Assembly (NCBI GenBank): GCA_945889195.1
Contig: CAMDBB010000003.1
Coordinates: 1-64,000 of the forward strand
Length of the DNA: 64,000 bases
Direction of reading: 5' to 3'
Source of the DNA: Bifidobacterium breve
GTDB lineage: Bacteria; Actinomycetota; Actinomycetes; Nanopelagicales; Nanopelagicaceae
Notes under the pieces: generated by a model
Told to the model about the DNA's origin: nothing
The model's input: the letters and a program-made list of their open reading frames with translations, nothing else
Database searches by the model: none
Part shown: positions 1 to 64,000 of the stretch, in pieces
How the letters are laid out: each line of letters starts with the position of its first letter
How positions within the stretch are numbered: position 1 is the first letter of the stretch
Position numbers and translations under genes: made by a program

Positions 1-60
1 CCTTGGTCCAGAGGCTAAGGTCGTGTCGCATAGGACCTCTGGTTTAACGAAGGGCCACTG

Positions 61-438
61 ATGGCACGTTTAGTTGGTGTTGATCTTCCGCGTGAAAAGC
101 GCGTTGAGATTGCACTTACATATATCTTCGGTGTTGGCCGTACCCGTTCGCAAGAAATGTTAACGGCTACTGGAATCAACCCGAACGTCCGCGTAAAAGA
201 TTTGCCTGAGAGCGATCTTGTTAAGTTGCGCGATTACATTGAAGGAAACTTCAAAATCGAAGGCGATCTCCGTCGTGAGATTGCAGCTGACATCCGACGC
301 AAAGTTGAGATTCAGTGCTACCAAGGAATTCGTCACCGCAGAGGTCTGCCGGTGCGCGGGCAACGTACCCACACCAACGCACGTACTCGCAAGGGTCCAC
401 GCGTTGCTATCGCTGGTAAGAAGAAGGTGACCAAGTAA
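61..438 (+). CDS. rpsM: 30S ribosomal protein S13 (uS13)
   Basis: Small-subunit head protein that contacts the large subunit and P-site tRNA. The 125-residue product has the normal family length. It carries the diagnostic [20 protein letters not shown] segment at about residues 90-109 and a basic C-terminal tail that reaches the decoding region. The ATG at 61 gives the standard N-terminus [10 protein letters not shown]. The stop overlaps the rpsK start by one base (TAATG), so the two are translationally coupled. It heads the S13-S11-S4-alpha-L17 cluster, and the upstream part of that operon lies outside the window. Confidence 0.98.
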
Positions 439-848
439 TGGCTGCTAAACCTGCCGCTGCCGGTAAAGGCAAAGTAAAACTTCGTAAGAAAGAAAAGAAG
501 AACGTTGCTGTTGGTCAAGCTCACATCAAGAGCACCTTCAACAACACCATTGTTTCTATTACTGATCCAACGGGTGCAGTTATTGCATGGTCATCAGCGG
601 GCCAAGTTGGTTACAAAGGATCACGTAAATCAACACCATTTGCTGCACAACTTGCTGCTGAAGCAGCTGCACGTCGCGCGCAAGAACATGGTGTTCGCAA
701 AGTAGATGTATTTGTTAAGGGACCAGGATCTGGTCGCGAAACAGCAATCCGTTCATTGCAAGCAGCAGGCCTAGAAGTTGGAGCTATCTCAGATACAACT
801 CCAGCTCCACACAATGGCTGCCGCCCACCGAAACCACGTCGAGTTTAA
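438..848 (+). CDS. rpsK: 30S ribosomal protein S11 (uS11)
   Basis: Platform protein of the small subunit that binds 16S rRNA near the E site. The 136-residue sequence has a lysine-rich N-terminal extension (about residues 1-22), the [15 protein letters not shown] core, and the typical C-terminal end [13 protein letters not shown]. The start overlaps the rpsM stop by one base, indicating coupling. rpsD follows after 16 bp with an AAGGAAG ribosome-binding site in between. Confidence 0.98.
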
Positions 849-864
849 GGAAGGAAGAGAATAA

Positions 865-1491
865 ATGGCTCGTTATACCGGAGCAGACTGCAAGCGTTGC
901 CGTCGCGAAAAAGTAAAGCTCTTCCTCAAGGGCGCAAAGTGCGATGGACCAAAGTGTCCGATCGAATCACGTCCGTATCCACCAGGACAACATGGTCGTG
1001 GACGTTCAAAGGAATCTGAATACCTATTACAGATGCGTGAAAAGCAGAAGTGCGCACGTATCTACGGTGTTCTCGAGAAGCAATTCCGTGGATACTACGA
1101 AGAGGCTAACCGCAAGCAGGGCAAGACTGGTGAAAACCTTCTTGTCATCCTTGAAACTCGCCTCGATAACGTTGTTTACCGCGCAGGCTTCGGAAAGTCT
1201 CGTGACATGGCGCGCCAGTTGGTTCGCCACGGTCACTTCTTGGTCAACGGTAAGAAGGTAAACATTCCTTCATTCCGTGTCTCTCCGATGGACATCATTG
1301 ATGTACTTCCAAAGTCACATGACCTCACACCATTTATCGTCGCAAGCGCAGAGTTCGGTGAGAAGTCTGTTCCAGCGTGGATGGAAGTTGTTGCAGCACA
1401 GATGCGCATCATCATCCACGGTGTACCTGCTCGATCAGTGATCGATACACAGGTTCAAGAACAGCTCATCGTTGAGCTCTACAGCAAGTAA
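865..1491 (+). CDS. rpsD: 30S ribosomal protein S4 (uS4), zinc-binding form
   Basis: Primary 16S rRNA-binding protein that nucleates assembly of the small-subunit body. The 208-residue product keeps four cysteines near the N-terminus (C9, C12, C26, C31), which is the zinc-containing (C+) version of S4. The S4 RNA-binding domain ([20 protein letters not shown] region, residues about 98-117) follows. It sits in the conserved S11-S4-rpoA order. In many bacteria S4 represses its own operon; no specific operator was identified here. Confidence 0.98.
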
Positions 1492-1585
1492 TTTTTTCGA
1501 CCCCCTAGATCAAAGGTTTTAAAGCCCAAGGTCTTAAAACAGGAAATCAAATAGTGGATTTCCACGAGAAGAAAGAGGAGCACAA
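1492..1585 (+). other. rpsD-rpoA spacer
   Basis: A 94 bp gap, unusually long for this operon. It contains an AT-rich 7 bp inverted repeat (GTTTTAA at 1516-1522, TTAAAAC at 1534-1540) and a good ribosome-binding site AGAGGAG at 1574-1580 ahead of the GTG start of rpoA. The repeat is too weak to call a terminator. A leader or internal promoter for rpoA is possible but not demonstrated. Confidence 0.4.
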
Positions 1586-2596
1586 GTGCTAATTGCACAA
1601 CGCCCAACGCTTAGCGAAGAAGTAATTTCCGAGAACCGCTCACGTTTCATCATTGAACCGCTTGAGCCAGGTTTCGGCTACACACTCGGCAACTCAATGC
1701 GCCGTACTCTGCTCTCATCTATCCCAGGTGCTGCAGTTACCAGCATTCGCGTTGCAGGCGCACTTCACGAGTTCACAACTCTCGAAGGCGTAAAGGAAGA
1801 CCTCACAGATATCGTCTTGAACATCAAGAACGTCGTTCTTTCAAGCGATAACGATGAGCCTTCAGTTATCTATATCCGTAAAACAGGTGCAGGCGCTGTC
1901 ACAGGTGCTGACATTGCTGTTCCAAGTGGCGTTGAAGTTCACAACCCTGAACTCCACATCGCAACACTTAACGGCAAGGCAAACCTTGAAATCGAACTTA
2001 CTGTCGAGCGCGGCCGTGGCTATGTCACTGCAGTGCAGAACAAGCAAGCAGGAGCTGAGATCGGCCGCATTCCTGTTGACTCAATCTATTCACCAGTACT
2101 TAAGGTGACATACAAGGTTGAAGCAACACGTGTTGAACAGCGCACCGACTTCGATCGTCTCGTTGTTGATGTCGAAACAAAGCCATCAATGAAGCCACGC
2201 GATGCAGTTGCATCAGCTGGAAAGACTCTCGTTGAACTTTTCGGCCTTGCCCGCGAACTCAATCTTGATGCTGAAGGTATCGAGATGGGGCCATCTGTTA
2301 TGGATGCTGCCCTTGCTGCAGATCTTGCTCTTCCAATCGAAGATCTTGATCTCACAGTTCGTTCATACAACTGCTTGAAGCGCGAAGGCATTCACACAGT
2401 TGGAGAGCTCGTCAACCGTTCAGAGGCTGACCTGCTTGATATCCGTAACTTTGGTTCAAAGTCGATCGACGAGATCAAGGCAAAGCTCGTCTCAATGGGA
2501 ATGTCTCTCAAGGACAGCCCAGCAGGATTTGATCCTTCACAACACCAGAACTACAACGCATCAGATGAAGACTTCGCTGATGCAGATCAGGCATAA
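1586..2596 (+). CDS. rpoA: DNA-directed RNA polymerase subunit alpha
   Basis: Scaffold for RNA polymerase assembly; its C-terminal domain contacts UP elements and activators. The 336-residue product has the dimerising N-terminal domain (about 1-230, with the [12 protein letters not shown] motif near 35-45), a linker, and the helix-hairpin-helix C-terminal domain (about 250-310). R259 corresponds to the DNA-contacting R265 of E. coli. Translation begins at a GTG six bases after AGAGGAG; no ATG gives a full-length N-terminus. The acidic C-terminal tail is usual in actinobacteria. Confidence 0.98.
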
Positions 2597-2607
2597 GGGA
2601 GAAGACA

Positions 2608-2967
2608 ATGCCAAAGCCAACTAAAGGTCCTCGTCTGGGTTCAGGCCCATCACACGAGCGCTTGATTCTTCGTACTCTTGCTGAGCAGTTATTCGAGCAC
2701 GGAAAGATCACAACAACCGAGGCAAAGGCTAAGCGCCTGCGTCCACTTGCTGAAAAGCTCATCACTTTCGGTAAGAAGGGTGATCTCTCTGCTCGCCGTG
2801 AAGTAATGGCGCGTATTGCAAATAAGAGCGTTGTTCACAACCTCTTTACTGTGATCGCACCAACCTTTGCTAACCGCGAAGGTGGATACACACGCATTAC
2901 AAAGATCGGTCCACGTAAGGGCGATAACGCTCCTATGGCAGTGATCGAACTCGTAACAGATAAGTAA
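2608..2967 (+). CDS. rplQ: 50S ribosomal protein L17 (bL17)
   Basis: Large-subunit protein near the exit tunnel. The 119-residue product is almost the bare L17 core: [20 protein letters not shown] at the start and the [20 protein letters not shown] motif near the end. It lacks the long C-terminal extension seen in many high-GC actinobacteria, which fits a streamlined genome. A ribosome-binding site (AAGGGAG) lies just upstream. A hairpin that could end the ribosomal operon follows at the beginning of truA. Confidence 0.97.
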
Positions 2968-2985
2968 TCCCAGACAAACAATTCG

Positions 2986-3825
2986 ATGGCGCAACCCACT
3001 CTCTTTCCCGAGAGTGGGTTTCGTCGTTTACGCCTGGATATTGCCTATGACGGAAGTAATTTCTATGGATGGGCAGCCCAACCTGGCAGGCGCACACTTC
3101 AAGATCTCGTTGAGAAAGCTATCTCGCAGATTGCTCGGATAGATGCAGAATCAATAGTTGCCGGACGCACCGATGCGGGAGTACATGCCACCGGCCAGGT
3201 AATCCATGTTGATGTTCCTGATGCAATCTTTGAGTCAGATTTAACCTATAAAGACCTGCGCTACAAGCTCAATCGAATTCTCGATGAGGATGTGCGCATC
3301 ATGAACGTCACCGATGCGCCCGCAGGCTTTCATGCCCGCTTCTCTGCGCTGCGCCGTTATTACACCTACAAAATCATCGACAATAACGATGTCATTCCAC
3401 CTCTTACTCGCCACGATGTTGCATCGTGGTATCGCCCGCTCGATGTTGATCTCATGAATAAAGCCAGCGCACTCGCCTTAGGCCGCCATGACTTTGCCGC
3501 CTTCTGTAAATTTAAGGTGGGCGGAACAACAATTCGCACCTTAGAAAAGTATCAATGGCAGCGTACTTCTGATGGGCTCTTGGTGGCAGAAGTTGTCGCT
3601 GATGCTTTCTGTTACTCCATGGTCCGCAATTTAGTGGGAGCAGTTGTCTGCGTTGCTGATGGACGCAAAGACCCTTCCTGGATAGGTGAGCTCTTGGCAA
3701 ATAAAGAGCGCGTATCGGATTCCTTAGTATTTCCTGCTCGCGGATTGACGCTCTATCAAGTGGATTACCCAAGTAACGACCAACTGCTAGAACGCGCACA
3801 AGTAACGATCGGTAAGCGCGCTTAA
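2986..3825 (+). CDS. truA: tRNA pseudouridine(38-40) synthase TruA
   Basis: Isomerises uridines 38-40 in tRNA anticodon stems to pseudouridine. The 279-residue protein has the conserved RLRLDIAYDG start of the family and the catalytic aspartate D63 in AGRTDAGVHA. truA commonly follows rplQ in Actinobacteria. The ATG at 2986 is the only sensible ATG/GTG/TTG start before the core, although its first ten codons form a hairpin. The stop overlaps the next gene's ATG (TAATG). Confidence 0.96.
   Translation: MAQPTLFPESGFRRLRLDIAYDGSNFYGWAAQPGRRTLQDLVEKAISQIARIDAESIVAGRTDAGVHATGQVIHVDVPDAIFESDLTYKDLRYKLNRILDEDVRIMNVTDAPAGFHARFSALRRYYTYKIIDNNDVIPPLTRHDVASWYRPLDVDLMNKASALALGRHDFAAFCKFKVGGTTIRTLEKYQWQRTSDGLLVAEVVADAFCYSMVRNLVGAVVCVADGRKDPSWIGELLANKERVSDSLVFPARGLTLYQVDYPSNDQLLERAQVTIGKRA
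2993..3021 (+). terminator. Hairpin between rplQ and truA, inside the first truA codons
   Basis: An 11 bp perfect stem (AACCCACTCTC at 2993-3003 with GAGAGTGGGTT at 3010-3020) has a six-base loop and is followed by a mixed TTCGTCGTTT tract. It looks like a terminator or attenuator for the ribosomal operon, but it lies within codons 3-12 of truA as called. The poor U-tract suggests partial termination. Confidence 0.5.
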
Positions 3826-5441
3826 TGGGCCATATCGATATCGCCAGCGTTGAATACTCACTCTCCGATGGCCGCGTCTTACTTAACGATGTTTCATTCC
3901 GTGTGGGAGATGGTGCAAAGGTTGCTTTGATTGGCCCCAACGGCTCTGGCAAAACAACTCTCATTCGCATGATCTGCGGAGATATTTCTCCTGATGAAGG
4001 AAGTGTTGCAATTACTGGGGGCCTTGGCGTCATGCGTCAATTCATCGGCTCTGTGCGTGATGAGACAACTGTGCGCGAACTGTTGATATCAGTAGCGCCG
4101 GTGCGTATTCGTGGCGCTGCGGCAAAGATTATTGAAACAGAGAAGTACATGAATGAAGTAGCTGACGAGAAGTCGCAGATGGCATATGCCCAAGCAATCA
4201 TCGATTGGGGCGATTGTGGGGGATATGACTTTGAAGTTATCTGGGATAAGTGTTCTACCGAGATGCTTGGCAAACCTTTTGAAGAGGTAGCCGATCGCAA
4301 GGTAAATACCTTGTCAGGTGGAGAGCAGAAGAAGTTAGTTCTGCGAGCTCTGCTTGAAGGGCCTGAAGAAGTGTTGCTCCTTGATGAGCCAGATAACTAT
4401 CTTGATGTTCCTTCCAAGCGCTGGCTCGAACAGGTAGTAGCCGAGACCAAGAAATCTATTCTCTTTGTGAGCCACGATCGCGAGCTACTACAGAACACTG
4501 CAACCCGAATTGTTGCTCTTGAACAGGGCGTCAATGGAAATACCGCTTGGGTGCATGGCGGCAAGTTTGATACATGGCATGAAGCTCGTCGTGCACGTAA
4601 TGCTCGCTTTGCCGAGCTGCTTCTGCGCTGGGAGCAAGAGCATCAAAGACTTAAAGATCTCGTGCGAACCTTGCAGGTACAGGCAGCGATCTCTCCCGAT
4701 ATGGCAAATAAGTATCACGCTATGCAGACGCGCTTACGGAAATTTGAAGAGGCGGGAGCGCCAGAAGCGCCACCAGTAGAACAAGATGTCAAAGTCGGTC
4801 TTCGTGGCGGGCGTACAGGTTTGCGCGCACTGACCTTTGAACAAGTTGCCATTAAGAACGGTTCAGGTGAGTTCCTCACGCAACCATTCGACTTTGAAGT
4901 CTTCTTCGGAGACCGAATCGCAATCTTAGGAAAGAATGGAACTGGCAAGTCGCACTTCTTCCGCATGATTTCTGGGGATGCCTCCCTTGAATACACCGGC
5001 AACTTTAAAATTGGTGCGCGCGTTGAGATCGGTTACTTCGCTCAGACTCACTCACATCCAGAGTTTGAAGGTAAATCTCTCCTAGAAATTCTCTGGGAGA
5101 CCTATTCACTGCAGTTAGGTCCTGCAAAGAGCGTGCTGCGTAAGTATGAAATTGATAAACAAGCAGAGCAGAAATTCACATCGTTATCTGGTGGACAACA
5201 AGCTCGCTTCCAGATACTTCTCCTTGAACTCAGTGGTTCGACGCTTCTCCTTCTCGATGAACCAACAGATAACTTAGATTTGGCGAGCGCAGAATCTCTC
5301 GAACACGCCCTTGATCAATACGAGGGCACAGTTCTTACTGTGACCCATGATCGCTGGTTCACTCGTGGATTTAACAGATTCTTGGTCTTTGGGGCAGATG
5401 GCCGCGTCTATGAAAGCCCACAGCCCGTCTTTGATTTCTAG
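3825..5441 (+). CDS. ABC-F family ATPase (ribosome-associated)
   Basis: Soluble tandem ATPase of the ABC-F family, whose members act on ribosomes as translation factors or antibiotic protection proteins. It has no membrane segment. Domain 1: Walker A GPNGSGKT at 37-44, LSGGE at 163-167, Walker B LLLDEP at 184-189. A charged linker (about 245-340) joins it to domain 2: Walker A GKNGTGKS at 369-376, LSGGQ at 454-458, LLLLDEP at 474-480. Which ABC-F subgroup it belongs to, and whether it confers resistance, cannot be read here. It overlaps truA by one base. Confidence 0.9.
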   Translation: MGHIDIASVEYSLSDGRVLLNDVSFRVGDGAKVALIGPNGSGKTTLIRMICGDISPDEGSVAITGGLGVMRQFIGSVRDETTVRELLISVAPVRIRGAAAKIIETEKYMNEVADEKSQMAYAQAIIDWGDCGGYDFEVIWDKCSTEMLGKPFEEVADRKVNTLSGGEQKKLVLRALLEGPEEVLLLDEPDNYLDVPSKRWLEQVVAETKKSILFVSHDRELLQNTATRIVALEQGVNGNTAWVHGGKFDTWHEARRARNARFAELLLRWEQEHQRLKDLVRTLQVQAAISPDMANKYHAMQTRLRKFEEAGAPEAPPVEQDVKVGLRGGRTGLRALTFEQVAIKNGSGEFLTQPFDFEVFFGDRIAILGKNGTGKSHFFRMISGDASLEYTGNFKIGARVEIGYFAQTHSHPEFEGKSLLEILWETYSLQLGPAKSVLRKYEIDKQAEQKFTSLSGGQQARFQILLLELSGSTLLLLDEPTDNLDLASAESLEHALDQYEGTVLTVTHDRWFTRGFNRFLVFGADGRVYESPQPVFDF

Positions 5442-5472
5442 GACAGCATTTACGCGGGGGTTTGAGGCCATT

Positions 5473-5502
5473 TTGACCCACCCCCCGCATGAAAGGTAAA
5501 GT
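5473..5502 (+). promoter_or_regulatory. Promoter of rplM-rpsI
   Basis: TTGACC (5473-5478), an 18 bp spacer and TAAAGT (5497-5502) form a good sigma70-type promoter, with a start expected near 5509. A GC-rich inverted repeat (GCGGGGG at 5454-5460, CCCCCGC at 5482-5488) straddles the -35. A small leader hairpin (GCGCC 5512-5516, GGCGC 5523-5527) lies in the predicted 5' UTR. Whether these regulate L13/S9 synthesis is unknown. Confidence 0.6.
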
Positions 5503-5571
5503 TCATCCCCTGCGCCAAACGCGGCGCCTGTAGTTCCCAGCATATAAACGAGAAGAAGAAGGTAGTAAAGC

Positions 5572-6024
5572 ATGCGCACATATAGCCCAAAGGCCGGAGA
5601 CGCTGTCCGTAAGTGGCACGTCATCGATGCACAAGATGTTGTGCTCGGTCGTCTAGCAACTCATGCTGCAGTTCTTCTTCGCGGTAAGCACAAGGCAACC
5701 TTTGCTCCACACATGGATATGGGTGACTTCGTCATCGTTATCAACGCCGAAAAGATTGCTCTCTCAGGTAATAAGGCGACAACAAAGTTTGCTCACCATC
5801 ACTCAGGTTTCCCAGGCGGTCTTACATCGACTGTTTACGGCGAACTCATGGAGAAGCACCCAACACGCGCTGTAGAAAAGGCGATCAAGGGAATGCTTCC
5901 TAAGAACCGTCTTGGTGCGCAGGTTGCATCAAAGCTCAAGGTCTACGCAGGTCCAGAGCATCCACATGCTGCTCAAGCTCCAACGCCATATGTATTCACT
6001 CAAGTTTCTCAAGTAGCGAAGTAA
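5572..6024 (+). CDS. rplM: 50S ribosomal protein L13 (uL13)
   Basis: Early-assembling large-subunit protein. The 150-residue product shows the [20 protein letters not shown] start, DVVLGRLA segment and GMLPKNRLG motif. It is followed after 14 bp by rpsI, the near-universal L13-S9 pair. A purine-rich AGAAGAAGAAGG ribosome-binding region precedes the ATG. This block (L13-S9-glmM-glmS) matches the mycobacterial gene order. Confidence 0.98.
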
Positions 6025-6038
6025 GGGATAAGCAGAAT

Positions 6039-6527
6039 ATGTCAGATACAACTTTCAACGATCTAGAACTCGAAGACGAAGTTCCTACTTCTTACTCTTC
6101 TTCAACTCCAGCAGCTGCAACAAACCGCAAGGCGATCACCGCCCCAGGTGCAGGTACTGGCCGTCGCAAGGAAGCAGTAGCGCGCGTACGTCTTGTTCCA
6201 GGAACAGGTCGTTGGGTTGTTAACGGCAAGACTCTCGAGGCTTACTTCCCAAATAAGGTTCACCAGCAGCTCGTCTCTGAACCATTCCGCACAGTTGGTG
6301 CTGAAGGTACATACGATGTCTTCGCACGTATCAACGGTGGCGGAGTATCTGGCCAAGCAGGAGCGCTTCGTCTAGGCGTTGCACGTTCCCTCAATGAGAT
6401 TGATACAGAAGCTAACCGTCCAGCGCTTAAGAAGGCTGGCTTCCTGAAGCGCGATGCACGTGTTATCGAACGTAAGAAGTACGGTCTCAAGAAGGCTCGT
6501 AAGCGTTCACAGTACTCAAAGCGTTAA
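6039..6527 (+). CDS. rpsI: 30S ribosomal protein S9 (uS9)
   Basis: Small-subunit head protein whose C-terminal tail reaches P-site tRNA. The 162-residue protein has an acidic, serine-rich N-terminal extension of about 35 residues, usual for actinobacteria. The core follows, with [14 protein letters not shown] (about 39-52), [14 protein letters not shown] and the invariant C-terminal [12 protein letters not shown] ending in Lys-Arg. It is co-transcribed with rplM. Confidence 0.98.
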
Positions 6528-6578
6528 TTCTTTTTATCTCGATATCCCGTTTGTTCCTGCAGTAAAGAGGAGTTATTG

Positions 6579-7925
6579 ATGGCTCTCTTTGGAACAGACG
6601 GGATTCGTGGTTTAGCAAATGGCGAAACTCTCACAGCTGAAATCGCAGTAGATGTTGCAGTAGCTGCAGCGCATATCCTCGTTGAAAGTTCTTCCAATAA
6701 AGGCAAGCGCCCAAAGGCGATTGTTGGCCAAGATTCACGCGCTTCTGGTGAATTTCTTGAAGCGGCAGTTGCTGCAGGGCTAGCAAGTGCCGGCGTTGAT
6801 GTCTATCGCGTCGGCGTTCTTCCAACTCCTGCAATTGCATATCTTGTCGGCGAAACTGGCGCAGATCTCGGTGTCATGATCTCGGCCTCGCACAACCCAG
6901 CGCCAGATAACGGAATTAAGTTGTTCTCACGTGGGGGCGGCAAGCTAGATGATGCCATCGAAGCTGCGATTGAGAAGAGAATGGGCGAGCCATGGGTGCG
7001 TCCAACAGGTCGTGACGTTGGGCGGATTACTTTTGATGCAACTGCGCAAGATCGCTATCTCAACCATCTTTTAGCATCTGTCACAACGCCGCTGAAAGGC
7101 CTCAAGATTGTGGTCGACTGCGCAAATGGCGCTTCATCACATGTGGCGCCCCTGGCCTATGAAAGAGCGGGAGCAACCGTTGTTGCGATTCACCGCACAC
7201 CCGATGGTTGGAATATCAACGATAACTGCGGTTCAACTCATTTAGCAGATCTACAGGCACGCGTTCTTGCAGAGAAGGCTGATTTTGGAGTTGCACATGA
7301 TGGTGATGCTGATCGTTGCTTGGCAGTAGATGCGCAGGGAAAGGTCATTGATGGCGATGCCATTATGACAATTTTGGCTCGTGGCTTTAAGGCGCGCGGG
7401 GCACTTAACTCCAACACAATCGTTGGCACAGTAATGAGCAACCTCGGATTTGTTCATGCCATGAAAGAGGCAGATATTCAGGTCATCTCAACTGCAGTGG
7501 GTGATCGTTATGTACTCGAGAAAATGCTGGAAGGCGATTATTCATTAGGTGGCGAACAGTCAGGCCATCTGATTATGCGCGAGTTTGCCAACACCGGAGA
7601 TGGAATCTTGACAGCGCTGCAATTAGCTCAAGAGGTAGTGCGCACCAAGAAATCGCTTGCCGATTTGGCAGCTTCAATGAAGCGCTTCCCACAAGTTCTC
7701 ATCAATGTTCCAAACGTTGCAAAAGATAAGTTAAATGACTCAAAGGTAATCTCTGCCGCAGTTGCGAAGGCGGAAGCAACTTTGGCAGATTCTGGACGAG
7801 TTTTACTGCGCGCATCAGGTACTGAGCCGTTGATTCGCGTGATGGTAGAGGCCTCGAGTGATAACCTTGCACAAGAGATTGCAGCCTCGCTTGCTGCAAC
7901 TGTGAAAGCAGAACTGGAGATCTAA
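6579..7925 (+). CDS. glmM: Phosphoglucosamine mutase
   Basis: Converts glucosamine-6-phosphate to glucosamine-1-phosphate for UDP-GlcNAc and peptidoglycan synthesis. The start MALFGTDGIRG and the phosphoserine motif SASHNP (S104) are typical, as are the metal loop DGDADR, the substrate loop GGEQSGH and the phosphate-binding RASGTEPLIRVM. A TTG one codon upstream also keeps the frame, but AGAGGAG (6566-6572) is ideally spaced for the ATG at 6579, giving 448 residues. glmS follows after 3 bp, so the two steps of GlcN-1-P formation are coupled. Confidence 0.97.
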   Translation: MALFGTDGIRGLANGETLTAEIAVDVAVAAAHILVESSSNKGKRPKAIVGQDSRASGEFLEAAVAAGLASAGVDVYRVGVLPTPAIAYLVGETGADLGVMISASHNPAPDNGIKLFSRGGGKLDDAIEAAIEKRMGEPWVRPTGRDVGRITFDATAQDRYLNHLLASVTTPLKGLKIVVDCANGASSHVAPLAYERAGATVVAIHRTPDGWNINDNCGSTHLADLQARVLAEKADFGVAHDGDADRCLAVDAQGKVIDGDAIMTILARGFKARGALNSNTIVGTVMSNLGFVHAMKEADIQVISTAVGDRYVLEKMLEGDYSLGGEQSGHLIMREFANTGDGILTALQLAQEVVRTKKSLADLAASMKRFPQVLINVPNVAKDKLNDSKVISAAVAKAEATLADSGRVLLRASGTEPLIRVMVEASSDNLAQEIAASLAATVKAELEI

Positions 7926-7928
7926 TTC

Positions 7929-9767
7929 GTGTGCGGAATCGTGGGTTACACCGGACCACAATCTGCATTTACTCCTATCGTTGAAGGCCTTCGTCGCCTT
8001 GAATACCGTGGCTATGACTCAGCAGGTATCGCACTCGGTACCGGAAACTCTCTCTTCGTCGAAAAACGTGCCGGCAAACTTGCCAACTTAGAAGCAGCGC
8101 TTCCAGCCAATCTGCCAACTGTGCATTCAGGTATTGGCCATACTCGCTGGGCAACTCATGGCGGACCGACTGATCGCAACGCGCATCCTCATTTAGATAA
8201 TGAGGGAAAGCTGGCAGTTATCCATAATGGAATTATCGAAAATTACACCGAGCTCAAGGCGCTCTTGGAAAAGCGTGGCCACACCTTCTCATCAGAGACA
8301 GATACCGAATCAGTTGCACACCTGCTCTCTGATTTACGTAAAGAGCATGGTGGAGATCTTGCTGCTGCGATGCGCGCCGCCGTGGCTCAACTGCGAGGCT
8401 CATTCACACTGCTTGCAATTCACGCAGATAGTCCTCAAACAATTGTGGGAGTCCGCCGTAATTCACCGCTTGTTGCAGGTATTGGTAACGGCGAAAACTT
8501 CCTAGCCTCTGATGTGGCAGCCTTTATCGATTACACCAAGCGAGCTGTTGAACTGGGCCAGGATGAAGTCGTCACAATTACCCCTGAATCGATTGAGATT
8601 ACCGATTTATCTGGCAAGAAGCTGCCGCTGCGTGAATATGAAATTACCTGGGATAAAGAGGCTGCCCAAAAAGGTGGCTTTGCCCATTTCATGTTGAAAG
8701 AGATCTTCGATCAACCAAAAGCAATTGCAGATACTTTGATTGGTCGCCTGAGCGATAACAATCAGATTCAGCTAGATGAACTGCATATGAGCGATGATGA
8801 GATTAAGAAGATTCGCCGTATCTCAGTCATTGCATGTGGCACCGCTTATCACGCAGGCATGGTTGCCAAATATGCCATCGAAAAATGGGCAAAGATTCCT
8901 GTCGATGTAGAAATTGCATCTGAATACCGTTACCGCGATCCCATTGTTGATAAAGATTCTCTCGTTATCGCTATTTCACAATCAGGTGAAACCATGGATC
9001 TCTTGATGGCGGTACGTCACGCTAAAGCTGCTGGCGCACGCGTCCTTGCCGTATGTAATACCAACTCATCAACAATTCCCCGCGAATCAGATGCTGTTCT
9101 TTACACACATGCAGGCCCTGAAATTGCGGTTGCTTCCACTAAAGCATTCGTTACCCAGATTGTTGCCGTCTATCTCATCGGTTTAAAGCTAGCCCAGGTT
9201 CGTGGCGAACTCAGCGAGCAAGAAGTACGTGGCCTCTATCAAGAGATGCTTGAGCTTCCAGGTAAGGTCGAACAGATACTTGAAACCATTGAGCCGCTCC
9301 GTGAGCTAACGCGGAAATTCGCAACCAATAACACAGTGTTATTCCTCGGTCGCGGTATTGAATTCCCAATTGCGCTCGAAGGCGCCCTTAAGTTAAAGGA
9401 ACTTGCCTATATCCACGCTGAAGGATTTGCTGGCGGAGAACTCAAGCATGGACCTATCGCACTCATCGAAGAAGGCACAGCAGTGATCGCAATCTTGCCA
9501 ACTGCTGATGAGCACCAACTCGATGAGAAGATGTTGAGTAATATCCAGGAAGTCAAAGCCCGTGGAGCGCGCGTTATCGTGATCGCCGCAGAAGGCGCAG
9601 AAGTTGTGGGCGCAGAGCACATCATCCGTATTCCAGTGGCTTCTCCACTTTTCCAGCCGGTATTGGCAACTATTCCGCTACAAGTCTTCGCCTATGAAAT
9701 TGCAGTAGCCCGCGGAACTGATGTCGATCAACCACGCAATTTGGCGAAGTCAGTCACCGTCGAGTAA
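7929..9767 (+). CDS. glmS: Glutamine-fructose-6-phosphate aminotransferase (isomerizing)
   Basis: Makes glucosamine-6-phosphate from fructose-6-phosphate and glutamine. The 612-residue protein starts at GTG and places the catalytic cysteine at position 2 (MCGIVGYTG), which becomes Cys1 after Met removal. The N-terminal glutaminase domain (about 1-235, with RRLEYRGYDSAGIA) is followed by two SIS sugar-isomerase domains and the conserved end DQPRNLAKSVTVE. No glmS ribozyme is expected or seen in the 3 bp between glmM and glmS. Confidence 0.98.
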   Translation: MCGIVGYTGPQSAFTPIVEGLRRLEYRGYDSAGIALGTGNSLFVEKRAGKLANLEAALPANLPTVHSGIGHTRWATHGGPTDRNAHPHLDNEGKLAVIHNGIIENYTELKALLEKRGHTFSSETDTESVAHLLSDLRKEHGGDLAAAMRAAVAQLRGSFTLLAIHADSPQTIVGVRRNSPLVAGIGNGENFLASDVAAFIDYTKRAVELGQDEVVTITPESIEITDLSGKKLPLREYEITWDKEAAQKGGFAHFMLKEIFDQPKAIADTLIGRLSDNNQIQLDELHMSDDEIKKIRRISVIACGTAYHAGMVAKYAIEKWAKIPVDVEIASEYRYRDPIVDKDSLVIAISQSGETMDLLMAVRHAKAAGARVLAVCNTNSSTIPRESDAVLYTHAGPEIAVASTKAFVTQIVAVYLIGLKLAQVRGELSEQEVRGLYQEMLELPGKVEQILETIEPLRELTRKFATNNTVLFLGRGIEFPIALEGALKLKELAYIHAEGFAGGELKHGPIALIEEGTAVIAILPTADEHQLDEKMLSNIQEVKARGARVIVIAAEGAEVVGAEHIIRIPVASPLFQPVLATIPLQVFAYEIAVARGTDVDQPRNLAKSVTVE

Positions 9768-9776
9768 TTTCTTATT

Positions 9777-10445
9777 ATGCAGACCGTTCTAGATCAACGC
9801 CATCGCCAGATGCGCAGGGCCTTAAAGTGGTCTGCCGGTCTCTTTGCTGGATATCTCTTCGTGACCTTGCAGGTATTAACCAATGGACCTTTCATTGAAA
9901 TTGATCGCTATTTCAATGATTTAGATCGCCCTCGCTTTACTGGAATCTCCAACTTCGTCATCAGAAGACTTGATGACTTAGGTCTTCGCAGCGTCTCAGG
10001 AATCGCGCTATTGATTGTCGCTATATTTATTGCCAAGCGGTTTAAGACTTATCGCCCCTTTAACTTAGGACTTCTCGCTTTCATCTCACTCAATGTTGTT
10101 GTGGGCTCATTTAAGTATGCGCTGGGCAGAACAAAGCCACGCGAAGGTTTTGATTTATTGCATGCAGGTGGAATGTCATATCCAAGTGGACACGCATCAA
10201 ATGCGATTTTGATTTGGGGAATTATTGCCTACCTCATTTATCGCTACGCTCATGTGGATCGCTATCGTGGACGTTTGGCCAGTACTGCAGTTGGCCTCTT
10301 AGCCCTCACCGTCTGCATCGTCTCACTGGTACGTAACACTCACTGGTTCTCAGACCTCTTTGGCGGTTTACTCCTTGGGGGAGCGTTGCTCGTGCTCATC
10401 ATCGCAATTGATCGCTTCTTTCCATCTGATAGCCAACTTCACTAA
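9777..10445 (+). CDS. PAP2-family membrane phosphatase
   Basis: Predicted integral membrane lipid-phosphate phosphatase of 222 residues with about five to six hydrophobic segments. The three PAP2 motifs can be traced: K113-X6-K120-P121 (Lys where Arg is usual), PSGH at 136-139, and R186-N-T-H189-W-F-S-D193, which keeps H-X3-D but has a shortened Arg-His spacing. It lies between glmS and acpS/alr, so a role in undecaprenyl-pyrophosphate or another envelope lipid phosphate is possible, but the substrate is not shown. Confidence 0.8.
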
Positions 10446-10452
10446 GCACTTA

Positions 10453-10465
10453 TAGACTCCCCGCC
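10453..10465 (+). promoter_or_regulatory. Leaderless-type promoter of acpS-alr
   Basis: TAGACT at 10453-10458 is followed by seven bases (CCCCGCC) and then the ATG at 10466. This puts the expected +1 on the start codon, and there is no ribosome-binding site. The same TAGACT-N7-ATG arrangement precedes pcrA. Confidence 0.55.
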
Positions 10466-10807
10466 ATGATTGATGGAATCGGCATTGATGTCGTGGATAT
10501 TGCTAGATTCCAAGAATCCCTTGAGCGCACTCCGTCTCTTCGTGAAAAACTCTTCACAGAAGCAGAGCGAGATAAATCAGTGCAATCTCTAGCCGCCCGT
10601 TTTGCCGCCAAAGAGGCGCTCTATAAAGCGCTCAGCCCAGAACACGGACTGCATTGGCACGATGCTGAAGTAATAAACCACGAAAATGGCAAGCCAGATT
10701 TCCTCTTCCGTGGCCAGATTGCAGATCTCGTCGATGGCGCATCGGTGCACCTTTCACTTTCACACGATGCTGGAATCGCATCAGCGATGGTGGTGATTGA
10801 GAGATGA
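10466..10807 (+). CDS. acpS: Holo-[acyl-carrier-protein] synthase
   Basis: Transfers 4'-phosphopantetheine from CoA to acyl carrier protein. The 113-residue protein has [15 protein letters not shown] at the start, with metal ligand D8, and the second motif [12 protein letters not shown] with E50. This is the normal AcpS-type length. There is no ribosome-binding site; a -10-like TAGACT sits seven bases upstream, implying a leaderless mRNA. The stop overlaps the alr start (ATGA). Confidence 0.95.
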
Positions 10808-11913
10808 GAGCAGAAGCGATTGTTGATCTAAGCGCCATAAAATTTAACGTTGAGCTTTTGAAGAAGACTTCAGGCACCAAACTGCTCGCCGTGGTAAAGG
10901 CTGATGCTTATGGCCATGGACTTGTGCCGGTTGCACAAGCAGCCGTTTCAGCAGGCGCTGATTACCTAGGAGTCGCTCTTCTTGAAGAGGCAGTTGCGCT
11001 GCGAGAGGCAGGAATTACCGCTCCGATATTGGCATGGCTGGTGCAACCTGGCTCTGATTTTTCACAGGCGATATCACTCGATATCGATATCGCTGCCGCA
11101 TCCCTCAAGGCGCTCTCTGAGATTTCACTGGCTTCACGAAATCTTCAGAAGAAAGCTCGCGTTCATTTAGAAGTTGATACCGGAATGACCCGTGGTGGTT
11201 TCTTAGCTGAATGGGATCAACTTAATTCAGAGCATGTGAAAGATATAGAAATTGTTGGAATTTTCTCGCACTTTGCTCGCGCCGATGAACCAGGTGAAAA
11301 ACAGAATCAAGATCAGATGGCGCGTTTTGCCGAGATGGTTGCAAAGCTGGAAGCGCTCGGTTTCTCTCAGCTCATTAAACATCTCTCCAACTCAGCGGCA
11401 ACGTTGAAAAATAACGCCGCCGCTTTCGACATGGTGCGTACCGGAATTGCGATCTATGGACTCTCACCTGATGTGCAGACTCTTGGTAGCTCAAGTGCAC
11501 TTAAATTGCGACCTGCAATGCAGTTACGCGCTGCTTTGTACTTGGTTAAAGATGTTCCTTCTGGAACTCCAGTTGGTTACGGAGCTACCGAATCAACTAA
11601 GTCAGATACGCGCCTTGGAGTTGTCACAATGGGGTATGCCGATGGTATTCCGCGTATCGCACGTGGCGCAGGCGTTTGGCATAACGGAGCGCGCGCGCCA
11701 ATCATCGGACGCGTTTCTATGGATCAATTTGTCGTCGATCTCGGCCCAGATTCCAAGGCGCAATCAGGCGATTGGGTAACGATTTTTGGCAACGGTTCGC
11801 ATGGCGAATACACAGCCGATGATTGGGGAGCTGCTTCGCAATCAATTAATTATGAGATTGTCACACGAATTGGGCCGCGGGTGCCTAGAATCTACTCGCC
11901 TCATATCTACTGA
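10804..11913 (+). CDS. alr: Alanine racemase (PLP)
   Basis: Interconverts L- and D-alanine, supplying D-Ala for peptidoglycan. The PLP lysine K32 lies in [10 protein letters not shown] and the opposing catalytic tyrosine Y278 in MGYADGIPR. The C-terminal domain has [13 protein letters not shown]. The 369-residue length is typical. It overlaps acpS by four bases. In mycobacteria alr sits directly before tsaE; here a Liv transporter block of about 6.5 kb lies between them. Confidence 0.97.
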
Positions 11914-11943
11914 TATGAAGCTACAAGAACGAAAGGGTGTGCG

Positions 11944-12735
11944 ATGACTACTAATTCAACTCTGTCGATCTCACACCTGACCGTAAAGTTTGGCGGCCTT
12001 GTCGCCCTCGATGATGTCTACCTAGATGTCCCAAGTAATTCCATCGTTGGCCTCATCGGGCCAAATGGCGCCGGAAAGACCACGCTCTTTAACTCCATCT
12101 CAGGGTTAGTCCCAGTAACAACAGGCGAGATATCAATTCACGGAAAGAACGTTTCTTGGCCAAAGAGTTATGACTTAGCTGGATATGGAATTTCAAGAAC
12201 GCTACAAGGAGTTGGACTCTTTAGCGGACTTTCAGTTGTTGAAAATGTCATGATGGGTGCAAATATTGAAAGCGGAAGTAACTTCTTTAAGGATCTATTT
12301 GGCTTATCTGGCCAAGCAGAGAAGAAGCTCCGTCGTCGCGCCGAAGATGCACTTGCCTGGGCAGGCGCCTTAGCGCTGGCAGATAAGAACCCATCCGAAC
12401 TCACCTACCCAGAAACAAAGCGAGTCTCGATTGCGCGCGCTCTTGTTCTTCAACCTTCAATTTTGTTACTCGATGAACCAGCAGCAGGTCTTGGCCAAGA
12501 TGACATCGATAAGTTTGCATCTCTCTTGCAGCAGTTGAAGCAACGCTGCTCCATCATTATCGTTGAACACCATGTGGACTTTATCGGTCAGATCTCTGAT
12601 CAGGTCTATGTTCTTAACTTCGGCAAGGTGATTGCCAGCGGAACATTCGATACCGTCAAGCGCGACCCAGCAGTCCTTGCTGCCTACCTCGGAACTTCTA
12701 GCCAGAGTGGCAACGATCAGTTAGGTGGTTCTTAA
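11944..12735 (+). CDS. livG: Branched-chain amino-acid-type ABC transporter ATP-binding protein (LivG-like)
   Basis: One of two ATPases of a Liv/HAAT-family importer. Walker A GPNGAGKT at 39-46, Walker B ILLLDEPA near 173-180 and the LivG-type segment GISRTLQGVGLF (about 82-93) are present. The ABC signature position reads LTYPE (153-157) instead of the family's LxYGx-type sequence, so the usual glycine is missing. AAAGGG precedes the ATG at 11944. livF starts immediately after the stop. Substrate is inferred from family only. Confidence 0.88.
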   Translation: MTTNSTLSISHLTVKFGGLVALDDVYLDVPSNSIVGLIGPNGAGKTTLFNSISGLVPVTTGEISIHGKNVSWPKSYDLAGYGISRTLQGVGLFSGLSVVENVMMGANIESGSNFFKDLFGLSGQAEKKLRRRAEDALAWAGALALADKNPSELTYPETKRVSIARALVLQPSILLLDEPAAGLGQDDIDKFASLLQQLKQRCSIIIVEHHVDFIGQISDQVYVLNFGKVIASGTFDTVKRDPAVLAAYLGTSSQSGNDQLGGS

Positions 12736-13449
12736 ATGTTAAAGATTGAGAACCTCACAACTTCATTTGGGTCTGTTGTTGCACTCGATGGCGTTTCAAT
12801 GACTGCACATGAGTCAAAAATTACAACTGTCATCGGAGCAAATGGCGCTGGCAAGAGCACCTTATTGCGCACCATCTCTGGACTTGAGAGCCCAGCATCA
12901 GGATTGATTACATGGGAAGGCCAATCCATTGTTGGTCGCAAACCTGAAGATATTGTCCGCGCTGGAATTGCACATGTTCCTGAAGGTCACGCAGTTATCT
13001 CAGAGTTAAGCGTTGAAGAAAATATCAATATGGGTTCACTATTTCGCCGCAGATCTCATAAGAGCGATGTCGCAGCATCCCTAGAAGAGATGTATCAACT
13101 CTTTCCTAGGCTACAAGAGCGCCGTAAGCAATTAGCTGGAACTCTCTCAGGCGGTGAACGCCAGATGCTGGCAATTAGCCGCGCCCTGGTTTCGCGCCCA
13201 AAGCTTCTCCTCCTTGATGAGCCTTCCTTAGGTTTGGCTCCACTTGTGGTCGAACAGATTATTGATTGCGTCAATACCTTATGCCGCTCAACAGGTTTGA
13301 CAGTTTTATTGGTCGAGCAGAATGCCAATACCGCCTTAGGCGTTGCAGATCATGGCGTTCTCTTAGCTCTCGGAAAGGTTGTAGCCGATAGACCAGCAGC
13401 AGAACTCAAAGCTGACTCCTCTCTTCGCGCTGCGTATTTGGGGTACTGA
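12736..13449 (+). CDS. livF: Branched-chain amino-acid-type ABC transporter ATP-binding protein (LivF-like)
   Basis: Second ATPase of the Liv-type importer, 237 residues. It has an intact Walker A (GANGAGKST), the signature LSGGERQMLAISRAL and Walker B LLLLDEPSLGLAP. This one retains a canonical signature, in contrast to its livG partner. It begins directly after the livG stop and ends in a TGATG overlap with livH, so the four transporter genes form one operon. Confidence 0.93.
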   Translation: MLKIENLTTSFGSVVALDGVSMTAHESKITTVIGANGAGKSTLLRTISGLESPASGLITWEGQSIVGRKPEDIVRAGIAHVPEGHAVISELSVEENINMGSLFRRRSHKSDVAASLEEMYQLFPRLQERRKQLAGTLSGGERQMLAISRALVSRPKLLLLDEPSLGLAPLVVEQIIDCVNTLCRSTGLTVLLVEQNANTALGVADHGVLLALGKVVADRPAAELKADSSLRAAYLGY

Positions 13450-14360
13450 TGGATACATTTCTAGCAGCGCTCTTTTCTGGAACTTCGCGTGGCGCAATTT
13501 ATGCACTGGTTGCACTTGGACTTGTCATCGTCTGGCGCGGTGCCGGCGTCGTTAACTTTGCCCAGATGGGGCAAGCGATGTTTAGTACCTATATCGCCTC
13601 AACTTTGATCCAAAATGGAAATTCCTACTGGGTCGGTTTCTTTGTCGCACTCTTTGCCGGCGCAGCTCTGGGCGCGCTCTTAGATGTGTTAGTGATGCGA
13701 CCGCTATCGAATAAGAAGAAGACTGAACTTCTCAGCAGCGAATCAATGCGCGCTGCCATTCCGGTTATTGCCTCCCTTGGAATCCTGGGTGTTCTACAGG
13801 CGCTTGCTGGAATTATCTGGGCAGCGGAAGAGCGAGGCTTTCCAGCACCTGCTGCGCAAGAAGGATTTACGGTTGCAGGTAGCGTGATGCCATTTACCTC
13901 ATTCGATCTCTTTGTTATCTCAATCGTTCTCATCACTTTAACTTTGACCACAATCTTCTTTAAGAGGACTGGAGTTGGCCTTGCTATGCGCGCTACTGCG
14001 CTTAATCAAGAAGTCGCGCGCTTGAGTGGAATTAGAACAAACTTCACCCGCACTTTAAGCTGGGCGATTTCAGGTGCCGCATCATCTCTTGCCGGCCTTT
14101 TGATTACACCGACTTCTAACCTATCTCCAAATACTTTAGATCTAGTTCTCATCATCGGCTTTACTGCAGCAGTTGTTGGCGGTCTTGATAGCCCAGCGGG
14201 CGCCGTCCTTGGTGGATTCATTCTTGGTCTAGTGATTTCCTTTGTCACTTTCTATCTATCTCCAGAAGATGTCTTTATTTCAATTCTCGCAGTTCTGCTG
14301 ATTGTCTTGATCGTTAAGCCGCGAGGAATTCTGGGTGGAAAGGATTCACGTCGTGTCTAA
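13449..14360 (+). CDS. livH: Liv-type ABC transporter permease (LivH-like)
   Basis: Inner-membrane permease of 303 residues, mostly hydrophobic with about eight predicted membrane segments. The N-terminal GTSRGAIYALVALGLVIVWR is typical of LivH proteins. A cytoplasmic loop (RATALNQEVARLSGI, about 180-194) corresponds to the ATPase-coupling region. It overlaps livF by one base and livM by eight. Confidence 0.92.
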   Translation: MDTFLAALFSGTSRGAIYALVALGLVIVWRGAGVVNFAQMGQAMFSTYIASTLIQNGNSYWVGFFVALFAGAALGALLDVLVMRPLSNKKKTELLSSESMRAAIPVIASLGILGVLQALAGIIWAAEERGFPAPAAQEGFTVAGSVMPFTSFDLFVISIVLITLTLTTIFFKRTGVGLAMRATALNQEVARLSGIRTNFTRTLSWAISGAASSLAGLLITPTSNLSPNTLDLVLIIGFTAAVVGGLDSPAGAVLGGFILGLVISFVTFYLSPEDVFISILAVLLIVLIVKPRGILGGKDSRRV

Positions 14361-15348
14361 CGCCGCAAAGAACCCATCCATCATTCGTCGCAGCTTTAGA
14401 CGAACCATTTTCTTCATCATCGCCATACTTGCCGTTGGCTCAACTTTTGAGCCATATAACCAGGCGCAACTTGCAGTTGTCTTGATCTACTTTATCGGCG
14501 TCCTCTCGGTCACTATTTTGACCGGCATCTCAGGACAGATATCACTCGGTCAAGGCGCACTGATGGCAGTCGGCGGTTACACCACTGCTCTGCTCATGAC
14601 TAATTACTCGATCTCACTGTGGATTGCAGTACCAGCATCAATCATCGGCGCAGGTATTGCTGGCGCTCTCCTAGGAATTGCAGCTGCGCGACTTTCGGGT
14701 CCATACCTTGCTGGTACAACGTTGGTGATTGCACTTGCGATTCCGACAATTGCTAATCGCTTTATGTCGGTCTTTAAAGGTGATGAAGGACTTCCGGTAG
14801 ATGTTGGGTATCCACCATCTTGGTTTACTAACCTCTTTGGCGAACCCACATATGAAGAGTGGCAGTTATATGTCGTGCTTCCTTTTGCGGCAATCGCGCT
14901 CTTCTTTGCATCTAATCTTCTTCTCTCACGCACAGGTCGTATGTGGAAATCTATTCGCGATCACGAGACCGCGGCAGCGCTTACTGGCGTTAACTATTCA
15001 CGACAGAAGATTTATGTCTTTATCATTGCTTCGATCTTTGCAGGACTTGCTGGTGCGCTCTATGGGCTGCGCGGCCTTGTTGGTCCGAGTGTCTATCCAG
15101 TTGCGCTCTCACTTACCTTGCTTACCGCTGCAGTCCTTGGTGGAATCCGCAGCATCTTCGGCGCCTTTATCGGTACAGTGATTGTCGTCTTCCTACCCGA
15201 TTGGATCGATCTTGTTCTCGACAACTTTGAGTTGAGTGAGCAGGTTTCCAACTTTATGCCAGCTCTGATTTCCAGCCTCCTCCTTATCTTGACTGTGGTC
15301 ATCAACCCAGCAGGAGTGGCGGGCGGGCACCACCATAAGCATAAATAA
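14353..15348 (+). CDS. livM: Liv-type ABC transporter permease (LivM-like)
   Basis: Second permease of the importer, about 331 residues and hydrophobic throughout. The family motif ISGQISLGQGALMAVGGYT lies near residues 58-76. A GTG at 14335 would also be in frame, but the GTG at 14353 has AAGGA (14340-14344) eight bases upstream and gives a small overlap with livH, so it is preferred. The protein ends in a His/Lys-rich tail (GGHHHKHK), which is unusual and could bind metal or simply be basic. Confidence 0.88.
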   Translation: MSNAAKNPSIIRRSFRRTIFFIIAILAVGSTFEPYNQAQLAVVLIYFIGVLSVTILTGISGQISLGQGALMAVGGYTTALLMTNYSISLWIAVPASIIGAGIAGALLGIAAARLSGPYLAGTTLVIALAIPTIANRFMSVFKGDEGLPVDVGYPPSWFTNLFGEPTYEEWQLYVVLPFAAIALFFASNLLLSRTGRMWKSIRDHETAAALTGVNYSRQKIYVFIIASIFAGLAGALYGLRGLVGPSVYPVALSLTLLTAAVLGGIRSIFGAFIGTVIVVFLPDWIDLVLDNFELSEQVSNFMPALISSLLLILTVVINPAGVAGGHHHKHK

Positions 15349-15540
15349 ACGTTATAAAACTCCGCTCGAGCGAGGCTAATTCATAGCCCCCACGTGTGAT
15401 TTCAGCGCGTTGGCCTTTCCTTTATTCACTTTAACTTCACCTTCAGTTAAAGTGGCACTGTTCTAGCCCAGTCAGGGCTAGTGGCAGGTGCGCCGTAAGG
15501 TGCGTCTGCGAAAACTGACAAAAGAGAAAGAGTGAATGTA
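15349..15540 (+). promoter_or_regulatory. Promoter and structured leader of the Liv-type binding-protein gene
   Basis: The binding protein has its own promoter here. A -35-like TTCACT (15425-15430), a 17 bp spacer and TAAAGT (15448-15453) fit a sigma70 promoter. A perfect 10 bp inverted repeat (CACTTTAACT at 15427-15436 and AGTTAAAGTG at 15445-15454, 8 bp apart) covers both hexamers, suggesting an operator. Just downstream, CTAGCCC (15463-15469) and GGGCTAG (15475-15481) form a second hairpin at the predicted 5' end of the mRNA, followed by two GGTGCG repeats. The rest of the gap shows nothing recognisable. Confidence 0.5.
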
Positions 15541-16890
15541 GTGAGAAATCGTGCATCTCTGTCTAAACCATCACGCGGGTTAGTCGCCTCCGTTGCTGCT
15601 GTACTTGCTGGCGCCATGGCGTTTACAGCTGTACCAGCGCAAGGTGCGAGCACACCCGGTGTTAGTGACACTGAAATTGTTTTAGGAATGCAACTCCCAC
15701 AAACGGGACCTGCCAGCCCTGGCTATAACAAGGTAGATGACGCGATGCGCGCCTACTTTGATTATGTAAATTCAAAGGGTGGAGTGCACGGACGCAGCAT
15801 CAAGTTGGTGGTCAAGGATGATGCTTATCGCGCCGGACTTACCGTTTCAACTGCATCTGCCTTGATCAATAAGGATAAAGTCTTTGCGATGGTTGGTTCA
15901 GTCGGAACTCAGACACATATCTCTGTTATCAAGGACATCAACCGTCGTGGAATTCCAGATCTCTTTGTAAATAGCGGTTACAGCGGTTTCTACACCAATC
16001 CAAAGAAGTACCCAACAACCTTTGGTGGCCTCGGTACATATACCGTTGAAGCCAAGATTCTTGGAAAGTACATCAAGGAAACTTTCTCAAAGAACACTGT
16101 CGGTATCGTCTACCAGACAGATGACTTTGGCCGTAACACAGTTGAAGGTCTTGCAACAGCTGGAGTGACATTTACTCCTAAGAAGACCGCAGCAACTTTT
16201 ATTGCAGGTACACAGGCCGGTGGCCTCGATGCACAGATGCAGCAGCTTAAGGACAACAACGTTGATGTAGTTGTCGTCGGAGCTGTAGCTTCAGCATTCG
16301 CAGCGGCAGTCTCATCTGCAAACAAGATCGGCTACAAGCCAGCTAAGTGGATCGTTATCTCAGTAGGTGCAGATGCAACTACCTTCCAGACAATCCTCGG
16401 CGCTCGCGGAATTGCACCAGCAGTATCTGCAGCACTTCTTGCCGGCACAATCTCAGCTTCACACGCTCCAGCTCCTGGAGAAGAGAACGATGAGTTCGTC
16501 AAGGCATTTAAGAAGATCAATGATGAATTCAATAAGGGTCCAGATAAGCGCTGGGATAACAACGTTCTGCAAGGCATGAACATTGGTTACCTCATGACAT
16601 CTGCTCTCCTTGGAACTGGTAAGAACCTCACCCGTCCAGGAATCATCAGCTATGTAAAGAACAATGCAGCGAAGTTGAGCAGCGCAGCTCTTTCACCACT
16701 TGGTTACGGTGCAAAGACTCACGAGGCTTACACAGGTTTCTGGATTGGCCAATACGATGCAACAACAACACTTAAGCCAGTGGATTCTCCACGCAAGGTT
16801 TGGACAACTGACTCTGCAAAGGGCCCAGTAACTGAACTCAAGTACACACGTCCTGCAATCGCAGCCGATGCTCTACCAAAGGTTGGTTAA
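15541..16890 (+). CDS. Liv-type ABC transporter substrate-binding protein
   Basis: Exported type I periplasmic-binding-fold protein of about 449 residues. A signal peptide (basic MRNRASLSKPSRG, hydrophobic core, then a likely AQGA/S cleavage near residue 36) has no lipobox cysteine. The mature part begins VSDTEIVLGMQLPQTGPASP, typical of the Peripla_BP_6 family. GTG at 15541 is preferred over GTG at 15532 because AGAAAG (15525-15530) is correctly spaced for it. It follows the permease and ATPase genes and probably delivers substrate to them. The ligand is not determined; Liv-family proteins bind branched-chain amino acids, amides or short peptides. Confidence 0.85.
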   Translation: MRNRASLSKPSRGLVASVAAVLAGAMAFTAVPAQGASTPGVSDTEIVLGMQLPQTGPASPGYNKVDDAMRAYFDYVNSKGGVHGRSIKLVVKDDAYRAGLTVSTASALINKDKVFAMVGSVGTQTHISVIKDINRRGIPDLFVNSGYSGFYTNPKKYPTTFGGLGTYTVEAKILGKYIKETFSKNTVGIVYQTDDFGRNTVEGLATAGVTFTPKKTAATFIAGTQAGGLDAQMQQLKDNNVDVVVVGAVASAFAAAVSSANKIGYKPAKWIVISVGADATTFQTILGARGIAPAVSAALLAGTISASHAPAPGEENDEFVKAFKKINDEFNKGPDKRWDNNVLQGMNIGYLMTSALLGTGKNLTRPGIISYVKNNAAKLSSAALSPLGYGAKTHEAYTGFWIGQYDATTTLKPVDSPRKVWTTDSAKGPVTELKYTRPAIAADALPKVG

Positions 16891-16894
16891 TCGA

Positions 16895-18493
16895 ATGAAA
16901 ATCAGCAGAATGCGTAAATCAATCGCAACGCTCGGAGCTGCGGCTCTAGTTGTAACACTTGGCATCACAACGGCTCCAACTGCAGCTGCTACACCAACAT
17001 GTACAACTGCTGCTGGCGTTGAAACCTGTAAGGGCTCACTCGCTAATGGCGCAGGCTATGAGTTCAGAATGCCGGCTAACTTCAAGGGCGTTATGTTCTT
17101 CTGGGAGCATGGCTTCCGTTCGACATATCCTGGCGTAACAGCTGTCCCTAAGGGTGTAGAAGAAATCACTCCAACAAGCGATCTCACCGGTCAGAACGTC
17201 ACCAAAGAGATGATGCTTGCCGGTTACGGCGTTGCTGCATATGACGGAACCGTTAAGGGTCTACGTGGTTGGAACAACACCTTCCGCGTTGAGATGCTTA
17301 AAGAGGTCATCGACATTGCAATGGCTAAGTACCCACGTATTCAGAAGAAGGTTGTCTACGGATCATCTCAAGCTGGATCAATCATCACGCCATTTGTTGA
17401 GAAGTACCCAACCTACGCTGACTCAGTCGGCATCATGGCGGGAACAACTCCATCAATCGCCAACTCACTTCAATCTGCATGCGACATCTTCTACATCTTG
17501 AGCGTCTTCGCTGACCCAACCATTAAGGGTTGTTCAGCATTTGGCGTTAAGGGCGTACCTGGCCACATGGCATCTGTTGGTGAATTGCAGAAGGTAGTTG
17601 CACTTCTTACAGCGTGGAGCAAGAACCTTGGTGCACCAGGACTTGAATTCCCTGCAGCGCTTAAGGGCTCCGGAATCCCACAGCGTTCAGCGCTTCTCTT
17701 GACTGGTCTTCTTACAGGAGTTCCAACCAAGAGCTCACACATGGATGGAATCTCAACTAACGCAGTGATTGCAGAACACAGCATCAACGCAACAGTTGCG
17801 GTCTTGCAGAATATCGGAGCAGCAGTTGCTACCGGAGTTCTTGCTGGACAGTCAATCTCTGAATCAACAGGTCCTAATTTCTACGACAACACCCAGACAA
17901 ACTGGGCCGCGCTCCTTGATGAAGGCGATGCAGGTCGTTACAACCTCGGACTTTCTGGAGATGAAGCAATTGCTGGCATGCTCGGTGTGCTTTCAGCTGC
18001 TCCTCGTGTAACAGGTGATGCTGCAGCAGTTGCAAAGTTCAAGGCTTTGGATAAATCAACATTTACTTCAAAGCACCCAACAATCCTGCTCACACTTGAA
18101 GCAGATCGCCTTGTCTTCGCAGGTAACACTGCACGTTATGTGGATAAAAAGCGTGAAGTTTATGAAGCAGAGCTTGCTAAGTGGGAAGCTTCCAAGAAGG
18201 GTCCAAAGCCAATCTGGAACACACTCTCACTTACAACAATGACTCCAGAGACTTACACCAAGTTTACTGCTGCAGGACTTCCTGACCTCACAGGTCCAGG
18301 AGCTCCTTCAGGTGTTGGTCACCAGACATTCACCAAGAAGCAGACCAAGGCGTGGGTAGATATGCTCGCAGTGGCTGCACGCTCTGGAAAGGTCCCGACA
18401 ACAAAGTATGTTGAATACTTGTCAACGAAGGTTCCTTACCTCAGCGGTGACTCTGATTATCGCCCAGCCGATTTGAAGTACAACTTCGGCTAA
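16895..18493 (+). CDS. Secreted alpha/beta-hydrolase-like protein
   Basis: I do not recognise the exact family. The 532-residue product has a signal peptide (MKISRMRKS, hydrophobic core, likely cleavage after TAPTAAA near residue 31). An HG dipeptide in FFWEHGFRS (about 68-76) and a nucleophile-elbow-like G156-S-S158-Q-A-G161 suggest an alpha/beta hydrolase with S158 as nucleophile. A late GHQTFT could hold the histidine. A pair of cysteines (C36, C45) sits near the mature N-terminus. It follows the binding protein by 4 bp and ends the transcript before a strong terminator. It may release the transporter's substrate outside the cell; that is inference from position. Confidence 0.65.
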   Translation: MKISRMRKSIATLGAAALVVTLGITTAPTAAATPTCTTAAGVETCKGSLANGAGYEFRMPANFKGVMFFWEHGFRSTYPGVTAVPKGVEEITPTSDLTGQNVTKEMMLAGYGVAAYDGTVKGLRGWNNTFRVEMLKEVIDIAMAKYPRIQKKVVYGSSQAGSIITPFVEKYPTYADSVGIMAGTTPSIANSLQSACDIFYILSVFADPTIKGCSAFGVKGVPGHMASVGELQKVVALLTAWSKNLGAPGLEFPAALKGSGIPQRSALLLTGLLTGVPTKSSHMDGISTNAVIAEHSINATVAVLQNIGAAVATGVLAGQSISESTGPNFYDNTQTNWAALLDEGDAGRYNLGLSGDEAIAGMLGVLSAAPRVTGDAAAVAKFKALDKSTFTSKHPTILLTLEADRLVFAGNTARYVDKKREVYEAELAKWEASKKGPKPIWNTLSLTTMTPETYTKFTAAGLPDLTGPGAPSGVGHQTFTKKQTKAWVDMLAVAARSGKVPTTKYVEYLSTKVPYLSGDSDYRPADLKYNFG

Positions 18494-18506
18494 AAGAAGT
18501 AAATAA

Positions 18507-18545
18507 GAAGAAGGGCCTCGGGAGACCGGGGCCCTTCTTCTTTTT
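18507..18545 (+). terminator. Rho-independent terminator after the Liv/hydrolase operon
   Basis: A 15 bp stem (GAAGAAGGGCCTCGG at 18507-18521 with CCGGGGCCCTTCTTC at 18526-18540, one G-U pair) has a GAGA loop and is followed by TTTTT. It closes the binding-protein/hydrolase transcript ahead of tsaE. Confidence 0.92.
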
Positions 18546-18552
18546 CTTCAAC

Positions 18553-18564
18553 TATCCTTCATGA
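18553..18564 (+). promoter_or_regulatory. Leaderless-type promoter of the tsa operon
   Basis: TATCCT at 18553-18558 is followed by six bases and the GTG at 18565. It lies just past the upstream terminator, and no ribosome-binding site is present. Transcription would start on or next to the GTG. Confidence 0.45.
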
Positions 18565-19002
18565 GTGAAGATTGCTACAGCTGACCAGATGCACGCTCTC
18601 GGTGTGCGCATCGGAAAGCTCTGCCAAGCAGGCGATCTCATCCTTCTCAACGGCCCGCTCGGCGCCGGTAAAACTGTTCTGGTTCAAGGAATCGGTGAAG
18701 CACTGGGAATGAGTGACGTTACCTCTCCTACCTTTGTTATTGCCCGCATCCATAAAGGGCCGCTTCCTCTGATTCATGTTGATGCCTATCGCTTACTTGA
18801 GGGCGGCAACGCAGCAGCTTTTCTCGATGATCTTGATTTAGATTCACCTCGAGAAGGCGCGGTCACCGTAATTGAATGGGGAGGCGCAGAGTCTGCTCGG
18901 TTAAGTGAGGAACGCCTTGAGATCACTATCGATCGCAGCGATGAAGTTCGTGAAGTGGCCATCAAGACAGTTGGCGCCCGCTGGCAAGGGGTTTCGCTAT
19001 GA
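18565..19002 (+). CDS. tsaE: tRNA t6A37 threonylcarbamoyladenosine biosynthesis ATPase TsaE
   Basis: ATPase partner of TsaB-TsaD in making N6-threonylcarbamoyladenosine at position 37 of ANN-decoding tRNAs. The Walker A motif GPLGAGKT is at 30-37 and SPTFVI follows, as in the family; the 145-residue length is normal. The start is GTG at 18565, because the nearby ATG at 18561 opens a frame that stops after a few codons. It overlaps tsaB by four bases (ATGA). The order tsaE-tsaB-rimI-tsaD-groES-groEL matches mycobacteria. Confidence 0.95.
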   Translation: MKIATADQMHALGVRIGKLCQAGDLILLNGPLGAGKTVLVQGIGEALGMSDVTSPTFVIARIHKGPLPLIHVDAYRLLEGGNAAAFLDDLDLDSPREGAVTVIEWGGAESARLSEERLEITIDRSDEVREVAIKTVGARWQGVSL

Positions 19003-19532
19003 GCATCTCGCTAGCGATTGATACCTCAACCTCGCGCACCATCGTCGGAATTATTGAAGGCGGCCAAGTAACTTTTGAAGAATTTCACGATGGTGCAACC
19101 GACCATGGTCGCGCCCTCTCTGAACTAGTGGCAAAGGCTTTGAAAACTTGTCCGCCAGTGACTCACGTTGTCGTTGGCATGGGTCCAGGGCCATTTACTG
19201 GACTTCGCGCGGGAATTTCATTTGCCCACACATTTGCACTTGCTCGCGATATTCCGGTTGTTGGAGTCTGTTCGCTTGATGCGATTGCAATTCAAGAAAG
19301 TAGCTACACGGTTGCAGTGGATGCGCGCCGCAAAGAAATTTACTGGGCGCGCTACGAAAATGGCACACGAGTCGATGGCCCTCATGTGAGCAAGCCAGAT
19401 CAAGTTGATGGATTTATCTTTGGCGTCTATCCGGATATGAAGAAGTTGGTTGCACTGGCAGATACCCAGAGCGTGACTGAACCTATGTATTTACGTAGGC
19501 CGGATGCGGTTCCGACAGCGGAGCGCAGATGA
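18999..19532 (+). CDS. tsaB: tRNA t6A37 biosynthesis protein TsaB (short form)
   Basis: Non-catalytic ASKHA-fold partner that dimerises with TsaD. The N-terminal half is conserved: AIDTSTSRTIVGI, HGRALSELV, then VGMGPGPFTGLRAGI (about 55-69). At 177 residues it is roughly 30-50 shorter than usual. The C-terminal end EPMYLRRPDA is typical, so the missing part is internal and the gene is not truncated. It overlaps both neighbours by four bases. Confidence 0.92.
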   Translation: MSISLAIDTSTSRTIVGIIEGGQVTFEEFHDGATDHGRALSELVAKALKTCPPVTHVVVGMGPGPFTGLRAGISFAHTFALARDIPVVGVCSLDAIAIQESSYTVAVDARRKEIYWARYENGTRVDGPHVSKPDQVDGFIFGVYPDMKKLVALADTQSVTEPMYLRRPDAVPTAERR

Positions 19533-19981
19533 TTACCTATCGCCAACCGATTGCCTTAGATATCCCAGTTCTTGCAACCTATGAGAAAGAGCTCTTTCCA
19601 TATTCACCGTGGAGCACTTCGCAATTTAAAGAAGAGTTCGCTGGCATTCCAACTACTCGTTATATGTCGGTGGCAGAGTCAGGCAACAAAGTTGTTGGTT
19701 ATTGCGGAGTCTTCCTACCGGCACCTGGCGTTGAAGCAGACATTCTTACCGTGGCAGTTCTGCCTGATTTTCGTCGCCAAGGAATTGCCCGCGAATTTAT
19801 GCGCCAGATCGAGCAGTGGTCGAAAGAGCGTGGGGCGAGCGCCATGATGCTTGAAGTTGAGCAGAGCAATAGCGCAGCTATCGAGCTCTATAAGAGCTTG
19901 GGATATATGAAGATCTCAGTGCGGATGGATTACTACGGCCCTGGCCAAGATGCCTTTGTGATGCGCAAGGACTTCAACTAA
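19529..19981 (+). CDS. rimI: Ribosomal-protein-alanine N-acetyltransferase RimI
   Basis: GNAT-fold acetyltransferase of 150 residues. RimI enzymes acetylate the N-terminus of ribosomal protein S18 and sometimes other proteins. The acetyl-CoA-binding motif A is visible as [15 protein letters not shown] (about 73-87), followed by [20 protein letters not shown]. The ATGA overlap with tsaB and TAATG overlap with tsaD place it in the t6A operon, as in many bacteria. Confidence 0.93.
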
Positions 19982-21009
19982 TGCAACCAATTGTTCTAGG
20001 CATTGAGACATCATGTGATGAAACTGCAATTGGCATTGTGCGCGGGCGCACCTTGCTCGCCAACGTCATCGCATCAAGTGTTGATGAACATGCGCGCTTT
20101 GGGGGAGTCGTACCTGAAATTGCATCCCGTGCTCACCTGGAAGCGATGTTGCCTGCGATTGAAAGAGCAGTTGCAGAATCTCAGATTTCGCTCCGCGATA
20201 TCGATGCAGTTGCTGTTACGGCCGGCCCTGGCTTAGTGGGTGCGCTCCTTGTCGGAGTTGCTTCTGCTAGCGGGTTAGCGCAAGGGTTAGGTCGCCCGCT
20301 CTATGGCGTTAACCATCTTGCGGCCCACATCTCAGTTGATTACTTAACTCATGACCAACCTACTCGTCCAACGATCGCACTGCTTGTTAGCGGTGGACAC
20401 TCTTCGTTGCTGCAGGTAAATGACATCACCGGTTCAATTACCAAGCTAGGTGCAACAATGGATGATGCAGCCGGTGAGGCCTTCGATAAAATCGCTCGCA
20501 TTCTGCAACTTGGTTTTCCTGGTGGTCCAGCTATTGATCGAGATGCACAGAGCGGATCTGCCAGCGCCATCGATTTTCCACGCGGACTGACAACAACAAA
20601 TGATTGGGCAACCCGTCCTTATGATTTCTCTTTCTCAGGGCTTAAGACAGCTGTTGCTCGCTATCTAGAGAGCGCTCCGAAATATGTGCGCGCAGATGTT
20701 GCCGCCTCATTCCAAGAAGCCGTAGTTGATGTTCTGCTACTCAAATCTCTTGCGGCCTGTAAGGCAACCGGTATCGATTCACTTGTGATCGCAGGGGGAG
20801 TCGCCGCCAACTCCAGGCTTCGCGCCGTGGCCACCGAACGTTGTGCCAAGGCGGGGATCGAACTTCGAATTCCAAAACCGGACCTCTGTACCGATAACGG
20901 AGCGATGGTGGCAGCCCTGGGCAGCCTGATGCTCAGCGCCGGAAAGCCCGCCACACGGGGCGCCTTCGACGCAGATTCCAGCCTGCCGGTCGAGCAGGTC
21001 AGCCTCTAG
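19981..21009 (+). CDS. tsaD: tRNA t6A37 threonylcarbamoyltransferase TsaD
   Basis: Catalytic subunit that transfers the threonylcarbamoyl group to A37 of t[23 protein letters not shown] is the canonical start. The metal-binding histidines H112 and H116 occur in [10 protein letters not shown], and ATP-binding segments include SGGHSSLL and [12 protein letters not shown]. The 342-residue length is normal. It ends the tsa operon; the groESL promoter follows. Confidence 0.97.
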
Positions 21010-21035
21010 CTTCGGATTTGCGAGGCGCGGGGCAC

Positions 21036-21078
21036 TTGCATAGGCTTGGCGTTAGCACTCTAGGGTCGACACTGCTAA
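21036..21078 (+). promoter_or_regulatory. groESL promoter with CIRCE-like operator
   Basis: TTAGCACTC (21052-21060), nine bases and CACTGCTAA (21070-21078) match the HrcA operator CIRCE (TTAGCACTC-N9-GAGTGCTAA). The left arm is perfect and the right arm differs at two of nine positions. A possible promoter overlaps it: TTGCAT (21036-21041) and TAGGGT (21061-21066) with a 19 bp spacer. This predicts heat-shock repression of groESL by HrcA, whose gene is not in the window. Confidence 0.8.
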
Positions 21079-21136
21079 CCGCAGCCCCCAAAGTGGAAAG
21101 ACCCTTAACGATAAAAATAGCTAAAGGAGTACAACC

Positions 21137-21430
21137 ATGGCAGTAGCCATTAAGCCGCTCGAAGATCGCATCGTTGTCAAGGCAAATGAAGCCGAGACAA
21201 CAACAGCATCCGGTCTTGTCATCCCAGATACAGCGAAAGAGAAGCCACAGGAAGGCACAGTTGTTGCCGTAGGCCCAGGTCGTTTCGATGACGGCGCTCG
21301 CGTACCAATGGATGTAAAGGTCGGCGATGTCGTTCTCTACAGCAAGTACGGCGGAACTGAAGTTAAGTACAACAACGAGGAGTACCTCGTCCTATCTGCT
21401 CGCGACATTCTCGCGATCATCGAGAAGTAG
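21137..21430 (+). CDS. groES: Co-chaperonin GroES
   Basis: Forms the heptameric lid of the chaperonin. The 97-residue protein has the standard [16 protein letters not shown] start, a mobile loop ([20 protein letters not shown], about 22-41) and the [13 protein letters not shown] segment. AAAGGAG lies eight bases upstream of the ATG. groEL follows after 3 bp. A CIRCE-like element precedes the gene. Confidence 0.98.
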
Positions 21431-23068
<1,638 letters not shown>

Positions 23069-23082
23069 GTAGTAGAAATAAG

Positions 23083-23120
23083 AAATCCCCCGTGGTTACC
23101 CACGGGGGATTTTCCCTTTT
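23083..23120 (+). terminator. Terminator between convergent groEL and whiB
   Basis: A perfect 13 bp stem (AAATCCCCCGTGG at 23083-23095 and CCACGGGGGATTT at 23100-23112) with a four-base loop is followed by TCCCTTTT. It sits between two convergent genes and is A/T-flanked on both sides, so it can serve both strands. Confidence 0.9.
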
Positions 23121-23135
23121 ACAAGGGTAATTAAA

Positions 23136-23438
23136 TTATGATGCGGTTGGAACGAGAGTGATTCCACGACGTGAAAGAATCGCAAGACGATCATCTTCTG
23201 AGAGACCGCCCCAGATTCCATAAGGTTCTTGAACGGCAAGTGCATGATCGCGGCACGCTTGGATAACAGGGCAGCTTGCGCAGACCGCCTTCGCAGCGTT
23301 CTCGCGATTGCGGCGACGTGGCCCACGCTCTCCATCTGGATGGAAGAACATCTCTGGCTCTTTATCGCGGCATGCGCCTTTGTACTGCCACTCCCATACC
23401 TCTTCGATAGGTTGCGGTAGACGTGATAGCTCAGCCAT
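23136..23438 (-). CDS. WhiB-family iron-sulfur transcriptional regulator (WhiB3/WhiD-like)
   Basis: Actinobacteria-specific 4Fe-4S regulator that usually works with the primary sigma factor. The four cluster cysteines are C23, C53, C56 and C62, followed by the GIWGG turn (74-78) and a basic C-terminus. The FFHPDGERG segment (31-39) and ALAVQEPYGIWGGLSE resemble WhiB3 of mycobacteria and WhiD of Streptomyces, and the position next to groEL1 matches mycobacterial whiB3. AAAGGAGAAGAG precedes the ATG. Sensing of redox or NO is known for relatives; it is inferred here. Confidence 0.92.
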   Translation of the reverse strand: MAELSRLPQPIEEVWEWQYKGACRDKEPEMFFHPDGERGPRRRNRENAAKAVCASCPVIQACRDHALAVQEPYGIWGGLSEDDRLAILSRRGITLVPTAS

Positions 23439-23467
23439 AGCTCTTCTCCTTTGTCGTTCTTACGCAT

Positions 23468-23523
23468 AAGGTACAACCGATTCATAGGTTGTTCAAGTAT
23501 CTAACGCGCCAAAAGTTGTTCAA
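23468..23523 (-). promoter_or_regulatory. whiB promoter with repeats shared with the MerR gene
   Basis: On the minus strand TTGAAC (23496-23491), a 17 bp spacer and TACCTT (23473-23468) give a good promoter for whiB. An inverted repeat ACAACC/GGTTGT (23473-23478, 23487-23492) lies in the spacer. GTTGTTCAA occurs twice on the plus strand (23488-23496 and 23515-23523), 27 bp apart. The second copy lies between the divergent genes. These could be operator sites for WhiB or the MerR protein. Confidence 0.6.
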
Positions 23524-23582
23524 AGAGCGAAATGTCCGTTTTTCAGGTGGTGAGTTCCCCCACTAGCGGGCACCATTGCGCC

Positions 23583-24482
23583 ATGCCTTCTACCCCTTCA
23601 GGAGAAGTTGAAGAGAAGCTGACGGTGGCCGCAGTAGCCCGCCGTATCGGTGTGGCTCCAGCGACCCTGCGAACATGGGATCGTCGATATGGGCTGGGGC
23701 CCTCGGATCACGTTGAAGGCGAACATCGCAGGTATTGCCCAAGTGATTTAGCAAAGTTAACGATGATGCGACGGTTGATTGTTGCAGGAGTTGCTCCATG
23801 TGAAGCAGCAGAGCAAGCTCGAGAATTTAAGGGCAAAGTAAAGTTGGCAAAGATTGTTAAAGAAATTGAAGTCCGCGAAGATGTTGTTGATGCGATATAT
23901 AAAGCTCTTCAAAGTTTTGATCGCCAATTTGTAGAAGAGACCCTCACTCACGAAATCGCTAATTACGGAGTTGAGGGGGCTTGGGCTGATGTCATTGTGC
24001 CAACGCTATTTTTGATCGGTCAGGACTGGGAGACAGAGAAGAAGGGGATTGAGGTAGAGCACCTCTTCTCTGAAATTCTCACCCGCACCATGAACAACCG
24101 TGTCGTCGAATTAAAGAAGCCAATCAATTCTCGCCCTGTTCTTCTAGCTGCTGTCGGTGAAGAGCTTCACTCACTTCCTATCTATGCGCTGGCTGCGGCG
24201 CTCTGTGAAAGAAATATCCAAACTTATGTGTTGGGTGCGCGCACTCCGATTACCGCGCTCTCGGCGATGGTCTCTCGCTGCGCACCCCCAGCAATTTTCT
24301 TATGGGCACAACTAGCCAAGAATGCAGAAGAGAAATACTGGCGTGAAATACCTGCAATCCGCCCAGCCCCACGAGTTGTTGTGGGCGGGCCAGGATGGGA
24401 TTCAATTGAATGCGATGATGTCATTAAGGCTGAGGGACTTGAGCATGCCTGCGAGGAAATTACGCAGGCTTTAGGCGCCTAA
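23583..24482 (+). CDS. MerR-family regulator with C-terminal cobalamin-binding-like domain
   Basis: About 299 residues. An N-terminal MerR winged helix (LTVAAVARRIGVAPATLRTW, about 13-32, with DRRYGLGPS and HRRY) precedes a helical cap. The C-terminal domain resembles the B12-binding fold of CarH/LitR photoreceptors: a degenerate E-L-H-S-L-P replaces D-x-H-x-x-G but keeps the histidine, an A-Q-L stands in place of S-x-L, and a GG occurs in VVVGGPGW. The frame is open from an ATG at 23532; the ATG at 23583 gives the usual N-terminus. It is divergent from whiB, with guaB 48 bp downstream. Targets are unknown. Confidence 0.8.
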   Translation: MPSTPSGEVEEKLTVAAVARRIGVAPATLRTWDRRYGLGPSDHVEGEHRRYCPSDLAKLTMMRRLIVAGVAPCEAAEQAREFKGKVKLAKIVKEIEVREDVVDAIYKALQSFDRQFVEETLTHEIANYGVEGAWADVIVPTLFLIGQDWETEKKGIEVEHLFSEILTRTMNNRVVELKKPINSRPVLLAAVGEELHSLPIYALAAALCERNIQTYVLGARTPITALSAMVSRCAPPAIFLWAQLAKNAEEKYWREIPAIRPAPRVVVGGPGWDSIECDDVIKAEGLEHACEEITQALGA

Positions 24483-24491
24483 TTGAGCAGG

Positions 24492-25643
<1,152 letters not shown>

Positions 25644-25645
25644 CC

Positions 25646-26755
25646 ATGGATATCGAAATCGCTCCCGGAAAACGCGCTCATCAGGCCTACTCTTTCGACG
25701 ATATCGCCATCGTCCCTAGCCGTCGTACTCGTACTCCCGAAGATGTCTCGACTGCTTGGCAAATAGATGCCTACAAGTTTGATCTACCACTTCTTGCAGC
25801 TCCTATGGATTCAGTGGTCTCACCTGAAACGGCAATCGCGATTGGAAAGCTGGGCGGTCTTGGCGTACTTAACCTAGAAGGCCTTTGGACTCGTTATGAC
25901 GATCCACGTATTCCACTTGGCGAAATTGCATCGATGCCAGATAAGCATGCCACTCGTCGTATGCAAGAAATTTATAGCGCACCAATTCGCCCCGAACTCA
26001 TCAAAGAGCGTATTAAGCAGATTCGCGATGCTGGCGTCACAGTAGGTGCATCTCTTTCCCCGCAACGTACCGCTGAACTTCACAAGGCAGTTATCGATGC
26101 TGGTGTCGATATCTTCGTGATCCGCGGAACAACAGTCTCAGCTGAACATGTTGCAGCCGAGAACGAGGCGCTCAATCTTAAGAAATTTATCTACGAACTC
26201 GATGTTCCTGTCATTGTTGGCGGAGTTGCAACCACAACGGGTGCACTGCACTTGATGCGCGCCGGAGCTGCCGGTGTTCTCGTTGGTTTCGGCGGAGGCG
26301 CAGCACACACAACTCGCTCTGTATTAGGTATCGAAGTTCCAATGGCTTCTGCAGTTGCTGAAGTTGCTGCAGCTCGTCGTGAATACCTCGATGAATCCGG
26401 CGGACGTTATGTACACGTTATTGCTGATGGTTCTATTGGAAAGTCTGGCGATATCGCAAAGGCGATCGCATGCGGCGCAGATGCTGTGATGATGGGATCA
26501 GCACTTGCGAAAGCTGTTGAATCTCCTGGACTTGGTTGGCACTGGGGTTCTGAGGCGTATCACCCAGAACTTCCACGTGGTGCACGTATGAACGTTGGCA
26601 CTGTTGGAACTCTTGAAGAAGTACTTATCGGTCCATCACATACTTCAGATGGTTCGATGAATCTCTTTGGGGCACTTCGTCGCGCTATGGCAACCTGCGG
26701 ATACTCTGATGTGAAGTCTTTCCAGCGCGTAGATGTGGTTATTCATGGCCGCTAG
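25646..26755 (+). CDS. guaB3: GuaB3-family IMP dehydrogenase-related protein
   Basis: Actinobacterial GuaB3 paralogue, 369 residues, a TIM barrel without CBS domains. It starts [20 protein letters not shown], and the C-terminal half has [21 protein letters not shown]. In the loop that carries the catalytic cysteine of IMP dehydrogenase it reads GGGAAHTTR, with H221 at the cysteine position. It is therefore unlikely to act as an IMP dehydrogenase. Some GuaB3 proteins in cyanobacteria reduce GMP; the actinobacterial function is unsettled. It lies between guaB and guaA and overlaps guaA by 11 bases. Confidence 0.9.
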
Positions 26756-28295
26756 CCACGGCGTACTTGTTGTCGATTTTGGTGCGCAATATGCGCAGTT
26801 AATCGCTCGTCGCGTGCGCGAAGCGAAGGTGTATTCAGAGATAGTTCCATCATCAATTACTGCAGCGCAGGTGAGTGCCAAGAACCCAGAAGCGATCATC
26901 CTTTCTGGAGGCCCTTCATCTGTCTATGCCGATCACGCTCCTAAAGTAGATCCCGCAATCTTCTCGCTGGGAATTCCGGTCTTCGGTATCTGTTACGGCT
27001 TTCAAACAATGGCTGCAGCGCTTAACGGAGTAGTTGCTCAGACAGGTAAGTCAGAGTTTGGACGCACGCCACTTTCGGTAAAGAGTGGCTCTAAAGTTTT
27101 TGCAGGACTTCCTGATTCGCAATCTGTCTGGATGTCACATGGGGATGCGGTCTCGCAAGTACCCGCTGGTTTCATGGTCAGCGCTGCAACGAGTGATACT
27201 CCGATTGCAGCATTTGAAGATGCATCTGGAAAGTTAGCCGGAGTTCAATTCCATCCTGAAGTACTACATACCGAACATGGTCAAGCGATTTTGCAGAACT
27301 GGCTTATCAATATTGCAGGGTGTAAACCTTCATGGACAACTGCCAATATTGCAGAAGATGAAGTCGCAAAGGCGAAGGCGCTCATCGGCAGCAAGCGAGT
27401 TATCTGCGGGCTATCAGGTGGAGTCGACTCAGCAGTAGCGGCTGCGATTGTGCAGCGCGCAGTTGGCAAGCAACTCACCTGTGTCTTTGTCGATCATGGC
27501 TTGCTGCGCAGCGGTGAGTCAGAGCAAGTACAACGAGACTTCGTTGCAGCAACAGGTATCGAACTCGTAGTCGTAGATGCTGTTGATCAATTCCTGAGCG
27601 CTCTTGCCGGAATTACTGATCCTGAAGAGAAGCGAAAGATTATTGGGCGCGAATTCATCCGCTCTTTTGAGAAAGCTGCCCGCGATATCGCAGCAGGTGG
27701 TGAAGTTGAATTCTTGGTGCAAGGCACCCTCTATCCCGATGTTGTTGAATCAGGTGGGGGCACAGGAACTGCCAACATTAAATCGCATCACAATGTGGGT
27801 GGACTGCCAGATGATTTGAAGTTCACCCTTGTTGAACCACTGCGCACGCTCTTTAAAGATGAAGTGCGCCATGTGGGCCTTGAGCTAGGTCTTCCTGAAG
27901 AGATTGTCTGGCGCCAACCTTTCCCAGGACCAGGGCTTGGCATTCGCATCATCGGTGAAGTCACCAAAGAGCGTCTCGATATTTTGCGCGAAGCAGATGT
28001 CATTGCCCGTGAAGAATTAAAGGCCGCAGGTCTTGATCGCGTCATCTGGCAGTGCCCAGTTGTTCTGCTGGCTGATGTGCGAAGCGTGGGCGTGCAAGGC
28101 GATGGCCGCACCTACGGGCACCCGATTGTGTTGCGTCCGGTATCCAGTGAAGACGCCATGACAGCTGATTGGTCTCGCATTCCTTATGAAGTTCTTGAGA
28201 AGATATCCACTCGAATTACCAATGAAGTCCGTGAGGTCAACCGAGTAGTACTTGATGTCACTAGCAAGCCGCCTGGAACGATTGAATGGGAATAG
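26745..28295 (+). CDS. guaA: GMP synthase (glutamine-hydrolysing)
   Basis: Aminates XMP to GMP using glutamine and ATP. The N-terminal class I amidotransferase domain carries the nucleophile C83 in [10 protein letters not shown], plus [11 protein letters not shown]. The ATP-pyrophosphatase domain has the PP-loop [12 protein letters not shown], and the C-terminal dimerisation domain ends in [11 protein letters not shown]. The ATG at 26745 (516 residues) is preferred to one at 26733, which would add an atypical N-terminus. guaB-guaB3-guaA forms one operon for GMP synthesis. Confidence 0.97.
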
Positions 28296-28305
28296 GAACT
28301 CGATA

Positions 28306-28989
28306 ATGTTTAGAACCGCGAAGGTAGCAACAGTTGCACTAGCGCTTATTGCAGCAACAACGCTTACAACTACATCTTCACAAGCTGCTGAACGTCCTGT
28401 CACGGTCCCTGGATGTAAGACTCCGACTTCAAAGAGCTCGACACCTAAAACTATTAAGCAACCAGCAGCGACAGCAAAACCAAGCGCTAAGACCCTTACC
28501 TTTAAAACTAATTGTGGCGATATCGTGATTTCAATGTTGGGCAACAAGGCGCCTATTACAGTCAACGCGCTTTCAACTCTTGCTAACGCCGGTTACTACA
28601 ACAAGACTCTCTGCCACAGATTAACAACCGGAGGAATCTTCGTCCTTCAATGTGGAGATCCAACTCTTTCAGGGGCTGGTTCTCCAACTGGATGGAAAGG
28701 TTATGCCGACGAGAACCTGCCAAAAGATGCACCTGCGAACTACCCTGCAGGTACCGTTGCAATGGCAAACTCTGGACCTAAGACAAATGGTTCACAGTTC
28801 TTCTTGGTCTATAAAGAGACCTACCTTCCACCCAACTACACAATCTGGGGAAAGATCACCAAAGGCCTTGATTTAGTGCAGAAGATTGGCGAAGTTGGCG
28901 CTTACAAGATGAGCGGAACTCAGCCGATGTATGCCACAGATGGCTACCCAATTCAGATGGTAGAGATCGTGAGAGCGAGAGCCAAGTAA
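28306..28989 (+). CDS. Secreted cyclophilin-type peptidyl-prolyl isomerase
   Basis: Predicted extracytoplasmic protein-folding catalyst, 227 residues. A signal peptide (MFRTAKVATVALALIAATTL, likely cleavage after SSQAA near residue 28) is followed by a Ser/Thr/Lys/Pro-rich linker (about 29-62) and a cyclophilin domain. The domain includes FKTNCGDIVISM, CHRLTTGGIFVLQCGDP and GTVAMANSGPKTNGSQFFL. AGGA lies eight bases before the ATG at 28306; an earlier in-frame ATG falls within guaA. It probably shares the gua transcript. It converges on the PIG-L gene with only 10 bp between stops. Confidence 0.88.
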   Translation: MFRTAKVATVALALIAATTLTTTSSQAAERPVTVPGCKTPTSKSSTPKTIKQPAATAKPSAKTLTFKTNCGDIVISMLGNKAPITVNALSTLANAGYYNKTLCHRLTTGGIFVLQCGDPTLSGAGSPTGWKGYADENLPKDAPANYPAGTVAMANSGPKTNGSQFFLVYKETYLPPNYTIWGKITKGLDLVQKIGEVGAYKMSGTQPMYATDGYPIQMVEIVRARAK

Positions 28990-28997
28990 AGGCTAAG

Positions 28998-29015
28998 AGT
29001 TAATCAGTATTAACT
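28998..29015. repeat. Small palindrome at the cyclophilin/PIG-L junction
   Basis: AGTTAAT (28998-29004) and ATTAACT (29009-29015) form a 7 bp AT-only-type stem around the PIG-L stop codon, just after the cyclophilin stop. It is too weak to be called a terminator, and no other terminator separates these convergent genes. Confidence 0.35.
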
Positions 29016-29725
29016 ATCTTAAAAGCTTCAGCGATACGACCTTCAGGAAGTCCACCGATACCTGCATTACGTTGACCCCATTCACGCAACATCTCTTCCA
29101 GGTTTTCCATATGTCCTGTCTGTGATGCATGTTCTTTCAGCGCCGCCATCTTAAAGTGGAAGGTATCGGTGATATCAACGAAGTGATCTGGATGAGCATG
29201 ACCTTGCATCCACACTTCGCGGACCTTCCAAGGCTGCAGCCCTTCTTTCTCTAGTAAATCAGTAAAGGCGTAAGGGTTGCGGGCATCAGGGTAGACAGCC
29301 TGAATAGTGGCTTCTCCTGCAGCTAAGTGATCAGGGTGGCTGGCGCCAATACGTTCCCAGTTTCTTTCAGGTGACTGGCAGATGATGCGATCTGGTTGGA
29401 CGCGACGAATCTGGCGAATAATATCTTTACGTAGTTGCAAGGTTGGCTCGAGATGTCCATCGACATAATTTAAAAAGGTAACATCGCTAATTCCGAGAGC
29501 TGCACATGCTGCGCGTTGTTCACGTTGGCGTACCGCCGGCATCTCTTCGCGAGAGTATTCAGAAGCTTCGCCACCTTGATCTCCATTAGTGCAGAGCACG
29601 TATGAGACAGAGATTCCTTGTTGTACCCATTGTGAGATGGTTCCAGATGCGCCAAAGTCGGAATCATCGGGGTGGGCATTGACTACCAGAACGCGCTTGA
29701 TTTCTGAATCTGCTATCGGTTCCAC
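29000..29725 (-). CDS. PIG-L/LmbE-family deacetylase
   Basis: Zinc-dependent N-acetylglucosaminyl deacetylase fold, 241 residues. The metal motif AHPDD lies at 17-21 (H18, D20, D21) and the second motif SHPDH at 129-133 (H130, H133). In actinobacteria such enzymes include MshB and Mca of mycothiol metabolism, and others act on bacillithiol-type or antibiotic intermediates. This one is shorter than MshB and cannot be assigned. It starts at GTG 29725 with a TATAGG six bases upstream and no ribosome-binding site. It is divergent from pcrA. Confidence 0.85.
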   Translation of the reverse strand: MEPIADSEIKRVLVVNAHPDDSDFGASGTISQWVQQGISVSYVLCTNGDQGGEASEYSREEMPAVRQREQRAACAALGISDVTFLNYVDGHLEPTLQLRKDIIRQIRRVQPDRIICQSPERNWERIGASHPDHLAAGEATIQAVYPDARNPYAFTDLLEKEGLQPWKVREVWMQGHAHPDHFVDITDTFHFKMAALKEHASQTGHMENLEEMLREWGQRNAGIGGLPEGRIAEAFKIVNTD

Positions 29726-29761
29726 AACTCACCTATATCTTCTCGTGTGGGTGAAGCCTAA

Positions 29762-29774
29762 TAGACTGCCCGCC
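29762..29774 (+). promoter_or_regulatory. Leaderless-type promoter of pcrA
   Basis: TAGACT (29762-29767), seven bases (GCCCGCC) and the ATG at 29775. The sequence matches the acpS promoter at 12 of 13 positions. No ribosome-binding site is present, so transcription probably starts at the A of the ATG. Confidence 0.55.
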
Positions 29775-32015
29775 ATGACCGTGACCGACCCATTGCTCGA
29801 GGGACTCAACCCCGAGCAACAGAAGGCGGTTGCGCATGCTGGCTCTCCTTTATTGGTAGTAGCAGGTGCAGGATCTGGCAAGACGCGCGTATTAACAAGA
29901 CGTATCGCCTACATCATGGCTAGGCGCGATGTGCGCCCCTACGAAATCTTGGCAATTACCTTCACCAATAAAGCTGCTGGCGAAATGAAAGAGCGCGTAA
30001 CCGAGCTAGTGGGTCCAATCGCTAAATCAATGTGGGTCTCAACTTTTCACTCATCTTGCGTTCGTATGTTGCGCCAAGAAGTTGAACGGCTGGGATATAG
30101 CAGCACCTTCAGTATCTATGACTCAGCAGATTCACAGAAGCTGATATCTCGAGTGATGGAGACCCTCAATTTAGATTCGAAGAAATACCCCGCCCGCCAA
30201 TTTCAGCATCTGATTTCAAATGCCAAGAATGAGTTGCAGACTCCATATGAATACTTAAGCAAAGCCACCAATCAATTTGAAACGATTGTGGCCGATGTTT
30301 ACACCATGTATGAAAAGCGCCTGCAGCAGGCCAATGCAATGGATTTTGATGATTTGATTATGAAGACTGTGCAGGTGCTCCAGAAGCATCCCGAAGCAAA
30401 GGCGCGTTTTCGTTCACGTTTTCGCCACATCTTGGTGGATGAATATCAAGATACCAACCATGCCCAGTACGCCCTCATCAAAGAGCTCACCGGTACCGAA
30501 GGCGATGGCTTTCCAGTCGCCGAACTCTGCGTAGTAGGAGATGCTGATCAATCTATCTATGGATTCCGCGGTGCATCCATTCGCAACATTTTGCAATTCG
30601 AGGTCGATTACCCAAGCGCCACCACCGTGCTCCTTGAGCAGAATTACCGTTCTACTCAAAATATTCTCAACGCTGCCAATGCTGTCATCACCAAGAATGA
30701 ATCACGGAAAGAGAAGAACCTCTGGTCAGATGCTGGATCTGGCGCACCCCTGACCGGTTATGTCGCCGAATCTGAATATGACGAAGCTGAATTCATTAAA
30801 TCTGAGATTCGCTCTCTACAAGATTTAGGTCAATCCAATCCTGGAGACACGGCTGTTTTCTATCGCACCAACGCACAATCTCGTATCTTTGAAGAAATCT
30901 TTATGCGCGCAGCTATTCCTTACAAAGTAGTCGGTGGCTTGCGCTTCTACGAGCGAAAAGAAGTGAAGGATTTACTGGCTTACTTACGAGTTCTGGCAAA
31001 CCCCGATGATGAAGTCTCGCTACGACGCATCATTAACTTACCTAAACGCGGTATCGGTGACCGCGCCCTCGAAGAGGTCGAAGCCTTTGCAAACGCACAA
31101 GGAGCCTCTTTCTGGAGGGCGCTGCTACGAGTTACTGAGGCAACGGGTGTGCCTAATAAAGCGGCGCAATCAATCGTTACCTTTACTCAGATGCTGATTG
31201 CGCTGCAGACTCTTGTTGAGGCAAAGACCAAGCCATCGGTGATCATCGAAGCAGTACTTGAACAATCAGGGCTGATGACAGAGTTAGAAAATAGTAAAGA
31301 CCCTCAAGATGAAGTCCGCGTTGAAAACTTACAAGAACTTGTCTCAGCTTCTATGGAATATGAAGAGCGCCCCTTTGAAGAGCTCGGCGAAGATGAAGAG
31401 ATTTCACTATCAGGCTTCCTCGAGAAAGTTTCTCTCGTTGCAGATGCTGACGAGATTCCAGATGGTGAAGACCATGGGGGAGTCGTTACCTTGATGACTC
31501 TTCACACCGCCAAAGGTCTTGAGTTTCCAACAGTCTTTCTCACTGGCATGGAAGATGGAATTTTTCCACATGCGCGCACTCTTGATGATCCTCGCGAAAT
31601 CGAAGAGGAGCGACGTCTGGCCTATGTGGGATTAACGCGAGCCGAAAAACGTCTCTACATTTCACGCGCTGAATATCGACTTACCTTTGGTTCACCTCGC
31701 TATAACCCAGCTTCACGTTTTCTCGATGAAATTCCAACAGAGCTCATTGAATGGAAGAATGAAACTCGTTCTAGCTTCTCACCATCTGCATTAAAGAAAT
31801 CTCGCCTTCCATCTGCGCCACCTCCACGTGCAACTGGAAAGAAATCAACTGCGATGGAACTTGCAGTCGGACAGCGTGTGTCACATGACACATTCGGCCT
31901 TGGGACTGTTGTAGCTCTTGCAGGTGATGGAGATAAGGCAGAGGCGACAATCAACTTTGGCCAATATGGCGATAAACGCCTCTTGCTCCGCTACGCCCCT
32001 GTCACAGCTCTTTAA
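29775..32015 (+). CDS. pcrA: ATP-dependent DNA helicase PcrA/UvrD
   Basis: Superfamily 1A 3'-5' helicase for repair and for clearing replication conflicts, 746 residues. Walker A GAGSGKT is at 31-37, preceded by LNPEQQKAVAHAGSPLLVVA. Later motifs include TFTNKAAGEMKERV, VDEYQDTNHAQY, DADQSIYGFRGA, VTLMTLHTAKGLEFPTVF and YVGLTRAEKRLYI. The C-terminus (about 690-746) is a Tudor-like RNA-polymerase-binding module. The frame is open upstream to 29589, but the family N-terminus and promoter place the start at ATG 29775. Confidence 0.96.
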   Translation: MTVTDPLLEGLNPEQQKAVAHAGSPLLVVAGAGSGKTRVLTRRIAYIMARRDVRPYEILAITFTNKAAGEMKERVTELVGPIAKSMWVSTFHSSCVRMLRQEVERLGYSSTFSIYDSADSQKLISRVMETLNLDSKKYPARQFQHLISNAKNELQTPYEYLSKATNQFETIVADVYTMYEKRLQQANAMDFDDLIMKTVQVLQKHPEAKARFRSRFRHILVDEYQDTNHAQYALIKELTGTEGDGFPVAELCVVGDADQSIYGFRGASIRNILQFEVDYPSATTVLLEQNYRSTQNILNAANAVITKNESRKEKNLWSDAGSGAPLTGYVAESEYDEAEFIKSEIRSLQDLGQSNPGDTAVFYRTNAQSRIFEEIFMRAAIPYKVVGGLRFYERKEVKDLLAYLRVLANPDDEVSLRRIINLPKRGIGDRALEEVEAFANAQGASFWRALLRVTEATGVPNKAAQSIVTFTQMLIALQTLVEAKTKPSVIIEAVLEQSGLMTELENSKDPQDEVRVENLQELVSASMEYEERPFEELGEDEEISLSGFLEKVSLVADADEIPDGEDHGGVVTLMTLHTAKGLEFPTVFLTGMEDGIFPHARTLDDPREIEEERRLAYVGLTRAEKRLYISRAEYRLTFGSPRYNPASRFLDEIPTELIEWKNETRSSFSPSALKKSRLPSAPPPRATGKKSTAMELAVGQRVSHDTFGLGTVVALAGDGDKAEATINFGQYGDKRLLLRYAPVTAL

Positions 32016-32068
32016 AATAACCACTTAAGATTGCCCTATTAACGACACGCACCCATGAGGAGCAATTA

Positions 32069-33235
32069 GTGGATCTCTACGAATACCAAGCACGCGATCT
32101 CTTCGAAAAGCACACCGTTCCAGTTCTACAAGGAGCTGTTGCAACGACTGCTGAAGAAGCGCGTAGCGCCGCAGCGAAGATGGGTGGCAAGGTTGTTGTT
32201 AAGGCACAGGTCAAAGTTGGTGGCCGCGGTAAGGCAGGCGGAGTAAAGCTAGCAATCGATGCCGATGATACTTTTGAAAAAGCTGGCGCAATTCTTGGCA
32301 TGGATATCAAGGGACATACCGTTCATAAGGTGATGATTGCGCAAGCCGCACCAATTGCCTCTGAATACTATGTATCGATTCTCCTTGATCGCTCTAACCG
32401 AACCTTTCTCGTTATGGCATCTGTTGCCGGCGGAATGGATATTGAAGAAGTTGCACATACTGCGCCAGAAAAATTGGCCAAGGTTCCAGTATCTGCAGTA
32501 GAAGGAATTTCATTGGCAAAGGCGAAAGAAATTGTTGCGCAAGCACAGTTCCCGGCCGATGTTGCCGACCAAGTTGCTGATGTTCTCGTCAAGCTCTGGG
32601 AAACTTTTCAATCAGAGGATGCAACTCTCGTTGAGGTAAACCCACTCGTAAAGACTGAAGATGGCCGCGTTGTTGCACTCGATGGCAAGGTCACCCTCGA
32701 TGAAAATGCAGATTTCCGTCAGCCAGACCACGAAGCCCTTGTCGACCATGACACTGCAAATGCTCTAGAAGCAGCTGCGAAGGAAAAGGGTTTGAATTAT
32801 GTAAAGCTTGATAACGGTCAGGTTGGAATTATCGGCAATGGCGCAGGCCTTGTGATGTCTACCCTCGATGTCGTCGCTTATGCAGGCGAAAAGTTCGGTG
32901 GCATGCGCCCGGCAAACTTCCTTGATATCGGAGGCGGCGCTTCAGCTCAAGTAATGGCAGATGGCCTCTCAATTATTCTGGGCGATCCTGATGTGAAGAG
33001 CGTCTTCGTCAACGTCTTTGGTGGAATTACTGCATGTGACGCTGTTGCAAATGGCATTGTGCAAGCGCTCGAACTACTGGGTGCAAAGGCGACAAAGCCA
33101 ATCGTGGTGCGCCTCGATGGCAATAACGTCCTTGAAGGACGAGCAATTCTTAACGCTGCTAACCATCCTCTGGTCGAGCAAGCCGAAACTATGGATGGAG
33201 CAGCATCACGCGCTGCAGAATTGGCGGCAAAGTAA
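32069..33235 (+). CDS. sucC: Succinyl-CoA synthetase subunit beta (ADP/GDP-forming)
   Basis: ATP-grasp subunit of the TCA-cycle enzyme that interconverts succinyl-CoA and succinate with nucleotide phosphorylation. The 388-residue product starts [15 protein letters not shown] and contains [12 protein letters not shown] and the CoA/phosphate-loop [10 protein letters not shown] and [10 protein letters not shown]. It starts at GTG 32069, six bases after GAGGAG (32057-32062). TAAGAT at 32026-32031 is a possible -10. The stop overlaps sucD by one base. Confidence 0.97.
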
Positions 33236-34116
33236 TGTCAATCTTTATCAATTCAGCAAGCAAGGTCATCGTTCAAGGCATGACAGGTTCTGAAGGAACA
33301 AAGCACACTCGTCGCATGTTGGCATCTGGCACCAAAGTTGTTGGTGGAGTTACACCAGGTAAAGGTGGCCAAGTAGTTGATATCGATGGCACATCGCTTC
33401 CAGTCTTCAACACAGTTGCCGAAGCAATAGCAGCAACTGGTGCAAATGTTTCAGTGGTATTTGTGCCTCCAAAGTTTGCAAAAGCTGCAGTCATTGATGC
33501 CATCGATGCGGCAATGCCGCTTGTCGTTGTCATTACCGAAGGTATTCCAGTACATGACTCTGCCTACTTCTACGCTTATTCACTTCAGAAGGGCAAGACA
33601 CAGATCATTGGACCTAACTGCCCAGGTTTGATTAGCCCTGATCAATCTAACGTCGGAATTATTCCAAGCGATATTACAAAGCGTGGACCTATTGGGCTTG
33701 TCTCAAAATCAGGAACGCTTACCTATCAGATGATGTATGAGCTACGCGATATTGGATTCTCAACTGCTGTTGGTATTGGCGGAGACCCAGTAATCGGTAC
33801 AACTCACATTGATTGTTTACGCGCATTCCAGGATGATCCCGAAACAGAAGCGATTGTCATGATTGGTGAAATCGGCGGAGATGCTGAAGAGCGTGCGGCT
33901 GCATTTATTGCAGAGTATGTTCGTAAACCTGTGGTGGGTTACGTTGCCGGCTTTACTGCGCCAGAAGGAAAGACGATGGGACACGCAGGTGCAATCGTCT
34001 CTGGTTCATCTGGAACTGCGCAAGCAAAGAAGGATGCTCTCGAAGCAGCTGGCGTAAAGGTCGGTCAGACTCCAAGTGAAACAGCGCAATTAATGCGCGG
34101 TCTACTAGGCCGATAA
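33235..34116 (+). CDS. sucD: Succinyl-CoA synthetase subunit alpha
   Basis: CoA-binding subunit carrying the phosphorylated histidine in [18 protein letters not shown]. The 293-residue protein also has [15 protein letters not shown] near the start and [10 protein letters not shown] in the middle. The TAATG overlap with sucC implies equal synthesis. The sequence sucC-sucD-perM-purN-purH is the same as in mycobacteria. Confidence 0.97.
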
Positions 34117-34123
34117 CACGTCA

Positions 34124-35206
34124 ATGCAACGCGTCCTCTCGGTCTCGTTGTCACACGTCATCCGTAGCGCTGCAACTTTGTTGCTGCCATTTTCATTTAT
34201 TGCACTGATTGCCTGGGCGACAGCTGGAAGTGCTAGCGGTAGTACCTCTGATCCCATTCGCGGCGCAGTATGGATTTGGCTCGGCGCCCACCATCTTCCC
34301 TTTCAATTAGCGCTTCCACCAACCTCACTGCCTGGCTATCTCACCTTCCTTCCCATGGGTGGTTTGGTTCTTCCCTTCTTAGTTATTCGCGCAGCCTTCA
34401 ATAGAGCAATCGATAGATTGCAGGGCGACTTCCATGACATCAATGGTGTGCGACTTATTTTCTCTTCTATGTACGCAGTTCTACTTACCGCACTTGCTTT
34501 CTTGAGCGGCTCAACCGCTGTTACTCCGCAGTGGTACCTAGCGCCCATCTTTGGATTTATTCTCTGTCTCCTTGCCACCATGAGCGCCGGATATCGTGTT
34601 CACCCGTCGCGCGCCCTTCGCATAGCACTTCGCATTACTTCAATTTATATAGGCGTTGCTCTCTTGGTCACCACGCTCTTACTCATTCTCAACTTCACGC
34701 AGGTAAAGAACATCACCATCTCTCTACAACCAGGAATTTTTGGCGGCCTACTACTGCTCTTTCTTAACGTGCTTTATCTTCCCAACGCAGCAGTTGCAAC
34801 TGCTGCCTATTTCTCGGGAACAGGACTTGCAGTCGGAGCTGGCACAATTGTTTCTCCATGGTGGTATCAATTGGGGCAGTTACCGGCACTTCCTCTCTTA
34901 GGAATTCTGCCAACTTCGCGTCAACCGCTTGCCCTCTTGGGAGTTCTCTTCTTCATCGGACTTGGCGTTCTCTTGGCGCGTTGGGCCCTTGCTCATGGAA
35001 TACAGACTTTGATTCAGAGCTATCTCTTCACTATCGCGCTGGCAACGCTGCTGGCATATCTTGGAAGCGGTGCACTGCTCACTGCTGAGATGGGTGCACT
35101 GGGAGTCTCTATCTGGAAGTTTGTTCTATCGATTGCGCTTGAAATCGGAATTGGTGCGGCAGCAACAACTTTCGTTATGAATAAACGACTTTCGGTAAAG
35201 AGCTAG
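34124..35206 (+). CDS. perM: DUF6350-family membrane protein (PerM-like)
   Basis: Polytopic membrane protein of 360 residues with about eight to ten hydrophobic segments and no soluble domain. Assignment rests on topology and position: the gene between sucD and purN in Actinobacteria encodes the DUF6350 family. The mycobacterial member Rv0955 (PerM) has been linked to cell division. Sequence motifs are weak and the biochemical role is unknown. It starts 7 bp after sucD and ends 3 bp before purN, within one transcript. Confidence 0.72.
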   Translation: MQRVLSVSLSHVIRSAATLLLPFSFIALIAWATAGSASGSTSDPIRGAVWIWLGAHHLPFQLALPPTSLPGYLTFLPMGGLVLPFLVIRAAFNRAIDRLQGDFHDINGVRLIFSSMYAVLLTALAFLSGSTAVTPQWYLAPIFGFILCLLATMSAGYRVHPSRALRIALRITSIYIGVALLVTTLLLILNFTQVKNITISLQPGIFGGLLLLFLNVLYLPNAAVATAAYFSGTGLAVGAGTIVSPWWYQLGQLPALPLLGILPTSRQPLALLGVLFFIGLGVLLARWALAHGIQTLIQSYLFTIALATLLAYLGSGALLTAEMGALGVSIWKFVLSIALEIGIGAAATTFVMNKRLSVKS

Positions 35207-35209
35207 CTC

Positions 35210-35782
35210 ATGAAGCGCATCGTCGTTTTGGCATCCGGTAGCGGAACGCTGGCACAGGCGATATTTGATGCAGTAAGAGATGGGCAACTTGCCTGCGATA
35301 TTGTCGCCGCTATCTCTGATCAAAAAGGCGCACAGGTATTAGACCGCGCTCATCGCGCCAAGATTGAGACCTTCACAATTCCAATGTTGGCCGATCGCAG
35401 TGAATGGGATCGCGAACTCGAGACCTTGATTGCAGCACTTCGCCCAGATCTAGTTGTCAGCGCAGGATTTATGCGCATCCTGTCGCATCGCATTACCGAA
35501 AAATTTCGCATCATCAATAGCCATCCAGCTTTATTGCCGGCATTTCCCGGCGCGCACGCTGTTCGCGATGCCCTTGCGGCCGGCGTAAGCGAGACTGGGA
35601 CCACGATTCATTGGGTAGATGCTGGAATCGATACTGGTGAAGTCATTGCGCAAGAGAAGGTGGCGGTTCTTGCGGGTGATACTGAAGAGTCGCTCCACGA
35701 ACGCATTAAGATTAAGGAACGAGGTCTCATCGTCGCGACCATTGCTGCACTGCTTCCCACACTCAAGCAAGATTCTCGCTAG
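35210..35782 (+). CDS. purN: Phosphoribosylglycinamide formyltransferase
   Basis: Third step of purine synthesis: formylates GAR using 10-formyl-THF. The 190-residue protein has [14 protein letters not shown] at the phosphate-binding start and the catalytic Asn-His pair in [14 protein letters not shown]. The aspartate loop is in [19 protein letters not shown]. It is followed 22 bp later by purH and farther on by folD, which makes the folate donor. Confidence 0.96.
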
Positions 35783-35804
35783 AAAATTATTTGGAGAAAA
35801 GGCA

Positions 35805-37352
35805 ATGGCTGATCGCAAACCCATACGACGCGCACTAGTGAGCGTATATGAAAAGTCACGGCTCCTGGAACTGGGAAGTGCTCTTCAAGAAGCGGGAGTT
35901 GAAATTCTCTCGACAGGATCAACTGCTAAAACTCTTGCAGGTGCCGGCATTGCAGTAACTGAGGTCAGTGAATACACGGGCTTTCCAGAGATTATGGGTG
36001 GGCGCGTAAAGACGCTCCATCCGCGCGTTCACTCTGGAATTTTGGCAGATCAGAATAACCCTGAACATCTAGCAGCTATTGCAGACCTTGATATCGCACC
36101 CTTTGACCTCGTTGTCATCAACCTCTATCCCTTTGCAGCGACCATCGCATCGGGCGCTGATTTTGCAGAATGCATCGAGCAGATTGATATCGGTGGTCCA
36201 TCGATGTTACGTGGGGCTGCCAAGAACCACGGATCAGTTGCAGTTCTATGCCATGAAAGCCAATACGACCAAGCGATTGCAGCCCTTAAGTCAGGTGGCT
36301 TTACCGATGAAGAACGTAAGCGCTTAGCTCTCGATGTCTTTCGCACAACAGCTGAATACGATCTGACAATCGCCAGTTGGCTCGGTTCGACCATCAGTTA
36401 TCAGATGCAAGATTTGGATTGGTTTGGACTCATCTACAAAAGAGATAACGCTCTACGTTATGGAGAAAATCCTCACCAACAGGCTGCTATCTATCGAGGT
36501 GGGCCAGCTGGAATTGTTAACGCTGTGCAGTCGCATGGCAAAGAGATGTCCTTTAATAATTACACCGATGCCGATGCAGCTTGGCGCGCAGCTTTAGATC
36601 ACTCTCAACCATGTGTTGCCATCATTAAGCATGCCAATCCGTGTGGAGTTGCAATCGGTAGTGAAATTTCAGATGCATATACCAAGGCGCACGCCTGTGA
36701 TCCTGTCTCTGCTTTCGGTGGAGTGATTGCTGCAAATCGCACCGTAACTGTTGCGATGGCTACACAAGTTTCAGAAGTCTTTACAGAGGTAATCATCGCG
36801 CCTGAATATGAGAGCGCAGCGCTGGATATCTTGATGAAGAAGCCTTCTATTCGCATTCTGACCTGCCCAGTAACTCGAATATCACCGCTTGAAATTCGCC
36901 CAGTATCTGGCGGCGCACTCGTGCAAGAGACCGATTTGATAAGCGCTGCAGGCGATGATGCAAAGAACTGGAAGCAAGTAACAGGCGCTCCCGTCTCATC
37001 TGAAGTGCTTGCAGATCTACAGTTTGCCTGGCGCGCAGTCCGCGCAGTAAAGAGCAACGCCATATTGCTAGCGAGAAGCGGCGCTGCAGTTGGAATTGGA
37101 ATGGGACAAGTCAATCGCGTTGACTCTGCAAAGCTTGCAGTTGATCGCGCCGGTGAGCGAGTACGCAATAGCGTTGCCGCATCGGATGCCTTCTTCCCCT
37201 TTGCAGATGGGCTAGAAATTCTCACAGCAGCTGGGGTCATAGCAATCGTGCAACCAGGTGGAAGTGTGCGCGATGAAGAGGTGATTGCGGCAGCAGAGCG
37301 AGCAGGCGTGGCCATGTTCTTCACCAACACCCGACATTTCTCTCACGCATAA
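35805..37352 (+). CDS. purH: Bifunctional AICAR formyltransferase/IMP cyclohydrolase
   Basis: Last two steps of IMP synthesis. The N-terminal IMP cyclohydrolase domain includes [24 protein letters not shown] and [16 protein letters not shown]. The C-terminal formyltransferase domain has [23 protein letters not shown] and the Lys-His motif IKHANPCG. The frame is open from 35619, but GGAGAAAAGG and the conserved N-terminus fix the ATG at 35805 (515 residues). The C-terminal end RHFSHA is typical. Confidence 0.97.
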
Positions 37353-37361
37353 ATCACGCAA

Positions 37362-37373
37362 TAGGATGGCCTT
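37362..37373 (+). promoter_or_regulatory. Leaderless-type promoter of folD
   Basis: TAGGAT (37362-37367), six bases (GGCCTT) and the ATG at 37374. No ribosome-binding site is visible in the 21 bp gap after purH, so folD can be expressed from its own leaderless mRNA. Confidence 0.5.
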
Positions 37374-38219
37374 ATGAGCAGCGCACAATTACTTGATGGC
37401 AAGTCACTCGCTGCATCCATCAAAGCAAGCCTTGCCCAACGTACAACGGCGCTCACAGCAAAAGGTATTACTCCTGGGCTTGGCACAATTCTTGTGGGAA
37501 ATGACCCGGGCTCACATTCCTATGTCAGCGGTAAGCATCGCGATTGCCAAGAAGTAGGCATCAACTCCATTCGTATTGATTTACCAGCATCAGCTACACA
37601 GGCAGATGTTCTTGCGGCAATCCGCGACCTCAATGCAGCAAAAGAGTGCACTGGCTACATCGTTCAACTTCCGCTCCCAAGTGCAATCAATACCCAGACA
37701 ATTTTGGAAGCAATTGATCCTGATAAAGATGCTGATGGTTTACATCCGATTAATTTAGGAAGGCTGGTTGCAGGATATGCCGCACCCCTTCCATGTACAC
37801 CGCGCGGAATCGTTGAGCTCATTAACCATTACAAGATTCCATTAGCTGGAGCAGAGGTCGTTGTTATTGGTCGTGGCCTGACAGTTGGTCGCCCTCTTGG
37901 ACTTCTGCTGACACGCAAAGCAGAAAATGCCACAGTTACTTTGACGCATACCGGCACAAAAGATTTAGCCTCACACACGCGACGAGCAGATATCGTTATT
38001 GCAGCCATTGGACAAGCACACTTTCTCAAAGGTGACATGGTCAAAGCTGGTTCTACAGTTCTTGATGTTGGAATCTCTCGTACCGATGCTGGACTTGTTG
38101 GCGATGTGGATCCATCTGTGATGAAGGTGGCCGCCTTTGTTGCGCCAATGCCTGGGGGAGTCGGACCGATGACTCGCGCGATGCTCTTAACGAATGTGGT
38201 TGATGCATGCGAGCGATAA
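37374..38219 (+). CDS. folD: Methylene-THF dehydrogenase/methenyl-THF cyclohydrolase
   Basis: Interconverts one-carbon units on tetrahydrofolate, providing 10-formyl-THF for PurN and PurH. The catalytic pair Y50 and K54 occurs in [10 protein letters not shown], and the family motif GYIVQLPLP and nucleotide-binding [14 protein letters not shown] are present. The C-terminal [14 protein letters not shown] is diagnostic. The 281-residue length is normal. It overlaps the next small gene by 13 bases. Confidence 0.97.
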
Positions 38220-38434
38220 CTTCAATACAACTTCGCGTGGCATATATCGTTATTGCGCTCGGCGTTATTGCAGGCATCGTGGGTTTTGTTCGCTCTGGCG
38301 CCCTTGCTATCTCGGCCGGAACAGCTGTGATTGCCCTCGCACAATGGAACCAACGTAAATTTGAGCGCTACCTACCACTTGCGATTGCGCTTGTGCTCTT
38401 TGGACTGGCTATCGCCCTTCCGAAGGGGTTGTAG
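38207..38434 (+). CDS. Small membrane protein, DUF3017 family
   Basis: 75-residue protein with three short hydrophobic segments (about 10-28, 31-44, 55-72) separated by a basic [10 protein letters not shown] turn. A small DUF3017 membrane protein downstream of folD is typical of Actinobacteria, and size and topology agree. Its function is unknown. Translation is probably coupled to folD through the overlap. Confidence 0.75.
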
Positions 38435-38442
38435 AGTTCGCT

Positions 38443-38467
38443 CGATATCAAGATAACCCGATATCAA
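38443..38467. repeat. Direct repeats upstream of mdh-icd
   Basis: CGATATCAA occurs at 38443-38451 and again at 38459-38467, sixteen bases apart; each copy contains the palindrome GATATC. They lie in the 65 bp gap before mdh and could be paired operator sites for a regulator of mdh-icd. A clear -35/-10 was not identified. AAAGGGAT precedes the mdh ATG. Confidence 0.45.
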
Positions 38468-38499
38468 AGTATTGGGACAACTCGCTCAAAGGGATCATC

Positions 38500-39450
38500 A
38501 TGGCAAAGAAAGTCACCGTTGTAGGTGCAGGTTTCTACGGTTCAACTACCGCTCTCAGGCTCGCTGAGTACAACATCTTTGATGAAGTTGTTCTCACAGA
38601 TATTCTCGAAGGAAAGCCTGAAGGTTTAGCGCTGGATATGAACCAGTCTCGTTCTATCGAAGGCTTTGAAACAAAGATTACTGGCGCAACCACAACACCA
38701 GAAGGTGCAGGCTATGAAAAGACTGCCAACTCCGATGTTGTAGTTATTACCGCCGGTCTTCCACGTAAGCCAGGTATGAGCCGTATGGATCTCATTGGAG
38801 TAAATGCCGGAATCGTCCGTGGCGTTGCTGAAAATATTGCAAAGCATTCACCCAACGCGGTCATCATCGTGGTTTCAAATCCACTTGATGAGATGACAGC
38901 CCTTGCCCAACTTGCCACCAACTTTCCAAAGAATCGCGTGATGGGTCAGGCTGGAATGCTCGACACTGCGCGCTTTACCAACTTTGTTGCTGAAAAGCTC
39001 AACGTTCCAGTCGGCACTGTAAAGACTCTTACCCTTGGATCACATGGTGACACGATGGTGCCGGTTCCAAGTCGTTGTACAGTCAATGGCGTTCCACTTT
39101 CAGATAAATTGTCACAAGGAGAGATTGACGAACTCGTGGATCGCACCCGTAATGGTGGCGCTGAAGTTGTTGCACTTCTTAAGACAGGTTCTGCTTACTA
39201 TGCGCCATCTGCAGCAGCAGCTCGTATGGCAAAGGCAGTCATTGAAGATTCTGGTGAAATCATGCCGGTCTGCGCCTGGGTTGATGGCGAATACGGAATC
39301 TCTGGCGTCTATCTGGGCGTGGAAGCAGAGCTCGGTAAGTCAGGTATTCGTAAAGTTGTTGAAAGCAAGCTCACTGATTCTGAAGTTGCTTCTCTCAAAG
39401 AAGCTGCAGAAGCGGTACGTGCAAAACAAGCTGATGTAAAGGATATGTAA
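38500..39450 (+). CDS. mdh: Malate dehydrogenase (lactate-dehydrogenase-like type)
   Basis: NAD-dependent oxidation of malate to oxaloacetate in the TCA cycle. The 316-residue protein has the Rossmann motif [15 protein letters not shown] and substrate arginines in [19 protein letters not shown] and the catalytic histidine in GSHGDTMVP follow. The sequence type is the LDH-like MDH rather than the form usual in many actinobacteria. The icd ATG follows one base after the mdh stop. Confidence 0.95.
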
Positions 39451-39451
39451 T

Positions 39452-40666
39452 ATGTCAAAGATCAAAGTACAAGGCACTGTCGTTGAACTAGATGGCGATG
39501 AGATGACTCGCATCATGTGGCAGTTCATCAAAGATAAGTTGATCTTGCCTTACCTCGATGTCAACCTTGAGTACTACGACCTAGGCATGGAGCATCGCGA
39601 TGCCACCGATGATCAAGTCACTATTGATTCAGCGCGTGCGATCCAAAAGCATGGCGTCGGAATTAAGTGCGCAACTATTACCCCTGATGAAGCGCGTGTT
39701 GCTGAGTTTGGCCTTAAGAAGATGTGGAAGTCTCCTAACGGAACTATTCGTAATATCTTGGGTGGAGTTATCTTCCGCGAACCAATCATCATCAGCAATG
39801 TGCCACGTTTAGTTCCACATTGGACTAAGCCAATCGTGATTGGCCGCCATGCCTTTGGCGATCAATACCGTGCAACAGATCTCAAGATCCCAGGTCCAGG
39901 AAAGCTCACACTTACCTATGTTCCTGAAGGTGGCGGAGAACCGCTCAACCTTGAAGTCTTCAACTTTGAATCATCCGGCGTCGCCATGGCGATGTATAAC
40001 GTCGATGATTCAATCCGCGACTTTGCCCGCGCATCTCTTAACTACGGACTTCTTCGCAAGTTCCCTGTCTATCTCTCAACTAAGAACACAATCCTCAAGG
40101 CTTACGACGGTCGCTTTAAAGATATCTTTGAAGAGATCTACCAAGCAGAGTTCAAGGCGCAATTTGAGGCAGCAGGTATTTGGTACGAGCACCGCCTCAT
40201 CGATGACATGGTCGCGATGTCACTTCGCATGGAGGGCGGCTACGTCTGGGCTTGTAAGAATTACGACGGTGATGTGCAGTCAGATACCGTCGCACAGGGT
40301 TATGGCTCACTTGGTCTGATGACATCTGTCTTGATGACTCCAGATGGAAAGGTCTGCGAATCAGAGGCAGCGCACGGAACAGTGACGCGTCACTACCGTG
40401 ATCACCAAGCTGGAAAAGCGACTTCGACAAATCCGATCGCCTCAATCTTTGCTTGGACACAAGGCCTTGCCCACCGCGCCAAGCTTGATAACAACCCAGA
40501 GCTAGCAAAATTCTCAAAGACCCTTGAGCAGGTGTGTATTCAGACTGTTGAAGAAGGAAAGATGACAAAGGATCTTGCACTTCTTATCTCTCGTGATGCT
40601 CCTTATCAAACAACGCAAGAGTTCTTGGCGTCGATTGATGAGAACTTAAAGAAAGCAATGGCTTAA
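39452..40666 (+). CDS. icd: Isocitrate dehydrogenase (NADP, eukaryotic-like type II)
   Basis: Oxidative decarboxylation of isocitrate to 2-oxoglutarate. The 404-residue protein is of the dimeric, eukaryote-like group: [20 protein letters not shown] at the start, [25 protein letters not shown] for substrate binding, and [13 protein letters not shown]. Dimeric enzymes of this group are usually NADP-dependent. It forms an operon with mdh, and sucCD lies about 5 kb upstream, so several TCA genes are clustered. Confidence 0.96.
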
Positions 40667-40672
40667 GTAGAG

Positions 40673-41377
40673 ATGAAGCAGGACGCGGGTGTTTTAGCGC
40701 TCGTTGGTTCTGGTGAATATTCACCGCAGATGCAGGAGTTTGAAAGCGAACTCCTGCATCGCGCTATTTCTCGGGGAAAGAAGAATCGCTTTATTCAAAT
40801 CCCTACCGCTTCATCTCATGAAGGATCTGCCAGCCGCGATAAGTGGCAACGCCTGGGACGTGAGCAAGCAGAACGAATCGGTAGCGAATGGGTCTACCTC
40901 CCTATCCATGAAAGAGAAGATGCCTTTAACGCAGAGTTTGTCGAAGCAATCAGCGGTGCAGGGCTAATTTATTTCTCTGGAGGAGATCCTCATCGCATTG
41001 CAGATGTCTTTACCGGCTCTCCAGTCTGGGAAGCGATTGTGAGCGCATGGCAGAGCGGTTCATCGCTAGCTGGTTGTTCAGCGGGTGCGATGGCATTTGG
41101 TGGAACAATCATGGGAATTCGCAAGTCTCATCACAGCGCAGGTTTAGGAATAGCCCCTGGATTAGAAGTTATTCCACATTACGACAAGATGTTGGGCTGG
41201 CTTCCTGAACGCGTGACAGCTTTTGTGCTCCGCCCAGATGCCGAGACGACGCTCATAGGCATTGATGAAAACACTGCACTTATCTGCACAGATAAGTGGC
41301 AGAGCTACGGTCGCGGAAAGGTTCATACCTTGCGCGGTGAACTCGAGATAAGTGCGGAGCCATTTTCTATTCACTAG
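40673..41377 (+). CDS. Peptidase S51/cyanophycinase-like protein
   Basis: Class I glutamine-amidotransferase-like fold with a serine nucleophile, 234 residues. The nucleophile elbow is GCSAGAM with S136. GGDPHRIA (about 103-110) and IPHYDK resemble the S51 family, which includes dipeptidase E and cyanophycinase. Cyanophycinases are generally longer, so substrate is uncertain: aspartyl dipeptides or cyanophycin fragments from cyanobacteria are candidates. It has no signal peptide and follows icd by 6 bp. Confidence 0.75.
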   Translation: MKQDAGVLALVGSGEYSPQMQEFESELLHRAISRGKKNRFIQIPTASSHEGSASRDKWQRLGREQAERIGSEWVYLPIHEREDAFNAEFVEAISGAGLIYFSGGDPHRIADVFTGSPVWEAIVSAWQSGSSLAGCSAGAMAFGGTIMGIRKSHHSAGLGIAPGLEVIPHYDKMLGWLPERVTAFVLRPDAETTLIGIDENTALICTDKWQSYGRGKVHTLRGELEISAEPFSIH

Positions 41378-41385
41378 CGCTCATG

Positions 41386-41413
41386 TAGTATTCACGAAAA
41401 ATCCATGGGGGAG
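41386..41413 (+). promoter_or_regulatory. araA -10 and ribosome-binding site
   Basis: TAGTAT (41386-41391) is a -10 candidate, followed by a leader of about 20 bases and GGGGGAG (41407-41413) before the GTG at 41419. No operator-like repeat is obvious here. Confidence 0.4.
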
Positions 41414-41418
41414 TACTC

Positions 41419-42930
41419 GTGAAATCGTTACAAGATAATGGTCTAGAAATCTGGTTCCTTACCGGAAGCCAATCTCTCTATGGTGAAGAAACTTTGGCGC
41501 AGGTTGCACAGCAGTCACAAGAAGTAGTTGCAACTCTCAACGCTGCGACAAACATTCCTATCAAGGCAACATGGAAGCCAGTTCTGACTACCCCAGAAAG
41601 CATTAAGGCCATCTGTTTAGAGGCTTCCTCTAACCCCAAGTGCGTTGGCGTCATCGTCTGGATGCATACATTTTCGCCAGCGAAGATGTGGATTGCTGGC
41701 CTCAGCGCGCTGCAAGTTCCAATCTTGCATCTACATACCCAAGCCAACTCTGCTCTGCCATGGGAAACCATTGATATGGATTTCATGAATCTCAACCAAG
41801 CAGCACATGGCGATCGCGAACATGGACATATCCAGGCACGTTTGCATCTGCCCCGCAAAATTGTGGCGGGCCACGTCAGCGATGCAACAGTCTCAACTCG
41901 AATTTCTCATTGGATGCGCGCTGCCATTGGTTGGTACACCGCTCAAAACCTTAAGGTTGCGCGCTTTGGTGACAATATGCGCTTTGTTGCAGTTACAGAT
42001 GGAGATAAGACCAGCGCACAGATTGCCCTCGGTATGTCGATCGAGGCATATGGCGTAAATACCTTGGTAGATCTCGTCGCAGCCGTTGAGCCAAGTGCGG
42101 TCGATGCCCTGATTAATGAATATGAAAAGCTATTTGATATCGCACCTGAGATTGCTAAGGGCGGGCCACGACATGACTCTCTTCGTTATCAAGCAACAAT
42201 TGAAATCGCGCTAGAGCGTTTCCTCGAAGCTGGTAATTTTGGCGCATTCACAACTAACTTTGAAGATTTAGGCGCTCTCAAGCAGCTTCCTGGACTTGCC
42301 GTTCAACGTTTGATGTCTAAGGGATATGGCTTCGGCGGTGAAGGAGATTGGAAAACCTCTGCGCTATTGCGCATCATCAAAGCGATGACTGAAGGTCTGC
42401 CAGGAGGAACCTCCTTTATGGAGGATTACACGTATCACTTTGGACCGGGCGAACCTAAGGTGCTCGGCGCGCATATGCTCGAAGTCTGTCCCACTATTTC
42501 TACACAACGTCCTCGTTGTGAAATCCATCCACTCGGTATCGGTGGAAAAGATGATCCAGTTCGCTTAGTCTTTAACGCAGAGCCTGCGCAAGGCCGCGTC
42601 GTTGGTCTGATGGATCTTGGTGATCGCTTCCGAATTGTCTCTAACGATATAGAGGTCGTTAAACCGGATAAGGATTTGAAATCTCTACCGGTGGCATGTG
42701 CTGTCTGGAAGCCGGCGCCAACTCTTGCCACCTCGGCCGAAGCCTGGATTTATGCTGGCGGCTCACACCACACCGTCCTGAGCACCGCCCTGGACCCTGA
42801 GGCGCTCGCCGACTTTGCCCAGATTGCCCAGGTTGAACACCTGCGTATCTCAGATAGCACCACCATCGATGGCTTCCAGAAGGAAATCAGATGGAATGGC
42901 GCCTTCTTTAAGCTCTCCAGCCTGACCTAA
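41419..42930 (+). CDS. araA: L-arabinose isomerase
   Basis: Converts L-arabinose to L-ribulose (metal-dependent). The 503-residue protein matches the family along its length: [29 protein letters not shown] and [12 protein letters not shown] with the first active-site glutamate. [22 protein letters not shown] holds the second glutamate and a metal histidine, and [10 protein letters not shown] holds the last histidine. It starts at GTG 41419. No ribulokinase (araB) or epimerase (araD) is in the window; a sugar ABC transporter follows. Confidence 0.95.
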
Positions 42931-43118
42931 ATCGAGGGCGATTCGCCCCTGGCGCGTAACCAAATCGTTATCAACCACGGGGTTAAACCCGTTGACTACC
43001 CGCATGTGGCACAGAAAGATGTTGGAGTGTAAAACCTAATCTTTGCGGCCATGTCGTAAATCTTTAGGGGGTACGCAACCCAAGTGAGGAAAGTCCTCAA
43101 ATTTAAGAAAGGCGCTAC
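42931..43118 (+). promoter_or_regulatory. Upstream region of the sugar-binding-protein gene
   Basis: This 188 bp gap holds a near-palindrome (ACGGG at 42977-42981, CCCGT at 42988-42992, TTAA at the centre) that abuts a -35-like TTGACT (42992-42997). No convincing -10 lies 16-19 bp from it; TAATCT at 43037-43042 is another -10 candidate. The palindrome could be a sugar-repressor operator. AAGAAAGG precedes the ATG at 43119. Nothing else was recognised. Confidence 0.4.
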
Positions 43119-44384
43119 ATGCTAAAGAAGTCAAAAGTCGCGGCTGTCTTTGCTGCAATTGCGCTAGCTGTTTCATCAGCTCCAGCATCAAATGCTGCAA
43201 CTGATAAGCAACTAGAAATCTTTACCTGGTGGGCATCAGGCGGAGAAGCTGCAGGTCTTGCAGGAATGACAACTGAGTTCGAAAGACTCAACCCAAATAC
43301 ACCATTCATTAACGCTTCAGTTGCAGGTGCAGCTGGTGTTAACGCTAAGGGTGTTCTTGTATCACGTATGCAAGCTGGCAATCCACCTGACACATTCCAG
43401 GCACATGCTGGCGAAGAACTATCTTCTTATGTAAAGGCCGGACAGATTGAAGACGTCTCATTCCTTTACAAGCAAGAAGGTTGGGACAAGATTTTCCCTA
43501 AGGATCTTATTAAGACCCTTACAACAAATGGAAAGATCTACTCTGTTCCTGTAAACATCCACCGTTCAAACGTATTGTGGTGGAATCCAGCAGCAGCTAA
43601 GAAGGCTGGAATCACTAAGGCTCCAGCAACTCTTGATGCAATGATCAAGGACATGGCCAAGTTCAAGAAGGCTGGAATTGACGGAATCGCACTTGCTGGT
43701 AACGGCGACTGGGCGATTGCTCACCTCTTTGACTACGTACTTCTTGCTTCCATGGGACCAGATAAGTTTGATGGTCTTTGGAAGGGCACAACAAAGTGGA
43801 ACGGACCAGAAGTAAAGAAGGCAATTGGTCAGTTCTCAAAGGTTCTTTCATACGGTAACTCAAGCAAGTCACTTGACTGGCCAGATGCTGGAAAGCTTGT
43901 AACAACAGGCAAGGCCGGCTTCTTCATCATGGGTGACTGGGCTTCATCACAGTGGCAGTCAGAAGGCCTCAAGCTAGGCAAGGACTACACATGGGCACCA
44001 GGTCCAGGAACTGCTGGCGTATACCAGTGGCTCTCAGACTCATTCACGCTGCCTAAGGGCGCAACAAACCGCGATGCAGGTATCGCATGGCTCAAGGTCT
44101 GTGGATCAAAGGCTGGACAAGATGCATTTAACCCAGCAAAGGGTTCAATCTCTGCACGTACAGACTCAGATCCAAAGCTCTACGACAGCTACCTCCAGGC
44201 AGCAATGAAGTCATGGAAGAAGGATCGCCTCGTCGGTTCAACTGTCCACGGCGTTAACTGGGGCAATGCAGGTATGGCAGCGTACAACTCAGCAGTTGGC
44301 CGCTTCTACACCGGTGGAGCAAAGGATTCAAAGGGCTTTGTTAAGGCTCTCCTTGCAGCTCAGAAGGCAAACGCACAGGGATAA
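43119..44384 (+). CDS. Sugar ABC transporter substrate-binding protein (CUT1)
   Basis: Exported family 1 solute-binding protein, 421 residues. The signal peptide (MLKKSKVAAVFAAIALAV, cleavage likely after ASNAA near residue 27) has no lipobox cysteine. The mature protein begins TDKQLEIFTWWASGGEAAGL, typical of glucose/mannose/xylose-type CUT1 binders (GtsA-like), with several Trp residues likely to stack on sugar. It is followed by a hairpin and two permease genes. The araA gene upstream makes a pentose ligand conceivable, but this is inference. Confidence 0.88.
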   Translation: MLKKSKVAAVFAAIALAVSSAPASNAATDKQLEIFTWWASGGEAAGLAGMTTEFERLNPNTPFINASVAGAAGVNAKGVLVSRMQAGNPPDTFQAHAGEELSSYVKAGQIEDVSFLYKQEGWDKIFPKDLIKTLTTNGKIYSVPVNIHRSNVLWWNPAAAKKAGITKAPATLDAMIKDMAKFKKAGIDGIALAGNGDWAIAHLFDYVLLASMGPDKFDGLWKGTTKWNGPEVKKAIGQFSKVLSYGNSSKSLDWPDAGKLVTTGKAGFFIMGDWASSQWQSEGLKLGKDYTWAPGPGTAGVYQWLSDSFTLPKGATNRDAGIAWLKVCGSKAGQDAFNPAKGSISARTDSDPKLYDSYLQAAMKSWKKDRLVGSTVHGVNWGNAGMAAYNSAVGRFYTGGAKDSKGFVKALLAAQKANAQG

Positions 44385-44420
44385 ACCCCTGTTTGGTTGT
44401 CATCAACTGAACATCTAAGT

Positions 44421-44471
44421 TCTGAAGTTCTGGCGGAATCGATAAGGTTCCGCCAGAACTTCAGACTTTTT
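44421..44471 (+). terminator. Strong hairpin with T-tract between binding protein and permeases
   Basis: An 18 bp perfect stem (44421-44438 with 44448-44465; arms begin TCTGAAGTTC and end GAACTTCAGA) has a nine-base loop and is followed by CTTTTT. It sits inside the sugar transporter operon, where it would terminate most transcripts or protect the upstream message and so give more binding protein than permease. Confidence 0.88.
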
Positions 44472-44539
44472 CACAAATTGATAAAACTTAATAACTTTGT
44501 AAATTGGTTTTGTAACGCAGTGCGAGAGGCGCAATTTCA

Positions 44540-45445
44540 GTGAGAGCCACCCGAAAGAAAATCCAAAACCCATGGGGCGGATTTTTATTTGTTCTTCCAT
44601 CCATTATTGCGATGGCTGTATTTGTCTACGGAATGATTGGTTACACCCTCGTAGAATCGCTAGAGAATAGATATAACGCCTACACCACCAAGATTGAGTT
44701 TGTAGGCCTAGTCAATTACATCGAGCTCTGGTCAGATCCTGAGTTCACCCACGCACTATCAAATCTTTTGAAATTTACCGCAGTCTTCATGATTGGCTGC
44801 ATGCTCTCTGGTCTGATCATGGCGCTCTTGCTCGAAAAGGGAATTAAGGGAGAAGGCTTCTTCCGCTCCACCTACCTCTATCCAATGGCTATCTCATTTA
44901 TCGCTATGGGAACTTCCTGGCGCTGGTTGATGGACTCAGCCCGAGATGATGATGCAACTGGCCTTAACTACATCTTAAAAAATATTGGCCTCGGCGCTCT
45001 GCAGAGCGATTGGTATACCTCTGAAGCTGGCTCGATGTATGCGATGGCCCTTCCTGCAATCTGGCAGATGGCCGGTTATGTCATGGCGCTCTTCCTCGCC
45101 GGTTTCCGTGGAATCCCTGATGATCTACGTGAAGCAGCGCGAGTCGATGGCGCCTCAGAATTTAAGATCTACCGCCACATTCTCTTCCCACAGTTGTCAC
45201 CAACATTCCTGACGGTTCTCATCATTTTGGGCCATATCTCCATGAAGGTCTTCGACCTCATCTTCGGTATCGCGACCAAGAGCTATGTCACCAAGGTTTT
45301 AGCTATCTATATGTGGCAGACCATCTTCGATTTCCAGAACTATGCAAAGGGCGCAGCAATCGCAATCGTTATCTTGTTGATGATCGCAGTCGCTGTTATT
45401 CCATATCTAATCTATGTAAATAAGACTGAGGAGGCGAACAAATGA
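44540..45445 (+). CDS. Sugar ABC transporter permease 1 (CUT1)
   Basis: MalF-type permease of 301 residues with six predicted membrane segments. The EAA loop DDLREAARVDGASEFKIYRH (about 194-213) contacts the ATPase. It starts at GTG 44540, at the end of a 155 bp gap that holds the operon hairpin. It overlaps permease 2 by four bases (ATGA). Confidence 0.93.
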   Translation: MRATRKKIQNPWGGFLFVLPSIIAMAVFVYGMIGYTLVESLENRYNAYTTKIEFVGLVNYIELWSDPEFTHALSNLLKFTAVFMIGCMLSGLIMALLLEKGIKGEGFFRSTYLYPMAISFIAMGTSWRWLMDSARDDDATGLNYILKNIGLGALQSDWYTSEAGSMYAMALPAIWQMAGYVMALFLAGFRGIPDDLREAARVDGASEFKIYRHILFPQLSPTFLTVLIILGHISMKVFDLIFGIATKSYVTKVLAIYMWQTIFDFQNYAKGAAIAIVILLMIAVAVIPYLIYVNKTEEANK

Positions 45446-46335
45446 GTTCAGATCTCGCAAACCGCGTAACTCAAAAGCTCGACGTTCGCACTAAGAAGCG
45501 TTTGGATGGCAAGGGCCAGTTCTGGCTCGTCTTCCGCTACTTCGCACTAACGATTCTCTTCGTCATTGCAGCGCTTCCGATCTACGTCATGGTGATTAAC
45601 TCAGTAAAGGGAATTACTGGCGTTTCGCAATCAGCCGCCTTTATTCCGCCAACCACCTTGAACTTTGAGGCCTGGGGTCCAACGTGGGACGTTCTGCGCG
45701 AGCCAATGTTGCGTACCCTCTTCTTCGTTACTCAATCTTCAATCATCTCTGCGGTGATCGGAGCCATTAACGGTTTCGTCTTTGCTAAGTGGAAGTTCAG
45801 AGGCTCCAACTTAATCTTCACAACATTCCTCTTCGGAATGTTTATCCCATACCAAGCGATCATGATTCCACTTACCAAGTTCAATCAATGGGCTGGTATT
45901 GGTGGCAGCATCTATGTTCTGGTATTTGCACATGTTATTTACGGTATTCCGATCTGTACCTTGATCTTCCGTAACTACTTTGCGGCAATCCCTAACGAAC
46001 TCATCGAAGCAGCCCGCGTTGATGGAGCTGGAATGGTCCGTATCTTCCGCACCATCTTCTTGCCGCTCTCTATCCCTGGTTTCGTGGTGGTTCTTATCTG
46101 GCAGTTCACATCTGCGTGGAATGACTTCCTCTTCGCAATCTTCCTTACCGGAGGTTCTCCCAAGTTGTCAGTTGCGACAACTGCGCTGAACTTCATCACC
46201 GGTTCAGGTAACCAGGTCTACTACGGAAACAATATGACAGCATCCTTGATCGTCTCGATTCCAACGTTGCTTGTCTACCTCTTCCTTGGACGCTACTTCC
46301 TCCGTGGAATGCTGGCAGGTTCACTCAAGGGTTAA
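45442..46335 (+). CDS. Sugar ABC transporter permease 2 (CUT1)
   Basis: MalG-type permease of 297 residues with six membrane segments. The EAA loop is NELIEAARVDGAGMVRIFRT (about 186-205), and the C-terminal membrane region ends RYFLRGMLAGSLKG as in this family. It is the last gene of the operon; a bidirectional terminator separates it from the convergent ATPase gene. Confidence 0.93.
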   Translation: MSSDLANRVTQKLDVRTKKRLDGKGQFWLVFRYFALTILFVIAALPIYVMVINSVKGITGVSQSAAFIPPTTLNFEAWGPTWDVLREPMLRTLFFVTQSSIISAVIGAINGFVFAKWKFRGSNLIFTTFLFGMFIPYQAIMIPLTKFNQWAGIGGSIYVLVFAHVIYGIPICTLIFRNYFAAIPNELIEAARVDGAGMVRIFRTIFLPLSIPGFVVVLIWQFTSAWNDFLFAIFLTGGSPKLSVATTALNFITGSGNQVYYGNNMTASLIVSIPTLLVYLFLGRYFLRGMLAGSLKG

Positions 46336-46361
46336 TCAAAGGGTTAAGAAAGAAGAGAAGT

Positions 46362-46400
46362 AAAAAGCCCCGCTGCACACTGTGCAGCGGGGCTTTTTTT
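46362..46400. terminator. Bidirectional terminator
   Basis: A 17 bp stem (AAAAAGCCCCGCTGCAC at 46362-46378, GTGCAGCGGGGCTTTTT at 46382-46398) with a three-base loop has T-runs on both strands. It terminates both permease 2 and the convergent ATPase gene. Confidence 0.95.
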
Positions 46401-46408
46401 TGTACTAC

Positions 46409-47491
46409 TTAGTTGATGCGGTTACCTGTTGCTGAATCAAAGAGGTGGACAGCGTTACCTACATTTGCAACTGTCACTGTATCTCCAGCCTTAGGTGGGT
46501 TCTTAGGATCCCAACGCACGATGACCTGAACGCCTTCATCAGATGAGTTAGCGAACTTAACATTTGTATCTGCAGGCTTTCCGTAGACAAATGCATCAGA
46601 ACCAAGTTCTTCAACAACTTCTACAAAGACATGGAAGCCTTTTGCTGCTGGAATCCATCCTTCTGGGCGAATTCCAACAGTGACGCTTGATCCTGCAGAT
46701 GCTGGCACGTCGATATCGAGATCACCGAGATGAGCCTTGCCGCCAGTTACTGGTGCAACGAGAAGGTTCATGGCAGGAGAACCGATAAAGCCTGCGACGA
46801 AGACATTTGCTGGCTTGTCGTAAAGGTTACGAGGAGTATCAACTTGCTGAAGCAAGCCATCCTTGAGAACTGCTACGCGATCACCCATGGTCATAGCTTC
46901 AACCTGGTCGTGAGTTACATAGACAGTGGTGATTCCAAGGCGACGCTGCAAGGCAGCAATCTGTGTACGAGTTGCAACGCGCAACTTCGCATCAAGGTTT
47001 GAGAGTGGTTCGTCCATCAAGAAGACTTGTGGTTCACGAACAATTGCACGACCCATAGCAACGCGCTGACGCTGACCACCTGAGAGAGCCTTTGGCTTGC
47101 GCTCTAGATATGGTTCAAGATCGAGCAACTTCGCAGCTTCACGGACTCGCTTATCGCGTTCGGCCTTATCGATGCCTGCGATTTTGAGTGCGAAGCCCAT
47201 GTTCTCTGCAACAGTCATGTGTGGGTAGAGCGCATATGACTGAAAGACCATTGCGATATCGCGATCTTTCGGTGCAACGTTTGTTACATCGCGATCACCA
47301 ATAAGAATTCGACCACCGTCGATTTCTTCAAGGCCTGCCAACATACGAAGTGATGTTGACTTTCCGCAACCTGATGGTCCAACAAGAACAAGGAACTCTC
47401 CATCGTTGACGGTGAGGTTGAGCTTGTCTACTGCAGGTGCTGTTGTGCCTGGGTAGATGCGGGATGCATTTTCGAATACGACTGATGCCAT
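46409..47491 (-). CDS. Sugar ABC transporter ATP-binding protein (UgpC/MsmK type)
   Basis: ATPase for CUT1 importers, 360 residues. GPSGCGKST (Walker A, about 38-46), LSGGQRQRVAMGRAI, FLMDEPLSNLDAKL and YVTHDQVEAMTMGDR are all intact. A C-terminal TOBE/OB regulatory domain (GIRPEG, about 277 on) is present. Although encoded convergently, it is the obvious energy partner for the two neighbouring permeases. MsmK-type ATPases often serve several sugar transporters, which would explain its separate promoter. Confidence 0.94.
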   Translation of the reverse strand: MASVVFENASRIYPGTTAPAVDKLNLTVNDGEFLVLVGPSGCGKSTSLRMLAGLEEIDGGRILIGDRDVTNVAPKDRDIAMVFQSYALYPHMTVAENMGFALKIAGIDKAERDKRVREAAKLLDLEPYLERKPKALSGGQRQRVAMGRAIVREPQVFLMDEPLSNLDAKLRVATRTQIAALQRRLGITTVYVTHDQVEAMTMGDRVAVLKDGLLQQVDTPRNLYDKPANVFVAGFIGSPAMNLLVAPVTGGKAHLGDLDIDVPASAGSSVTVGIRPEGWIPAAKGFHVFVEVVEELGSDAFVYGKPADTNVKFANSSDEGVQVIVRWDPKNPPKAGDTVTVANVGNAVHLFDSATGNRIN

Positions 47492-47624
47492 CTTTCTACT
47501 TCCTAATCCGGGCAGGTACGTGCCCGACGGTCCGAGGATGAGGTCGCTAGCCGGTTGGCTAGCGTGGGAAAGGTTATGTCAGGCGGGCCCCAATAGGAAG
47601 GGCCTTCGCTAGACTTCTCACATC
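47492..47624. promoter_or_regulatory. Divergent promoter region of the sugar ATPase and corC genes
   Basis: Two inverted repeats stand out. CGGGCA (47509-47514) with TGCCCG (47521-47526) lies close to the ATPase start. CGCTAGCC (47545-47552) with GGCTAGCG (47557-47564) forms a 20 bp palindrome with a GGTT centre. TAGACT at 47610-47615 is the probable -10 for the corC-like gene, nine bases before its ATG. The palindromes may be operators for a sugar-responsive regulator. Confidence 0.5.
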
Positions 47625-48920
47625 ATGGAACCCAACCCGAGTAGCTCACTCTTTACCTCCATAGGCCTGATCGCTGCCCTGATTGTCCTGGGCGCCATTT
47701 TCGTTGCAGCTGAAATCGCTCTGGTCTCTCTACGTGAAAGCCAGATTAAGCAGATTGCTACCCGCGGCAAGCGAGGCGCAAAGGTCGCAGCCGTTGCCAG
47801 CAACCCCAACCGACTTCTAGCCACCTTGCAGGTCGGCGTCACAGTTACAGGTTTCTTATCAGCAGCCTTAGGCGCTGATCGCTTAGGCGACCATTTCATC
47901 CCTTGGCTGGAATCACGGGGACTTTCTGGCGACTCTGCATCGGCTGCATCCCTCATCGGGCTCACTATGGTGATTGCTTATTTCTCACTTGTATTTGGAG
48001 AACTTGTTCCAAAGCGAGTTGCTCTCTATCGCACCGAACAGATCGCGATGTATTCAGCTGGCTTTATCGATGTTGTTGCCAAAATTTTCCGCCCCATCAT
48101 CTGGGTCTTATCGCACTCCACAAGTATTGTCGTGCGCATCTTTGGTATTGATCCCAAAGAGCAGCGCTCGCAAATTTCTGAAGAAGAGCTCCTTGACTTA
48201 GTTGCAGGGCACGCAGCTCTTACAGATGAAGAACGCGACATCGTCGAAGAAGTCTTTAACGCATCTGAGCGCCAAGTTCACGAAGTCATGGTGCCTCGTA
48301 CCGAAGTTGATTTCATGGATGCCTCACTCACTGTTGGTAAGGCGATTTCACTCGCCATCGAAAAGGCCCATTCTCGCTATCCAGTTGTACGCGGATCATC
48401 TGACGAGGTCGTTGGATTTATTCACGTACGCGACTTGTTGGATACCAGCCTTGCCAATAACAATGCCAAGATTCAAGAGTTAGCCCGCAACATTATGTAC
48501 TTGCCGGGAACAAAGGGAATTCTGCCTGCGCTGACTGAAATGCGTAACCAACGCCAGCATCTAGCAATCGTCCTTGATGAGTACGGCGGTACCGATGGCA
48601 TCGTTACCCTCGAAGACCTCGTTGAAACCTTGATTGGCGATATTCGCGATGAATATGACACAGATGAAGGAGATGTCTCACAGGAATCTCATACAGGTGA
48701 TTTTGAAGTCGATGGCTTGATTTCACTGGAAGATCTCATGGAAGAGACTGGAATTGAGCTTCCCGAAGGGCCTTATGAAACGGCCAGTGGCTTTGTCATG
48801 AATTTCCTTGGAAGAATTCCCGTTGTCGATGATGTTGTAGGCGTCAATGGCGTGCGAATCACAGTGCTTTCTATGGAAGGAAAGCGAGCCGGTCGTTTAT
48901 TGATCTCGCGTAACTACTAA
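47625..48920 (+). CDS. CNNM/CorC-family membrane protein with CBS domains
   Basis: 431-residue protein of the hemolysin C/CorC group, thought to take part in Mg/Co ion handling. An N-terminal DUF21 (CNNM) membrane domain with about four hydrophobic segments (1-145) contains [11 protein letters not shown] and [16 protein letters not shown]. Two CBS domains (about 215-330, with [10 protein letters not shown] and [19 protein letters not shown]) and a C-terminal CorC/HlyC domain follow. TAGACT nine bases before the ATG, without a ribosome-binding site, suggests a nearly leaderless mRNA. Confidence 0.9.
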
Positions 48921-48940
48921 CTCGTGCGAGAATTGCAACT

Positions 48941-49933
48941 ATGAAACGCGTCCTATCTGGCATTCAGCCAACGAGCGATTCTTTCCATCTCGGAAACTAT
49001 CTGGGCGCGGTCAAACAGTGGGTTGAGCTACAAGATGGCCACGATGCCTTTTACTGCATCGTAGATTTACATGCGCTGACAGTCGAAACTGATCCAGCGC
49101 TTCTACGCAAGCGCACCTTGGCATCTGCAGCCCAACTTCTCGCTCTTGGAATTTCGCCTGAAAAATCAACGCTCTTTGTGCAGTCACAAGTTCCACAACA
49201 TAACCAACTAGGTTGGATTATGGAATGTATGACCGGCTTCGGTGAGGCGAGCCGCATGACGCAATTTAAAGATAAGTCATCAAAGGCCGGTGCTGATTCA
49301 GCGCGTGTTGGGTTATTTACCTACCCGATGTTGCAAGCTGCCGATATCTTGCTCTATCAGCCACATTACGTTCCAGTCGGTGAAGATCAACGTCAGCATA
49401 TTGAACTCACTCGTGATCTAGCTGGGCGCTTTAACTCTCGCTATGGACAGACCTTCCAGATACCAGAGGCATACATTCTTAAGACTGCCGCCAAGATCAA
49501 CGATATTCAAGAGCCAACAGCAAAGATGAGTAAGTCATCAGGATCTGCGGCAGGTGTTATTGAAATTATGGATACGCCAGAAGCCAACCTAAAGAAGATC
49601 AAGAGCGCAGTTACTGATGCTGGCCGTGAAGTGAAGTTTGATGTGGTTGAAAAGCCTGGAATTAGTAACTTGCTTACTATTCATTCAGCCCTTTCTGGCC
49701 GAACCATTAGCGATCTTGAAAATGAGTTTGCAGGCAAGGGTTACGGGGACTTCAAAACCGCAGTTGCTGAAGTTGTCGTTGAATACCTGCGCCCAATTCG
49801 CGCCAAAGCAGTTGAACTCCTTGGAGATGAGAAGCACTTGCTCGACATTTTGCATCAAGGATCTGCAAAAGCGCGAGTGGTCGCTCAAGAGACTGTGAAC
49901 GCGACCTACAAGAATTTAGGCGTTGTTCTCTAA
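48941..49933 (+). CDS. trpS: Tryptophanyl-tRNA synthetase
   Basis: Class I aminoacyl-tRNA synthetase charging tRNA-Trp, 330 residues. The HIGH-type motif is HLGN in [16 protein letters not shown] (about 13-28) and the KMSKS motif is intact ([10 protein letters not shown]). [19 protein letters not shown] is also typical. GAGAAT seven bases before the ATG is a possible weak -10. The stop overlaps the following binding-protein gene (TAATG). Confidence 0.96.
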
Positions 49934-50919
49934 TGAAGACCCGCCTTCTCCTTATTGCAGCCATTCTGGCGACTGCGCTTATGCCAGTGTCAGCATCTGC
50001 AGAACCTGTGCTTACCGTAGGCGTGGCATATGACATCGGTGGACGTGGCGATCGCTCCTTTAACGACGCATCTCATGCCGGCTTAGAAAAGGCGCAGAAA
50101 CAATTTGATTTCGAGCTAGTTCCGGTAGTAACCGATGGCTCTAGCGCTGACCGTGAAAAGCGAATCCGCTCACTAATTGCAAAGAATTGCGACCCCATCA
50201 TTGCTATCGGAAGTGGCTATGCCCCTACGTTGCAGGCTCTCGCCGTTGAATACCCAAGCACTCACTTTGCAATCATCAATGATGCATCTGTTGCAGCGCT
50301 CAATGTCACCTCAGTTATTTTTGCAGATAATCAAGGCGCCTTCTTAGCTGGCTTTAGCGCAGCTCAGTTATCCAAGAGCGGCAAAGTGGCGATGATCGCC
50401 AACCCTGATCAAGCAGATATCTACAAAGATGGTTTTGCTGCCGGAGTCGCTGCGGCCAAGCGCAAGGTAATTCCTATCGTTAAATATGTCTCTGGTTCAT
50501 ATTCACTTGCGACTACCCAAGTCTTAGATGCTGGAGCAGATATCGTCTATGTGACCACCCAGGGCTCAGATTCTGAAATTCTGAAGGTGATTGCATCCCG
50601 GGGCGCCAAGAAAAAGGGCGCACCTATTGGAATGATCAATGTTGAACCTGACCAGTTCATTACGATTACAAACTCAACAAAACGATTCTTACTTGCCACA
50701 GTGATTAAGCGAGTAGATAAGGCGATGTATGACATCGTTGCGCTATCTCTTGCAAAGAGGCAGTACCTCGACATCCTTGATGAAAACGTTGGAATCTATG
50801 GTCGCCGCTACGGGATCACTGGCGGGGGTATCGAACTCACTGTTCGCTCCAACTCTCTGCTCCGTTTAAGCAGCGCAATTAACGCTGCAGCTGCCACAGC
50901 TGAAAAAATCCCCGCATAG
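49933..50919 (+). CDS. BMP-family substrate-binding protein (first copy)
   Basis: Exported basic membrane protein (PnrA/TmpC/Med) family protein, 328 residues. Signal peptide [20 protein letters not shown] with likely cleavage after SASA near residue 23; there is no lipobox. The mature part has VGVAYDIGGRGDRSFNDASHAGLEKA and AGVAAAKRKV, as in nucleoside-binding BMP proteins. It is coupled to trpS, and no permease is next to it. It may share the nucleoside ABC importer at 52223-56141 or bind a different ligand. Confidence 0.82.
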   Translation: MKTRLLLIAAILATALMPVSASAEPVLTVGVAYDIGGRGDRSFNDASHAGLEKAQKQFDFELVPVVTDGSSADREKRIRSLIAKNCDPIIAIGSGYAPTLQALAVEYPSTHFAIINDASVAALNVTSVIFADNQGAFLAGFSAAQLSKSGKVAMIANPDQADIYKDGFAAGVAAAKRKVIPIVKYVSGSYSLATTQVLDAGADIVYVTTQGSDSEILKVIASRGAKKKGAPIGMINVEPDQFITITNSTKRFLLATVIKRVDKAMYDIVALSLAKRQYLDILDENVGIYGRRYGITGGGIELTVRSNSLLRLSSAINAAAATAEKIPA

Positions 50920-50921
50920 CG

Positions 50922-50945
50922 CTCAAGTGCTACTTGAGAGTTTTC
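50922..50945 (+). terminator. Probable terminator after the first BMP gene
   Basis: CTCAAGT (50922-50928) and ACTTGAG (50932-50938) form a perfect 7 bp stem with a three-base loop, followed by AGTTTTCC. Short and with a modest U-tract, but well placed between two transcripts. Confidence 0.55.
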
Positions 50946-50986
50946 CAAATTGTTACATGCCACACTGTCGAATATTTCTGTGTTTT

Positions 50987-51016
50987 TTGTTCATTTTAAG
51001 CGTGGACAACTAGGCT
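50987..51016 (+). promoter_or_regulatory. Promoter of the second BMP gene
   Basis: TTGTTC (50987-50992), an 18 bp spacer and TAGGCT (51011-51016). The leader is about 30 bases and carries GGAGG (51044-51048), one of the best ribosome-binding sites in the window, fitting high expression of the binding protein. Confidence 0.55.
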
Positions 51017-51052
51017 CGCCCTACAGAACAACCAACTCTCCTTGGAGGAAAA

Positions 51053-52111
51053 TTGAAAAAGACAACAACATTTGTTGCACTTTTGGCTGTAGCTGCGCTT
51101 TCATTTAGCGCAACACCTGCAGCAAATGCAGCAACAACTAAGGCATGCCTTGCACTCGATACTGGTGGCGTTGACGATAAGTCATTTAACGCATCAGCAT
51201 GGGCAGGCGCAAATGCTGCAGCAAAGGCAAACTCATCTGTAACAGTTAAGTACCTTTCAGCATCTTCAGATGCAGATTACGCACCAAACATTAAGAAGCT
51301 CATTGACGAGAAGTGCACCATCATCGTGGGTGTTGGCTTCCTTATCAATGGAGCAATCGTTGCAGCTGCGAAGGCAAATCCAAACGTTAACTTCGCAATT
51401 GTTGATCAAGATGGAGAAGATCACGGTCCTGATGGATCTGTCTACCCAGGTACAAAGTTTAAGAACCTAAAGCCACTTCAGTTCGACACCAACGAGTCTT
51501 CATTCCAGGCTGGCTACGTAGCAGCTGGAGTTTCAAAGACCGGTAAGGTCGCAACATACGGCGGACTTAACATCCCACCTGTCACTATCTTCATGGATGG
51601 TTTCGCTAAGGGTGTAGCTCACTACAACAAGGTCAAGGGCAAGAAGGTAGAAGTTCTTGGATGGGACATCGCTAAGAAGGATGGAACATTTGTTGGTGGC
51701 TTCTCAGATTCAGCAAAGGCTCTTCAGATCTCTAAGAACTTCGAGCAGCAGGGTGTAGATGTAATCTTCCCAGTTGCTGGTGGACTTGGTGGAGCAACAG
51801 CAGGTAACTCACTCACTTCAAAGAAGTCAGTTGTTATCTGGGTTGATACCGATGGCGTAAAGGCTGCACCACAGTACAGAAAAGTACTCCTCACCTCAGT
51901 AGTTAAGGGTGTCGATACATCTGTAAAGGGTGTCATTCTTGATCAGGCAACTGGAAAGTTCTCTTCAACAGGTTACTTCGGAAACCTTAAGAACAAGGGA
52001 ACATACCTTGCTCCATACCACGACCTAATCCGTCGAGTTCCTACTGCGCTACGTACTGAAGTTACAAAACTTGGTAACGATATCCGCAAGGGAAAGGTTT
52101 CAGCTAAGTAA
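51053..52111 (+). CDS. BMP-family nucleoside-type substrate-binding protein (second copy)
   Basis: Exported BMP-family protein, 352 residues, starting at TTG (51053) four bases after GGAGG. Signal peptide MKKTTTFVALLAVAALSFS, likely cleavage after AANAA near residue 26. The cysteine at about 31 is not in a lipobox context. LDTGGVDDKSFNASAWAG at the mature N-terminus is the family signature. It precedes an ATPase and two permeases of the nucleoside (PnrABCDE/Rns-like) type, separated from them by a UUCG terminator, and is the likely receptor for that importer. Confidence 0.9.
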   Translation: MKKTTTFVALLAVAALSFSATPAANAATTKACLALDTGGVDDKSFNASAWAGANAAAKANSSVTVKYLSASSDADYAPNIKKLIDEKCTIIVGVGFLINGAIVAAAKANPNVNFAIVDQDGEDHGPDGSVYPGTKFKNLKPLQFDTNESSFQAGYVAAGVSKTGKVATYGGLNIPPVTIFMDGFAKGVAHYNKVKGKKVEVLGWDIAKKDGTFVGGFSDSAKALQISKNFEQQGVDVIFPVAGGLGGATAGNSLTSKKSVVIWVDTDGVKAAPQYRKVLLTSVVKGVDTSVKGVILDQATGKFSSTGYFGNLKNKGTYLAPYHDLIRRVPTALRTEVTKLGNDIRKGKVSAK

Positions 52112-52132
52112 TTAACTGAATACTTCAAATAG

Positions 52133-52168
52133 AAAGCGGGCTAGCACTTCGGTGTTAGCCCGCTTTTT
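52133..52168 (+). terminator. UUCG-loop terminator after the second BMP gene
   Basis: A 15 bp stem (52133-52147 with 52152-52166; AAAGCGGGCTAGCAC in the left arm, one G-U pair) is closed by a TTCG tetraloop and followed by TTATTTC. It separates binding-protein expression from the ATPase/permease genes. Confidence 0.93.
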
Positions 52169-52209
52169 ATTTCTCTTCAGTAAAACTTTCTAAAGTTCGA
52201 TAAAACGAG

Positions 52210-52222
52210 TAGATTTACTCTC
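52210..52222 (+). promoter_or_regulatory. Leaderless-type promoter of the nucleoside importer/catabolism operon
   Basis: TAGATT (52210-52215), seven bases and the ATG at 52223, with no ribosome-binding site. It probably drives the seven-gene run from the ATPase through cdd, deoA and add. Confidence 0.55.
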
Positions 52223-53722
52223 ATGTCCTTAGAGTTGCGCGGCATCACCAAGCGCTTTGGTTCTCTCACTGCAAATGATGCAATTGATTTAGCAGTTGGT
52301 GATGGCGAAATCCATGCGATCCTCGGTGAAAATGGCGCAGGCAAATCAACTCTCATGAATGTTGTCTATGGCCTTCTGCAACCTGATGAAGGATCCATCA
52401 GCGTTGATGGCAAAGAGATCACCATTCATTCTCCTCTTGATGCTCTCGCTGCAGGAATTGGCATGGTGCATCAGCACTTTATGTTGATACCTGTCTTTAC
52501 CGTTGCTGAAAATATCGTTCTCGGCCACGAGAAAACTAAAGGGCTCGGCATGCTTGATCTAGAGAGCGCCAGAAAAGAGATTCTGCGCGTCTCGGCCGAA
52601 TTTAACTTTGAAATTGATCCTGATGCTCTGGTAGAAAACCTGCCCGTTGGCTTGCAACAGCGCGTAGAAATCATTCGTGCACTTATTTATGATGCAAAAG
52701 TTCTTATCCTCGATGAGCCCACAGCTGTATTAACCCCGCAAGAGACCGATGAGCTCCTCCGTAATATGAAGAAATTGAAAGCCAAGGGAACTTCAATCGT
52801 CTTTATTACCCACAAATTGCGAGAGGTAAAGGAAGCTGCCGACAAGATCACCATCATCCGTCGCGGCAAGGTTGTCGGTACTGCATCACCATCTGCATCT
52901 CAAGAAGAGTTGGCATCACTCATGGTGGGGCGCCCAGTCTCACTCGATGTCGATAAGAACCCTGCCAAGTTGGGCGGCGTCACTCTCTCAGTATCAAACC
53001 TGACTATTGCTGATCACACGGGGCGCTCACTAGTAAAGAACGTTTCATTTGAAGTTCGTGCAGGTGAGATTTTGGCAGTTGCTGGCGTACAAGGAAATGG
53101 CCAATCTGAGTTAGCCGAATCAATCGTTGGGTTACAAGAACATGTCACAGGCTCTATAAAGCTCGAGGGCCAAGAGATCACTAAATCTTCTGTCAGAGAT
53201 GCGCTGCATGCAGGTATCGCCTTTGTGCCTGAAAGCCGTGAAGAAGATGGCCTCATTAGTTCCTTTAGTATTGAAGAGAATTTGATTCTCGATCTTCACG
53301 ATCTCCCACCTTATGCAAAGGGCCCGGTGATCTCTCAAACTGTTGTGAGCGCCGAGGCAGAGAAGCGAGTCAAAGAGTTCGATATTCGTACGCAATCAGC
53401 GAAAGATTCTGCATCTTCACTCTCTGGTGGAAATAAGCAGAAGGTCGTCTTGGCGCGCGAACTCTCAAGGCCTGTGAAGTTAGTCGTTGCTTCTCAACCG
53501 ACTCGTGGCCTTGATGTCGGTTCTATCGAATTTGTGCACGAGCGGATTATCGCCGAGCGTGATTCAGGTCGCGCTGTTCTCCTCTTCAGTACTGAACTAG
53601 ATGAGGTTTCAGCTTTAGCCGATCGCATCGCGGTTATGTATCGCGGTGAATTTATCGCCATCGTTGCAGCAGATACTTCTCGCGAAGAACTTGGTCTCTT
53701 AATGGCAGGAGTAAAGCGATGA
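52223..53722 (+). CDS. Nucleoside-type ABC transporter ATP-binding protein (tandem ABC)
   Basis: 499-residue ATPase with two ABC domains, the YufO/RnsB/PnrC arrangement that works with BMP-family receptors. Domain 1 has Walker A GENGAGKST (about 37-45) and the Q-loop GMVHQHFMLIP; Walker B is LILDEPTAVLTP. Domain 2 has a non-canonical P-loop (GVQGNGQSEL) but the signature SGGNKQKVVLARELS and QPTRGLDVGS, usual for this class. It overlaps permease 1 by four bases. Confidence 0.93.
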   Translation: MSLELRGITKRFGSLTANDAIDLAVGDGEIHAILGENGAGKSTLMNVVYGLLQPDEGSISVDGKEITIHSPLDALAAGIGMVHQHFMLIPVFTVAENIVLGHEKTKGLGMLDLESARKEILRVSAEFNFEIDPDALVENLPVGLQQRVEIIRALIYDAKVLILDEPTAVLTPQETDELLRNMKKLKAKGTSIVFITHKLREVKEAADKITIIRRGKVVGTASPSASQEELASLMVGRPVSLDVDKNPAKLGGVTLSVSNLTIADHTGRSLVKNVSFEVRAGEILAVAGVQGNGQSELAESIVGLQEHVTGSIKLEGQEITKSSVRDALHAGIAFVPESREEDGLISSFSIEENLILDLHDLPPYAKGPVISQTVVSAEAEKRVKEFDIRTQSAKDSASSLSGGNKQKVVLARELSRPVKLVVASQPTRGLDVGSIEFVHERIIAERDSGRAVLLFSTELDEVSALADRIAVMYRGEFIAIVAADTSREELGLLMAGVKR

Positions 53723-54870
53723 AGTTAAAGAAGTTGGTTCTTCCATTTCTCTCATTTGGTTTAGCGCTCTTTGCCAGCGGCTTATTGGTCGCATTCTCTG
53801 ATTCAAAGGTCTTGGCCCTAAAAGGCGCGCCCCTTGAGATGTTGCAGAAAGCGCTTTCGACAGCAGGCGGCGCTTATTGGGCGCTCTTCCGTGGTTCAAT
53901 CTTTGATCCGCAACTAGCGCAGGATCGCTTTATCGAAGGCTTCTATCCATTCTCTGAAACTTTAGTTGCAGCAACTCCACTTATTCTGACTGGTCTCTCT
54001 GTGGCACTCGCCTTTAAGGCTGGTCTTTTTAATATTGGTGCGCAAGGACAATTTATTGCGGGCGCAATTGGCGCAAGCTGGGTTGGATTTACCTTTGAAC
54101 TTCCCGTCGTGATCCACACGCTGGCCGCGATGGCAGCTGCAATTCTCTTCGCAGGAATCTACGGGGGGCTGGTTGGCTTACTTAAGGCACGTACCGGCGC
54201 GCATGAAGTGATCGTGACAATCATGCTCAACTATGTGGCCGCCTACTTTCTCTTATGGCTACTCAGTACGACAGCATTTTTACGTCCTGGCAGACAAGAT
54301 CCATTGGCGCCGGATGTACGAGAAAGTGCACAGCTACCGCATCTCTTTGGTGAAGATCTCCGTGCAAATTTAGGATTTATCATCGCTCTCATTGCAGCGG
54401 GCGCAATCTGGTGGCTACTCAATCGCAGCACCTGGGGATTTAGATTCCGCGCAGTAGGTGCAAATGCCGATGCATCACGTACTGCTGGAATTTCAGTTGC
54501 CAGAGTAACTACTTCAGTCATGTTTATCGCAGGTGCGCTTGCCGGCTTAGGTGGCGCGATGCAGATTCTCGGCTCTGAACCTGCAATGACAGCTGGCATC
54601 GGCGGCTCTTTTGGGTTTGATGCAATTACCGTGGCCTTGTTAGCACGCGCAAATCCAATTGGAACAGTCTTTGCAGCGCTGCTCTTTGGCGCACTTCGCG
54701 CTGGTGGATTGACTATGCAGGCAAGCACTGAAACACCACTTGATTTAGTTCTAGTTATTCAAGCACTGGTTGTTCTCTTTATCGCAGCCCCTGCGCTCGT
54801 GAAGGCGCTCTTTAGGTTGAAGAACGTTGAAACAGGCGAAGCAGTTGCCTCGAAGGGATGGAATGGCTGA
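53719..54870 (+). CDS. Nucleoside-type ABC transporter permease 1
   Basis: 383-residue BPD_transp_2-type permease with about eight to ten membrane segments. LSVALAFKAGLFNIGAQGQF (about 95-114) and FRAVGANADASRTAGI (about 245-260) are diagnostic of the YufP/RnsC group. It is coupled by ATGA to the ATPase and by TGATG to permease 2. Confidence 0.93.
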   Translation: MKLKKLVLPFLSFGLALFASGLLVAFSDSKVLALKGAPLEMLQKALSTAGGAYWALFRGSIFDPQLAQDRFIEGFYPFSETLVAATPLILTGLSVALAFKAGLFNIGAQGQFIAGAIGASWVGFTFELPVVIHTLAAMAAAILFAGIYGGLVGLLKARTGAHEVIVTIMLNYVAAYFLLWLLSTTAFLRPGRQDPLAPDVRESAQLPHLFGEDLRANLGFIIALIAAGAIWWLLNRSTWGFRFRAVGANADASRTAGISVARVTTSVMFIAGALAGLGGAMQILGSEPAMTAGIGGSFGFDAITVALLARANPIGTVFAALLFGALRAGGLTMQASTETPLDLVLVIQALVVLFIAAPALVKALFRLKNVETGEAVASKGWNG

Positions 54871-56141
54871 TGAGTAACACTGAAGTTCGCGCCCTCTCAG
54901 CTCCAGAGCGCCGTCGCAAGCGCGGCATCATCACTATGGCTGTGCTCGCACTCTTTGGCTTTACCGTCTTCGGTCTTCTGCCAAAGGAAGGTCTGCCGGT
55001 TACCTATAGCTTCGTGCTCGGTAATGAGTGGATATTTGTTAAAGAGTGGATCGTAAATTCAAAGACAGGTGCCCTTGGTTTCTCCATCGCATCCATCCTC
55101 GCAGTCTTACTGGCAACGTTGCAGTTCAGAGCGCGCAAGACCAGTCGTTTTGCTAGCGGCTTATTCGCTGCAACTTTCTTAATGTCATTTCTCTGCTGGG
55201 CGGCAGCCGGTAAGTTCATTCCATTTACTGGCTTGCTACAAGGTGCGCTCCTCTTATCTGTTCCGTTGATCTTCGGCGCCATGGCAGGCGTGCTCTCTGA
55301 AAGATCTGGCGTAATTAACATTGCAATTGAGGGTCAGCTGCTGGCCGGTGCATTTATGTCAGGCGTTATTGCATCCCTGACTCAGAACACTTGGTTGGGC
55401 TTACTAATCGCTCCCTTTGCAGGTGCTGCCATTTCATGGCTACTCGCAGTCTTTGCGATTAAGTACGGCATTGATCAAGTAGTCCTTGGCTTTGTGCTCA
55501 ACGTTCTAGTTATTGGTCTGACCAACTTCCTCTATAAGAAGTTACTTATTCCATACCAAACAACCTGGAACTCAGGTGGCACCTTTGCGCCGATTGAGAT
55601 CCCACTGCTTTCAAATATTCCCGTCATTGGGCCAATTTTCTTTAGCCAGAGCATCATCGTTTATTTGATGTATGTCGTCGTTATCGTTATTCACATCGCG
55701 CTTTTTAAATCTCGTTGGGGCTTGCGTACTCGTTCTGTTGGCGAACATCCAACGGCTGCTGAATCTGTTGGTATTGATGTCAACAAGATCCGCTTTAGAA
55801 ATGTGGTGATTGCAGGAGCTGTTGCGGGACTCGGAGGTGCATTCTTCACACTCGGTGCAGTTGGCGCCTTTAACAAGGAGATGACAGCAGGTAAAGGATT
55901 TATCGCACTCGCAGCGCTCATCTTTGGGCGATGGTCCCCAATGGGAGCAGTAGCAGCAGCACTTATCTTTGGCTTTGCAGATAACTTGCAAGGGTTGCTC
56001 ACGATTACTGGAACGCCAATCCCATCTGAATTTATGTTGATGGCGCCATACATCGCCACGATCATCGCCGTCTCTGGCTTTGTCGGAAAGGTGCGAGCCC
56101 CCGCGGCCGATGGAATTCCATATAAACGTGGAGGGCGCTAA
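54870..56141 (+). CDS. Nucleoside-type ABC transporter permease 2
   Basis: About 423 residues, YufQ/RnsD-type permease with an extended N-terminus before the conserved SERSGVINIAIEGQLLAGAF segment. LRTRSVGEHPTAAESVGID matches permease 1's coupling segment. An ATG at 54858 would also be in frame, but the ATG at 54870 forms the usual TGATG junction. The stop overlaps cdd by one base, tying uptake directly to catabolism. Confidence 0.9.
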   Translation: MSNTEVRALSAPERRRKRGIITMAVLALFGFTVFGLLPKEGLPVTYSFVLGNEWIFVKEWIVNSKTGALGFSIASILAVLLATLQFRARKTSRFASGLFAATFLMSFLCWAAAGKFIPFTGLLQGALLLSVPLIFGAMAGVLSERSGVINIAIEGQLLAGAFMSGVIASLTQNTWLGLLIAPFAGAAISWLLAVFAIKYGIDQVVLGFVLNVLVIGLTNFLYKKLLIPYQTTWNSGGTFAPIEIPLLSNIPVIGPIFFSQSIIVYLMYVVVIVIHIALFKSRWGLRTRSVGEHPTAAESVGIDVNKIRFRNVVIAGAVAGLGGAFFTLGAVGAFNKEMTAGKGFIALAALIFGRWSPMGAVAAALIFGFADNLQGLLTITGTPIPSEFMLMAPYIATIIAVSGFVGKVRAPAADGIPYKRGGR

Positions 56142-56542
56142 TGGTCATCGACTGGGATCTACTTCGTAGCGAAGCGTTAACGGCGATGAAGCGCGCCTAT
56201 GTTCCATATTCACACTTTCCTGTCGGAGTAGCAGCGCTGGTCGATGATGGTCGAATCGTTACTGGATGCAATGTTGAAAATGCTAGCTACGGCCTGACGC
56301 TCTGCGCAGAGTGTGGATTGGTCTCATCTCTTGTTGCAACAGGTGGAGGGCGTCTTATCGCCTTTGCCTGCGTTGATATCAACGGTAACCCGTTGATGCC
56401 ATGTGGTCGCTGCCGCCAGTTATTGCAAGAACATGGCGGTTCACAGTTGCAGCTCATGACCGATCAAGGCGTAAAACCTTTATCAGAGCTCTTGCCGTGG
56501 GCATTTGGTCCAGACGAGATCACAACAAGGTTGCCATCTTGA
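56141..56542 (+). CDS. cdd: Cytidine deaminase
   Basis: Deaminates (deoxy)cytidine to (deoxy)uridine, 133 residues, the tetrameric short form. Zinc ligands are C55 in C55-A-E57 (E57 is the proton shuttle) and C88/C91 in MPCGRC. CNVENASYG (43-51) binds the ribose. It is coupled upstream to the permease and downstream to deoA, so imported cytidine feeds phosphorolysis as uridine. Confidence 0.96.
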   Translation: MVIDWDLLRSEALTAMKRAYVPYSHFPVGVAALVDDGRIVTGCNVENASYGLTLCAECGLVSSLVATGGGRLIAFACVDINGNPLMPCGRCRQLLQEHGGSQLQLMTDQGVKPLSELLPWAFGPDEITTRLPS

Positions 56543-57837
56543 GTTCAGGCGTTGAACCATTTGCTGCCGTTGAAATCATTGCGGCGAAGCGAGATCGTAA
56601 CGAGCTGACAGACAATCAAATTGATTGGGTAGTAGACGCTTACACACGTGGCGTCGTCGCGGATGAACAGATGTCGGCTCTGCTTATGGCGATTCTGCTC
56701 AATGGAATGAACTCTCGCGAGATTTCTCGATGGACAAATGCCATGATCAATAGCGGTGAGCGAATGAATTGGTCAAAGCTAGATCGAAAAACTGCCGATA
56801 AACATTCAACAGGTGGCGTGGGTGACAAGATTACGTTGCCACTGGCTCCACTTGTTGCAGCTTGCGGAGGCGCAGTTCCACAGTTGTCAGGTCGCGGACT
56901 AGGACACACAGGTGGCACCCTCGACAAACTTGAATCAATTCCAGGCTGGCGCGCATCCCTTACCAATGATGAAATGCTCAAAGTTTTGCAAGATACTGGC
57001 GCAGTAATCTGCGCAGCAGGTGCTGGTTTAGCACCTGCTGATAAGAAGCTCTACGCACTCCGTGATGTCACTGCAACAGTTGAAGCAATTCCGCTGATTG
57101 CATCATCGATTATGAGTAAGAAGATTGCAGAAGGAACATCTGCGCTTGTTCTAGATGTGAAGACAGGTAGCGGAGCCTTTATGTCAGATCCTGCCAAGGC
57201 GGCAGAGCTTGCCCGCACCATGGTGCAACTTGGAAAAGATGCTGGTGTCAACACTCGCGCTCTCGTTACAGCGATGGATGTTCCACTGGGCTTAACCGCA
57301 GGCAACGCCCTCGAAGTCCGTGAGTCTGTTGAAGTTCTTGCAGGTGGTGGACCTGCTGATGTTGTTGAGTTAACTATTTTGTTGGCGCGCGAAATGATTG
57401 ATGCAGCTGGAATCGTAGGTAAAGATCCTGAGGTAGCGTTGAAAGATGGCAGCGCCATGGATCATTGGCGTCGCATGATTAGCGCACAAGGTGGCGATCC
57501 CGATGCAGCCCTTCCTGTTGCGCGCGAACAACAGATTATTACGGCACACGAGAGTGGAACTATTACAACGATGGATGCCATGAAGGTGGGCGTGAGCGCC
57601 TGGCGATTGGGAGCTGGCCGCTCTAAGCAGGGCGAGAAGGTCCAAGCTGGCGCTGGCATTGAGCTACATGCGAAGCCAGGGGATTACATCAAGGCTGGCG
57701 CACCGCTGATGACCTTGCATACCGATGAACCAGCCCGATTTGAGAGAGCGATCGAAGCTCTTGCTGGTGCTGTCACAATTATCGAAGGAGGAACGGTCAA
57801 CCGTCTTCCATTAGTAGTAGAGAGAATCCTGGGATGA
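56539..57837 (+). CDS. deoA: Thymidine/pyrimidine-nucleoside phosphorylase
   Basis: Phosphorolysis of thymidine and (deoxy)uridine to base and (deoxy)ribose-1-phosphate. The 432-residue protein has the phosphate/substrate motif KHSTGGVGDKITLPLAPLVA, the GHTGGTLDKLESIPG segment and DVKTGSGAFM. The frame continues upstream, but the conserved N-terminus fits the TTG at 56539, which overlaps the cdd stop (TTGA) and has AAGG eight bases before it. A four-base overlap joins it to add. Confidence 0.93.
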   Translation: MSSGVEPFAAVEIIAAKRDRNELTDNQIDWVVDAYTRGVVADEQMSALLMAILLNGMNSREISRWTNAMINSGERMNWSKLDRKTADKHSTGGVGDKITLPLAPLVAACGGAVPQLSGRGLGHTGGTLDKLESIPGWRASLTNDEMLKVLQDTGAVICAAGAGLAPADKKLYALRDVTATVEAIPLIASSIMSKKIAEGTSALVLDVKTGSGAFMSDPAKAAELARTMVQLGKDAGVNTRALVTAMDVPLGLTAGNALEVRESVEVLAGGGPADVVELTILLAREMIDAAGIVGKDPEVALKDGSAMDHWRRMISAQGGDPDAALPVAREQQIITAHESGTITTMDAMKVGVSAWRLGAGRSKQGEKVQAGAGIELHAKPGDYIKAGAPLMTLHTDEPARFERAIEALAGAVTIIEGGTVNRLPLVVERILG

Positions 57838-58928
57838 GCAATCTATTAAAGAAGCCAAGTGAAGACCAAGTAAAGCGTCTACCGAAGGCGCTATTGCACG
57901 ATCACCTCGATGGTGGCCTGCGCCCACAAACAATTATTGATATCGCCAAAGAGATTGGCCACACCCTTCCTACCTACGATGCAGCAGAACTCGCTGAATG
58001 GTTCCGCTCTTCCTGTGATTCTGGCTCTCTTGTTCTCTACCTTGAAACTTTTGCTCACACTGTCGCTGTGATGCAACGTCGCGAAGATATTGTGCGAGTC
58101 TCGCGCGAATGCGCAGTTGATCTAGCGCGCGATGGCGTTGTCTATGCCGAAGTGCGTATGGCTCCTGAACTCTTAACTGAGCAAGGTCTCACACTTTCAC
58201 AAGTTATCGAAGCGATACTCGAAGGCTTCCGCGCTGGTGAAGTAGAGGCTAAGAGCGAAGGTCGCACAATTCGTGTGACATCACTTCTCTGCGGAATGCG
58301 TCAAAATAACCTTTCTCAAGAAGTCGCAGAGCTGGCAGTTAAGTATCGCGATCAAGGAGTTGTGGGCTTTGATATCGCAGGCCCCGAAGATGGATTTCCA
58401 CCAAGTGATCAACTCGATACCTTTGAATATCTTCGCCGCGAGAATGCACATTTCACCATCCATGCCGGTGAGGCGTATGGACTTCCTTCCATATGGGAAG
58501 CGATTCAATTATGTGGCGCTGAACGTTTAGGCCATGGCGTGCGCATCGTCGACGATATCGATTTCAACCATACTCCAGCACGTCTGGGTCGACTAGCTGC
58601 CTATGTACGCGATCGTCGCGTTCCGCTCGAGCTCTGTCCCTCATCAAATATTCAGACAGGCGTTGCAGATTCATTTGCTAGCCACCCGTTAGCCAAGCTC
58701 TCAAAATTGCGCTTTAGAGTCACCATCAATACCGATAACCGCTTGATGTCAGCAACATCTATGTCACGCGAAATGAATGAGATGGTCAAGCAATGTGATT
58801 GGACCTTCCAAGATCTTCAGCGGGTTACCATCAATGCGCTGAAAAGCGCCTTTATTCCCTTTGAAGAACGGTTAGCAATCATTGAAGAAGTGGTGAAGCC
58901 GGGCTACCAGAAGATTTCAGGGGAGTAG
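57834..58928 (+). CDS. add: Adenosine deaminase
   Basis: Converts (deoxy)adenosine to (deoxy)inosine, 364 residues. The zinc histidines H22 and H24 lie in LLHDHLDGGLRP. The third and the catalytic acid are in IHAGEAYG, and the late metal motif reads NTDNRLMSATSMSREM, as in actinobacterial members. It ends the operon; its product is a substrate for the purine nucleoside phosphorylase encoded at the window's end. The convergent aldehyde dehydrogenase gene stops 4 bp away. Confidence 0.95.
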   Translation: MSNLLKKPSEDQVKRLPKALLHDHLDGGLRPQTIIDIAKEIGHTLPTYDAAELAEWFRSSCDSGSLVLYLETFAHTVAVMQRREDIVRVSRECAVDLARDGVVYAEVRMAPELLTEQGLTLSQVIEAILEGFRAGEVEAKSEGRTIRVTSLLCGMRQNNLSQEVAELAVKYRDQGVVGFDIAGPEDGFPPSDQLDTFEYLRRENAHFTIHAGEAYGLPSIWEAIQLCGAERLGHGVRIVDDIDFNHTPARLGRLAAYVRDRRVPLELCPSSNIQTGVADSFASHPLAKLSKLRFRVTINTDNRLMSATSMSREMNEMVKQCDWTFQDLQRVTINALKSAFIPFEERLAIIEEVVKPGYQKISGE

Positions 58929-58941
58929 AGAGCTACACCCC
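58920..58941. repeat. Hairpin containing both stop codons of convergent genes
   Basis: GGGG-A-GTAG (58920-58928), an AGAG loop and CTAC-A-CCCC (58933-58941) form an 8 bp stem with one A-A mismatch. The TAG stops of add and of the convergent aldehyde dehydrogenase gene are its inner arms. It may act as a weak bidirectional terminator; there is no T-run. Confidence 0.4.
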
Positions 58942-59778
58942 GATTGTGTGCCAGACGGTCTTCTGCTCCATAAATGCCAAGATTCGAGATGGAGTTAACT
59001 TTCCATCTGCAATATAGATGCGCTTAAGGTTTTCAGCTCCCGCTACCTTGAGTTCAGCTCGCTTCTTCTTACTAATTGCTGAGATATCAAAGCCATCGAC
59101 ATCCATATGGGAAGCAGCCCAAGGCGCCAACTCATCGAGTGAACCAGTCAAGATATTGATGACACCTGCAGGAAGATCACTTGTAGCGAGAACTTCTGCA
59201 AAGGTCATCGCTGGAACGCTTAAACCGCCATCAACTAGCGCAATTACGGAGTTGCCTGAAACAACTGCAGCAGCGATTGCATCGATAAAGTCAATAAATG
59301 AATCTGAGGCAGTGACTACAACAACTCCTAGCGGTTCAGGAATTGTGAAGTTGTAGTAGGGACCAGCAACTGGATTGGTTGCGCCTGTGACTGCAGATAA
59401 CTTATCGCTCCAGCCTGCATACCAAACCCAGCGATCAATAGCTTCGCTCACCATGGATTGCGCCTTTAATGGAGTAATTGCAGTTGTAGTAGATATCTCG
59501 GCGGCGCATTGTTCTGCTCGACCTTCTAGCATCTCTGCGATGCGATAGAGAATCTGTCCACGGTTATAGGCGGTAGCTTTTGCCCAGCCGTGTTGCGCAG
59601 CGCGTGCTGCGGTAACGCTATCGCGCAGATCTTTACGGGAAGCAAGGCATGGATTAGCGATGAACTCGCCCTTCTTTGAATGAACCTCAAAGACTCTTCC
59701 TGATTCACTGCGTGGAAACGCTCCATTGATAAAGAGCTTGTAGGTCTTCTTCACCTCAATGCGATTGGTAGCAACCAT
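58933..59778 (-). CDS. Half-length aldehyde dehydrogenase-like protein without catalytic cysteine
   Basis: 281 residues resembling the N-terminal (NAD-binding) half of aldehyde dehydrogenases: KLFINGAFPRSESGRVFEV, then PLGVVVVTASDSFIDFIDAI and GNSVIALVDGGLSVPAM. The PWN-type motif is replaced (TASDS), and the part bearing the catalytic cysteine and C-terminal domain is absent. The reading frame ends cleanly. Its ATG directly abuts the stop of the full-length dehydrogenase, so the two are co-translated. Together they resemble ALDH16, where an active and a degenerate domain are fused. A structural or regulatory partner role is likely. Confidence 0.8.
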   Translation of the reverse strand: MVATNRIEVKKTYKLFINGAFPRSESGRVFEVHSKKGEFIANPCLASRKDLRDSVTAARAAQHGWAKATAYNRGQILYRIAEMLEGRAEQCAAEISTTTAITPLKAQSMVSEAIDRWVWYAGWSDKLSAVTGATNPVAGPYYNFTIPEPLGVVVVTASDSFIDFIDAIAAAVVSGNSVIALVDGGLSVPAMTFAEVLATSDLPAGVINILTGSLDELAPWAASHMDVDGFDISAISKKKRAELKVAGAENLKRIYIADGKLTPSRILAFMEQKTVWHTIGV

Positions 59779-61227
59779 TTACTTGCCCCCACTCTCTCTG
59801 CCGGTCTTCAGGTATGCCGCAAGACCATGTTTGCCGCCTTCGCGGCCCCAGCCTGACTCTTTATATCCTCCAAATGGAGATGTTGGATCAAACTTATTAA
59901 AGGTATTTGCCCAAATCACACCTGCGCGCAATTGCTGAGATGCCCAGAGGGTTCGCGATCCCTTCTCGCTCCAGATTCCTGCTGATAATCCGAATGGGGT
60001 GTTATTTGCCTTATCGATACCTTCTTGCGGAGTGCGGAAGGTCAGGACGGAAAGAACAGGGCCAAAGATCTCTTCTTGTGCAATTCGATGTGCCTGAGTA
60101 ACTCCAGTAAAGATAGTTGGAGCAAACCAATATCCCTTATCGGAGAGGTTGCACTGAGGGCTCCAACGTTGCGCACCTTCAGCGTCCCCGATTGCCGCAA
60201 GTTCTTGAATCTTGGTGAGCTGCTCGCGCGAGTTGATTGCGCCGAGATCAGTGTTCTTATCAAGTGGGTCTCCCACACGAATCTTGGCCATACGAACCTT
60301 GAGTTTTTCAATGATCTCTTCTGCGATGCTCTCTTGCAGAATCAATCGAGAACCGGCGCAACACACATGTCCTTGATTGAAGAAGATTCCATTAACAATT
60401 CCTTCGACAGCCTCATCAACCGGGGCATCATCAAAGACAATATTGGCGCCCTTGCCACCTAGCTCAAGAGTTGCCTTCTTATCAGTTGCTGCAATGGCGC
60501 GGGCGATCTTCTTACCAACTTCGGTAGAGCCGGTGAAGGCAATCTTATGAACACCTGGGTGGTTGACTAGAGTTGCACCTGTGCTGCCATCGCCTGTGAC
60601 GATATTGACGACGCCATCTGGAAGTTCTGCCTGCTGGCAGACTTCAGCAAAGAGCAGAGCAGTAAGCGATGTTGTTTCTGCAGGTTTTAACACAACTGTA
60701 TTTCCAGTTGCTAGCGCCGGTGCAACTTTCCACGCAAGCATGAGCAATGGGAAATTCCAAGGAATAATCTGACCGGCAACGCCATATGGCTGTGGTGAGT
60801 GGCCAAGGCCCGCATAATCTAATTTATCGGCCCACCCTGCGTGATAGAAAAAGTGTGCTGCAACGAGTGGAATATCAATATCGCGAGTTTCGCGGATCGG
60901 CTTTCCGTTATCGAGCGTCTCAAGAACTGCAAACTCACGAGCTCGCTCCTGCAAAATGCGAGCAATTCGGTAGAGATACTTTCCGCGCTCTTTACCGGAG
61001 AGCTTTGACCAAGTCTTGGTATACGCCTTCTGCGCTGCAGCTACTGCTTTATCAATATCTGATGCAGATCCAAGTGAGAGGTGGCTAAGGATCTCTTCAG
61101 TTGCTGGATTAATTGTGGGAAAGTGCCTCTTTCCAGATACAAATGACCCATTGATAAAGTGGCCGTACTTAGGTTTAATCGTGACGATTGCGCGTGGCTC
61201 CAGCGCCGGTGCATATTCGAAAGTCAT
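59779..61227 (-). CDS. Aldehyde dehydrogenase (full length)
   Basis: NAD(P)-dependent aldehyde dehydrogenase, 482 residues. N158 in IIPWNFPLLM, E256 in LELGGKGAN and the nucleophile C289 in FFNQGHVCCAGSR are all present, as are FTGSTEVGKK and the late EEIFGPVLSV. It lies between deoC and a half-length dehydrogenase homologue and is read in the same direction. The natural substrate is probably acetaldehyde made by DeoC, which would yield acetate; that is inferred from context. AGAGG precedes the ATG. Confidence 0.92.
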   Translation of the reverse strand: MTFEYAPALEPRAIVTIKPKYGHFINGSFVSGKRHFPTINPATEEILSHLSLGSASDIDKAVAAAQKAYTKTWSKLSGKERGKYLYRIARILQERAREFAVLETLDNGKPIRETRDIDIPLVAAHFFYHAGWADKLDYAGLGHSPQPYGVAGQIIPWNFPLLMLAWKVAPALATGNTVVLKPAETTSLTALLFAEVCQQAELPDGVVNIVTGDGSTGATLVNHPGVHKIAFTGSTEVGKKIARAIAATDKKATLELGGKGANIVFDDAPVDEAVEGIVNGIFFNQGHVCCAGSRLILQESIAEEIIEKLKVRMAKIRVGDPLDKNTDLGAINSREQLTKIQELAAIGDAEGAQRWSPQCNLSDKGYWFAPTIFTGVTQAHRIAQEEIFGPVLSVLTFRTPQEGIDKANNTPFGLSAGIWSEKGSRTLWASQQLRAGVIWANTFNKFDPTSPFGGYKESGWGREGGKHGLAAYLKTGRESGGK

Positions 61228-61242
61228 TGTCAGCAGCCTCTA

Positions 61243-62190
61243 TTAGTCGATTGTCACGTAGTTAGGGCTAGCGTAGTAGCCATCATCCATTTTCATGCGT
61301 TGCATCAGTAAATCGTTGAGCAGGGCGCTTGCGCCTATTCGGAAGAGCTCTGGAGTCAGCCATTCTGGCCCGGCGGTCTCATTAACCAGCACCAACTGTT
61401 TGATGGCATCTTTTGTGGTGCGAATGCCACCTGCAGGTTTTACCCCAATTCGACGCCCTGTTAGCGAATAAAAATCGCGGACCGCCTCGAGCATTACAAG
61501 AACTACAGGGGGAGTAGCTGCAGGTGCAACTTTGCCGGTAGATGTCTTTATAAAGTCAGCCCCAGCTAACATCGCTAAATAGGATGCTTTTCTTACATTG
61601 TCGTAGGTCACCAACTCGCCAGTCTCAAAGATCACTTTGAGATGAGCCTTTTCGCCACACACTTGACGAATCTTCACGATTTCATCAAATACCAAACCTA
61701 ATTTGCCCGATAAAAATGCGCCACGGTCGATGACCATATCAATCTCAGCAGCCCCTGCATCTATCGCATCTTGCGTATCTCGAATCTTTACATCCATAGA
61801 AGCGCGACCTGAAGGAAAAGCAGTTGATACTGCAGCAACAGGAACTTTCTCGCCGCCAATAGAATCTAAATGCGTACGAGCAATCGAGACCATGTCGTTA
61901 TAGACACAGATGGCACCGACACTGGGAACAGTGGAATCTGTGGGATCAGGGCGCACAGCTTTACTGCAGAGAGCCTTAACTTTTCCGGGAGTATCAGCGC
62001 CCTCCAAAGTTGTGAGGTCAACCATCGAAATTGCGGTATCAATCGCCCAACGCTTACTCGTTGTCTTGATGGAGCGCGTTGCCAACATGGCAGCGCGTGA
62101 CTCTGCACCTACTTGATCAACGCCAGAAAGTTGGTTGAGAAAGTTGAGAAGTGATTTCTCACTTCCATCAACTAGGCCATAGAAGCTCAC
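61243..62190 (-). CDS. deoC: Deoxyribose-phosphate aldolase
   Basis: Cleaves 2-deoxyribose-5-phosphate to glyceraldehyde-3-phosphate and acetaldehyde. The 315-residue protein is the longer actinobacterial form with an extra N-terminal region (FLNQLSGVDQVGAESRAAML). The active-site lysines are in LKVIFETGEL and FIKTSTGKVAP, and KPAGGIRTTKDA follows. The frame is open to 62277 inside pgm; the GTG at 62190, overlapping the pgm stop as GTGA, is the likely start. Confidence 0.93.
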   Translation of the reverse strand: MSFYGLVDGSEKSLLNFLNQLSGVDQVGAESRAAMLATRSIKTTSKRWAIDTAISMVDLTTLEGADTPGKVKALCSKAVRPDPTDSTVPSVGAICVYNDMVSIARTHLDSIGGEKVPVAAVSTAFPSGRASMDVKIRDTQDAIDAGAAEIDMVIDRGAFLSGKLGLVFDEIVKIRQVCGEKAHLKVIFETGELVTYDNVRKASYLAMLAGADFIKTSTGKVAPAATPPVVLVMLEAVRDFYSLTGRRIGVKPAGGIRTTKDAIKQLVLVNETAGPEWLTPELFRIGASALLNDLLMQRMKMDDGYYASPNYVTID

Positions 62191-63803
62191 GAGAGGAATT
62201 CTTTCAGAGGTCCGCGTATCTCGTCGAGCAATTTCTGTGATTCCGCTGACGTAGCTGTGATGACCTCGATATAACACTTCATCTTCGCCTCAGTTCCTGA
62301 TGGGCGGACAATGATGCGGATATCTCCATCGAGCCAGATGCGAAGTCCATCTGTTGGTGGCAGCCCATCTTGAGGGGCTGCTAAGTCATCAATAGATTTC
62401 ACAGCACGGCCAGCAATTTCACGTGGAGGACTCTTTCGTAGCCCATTAAGAAGACGGGCAATTGAACTCATATCGGCTACGCGAATTGAAATCTGTTCAG
62501 TCCCATGGAAACCATGCCGACCCCACACTTCATTGAGAAGATCAGTAAGGGTCAGTCCACTCTTAGTTAAATCTGATGCAATCTGAGCTAAGAAGATGGC
62601 GGCAGAGATTCCATCTTTATCGTTGACCGTCTTTGAATCTACTGAATATCCGATGGCTTCTTCGTAACCAAAGGCAAGATCTTCAATCTTGGCGAGCCAT
62701 TTGAATCCGGTGAGGACCTCTTGGAAATTGATTCCGTAATGTGCGCAGATCTTTCGTAGCGCAGATGATGAGACGATGGAATTTCCAAAGGTGCCTTTTG
62801 GATGCGTGCGGGCAATCCATTCGCCGAAGATGATTCCTAGTTCATCACCACGCAGCATGCGCCAGCCCACGACTGGGTCGTTAATTGCAGCAGCGCATCG
62901 GTCGGCGTCAGGATCATTGGCAATGACGAGATCTGCATCTACTTCCCGCGCTTTAGCAAGGGCTAGATCGATGGCACCTGGTTCTTCAGGATTCGGAAAG
63001 GCAACGGTTGGAAAATCTGGATCTGGCGAGCACTGCTCGTCAACAGTAATGAGGTTGTTAAAACCTGCTTGAGTAAAGACTTTCTTTAGAGTCTCTGTAC
63101 CAACGCCATGCATCGCGGTGTAGACGATTTTGATATCACTTGGGCGTGGAGCGAGAGCGCTCGTGCGTTTGATGTACTCATCTACCTCTTCTTCGCCCAA
63201 GACGGTCCACTCAGAGCCGCGTGGTTGTGATTTGAGAGAAGCAACTGCAGCAATATCGCTAGCAATAAATCCATCAGTAGGGTTAATGATTTGTGATGCT
63301 GCGTAATCGATTCCATCTGCAACTGGGCCGATATAAACCTTGTAGCCATTATCTTCTGGAGGATTATGGCTAGCAGTGACCATGATGCCGATGTCGCACT
63401 TTAACGCAGAGGTTGCAAAAGCTAATACGGGAGTTGGTAGCGGGCGAGGAAGGATAAATACCTTCATGCCAGCACCGCTCATGATTTCTGCGGTTTCAAA
63501 GGTGAAATCCTCAGAGCCATAACGTGCATCTCGTCCGATAACAACAGAATTCATTCCACGTTTCTTCATATAGGCCGCAATTCCAGCAGCTGTGCGCCCA
63601 ACTACAGCGCGATTCATACACGATGGGCCCGGTCCTATCGGTCCACGGAGCCCAGCAGTTCCAAATTGGAGAAAGCCGCTGAAATATTTGCGCAGCGTTT
63701 CTTCATCACCACGGTTAACAAGCTCGGTTAAGGCAAGTGCAGTCGCTGGGTCAGGATCGTCAGCAATCCAATTTTCAACTTCTTGCTTGAGCGCTGCATC
63801 CAT
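62187..63803 (-). CDS. Phosphohexomutase/phosphopentomutase (PGM2-like)
   Basis: Alpha-D-phosphohexomutase superfamily enzyme, 538 residues. The phosphoserine is S145 in TASHNPPEDNGYKVY; the metal loop is NDPDADR and the phosphate site RPSGTEAKMK. The N-terminal FGTAGLRGPIGPGPSCMN resembles the PGM2 branch, whose human member prefers pentose phosphates. Lying between purine nucleoside phosphorylase and deoC, with no deoB in the window, it probably converts (deoxy)ribose-1-phosphate to the 5-phosphate. Glucose-1-phosphate activity is an alternative. Confidence 0.85.
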   Translation of the reverse strand: MDAALKQEVENWIADDPDPATALALTELVNRGDEETLRKYFSGFLQFGTAGLRGPIGPGPSCMNRAVVGRTAAGIAAYMKKRGMNSVVIGRDARYGSEDFTFETAEIMSGAGMKVFILPRPLPTPVLAFATSALKCDIGIMVTASHNPPEDNGYKVYIGPVADGIDYAASQIINPTDGFIASDIAAVASLKSQPRGSEWTVLGEEEVDEYIKRTSALAPRPSDIKIVYTAMHGVGTETLKKVFTQAGFNNLITVDEQCSPDPDFPTVAFPNPEEPGAIDLALAKAREVDADLVIANDPDADRCAAAINDPVVGWRMLRGDELGIIFGEWIARTHPKGTFGNSIVSSSALRKICAHYGINFQEVLTGFKWLAKIEDLAFGYEEAIGYSVDSKTVNDKDGISAAIFLAQIASDLTKSGLTLTDLLNEVWGRHGFHGTEQISIRVADMSSIARLLNGLRKSPPREIAGRAVKSIDDLAAPQDGLPPTDGLRIWLDGDIRIIVRPSGTEAKMKCYIEVITATSAESQKLLDEIRGPLKEFLS

Positions 63804-63815
63804 AAGAGGAGATTA
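63804..63815 (-). promoter_or_regulatory. Leaderless-type promoter of pgm-deoC-aldehyde dehydrogenase genes
   Basis: On the minus strand TAATCT (63815-63810) is followed by six bases (CCTCTT) and the ATG at 63803. The upstream bases are pyrimidine-rich, with no ribosome-binding site, although the preceding gene ends only 17 bp away. Confidence 0.45.
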
Positions 63816-63819
63816 ACGC

Positions 63820-64000
63820 TTATGAGATGAGTTTAGGAATAGTTGATTTCAGCAGTGCGCCCATACGATCTGCGGCAGCTTTACCTGCTGCAATCACTTC
63901 TTCGTGGTTGAGCTTTTCGCCAGTAATACCTGCCGCTGCATTTGTGACAAGTGAAATACCTAAGACTTCGGCTCCAAGTGCATGTGCTGCAATTGCCTCA
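63820..64000 (-). CDS. punA: Purine nucleoside phosphorylase, C-terminal part (cut by window end)
   Basis: Only the last 60 or so residues are visible. They read [20 protein letters not shown], an Ala-rich stretch, then a [20 protein letters not shown] segment, matching the C-terminus of trimeric purine nucleoside phosphorylases (PunA). The family's catalytic asparagine corresponds to the N in VTN. The stop TAA is at 63822-63820. It would use inosine made by Add, completing the purine arm of the nucleoside pathway. Confidence 0.85.

Follow-up and report, generated by a model that had tools for sequence, protein, structure and literature searches.

A CarH/LitR-like MerR regulator recurrently paired with a WhiB3/WhiD-type gene in Actinomycetes, and its possible response to light and adenosylcobalamin

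What does a MerR protein with a cobalamin-type sensor domain do beside a whiB gene, and which signal could it bring to the promoter region that the two genes share? This question is raised by a locus in a 64,000-nucleotide stretch of DNA (the window) from a genome of 1.43 Mb in 19 contigs. The gene order is tsaD-groES-groEL, whiB (−), merR (+), guaB, guaB3, guaA, where all names but whiB and merR were read from translations. The merR and whiB reading frames are divergent, and 144 bp lie between them (shared region, 23439-23582), as the original prediction had described. The longest merR frame is 23532-24482 (+) from ATG 23532. The conserved start is ATG 23583, and it is taken as the merR start since it fits the conserved N-terminus. 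The features are as follows.

23136-23438, − strand: whiB, WhiB3/WhiD-type, 100 aa (open reading frame; PF02467 at 6.9e-26; nearest PDB chain WhiB3)
23468-23496, − strand: conserved element TTGAACAACCTATGAATCGGTTGTACCTT, containing -35-like TTGAAC (23491-23496), a 17-bp spacer and -10-like TACCTT (23468-23473) of whiB
23515-23523, + strand: second GTTGTTCAA copy, conserved at 7/9 or better in part of the window's own family (f1)
23571-23576, + strand: -10-like CACCAT at −12 to −7 relative to the merR ATG, a possible leaderless start
23583-24482, + strand: MerR/CarH-like regulator (open reading frame, Pfam, PDB sequence search, family alignment, model)
23622-23813, + strand: MerR winged-helix domain (Pfam) with recognition helix RTWDRRY
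23886-24095, + strand: four-helix bundle (B12-binding_2) with GxxW and Wx9EH, W166 at 24027-24029 and E176-H177 at 24057-24062
24138-24437, + strand: Rossmann module with E211-x-H213 (His codon 24168-24170), P216, W258 (24303-24305) and G285-G286

A -10-like hexamer is found 7-12 bases before the start codon in 109 of 113 family loci in a lenient search, where any in-frame start with NANNNT was accepted; because of this leniency we regard a leaderless merR message as likely at most. Elsewhere in the window there is an msiK RNA motif (RF01747, 56.1 bits) at 47494-47552 (−). The guaB gene (24531-25643, 370 aa) lacks about 130 residues between residues 91 and 94 as compared to its relatives in the class; we take the absent stretch to be probably the CBS pair.

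The presence of a MerR HTH and a CarH-type cobalamin domain is agreed by Pfam, the PDB sequence search and an AlphaFold model, which bears out the predicted CarH/LitR-like C-terminal domain. Specifically, Pfam finds MerR_1 (E 1.5e-12) and B12-binding_2 (2.1e-6, over its cut-off); the B12-binding model, with a cut-off of 32.1 bits, falls short at 23.9 bits (3.8e-5). Among solved structures Thermus thermophilus CarH is the closest in sequence (E 6.3e-17), and the recognition helix can be set beside the RxWERRY motif given for CarH (PMC9304148; this and the other papers are cited from excerpts). The model was built from 33 sequences and has a mean pLDDT of 83.2 and a pTM of 0.66. Full-length CarH chains fit it with large rmsd, 9 to 21, because their domains are arranged in another way. 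Taken by itself, the sensor domain matches CarH 5c8a with Z 19.7 and rmsd 2.5 over 189 aligned residues. A photocobilin (Z 20.6) and CarH are its best structural matches; photocobilins together reach Z 20.2-20.6, and CtMerR (19.3), the AppA SCHIC domain (18.4) and MetH (17.1) are matched as well, rows differing by Z of 1 or less being counted as tied. The two structural aligners make one test, since the candidates were common to both, and a common fold by itself is no proof of function. In NCBIfam the regulator scores 98.2 bits with TransRegCarH (NF052513), below the curated cut-off of 400 bits, a score reached in 0 of 197 class genomes and 0 of 14 control genomes.

The cobalamin pocket was mapped with the CarH motif (PMC8156234, PMC9304148) on three sets: f1 (115 rows, 95 unique), class rows linked to whiB (45) and class rows unlinked to it (27, with gaps at most sites of L052). 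The adenosyl-capping motif Wx9EH, overlooked in the original prediction, is intact (W166, E176, H177). The ligand histidine lies in E211-L-H213-S-L-P216, which fits D/ExHx2G/P, and a GG pair (G285-G286) stands x24 residues on, within the 22-27 of the motif; both had been correctly seen before. The spacings x41 and x24 are those of the CarH motif. Where Ser-x-Thr/Val is expected 41 residues on, the regulator has W258-A-Q260, and it departs from the stricter D/ExHx2G form with Gly only (PMC8156234, excerpt). The protein had been said to lack the canonical Asp, Gly and Ser. The loss of Ser stands, it being Trp here; the other two are no departure, since Asp and Glu both occur in CarH homologues and so do Gly and Pro (PMC9304148, excerpt). 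From the signature of light-responsive cobalamin domains (GxxW, EH, GxxxP, GxxH; PMC11796333, excerpt) the first three are present and GxxH is not, Glu210 standing in place of Gly.

These features are strongly conserved. Trp occupies the motif Ser position in 182 of 186 ungapped family rows and the ligand His is kept in 185 of 186. More specifically, the counts for f1, linked and unlinked rows are 115/115, 44/45 (one Tyr) and 26/27 for the ligand His; 115/115, 40/45 (five Phe) and 15/27 (nine Gln, three His) for the Trp of Wx9EH; 115/115, 44/45 and 26/27 for the Glu of EH; and 114/115, 45/45 and 26/27 for its His. At the Ser position Trp is found in 115, 41 (the rest three Tyr, one His) and 26 rows. 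The Gly position has Ala in 83 and Pro in 32 rows of f1, Pro 39, Ala 4 and Thr 2 in linked rows, and Pro 22 and Ala 4 in unlinked rows. In the 45 linked rows His177, the Pro of GxxxP and the second Gly of GG are invariant, and among 197 columns the ligand His ranks 12 and the Trp-for-Ser 23 in conservation. As judged from sequence, the adenosyl side of the pocket is intact and the other side is altered in one nearly fixed way; the real departure from CarH is Ser to Trp (plus V/T to Gln), with Gly to Pro tolerated. The Trp at the Ser position and the loss of GxxH could hinder cobalamin. Fifteen CarH-like rows of the same class keep the Trp of Wx9EH and the ligand His in 15/15 and the His of EH in 14/15; only two have Ser at the motif position, one is gapped and three have Ser one residue later, where the alignment may be off by one. 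Since these proteins also vary there, loss of Ser alone is compatible with cobalamin. The regulator would work in the manner of CarH, but we file it in a variant LitR/CarH branch, not as CarH proper, because of the Ser and GxxH departures.

Known systems help to place it. T. thermophilus CarH (5C8D/5C8E) has the MerR HTH, four-helix bundle, Rossmann module, Wx9EH, ExH, GG and spacings in common with the regulator; identity in the structural alignment is about 24%, and Ser, Val and Gly of CarH are Trp, Gln and Pro here. CtMerR (8JBS), a light-responsive cobalamin protein of Chloracidobacterium described as photoactive (PMC11796333, excerpt), has the same architecture and Ala where CarH has Gly, as do 83 of 115 f1 rows; unlike the regulator it keeps Ser and GxxH. 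CarA of Myxococcus is CarH-like in architecture, and the structure of its DNA-binding domain, 2jml (PMC8156234, excerpt), is matched by the regulator. CarA keeps the B12 motif and misses the Trp of Wx9EH (PMC9304148, excerpt), whereas the reverse is true of the regulator. Class II LitR proteins (PplR, PmlR), which bind promoters of light genes, are likewise a LitR/CarH branch with a changed sensor domain; they have the helix bundle only (PMC9758184, excerpt), whereas the regulator keeps both modules. The likeness to WhiB3/WhiD concerns the partner gene product, WhiB3 being the closest solved protein (1.8e-32 as against 7.2e-17 for WhiB1). WhiB3 is the orthologue of WhiD, and roles of both are described in PMC4255298 (excerpt).

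The original prediction placed merR where mycobacteria were said to carry sigD, between whiB3 and guaB2. The picture of a local oddity is not supported: the groEL-whiB/merR-guaB order recurs in many families of the class. merR is divergent from whiB in 45 of 72 class loci, a fraction biased by the drawing of loci mostly from better-scoring relatives, and these whiB products are 49-69% identical to that of the window. The whiB-linked regulators come from 20 families, the window's own included. In f1, 113 of 115 rows are linked; in L070 and L113 the match starts about 120 bases or less from a contig end. A maximum-likelihood tree of 99 rows (L051, as short, and L052 excluded) separates the family from the 15 CarH-like rows by a branch with 100/99 support. 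Linked rows stand on both sides of the deepest fork of the family, so the linkage to whiB looks old and the unlinked copies derived. Among the matches listed from the open-licence PMC literature, no title or abstract start described a MerR/B12-domain gene paired with whiB3 or whiD. Close relatives were also found in records titled Streptomycetaceae, Bifidobacterium breve and Streptomyces griseus (L054, L074, L088, L097, L103), and these names look wrong. Two genomes of one genus have a second divergent merR-whiB pair (G115 C1:3467490-3468837; G201 C1:326025-327308, L211), which may have been duplicated as a unit.

Co-occurrence of the two genes was counted by calling a gene WhiB3-type if the best match had an identity of 50% or more and started no later than residue five. 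In genomes picked by regulator status, and with relatedness ignored, a WhiB3-type gene was present in 26 of the 27 genomes that have the regulator and in 3 of the 27 that lack it (first set; G242, its copy cut by a contig end, was counted, and the one miss, G184, is 77% complete). In the second set it was present in 7 of 18 genomes without the regulator and 7 of 19 with an unlinked one. Tight coupling is thus restricted to the paired form. In seven genomes of family f9 (L169, L177, L179, L181, L182, L183, L186) the regulator is kept, with merR after groEL, and a WhiB3-type gene was not found; whiB is therefore not the only job of the regulator. A genus-level group of the same family (g51, three genomes) has neither the regulator nor the WhiB3-type gene nor a close guaB match.

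The shared region itself contains a candidate site. Two exact copies of GTTGTTCAA exist in the 64 kb, and both lie in the shared region, their starts 27 bp apart, which agrees with the repeats noticed originally. The first copy (23488-23496 on the + strand) is the end of the TTGAACAACCTATGAATCGGTTGTACCTT element. The long TTGAACAACCTATGAATCGGTTGTACCTT pattern, allowing up to three mismatches, is present once per genome, at the merR-whiB locus, in 12 of 12 genus genomes; its reversed control has 0 matches in them. The 14-bp core is matched at 12 or more positions in 112 of 113 f1 loci. With the core relaxed at one position (A to A/C/T), a change made after class sequences had been inspected, the 45 class pairs have a mean of 12.3/14 against 9.1 in shuffles, and 32 of them reach at least 12/14, as compared to 0.7% of dinucleotide shuffles. 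An element of at least 11/14 lies on the whiB strand in 35 of the 45; ten pairs have none on that strand, and two of these ten (L034, L159) match at 12 or more on the opposite strand. As the 35 elements were chosen by the core, this choice accounts for part of the conservation within it. Positions beyond the core are conserved too, with C and G at +17/+18 in 97% and 89% and T at +20 in 97%. The second GTTGTTCAA copy, at 7/9 or better, accompanies 53 of the 92 elements from f1, usually at a distance of 26-27 bp, and 4 of the 35 from the class, as compared to 2.8% of shuffles; it is an addition of the window's own family. One 11-mer in the region fits the CarH-type operator nAnnTnnACAn by eye, and, unlike in CarH, tandem 11-bp repeats were not seen there by eye and the partner gene is whiB.

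The element goes with the pair. Upstream of the 27 unlinked merR genes its score equals that of shuffles (8.85 vs 8.87), and the idea that it travels with merR everywhere was dropped. At whiB3 promoters it scores 8 or 9, which is background, in 10 of 10 genomes without the regulator, and 9 to 11 in 7 of 7 genomes with an unlinked one; in G327, where merR is 10 kb away, the whiB3 promoter scores 12/14 and the rest of the promoter is alike. Scores of 8 to 11 are seen at eleven other whiB loci, which hold second or more remote whiB genes. A regulon beyond whiB was also considered and rejected: the core with up to two mismatches occurs 405 times in eight genomes against 419 for the reversed control (31 vs 45 in the window's own genome, 66 vs 50 in G014). 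Half-sites of the GTGAACAAGTT type were seen upstream of other whiB genes in G115 and G336 (L213, L214), and these whiB genes are perhaps further targets in that genus.

Regarding the signal, six unlinked loci were scanned with Pfam on selected reading frames, and two of them have carotenoid genes near the regulator. In L046 the regulator immediately precedes polyprenyl synthase, desaturase-like and phytoene synthase genes, and in L053 desaturase-like and phytoene synthase genes are 2-8 kb away. LitR/CarH regulators classically act on carotenoid genes (PMC9758184, excerpt). A DUF1722/2-thiouracil desulfurase gene adjoins the regulator in L048 and L051, the latter having also TspO; no telling neighbours were found among the selected frames of L049 and L052. 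L046 contains two family members (8037-8903 and 10817-11854); the one that is not directly before the carotenoid genes adjoins a gene with epimerase and DUF1731 domains. A PduO-type adenosyltransferase was found in 12 of 12 genomes and NrdJ in 15 of 15, which makes it very likely that adenosylcobalamin is both produced and used. The window's own genome has both genes, and a frame of 1173 residues in it, which contains a B12-binding domain, probably encodes MetH. A CobA/BtuR-type adenosyltransferase was found in 0 of 12 genomes. An adenosyltransferase serving the regulator alone was also considered; this was dropped, as NrdJ is present in all 15 genomes, including three that have no regulator.

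Starting from the domain make-up, the CarH fold, the conserved pocket, the recurrent pair with its element and the adenosylcobalamin genes, we propose a variant CarH/LitR-type autoregulatory repressor of whiB and of itself that responds to adenosylcobalamin and light; taken as a whole, this reading stands at about an even chance. Its parts differ in strength. Binding of the regulator to the whiB-merR region is highly probable, cobalamin is somewhat favoured as the ligand, and a light response through cobalamin could equally well prove right or wrong. Adenosylcobalamin would be held from below by His213 and capped from above by Trp166, Glu176 and His177. In the dark the loaded regulator would sit on the element over the -35, spacer and -10 of whiB and keep RNA polymerase off it, and merR itself would be controlled by the same region. 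Light or loss of adenosylcobalamin would break the oligomer and free whiB, whose WhiB3/WhiD-type Fe-S product may then redirect sigma-A transcription. We infer repression rather than activation, since a spacer of 17-18 bp needs no MerR-type untwisting. The original suggestion, a sensor of light, B12 or a changed ligand with its site between the two genes, agrees with the fold, Wx9EH, the ligand His, the element that goes with the pairing and the adenosylcobalamin genes, and it is supported in part.

The same fold and the same whiB target could also belong to a cobalamin-independent protein like CarA or the class II LitRs, answering to another signal or to a partner protein. Ser to Trp is nearly fixed in the family and GxxH is lost; 12 of 27 unlinked members have lost the Trp of Wx9EH, as CarA has (PMC9304148, excerpt), and B12 binding is believed to be absent from class II LitRs (PMC9758184, excerpt). 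Yet His213 and Glu176 are each kept in 70 of 71 class rows and His177 in 71 of 71, which is hard to explain without a ligand, and CarA, which drops the Trp and keeps the B12 motif, is the reverse of the present case (PMC9304148, excerpt). We consider cobalamin independence unlikely. Alternatively, the ligand could be another tetrapyrrole or a changed corrinoid (heme, cobinamide or another lower base), with Trp taking up the nucleotide-tail pocket. The Trp at the Ser position with the ligand His kept would agree with this, that position presumably lying by the tail, as would the structural closeness of the AppA SCHIC domain, which we take to be a heme and not a cobalamin domain. However, GxxW, EH and GxxxP on the adenosyl side are intact, these genomes very likely make adenosylcobalamin, and the residue at the Ser position is weak evidence on the ligand because CarH-like proteins of the same class vary there; a different ligand seems quite unlikely.

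The remaining alternative concerns the DNA: the element might be only the whiB promoter or a site of WhiB autoregulation, with merR acting elsewhere. It does coincide with the -35 and -10 hexamers, unlinked merR genes are without it, and seven genomes keep merR in the absence of whiB. Since the element doubles as the whiB promoter, some of its conservation can be explained with no regulator involved. Against this, the spacer positions outside the search core (C/G at +17/+18) are conserved too, and the element is missing from 10 of 10 whiB3 promoters without merR, a comparison confounded by lineage because most merR-less genomes are from other families. We hold a promoter without the regulator to be distinctly improbable and prefer the CarH/LitR-type repressor of whiB and merR.

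Based on the sequence comparisons, the merR-whiB pairing appears to be an old arrangement, common to many actinobacterial families. It is possible, and we suggest it tentatively, that a class-wide Trp-for-Ser branch has controlled the WhiB3/WhiD gene since the early Actinomycetes, feeding light or adenosylcobalamin status to an Fe-S regulator, and that some later copies came to act on carotenoid genes. Planktophila is abundant in fresh water (PMC7527133, excerpt). The pocket of the regulator provides a naturally occurring variation on that of CarH. Research on WhiB3/WhiD proteins concerns redox, development and virulence; if the proposed repressor is real, a conserved CarH-type partner with a defined promoter site would allow a direct test of light or B12 as an input to whiB3/whiD. 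It would also give Planktophila a light-sensing transcription switch besides its rhodopsins, and light or B12 status may be tied to the Fe-S regulator WhiB in a freshwater actinobacterium.
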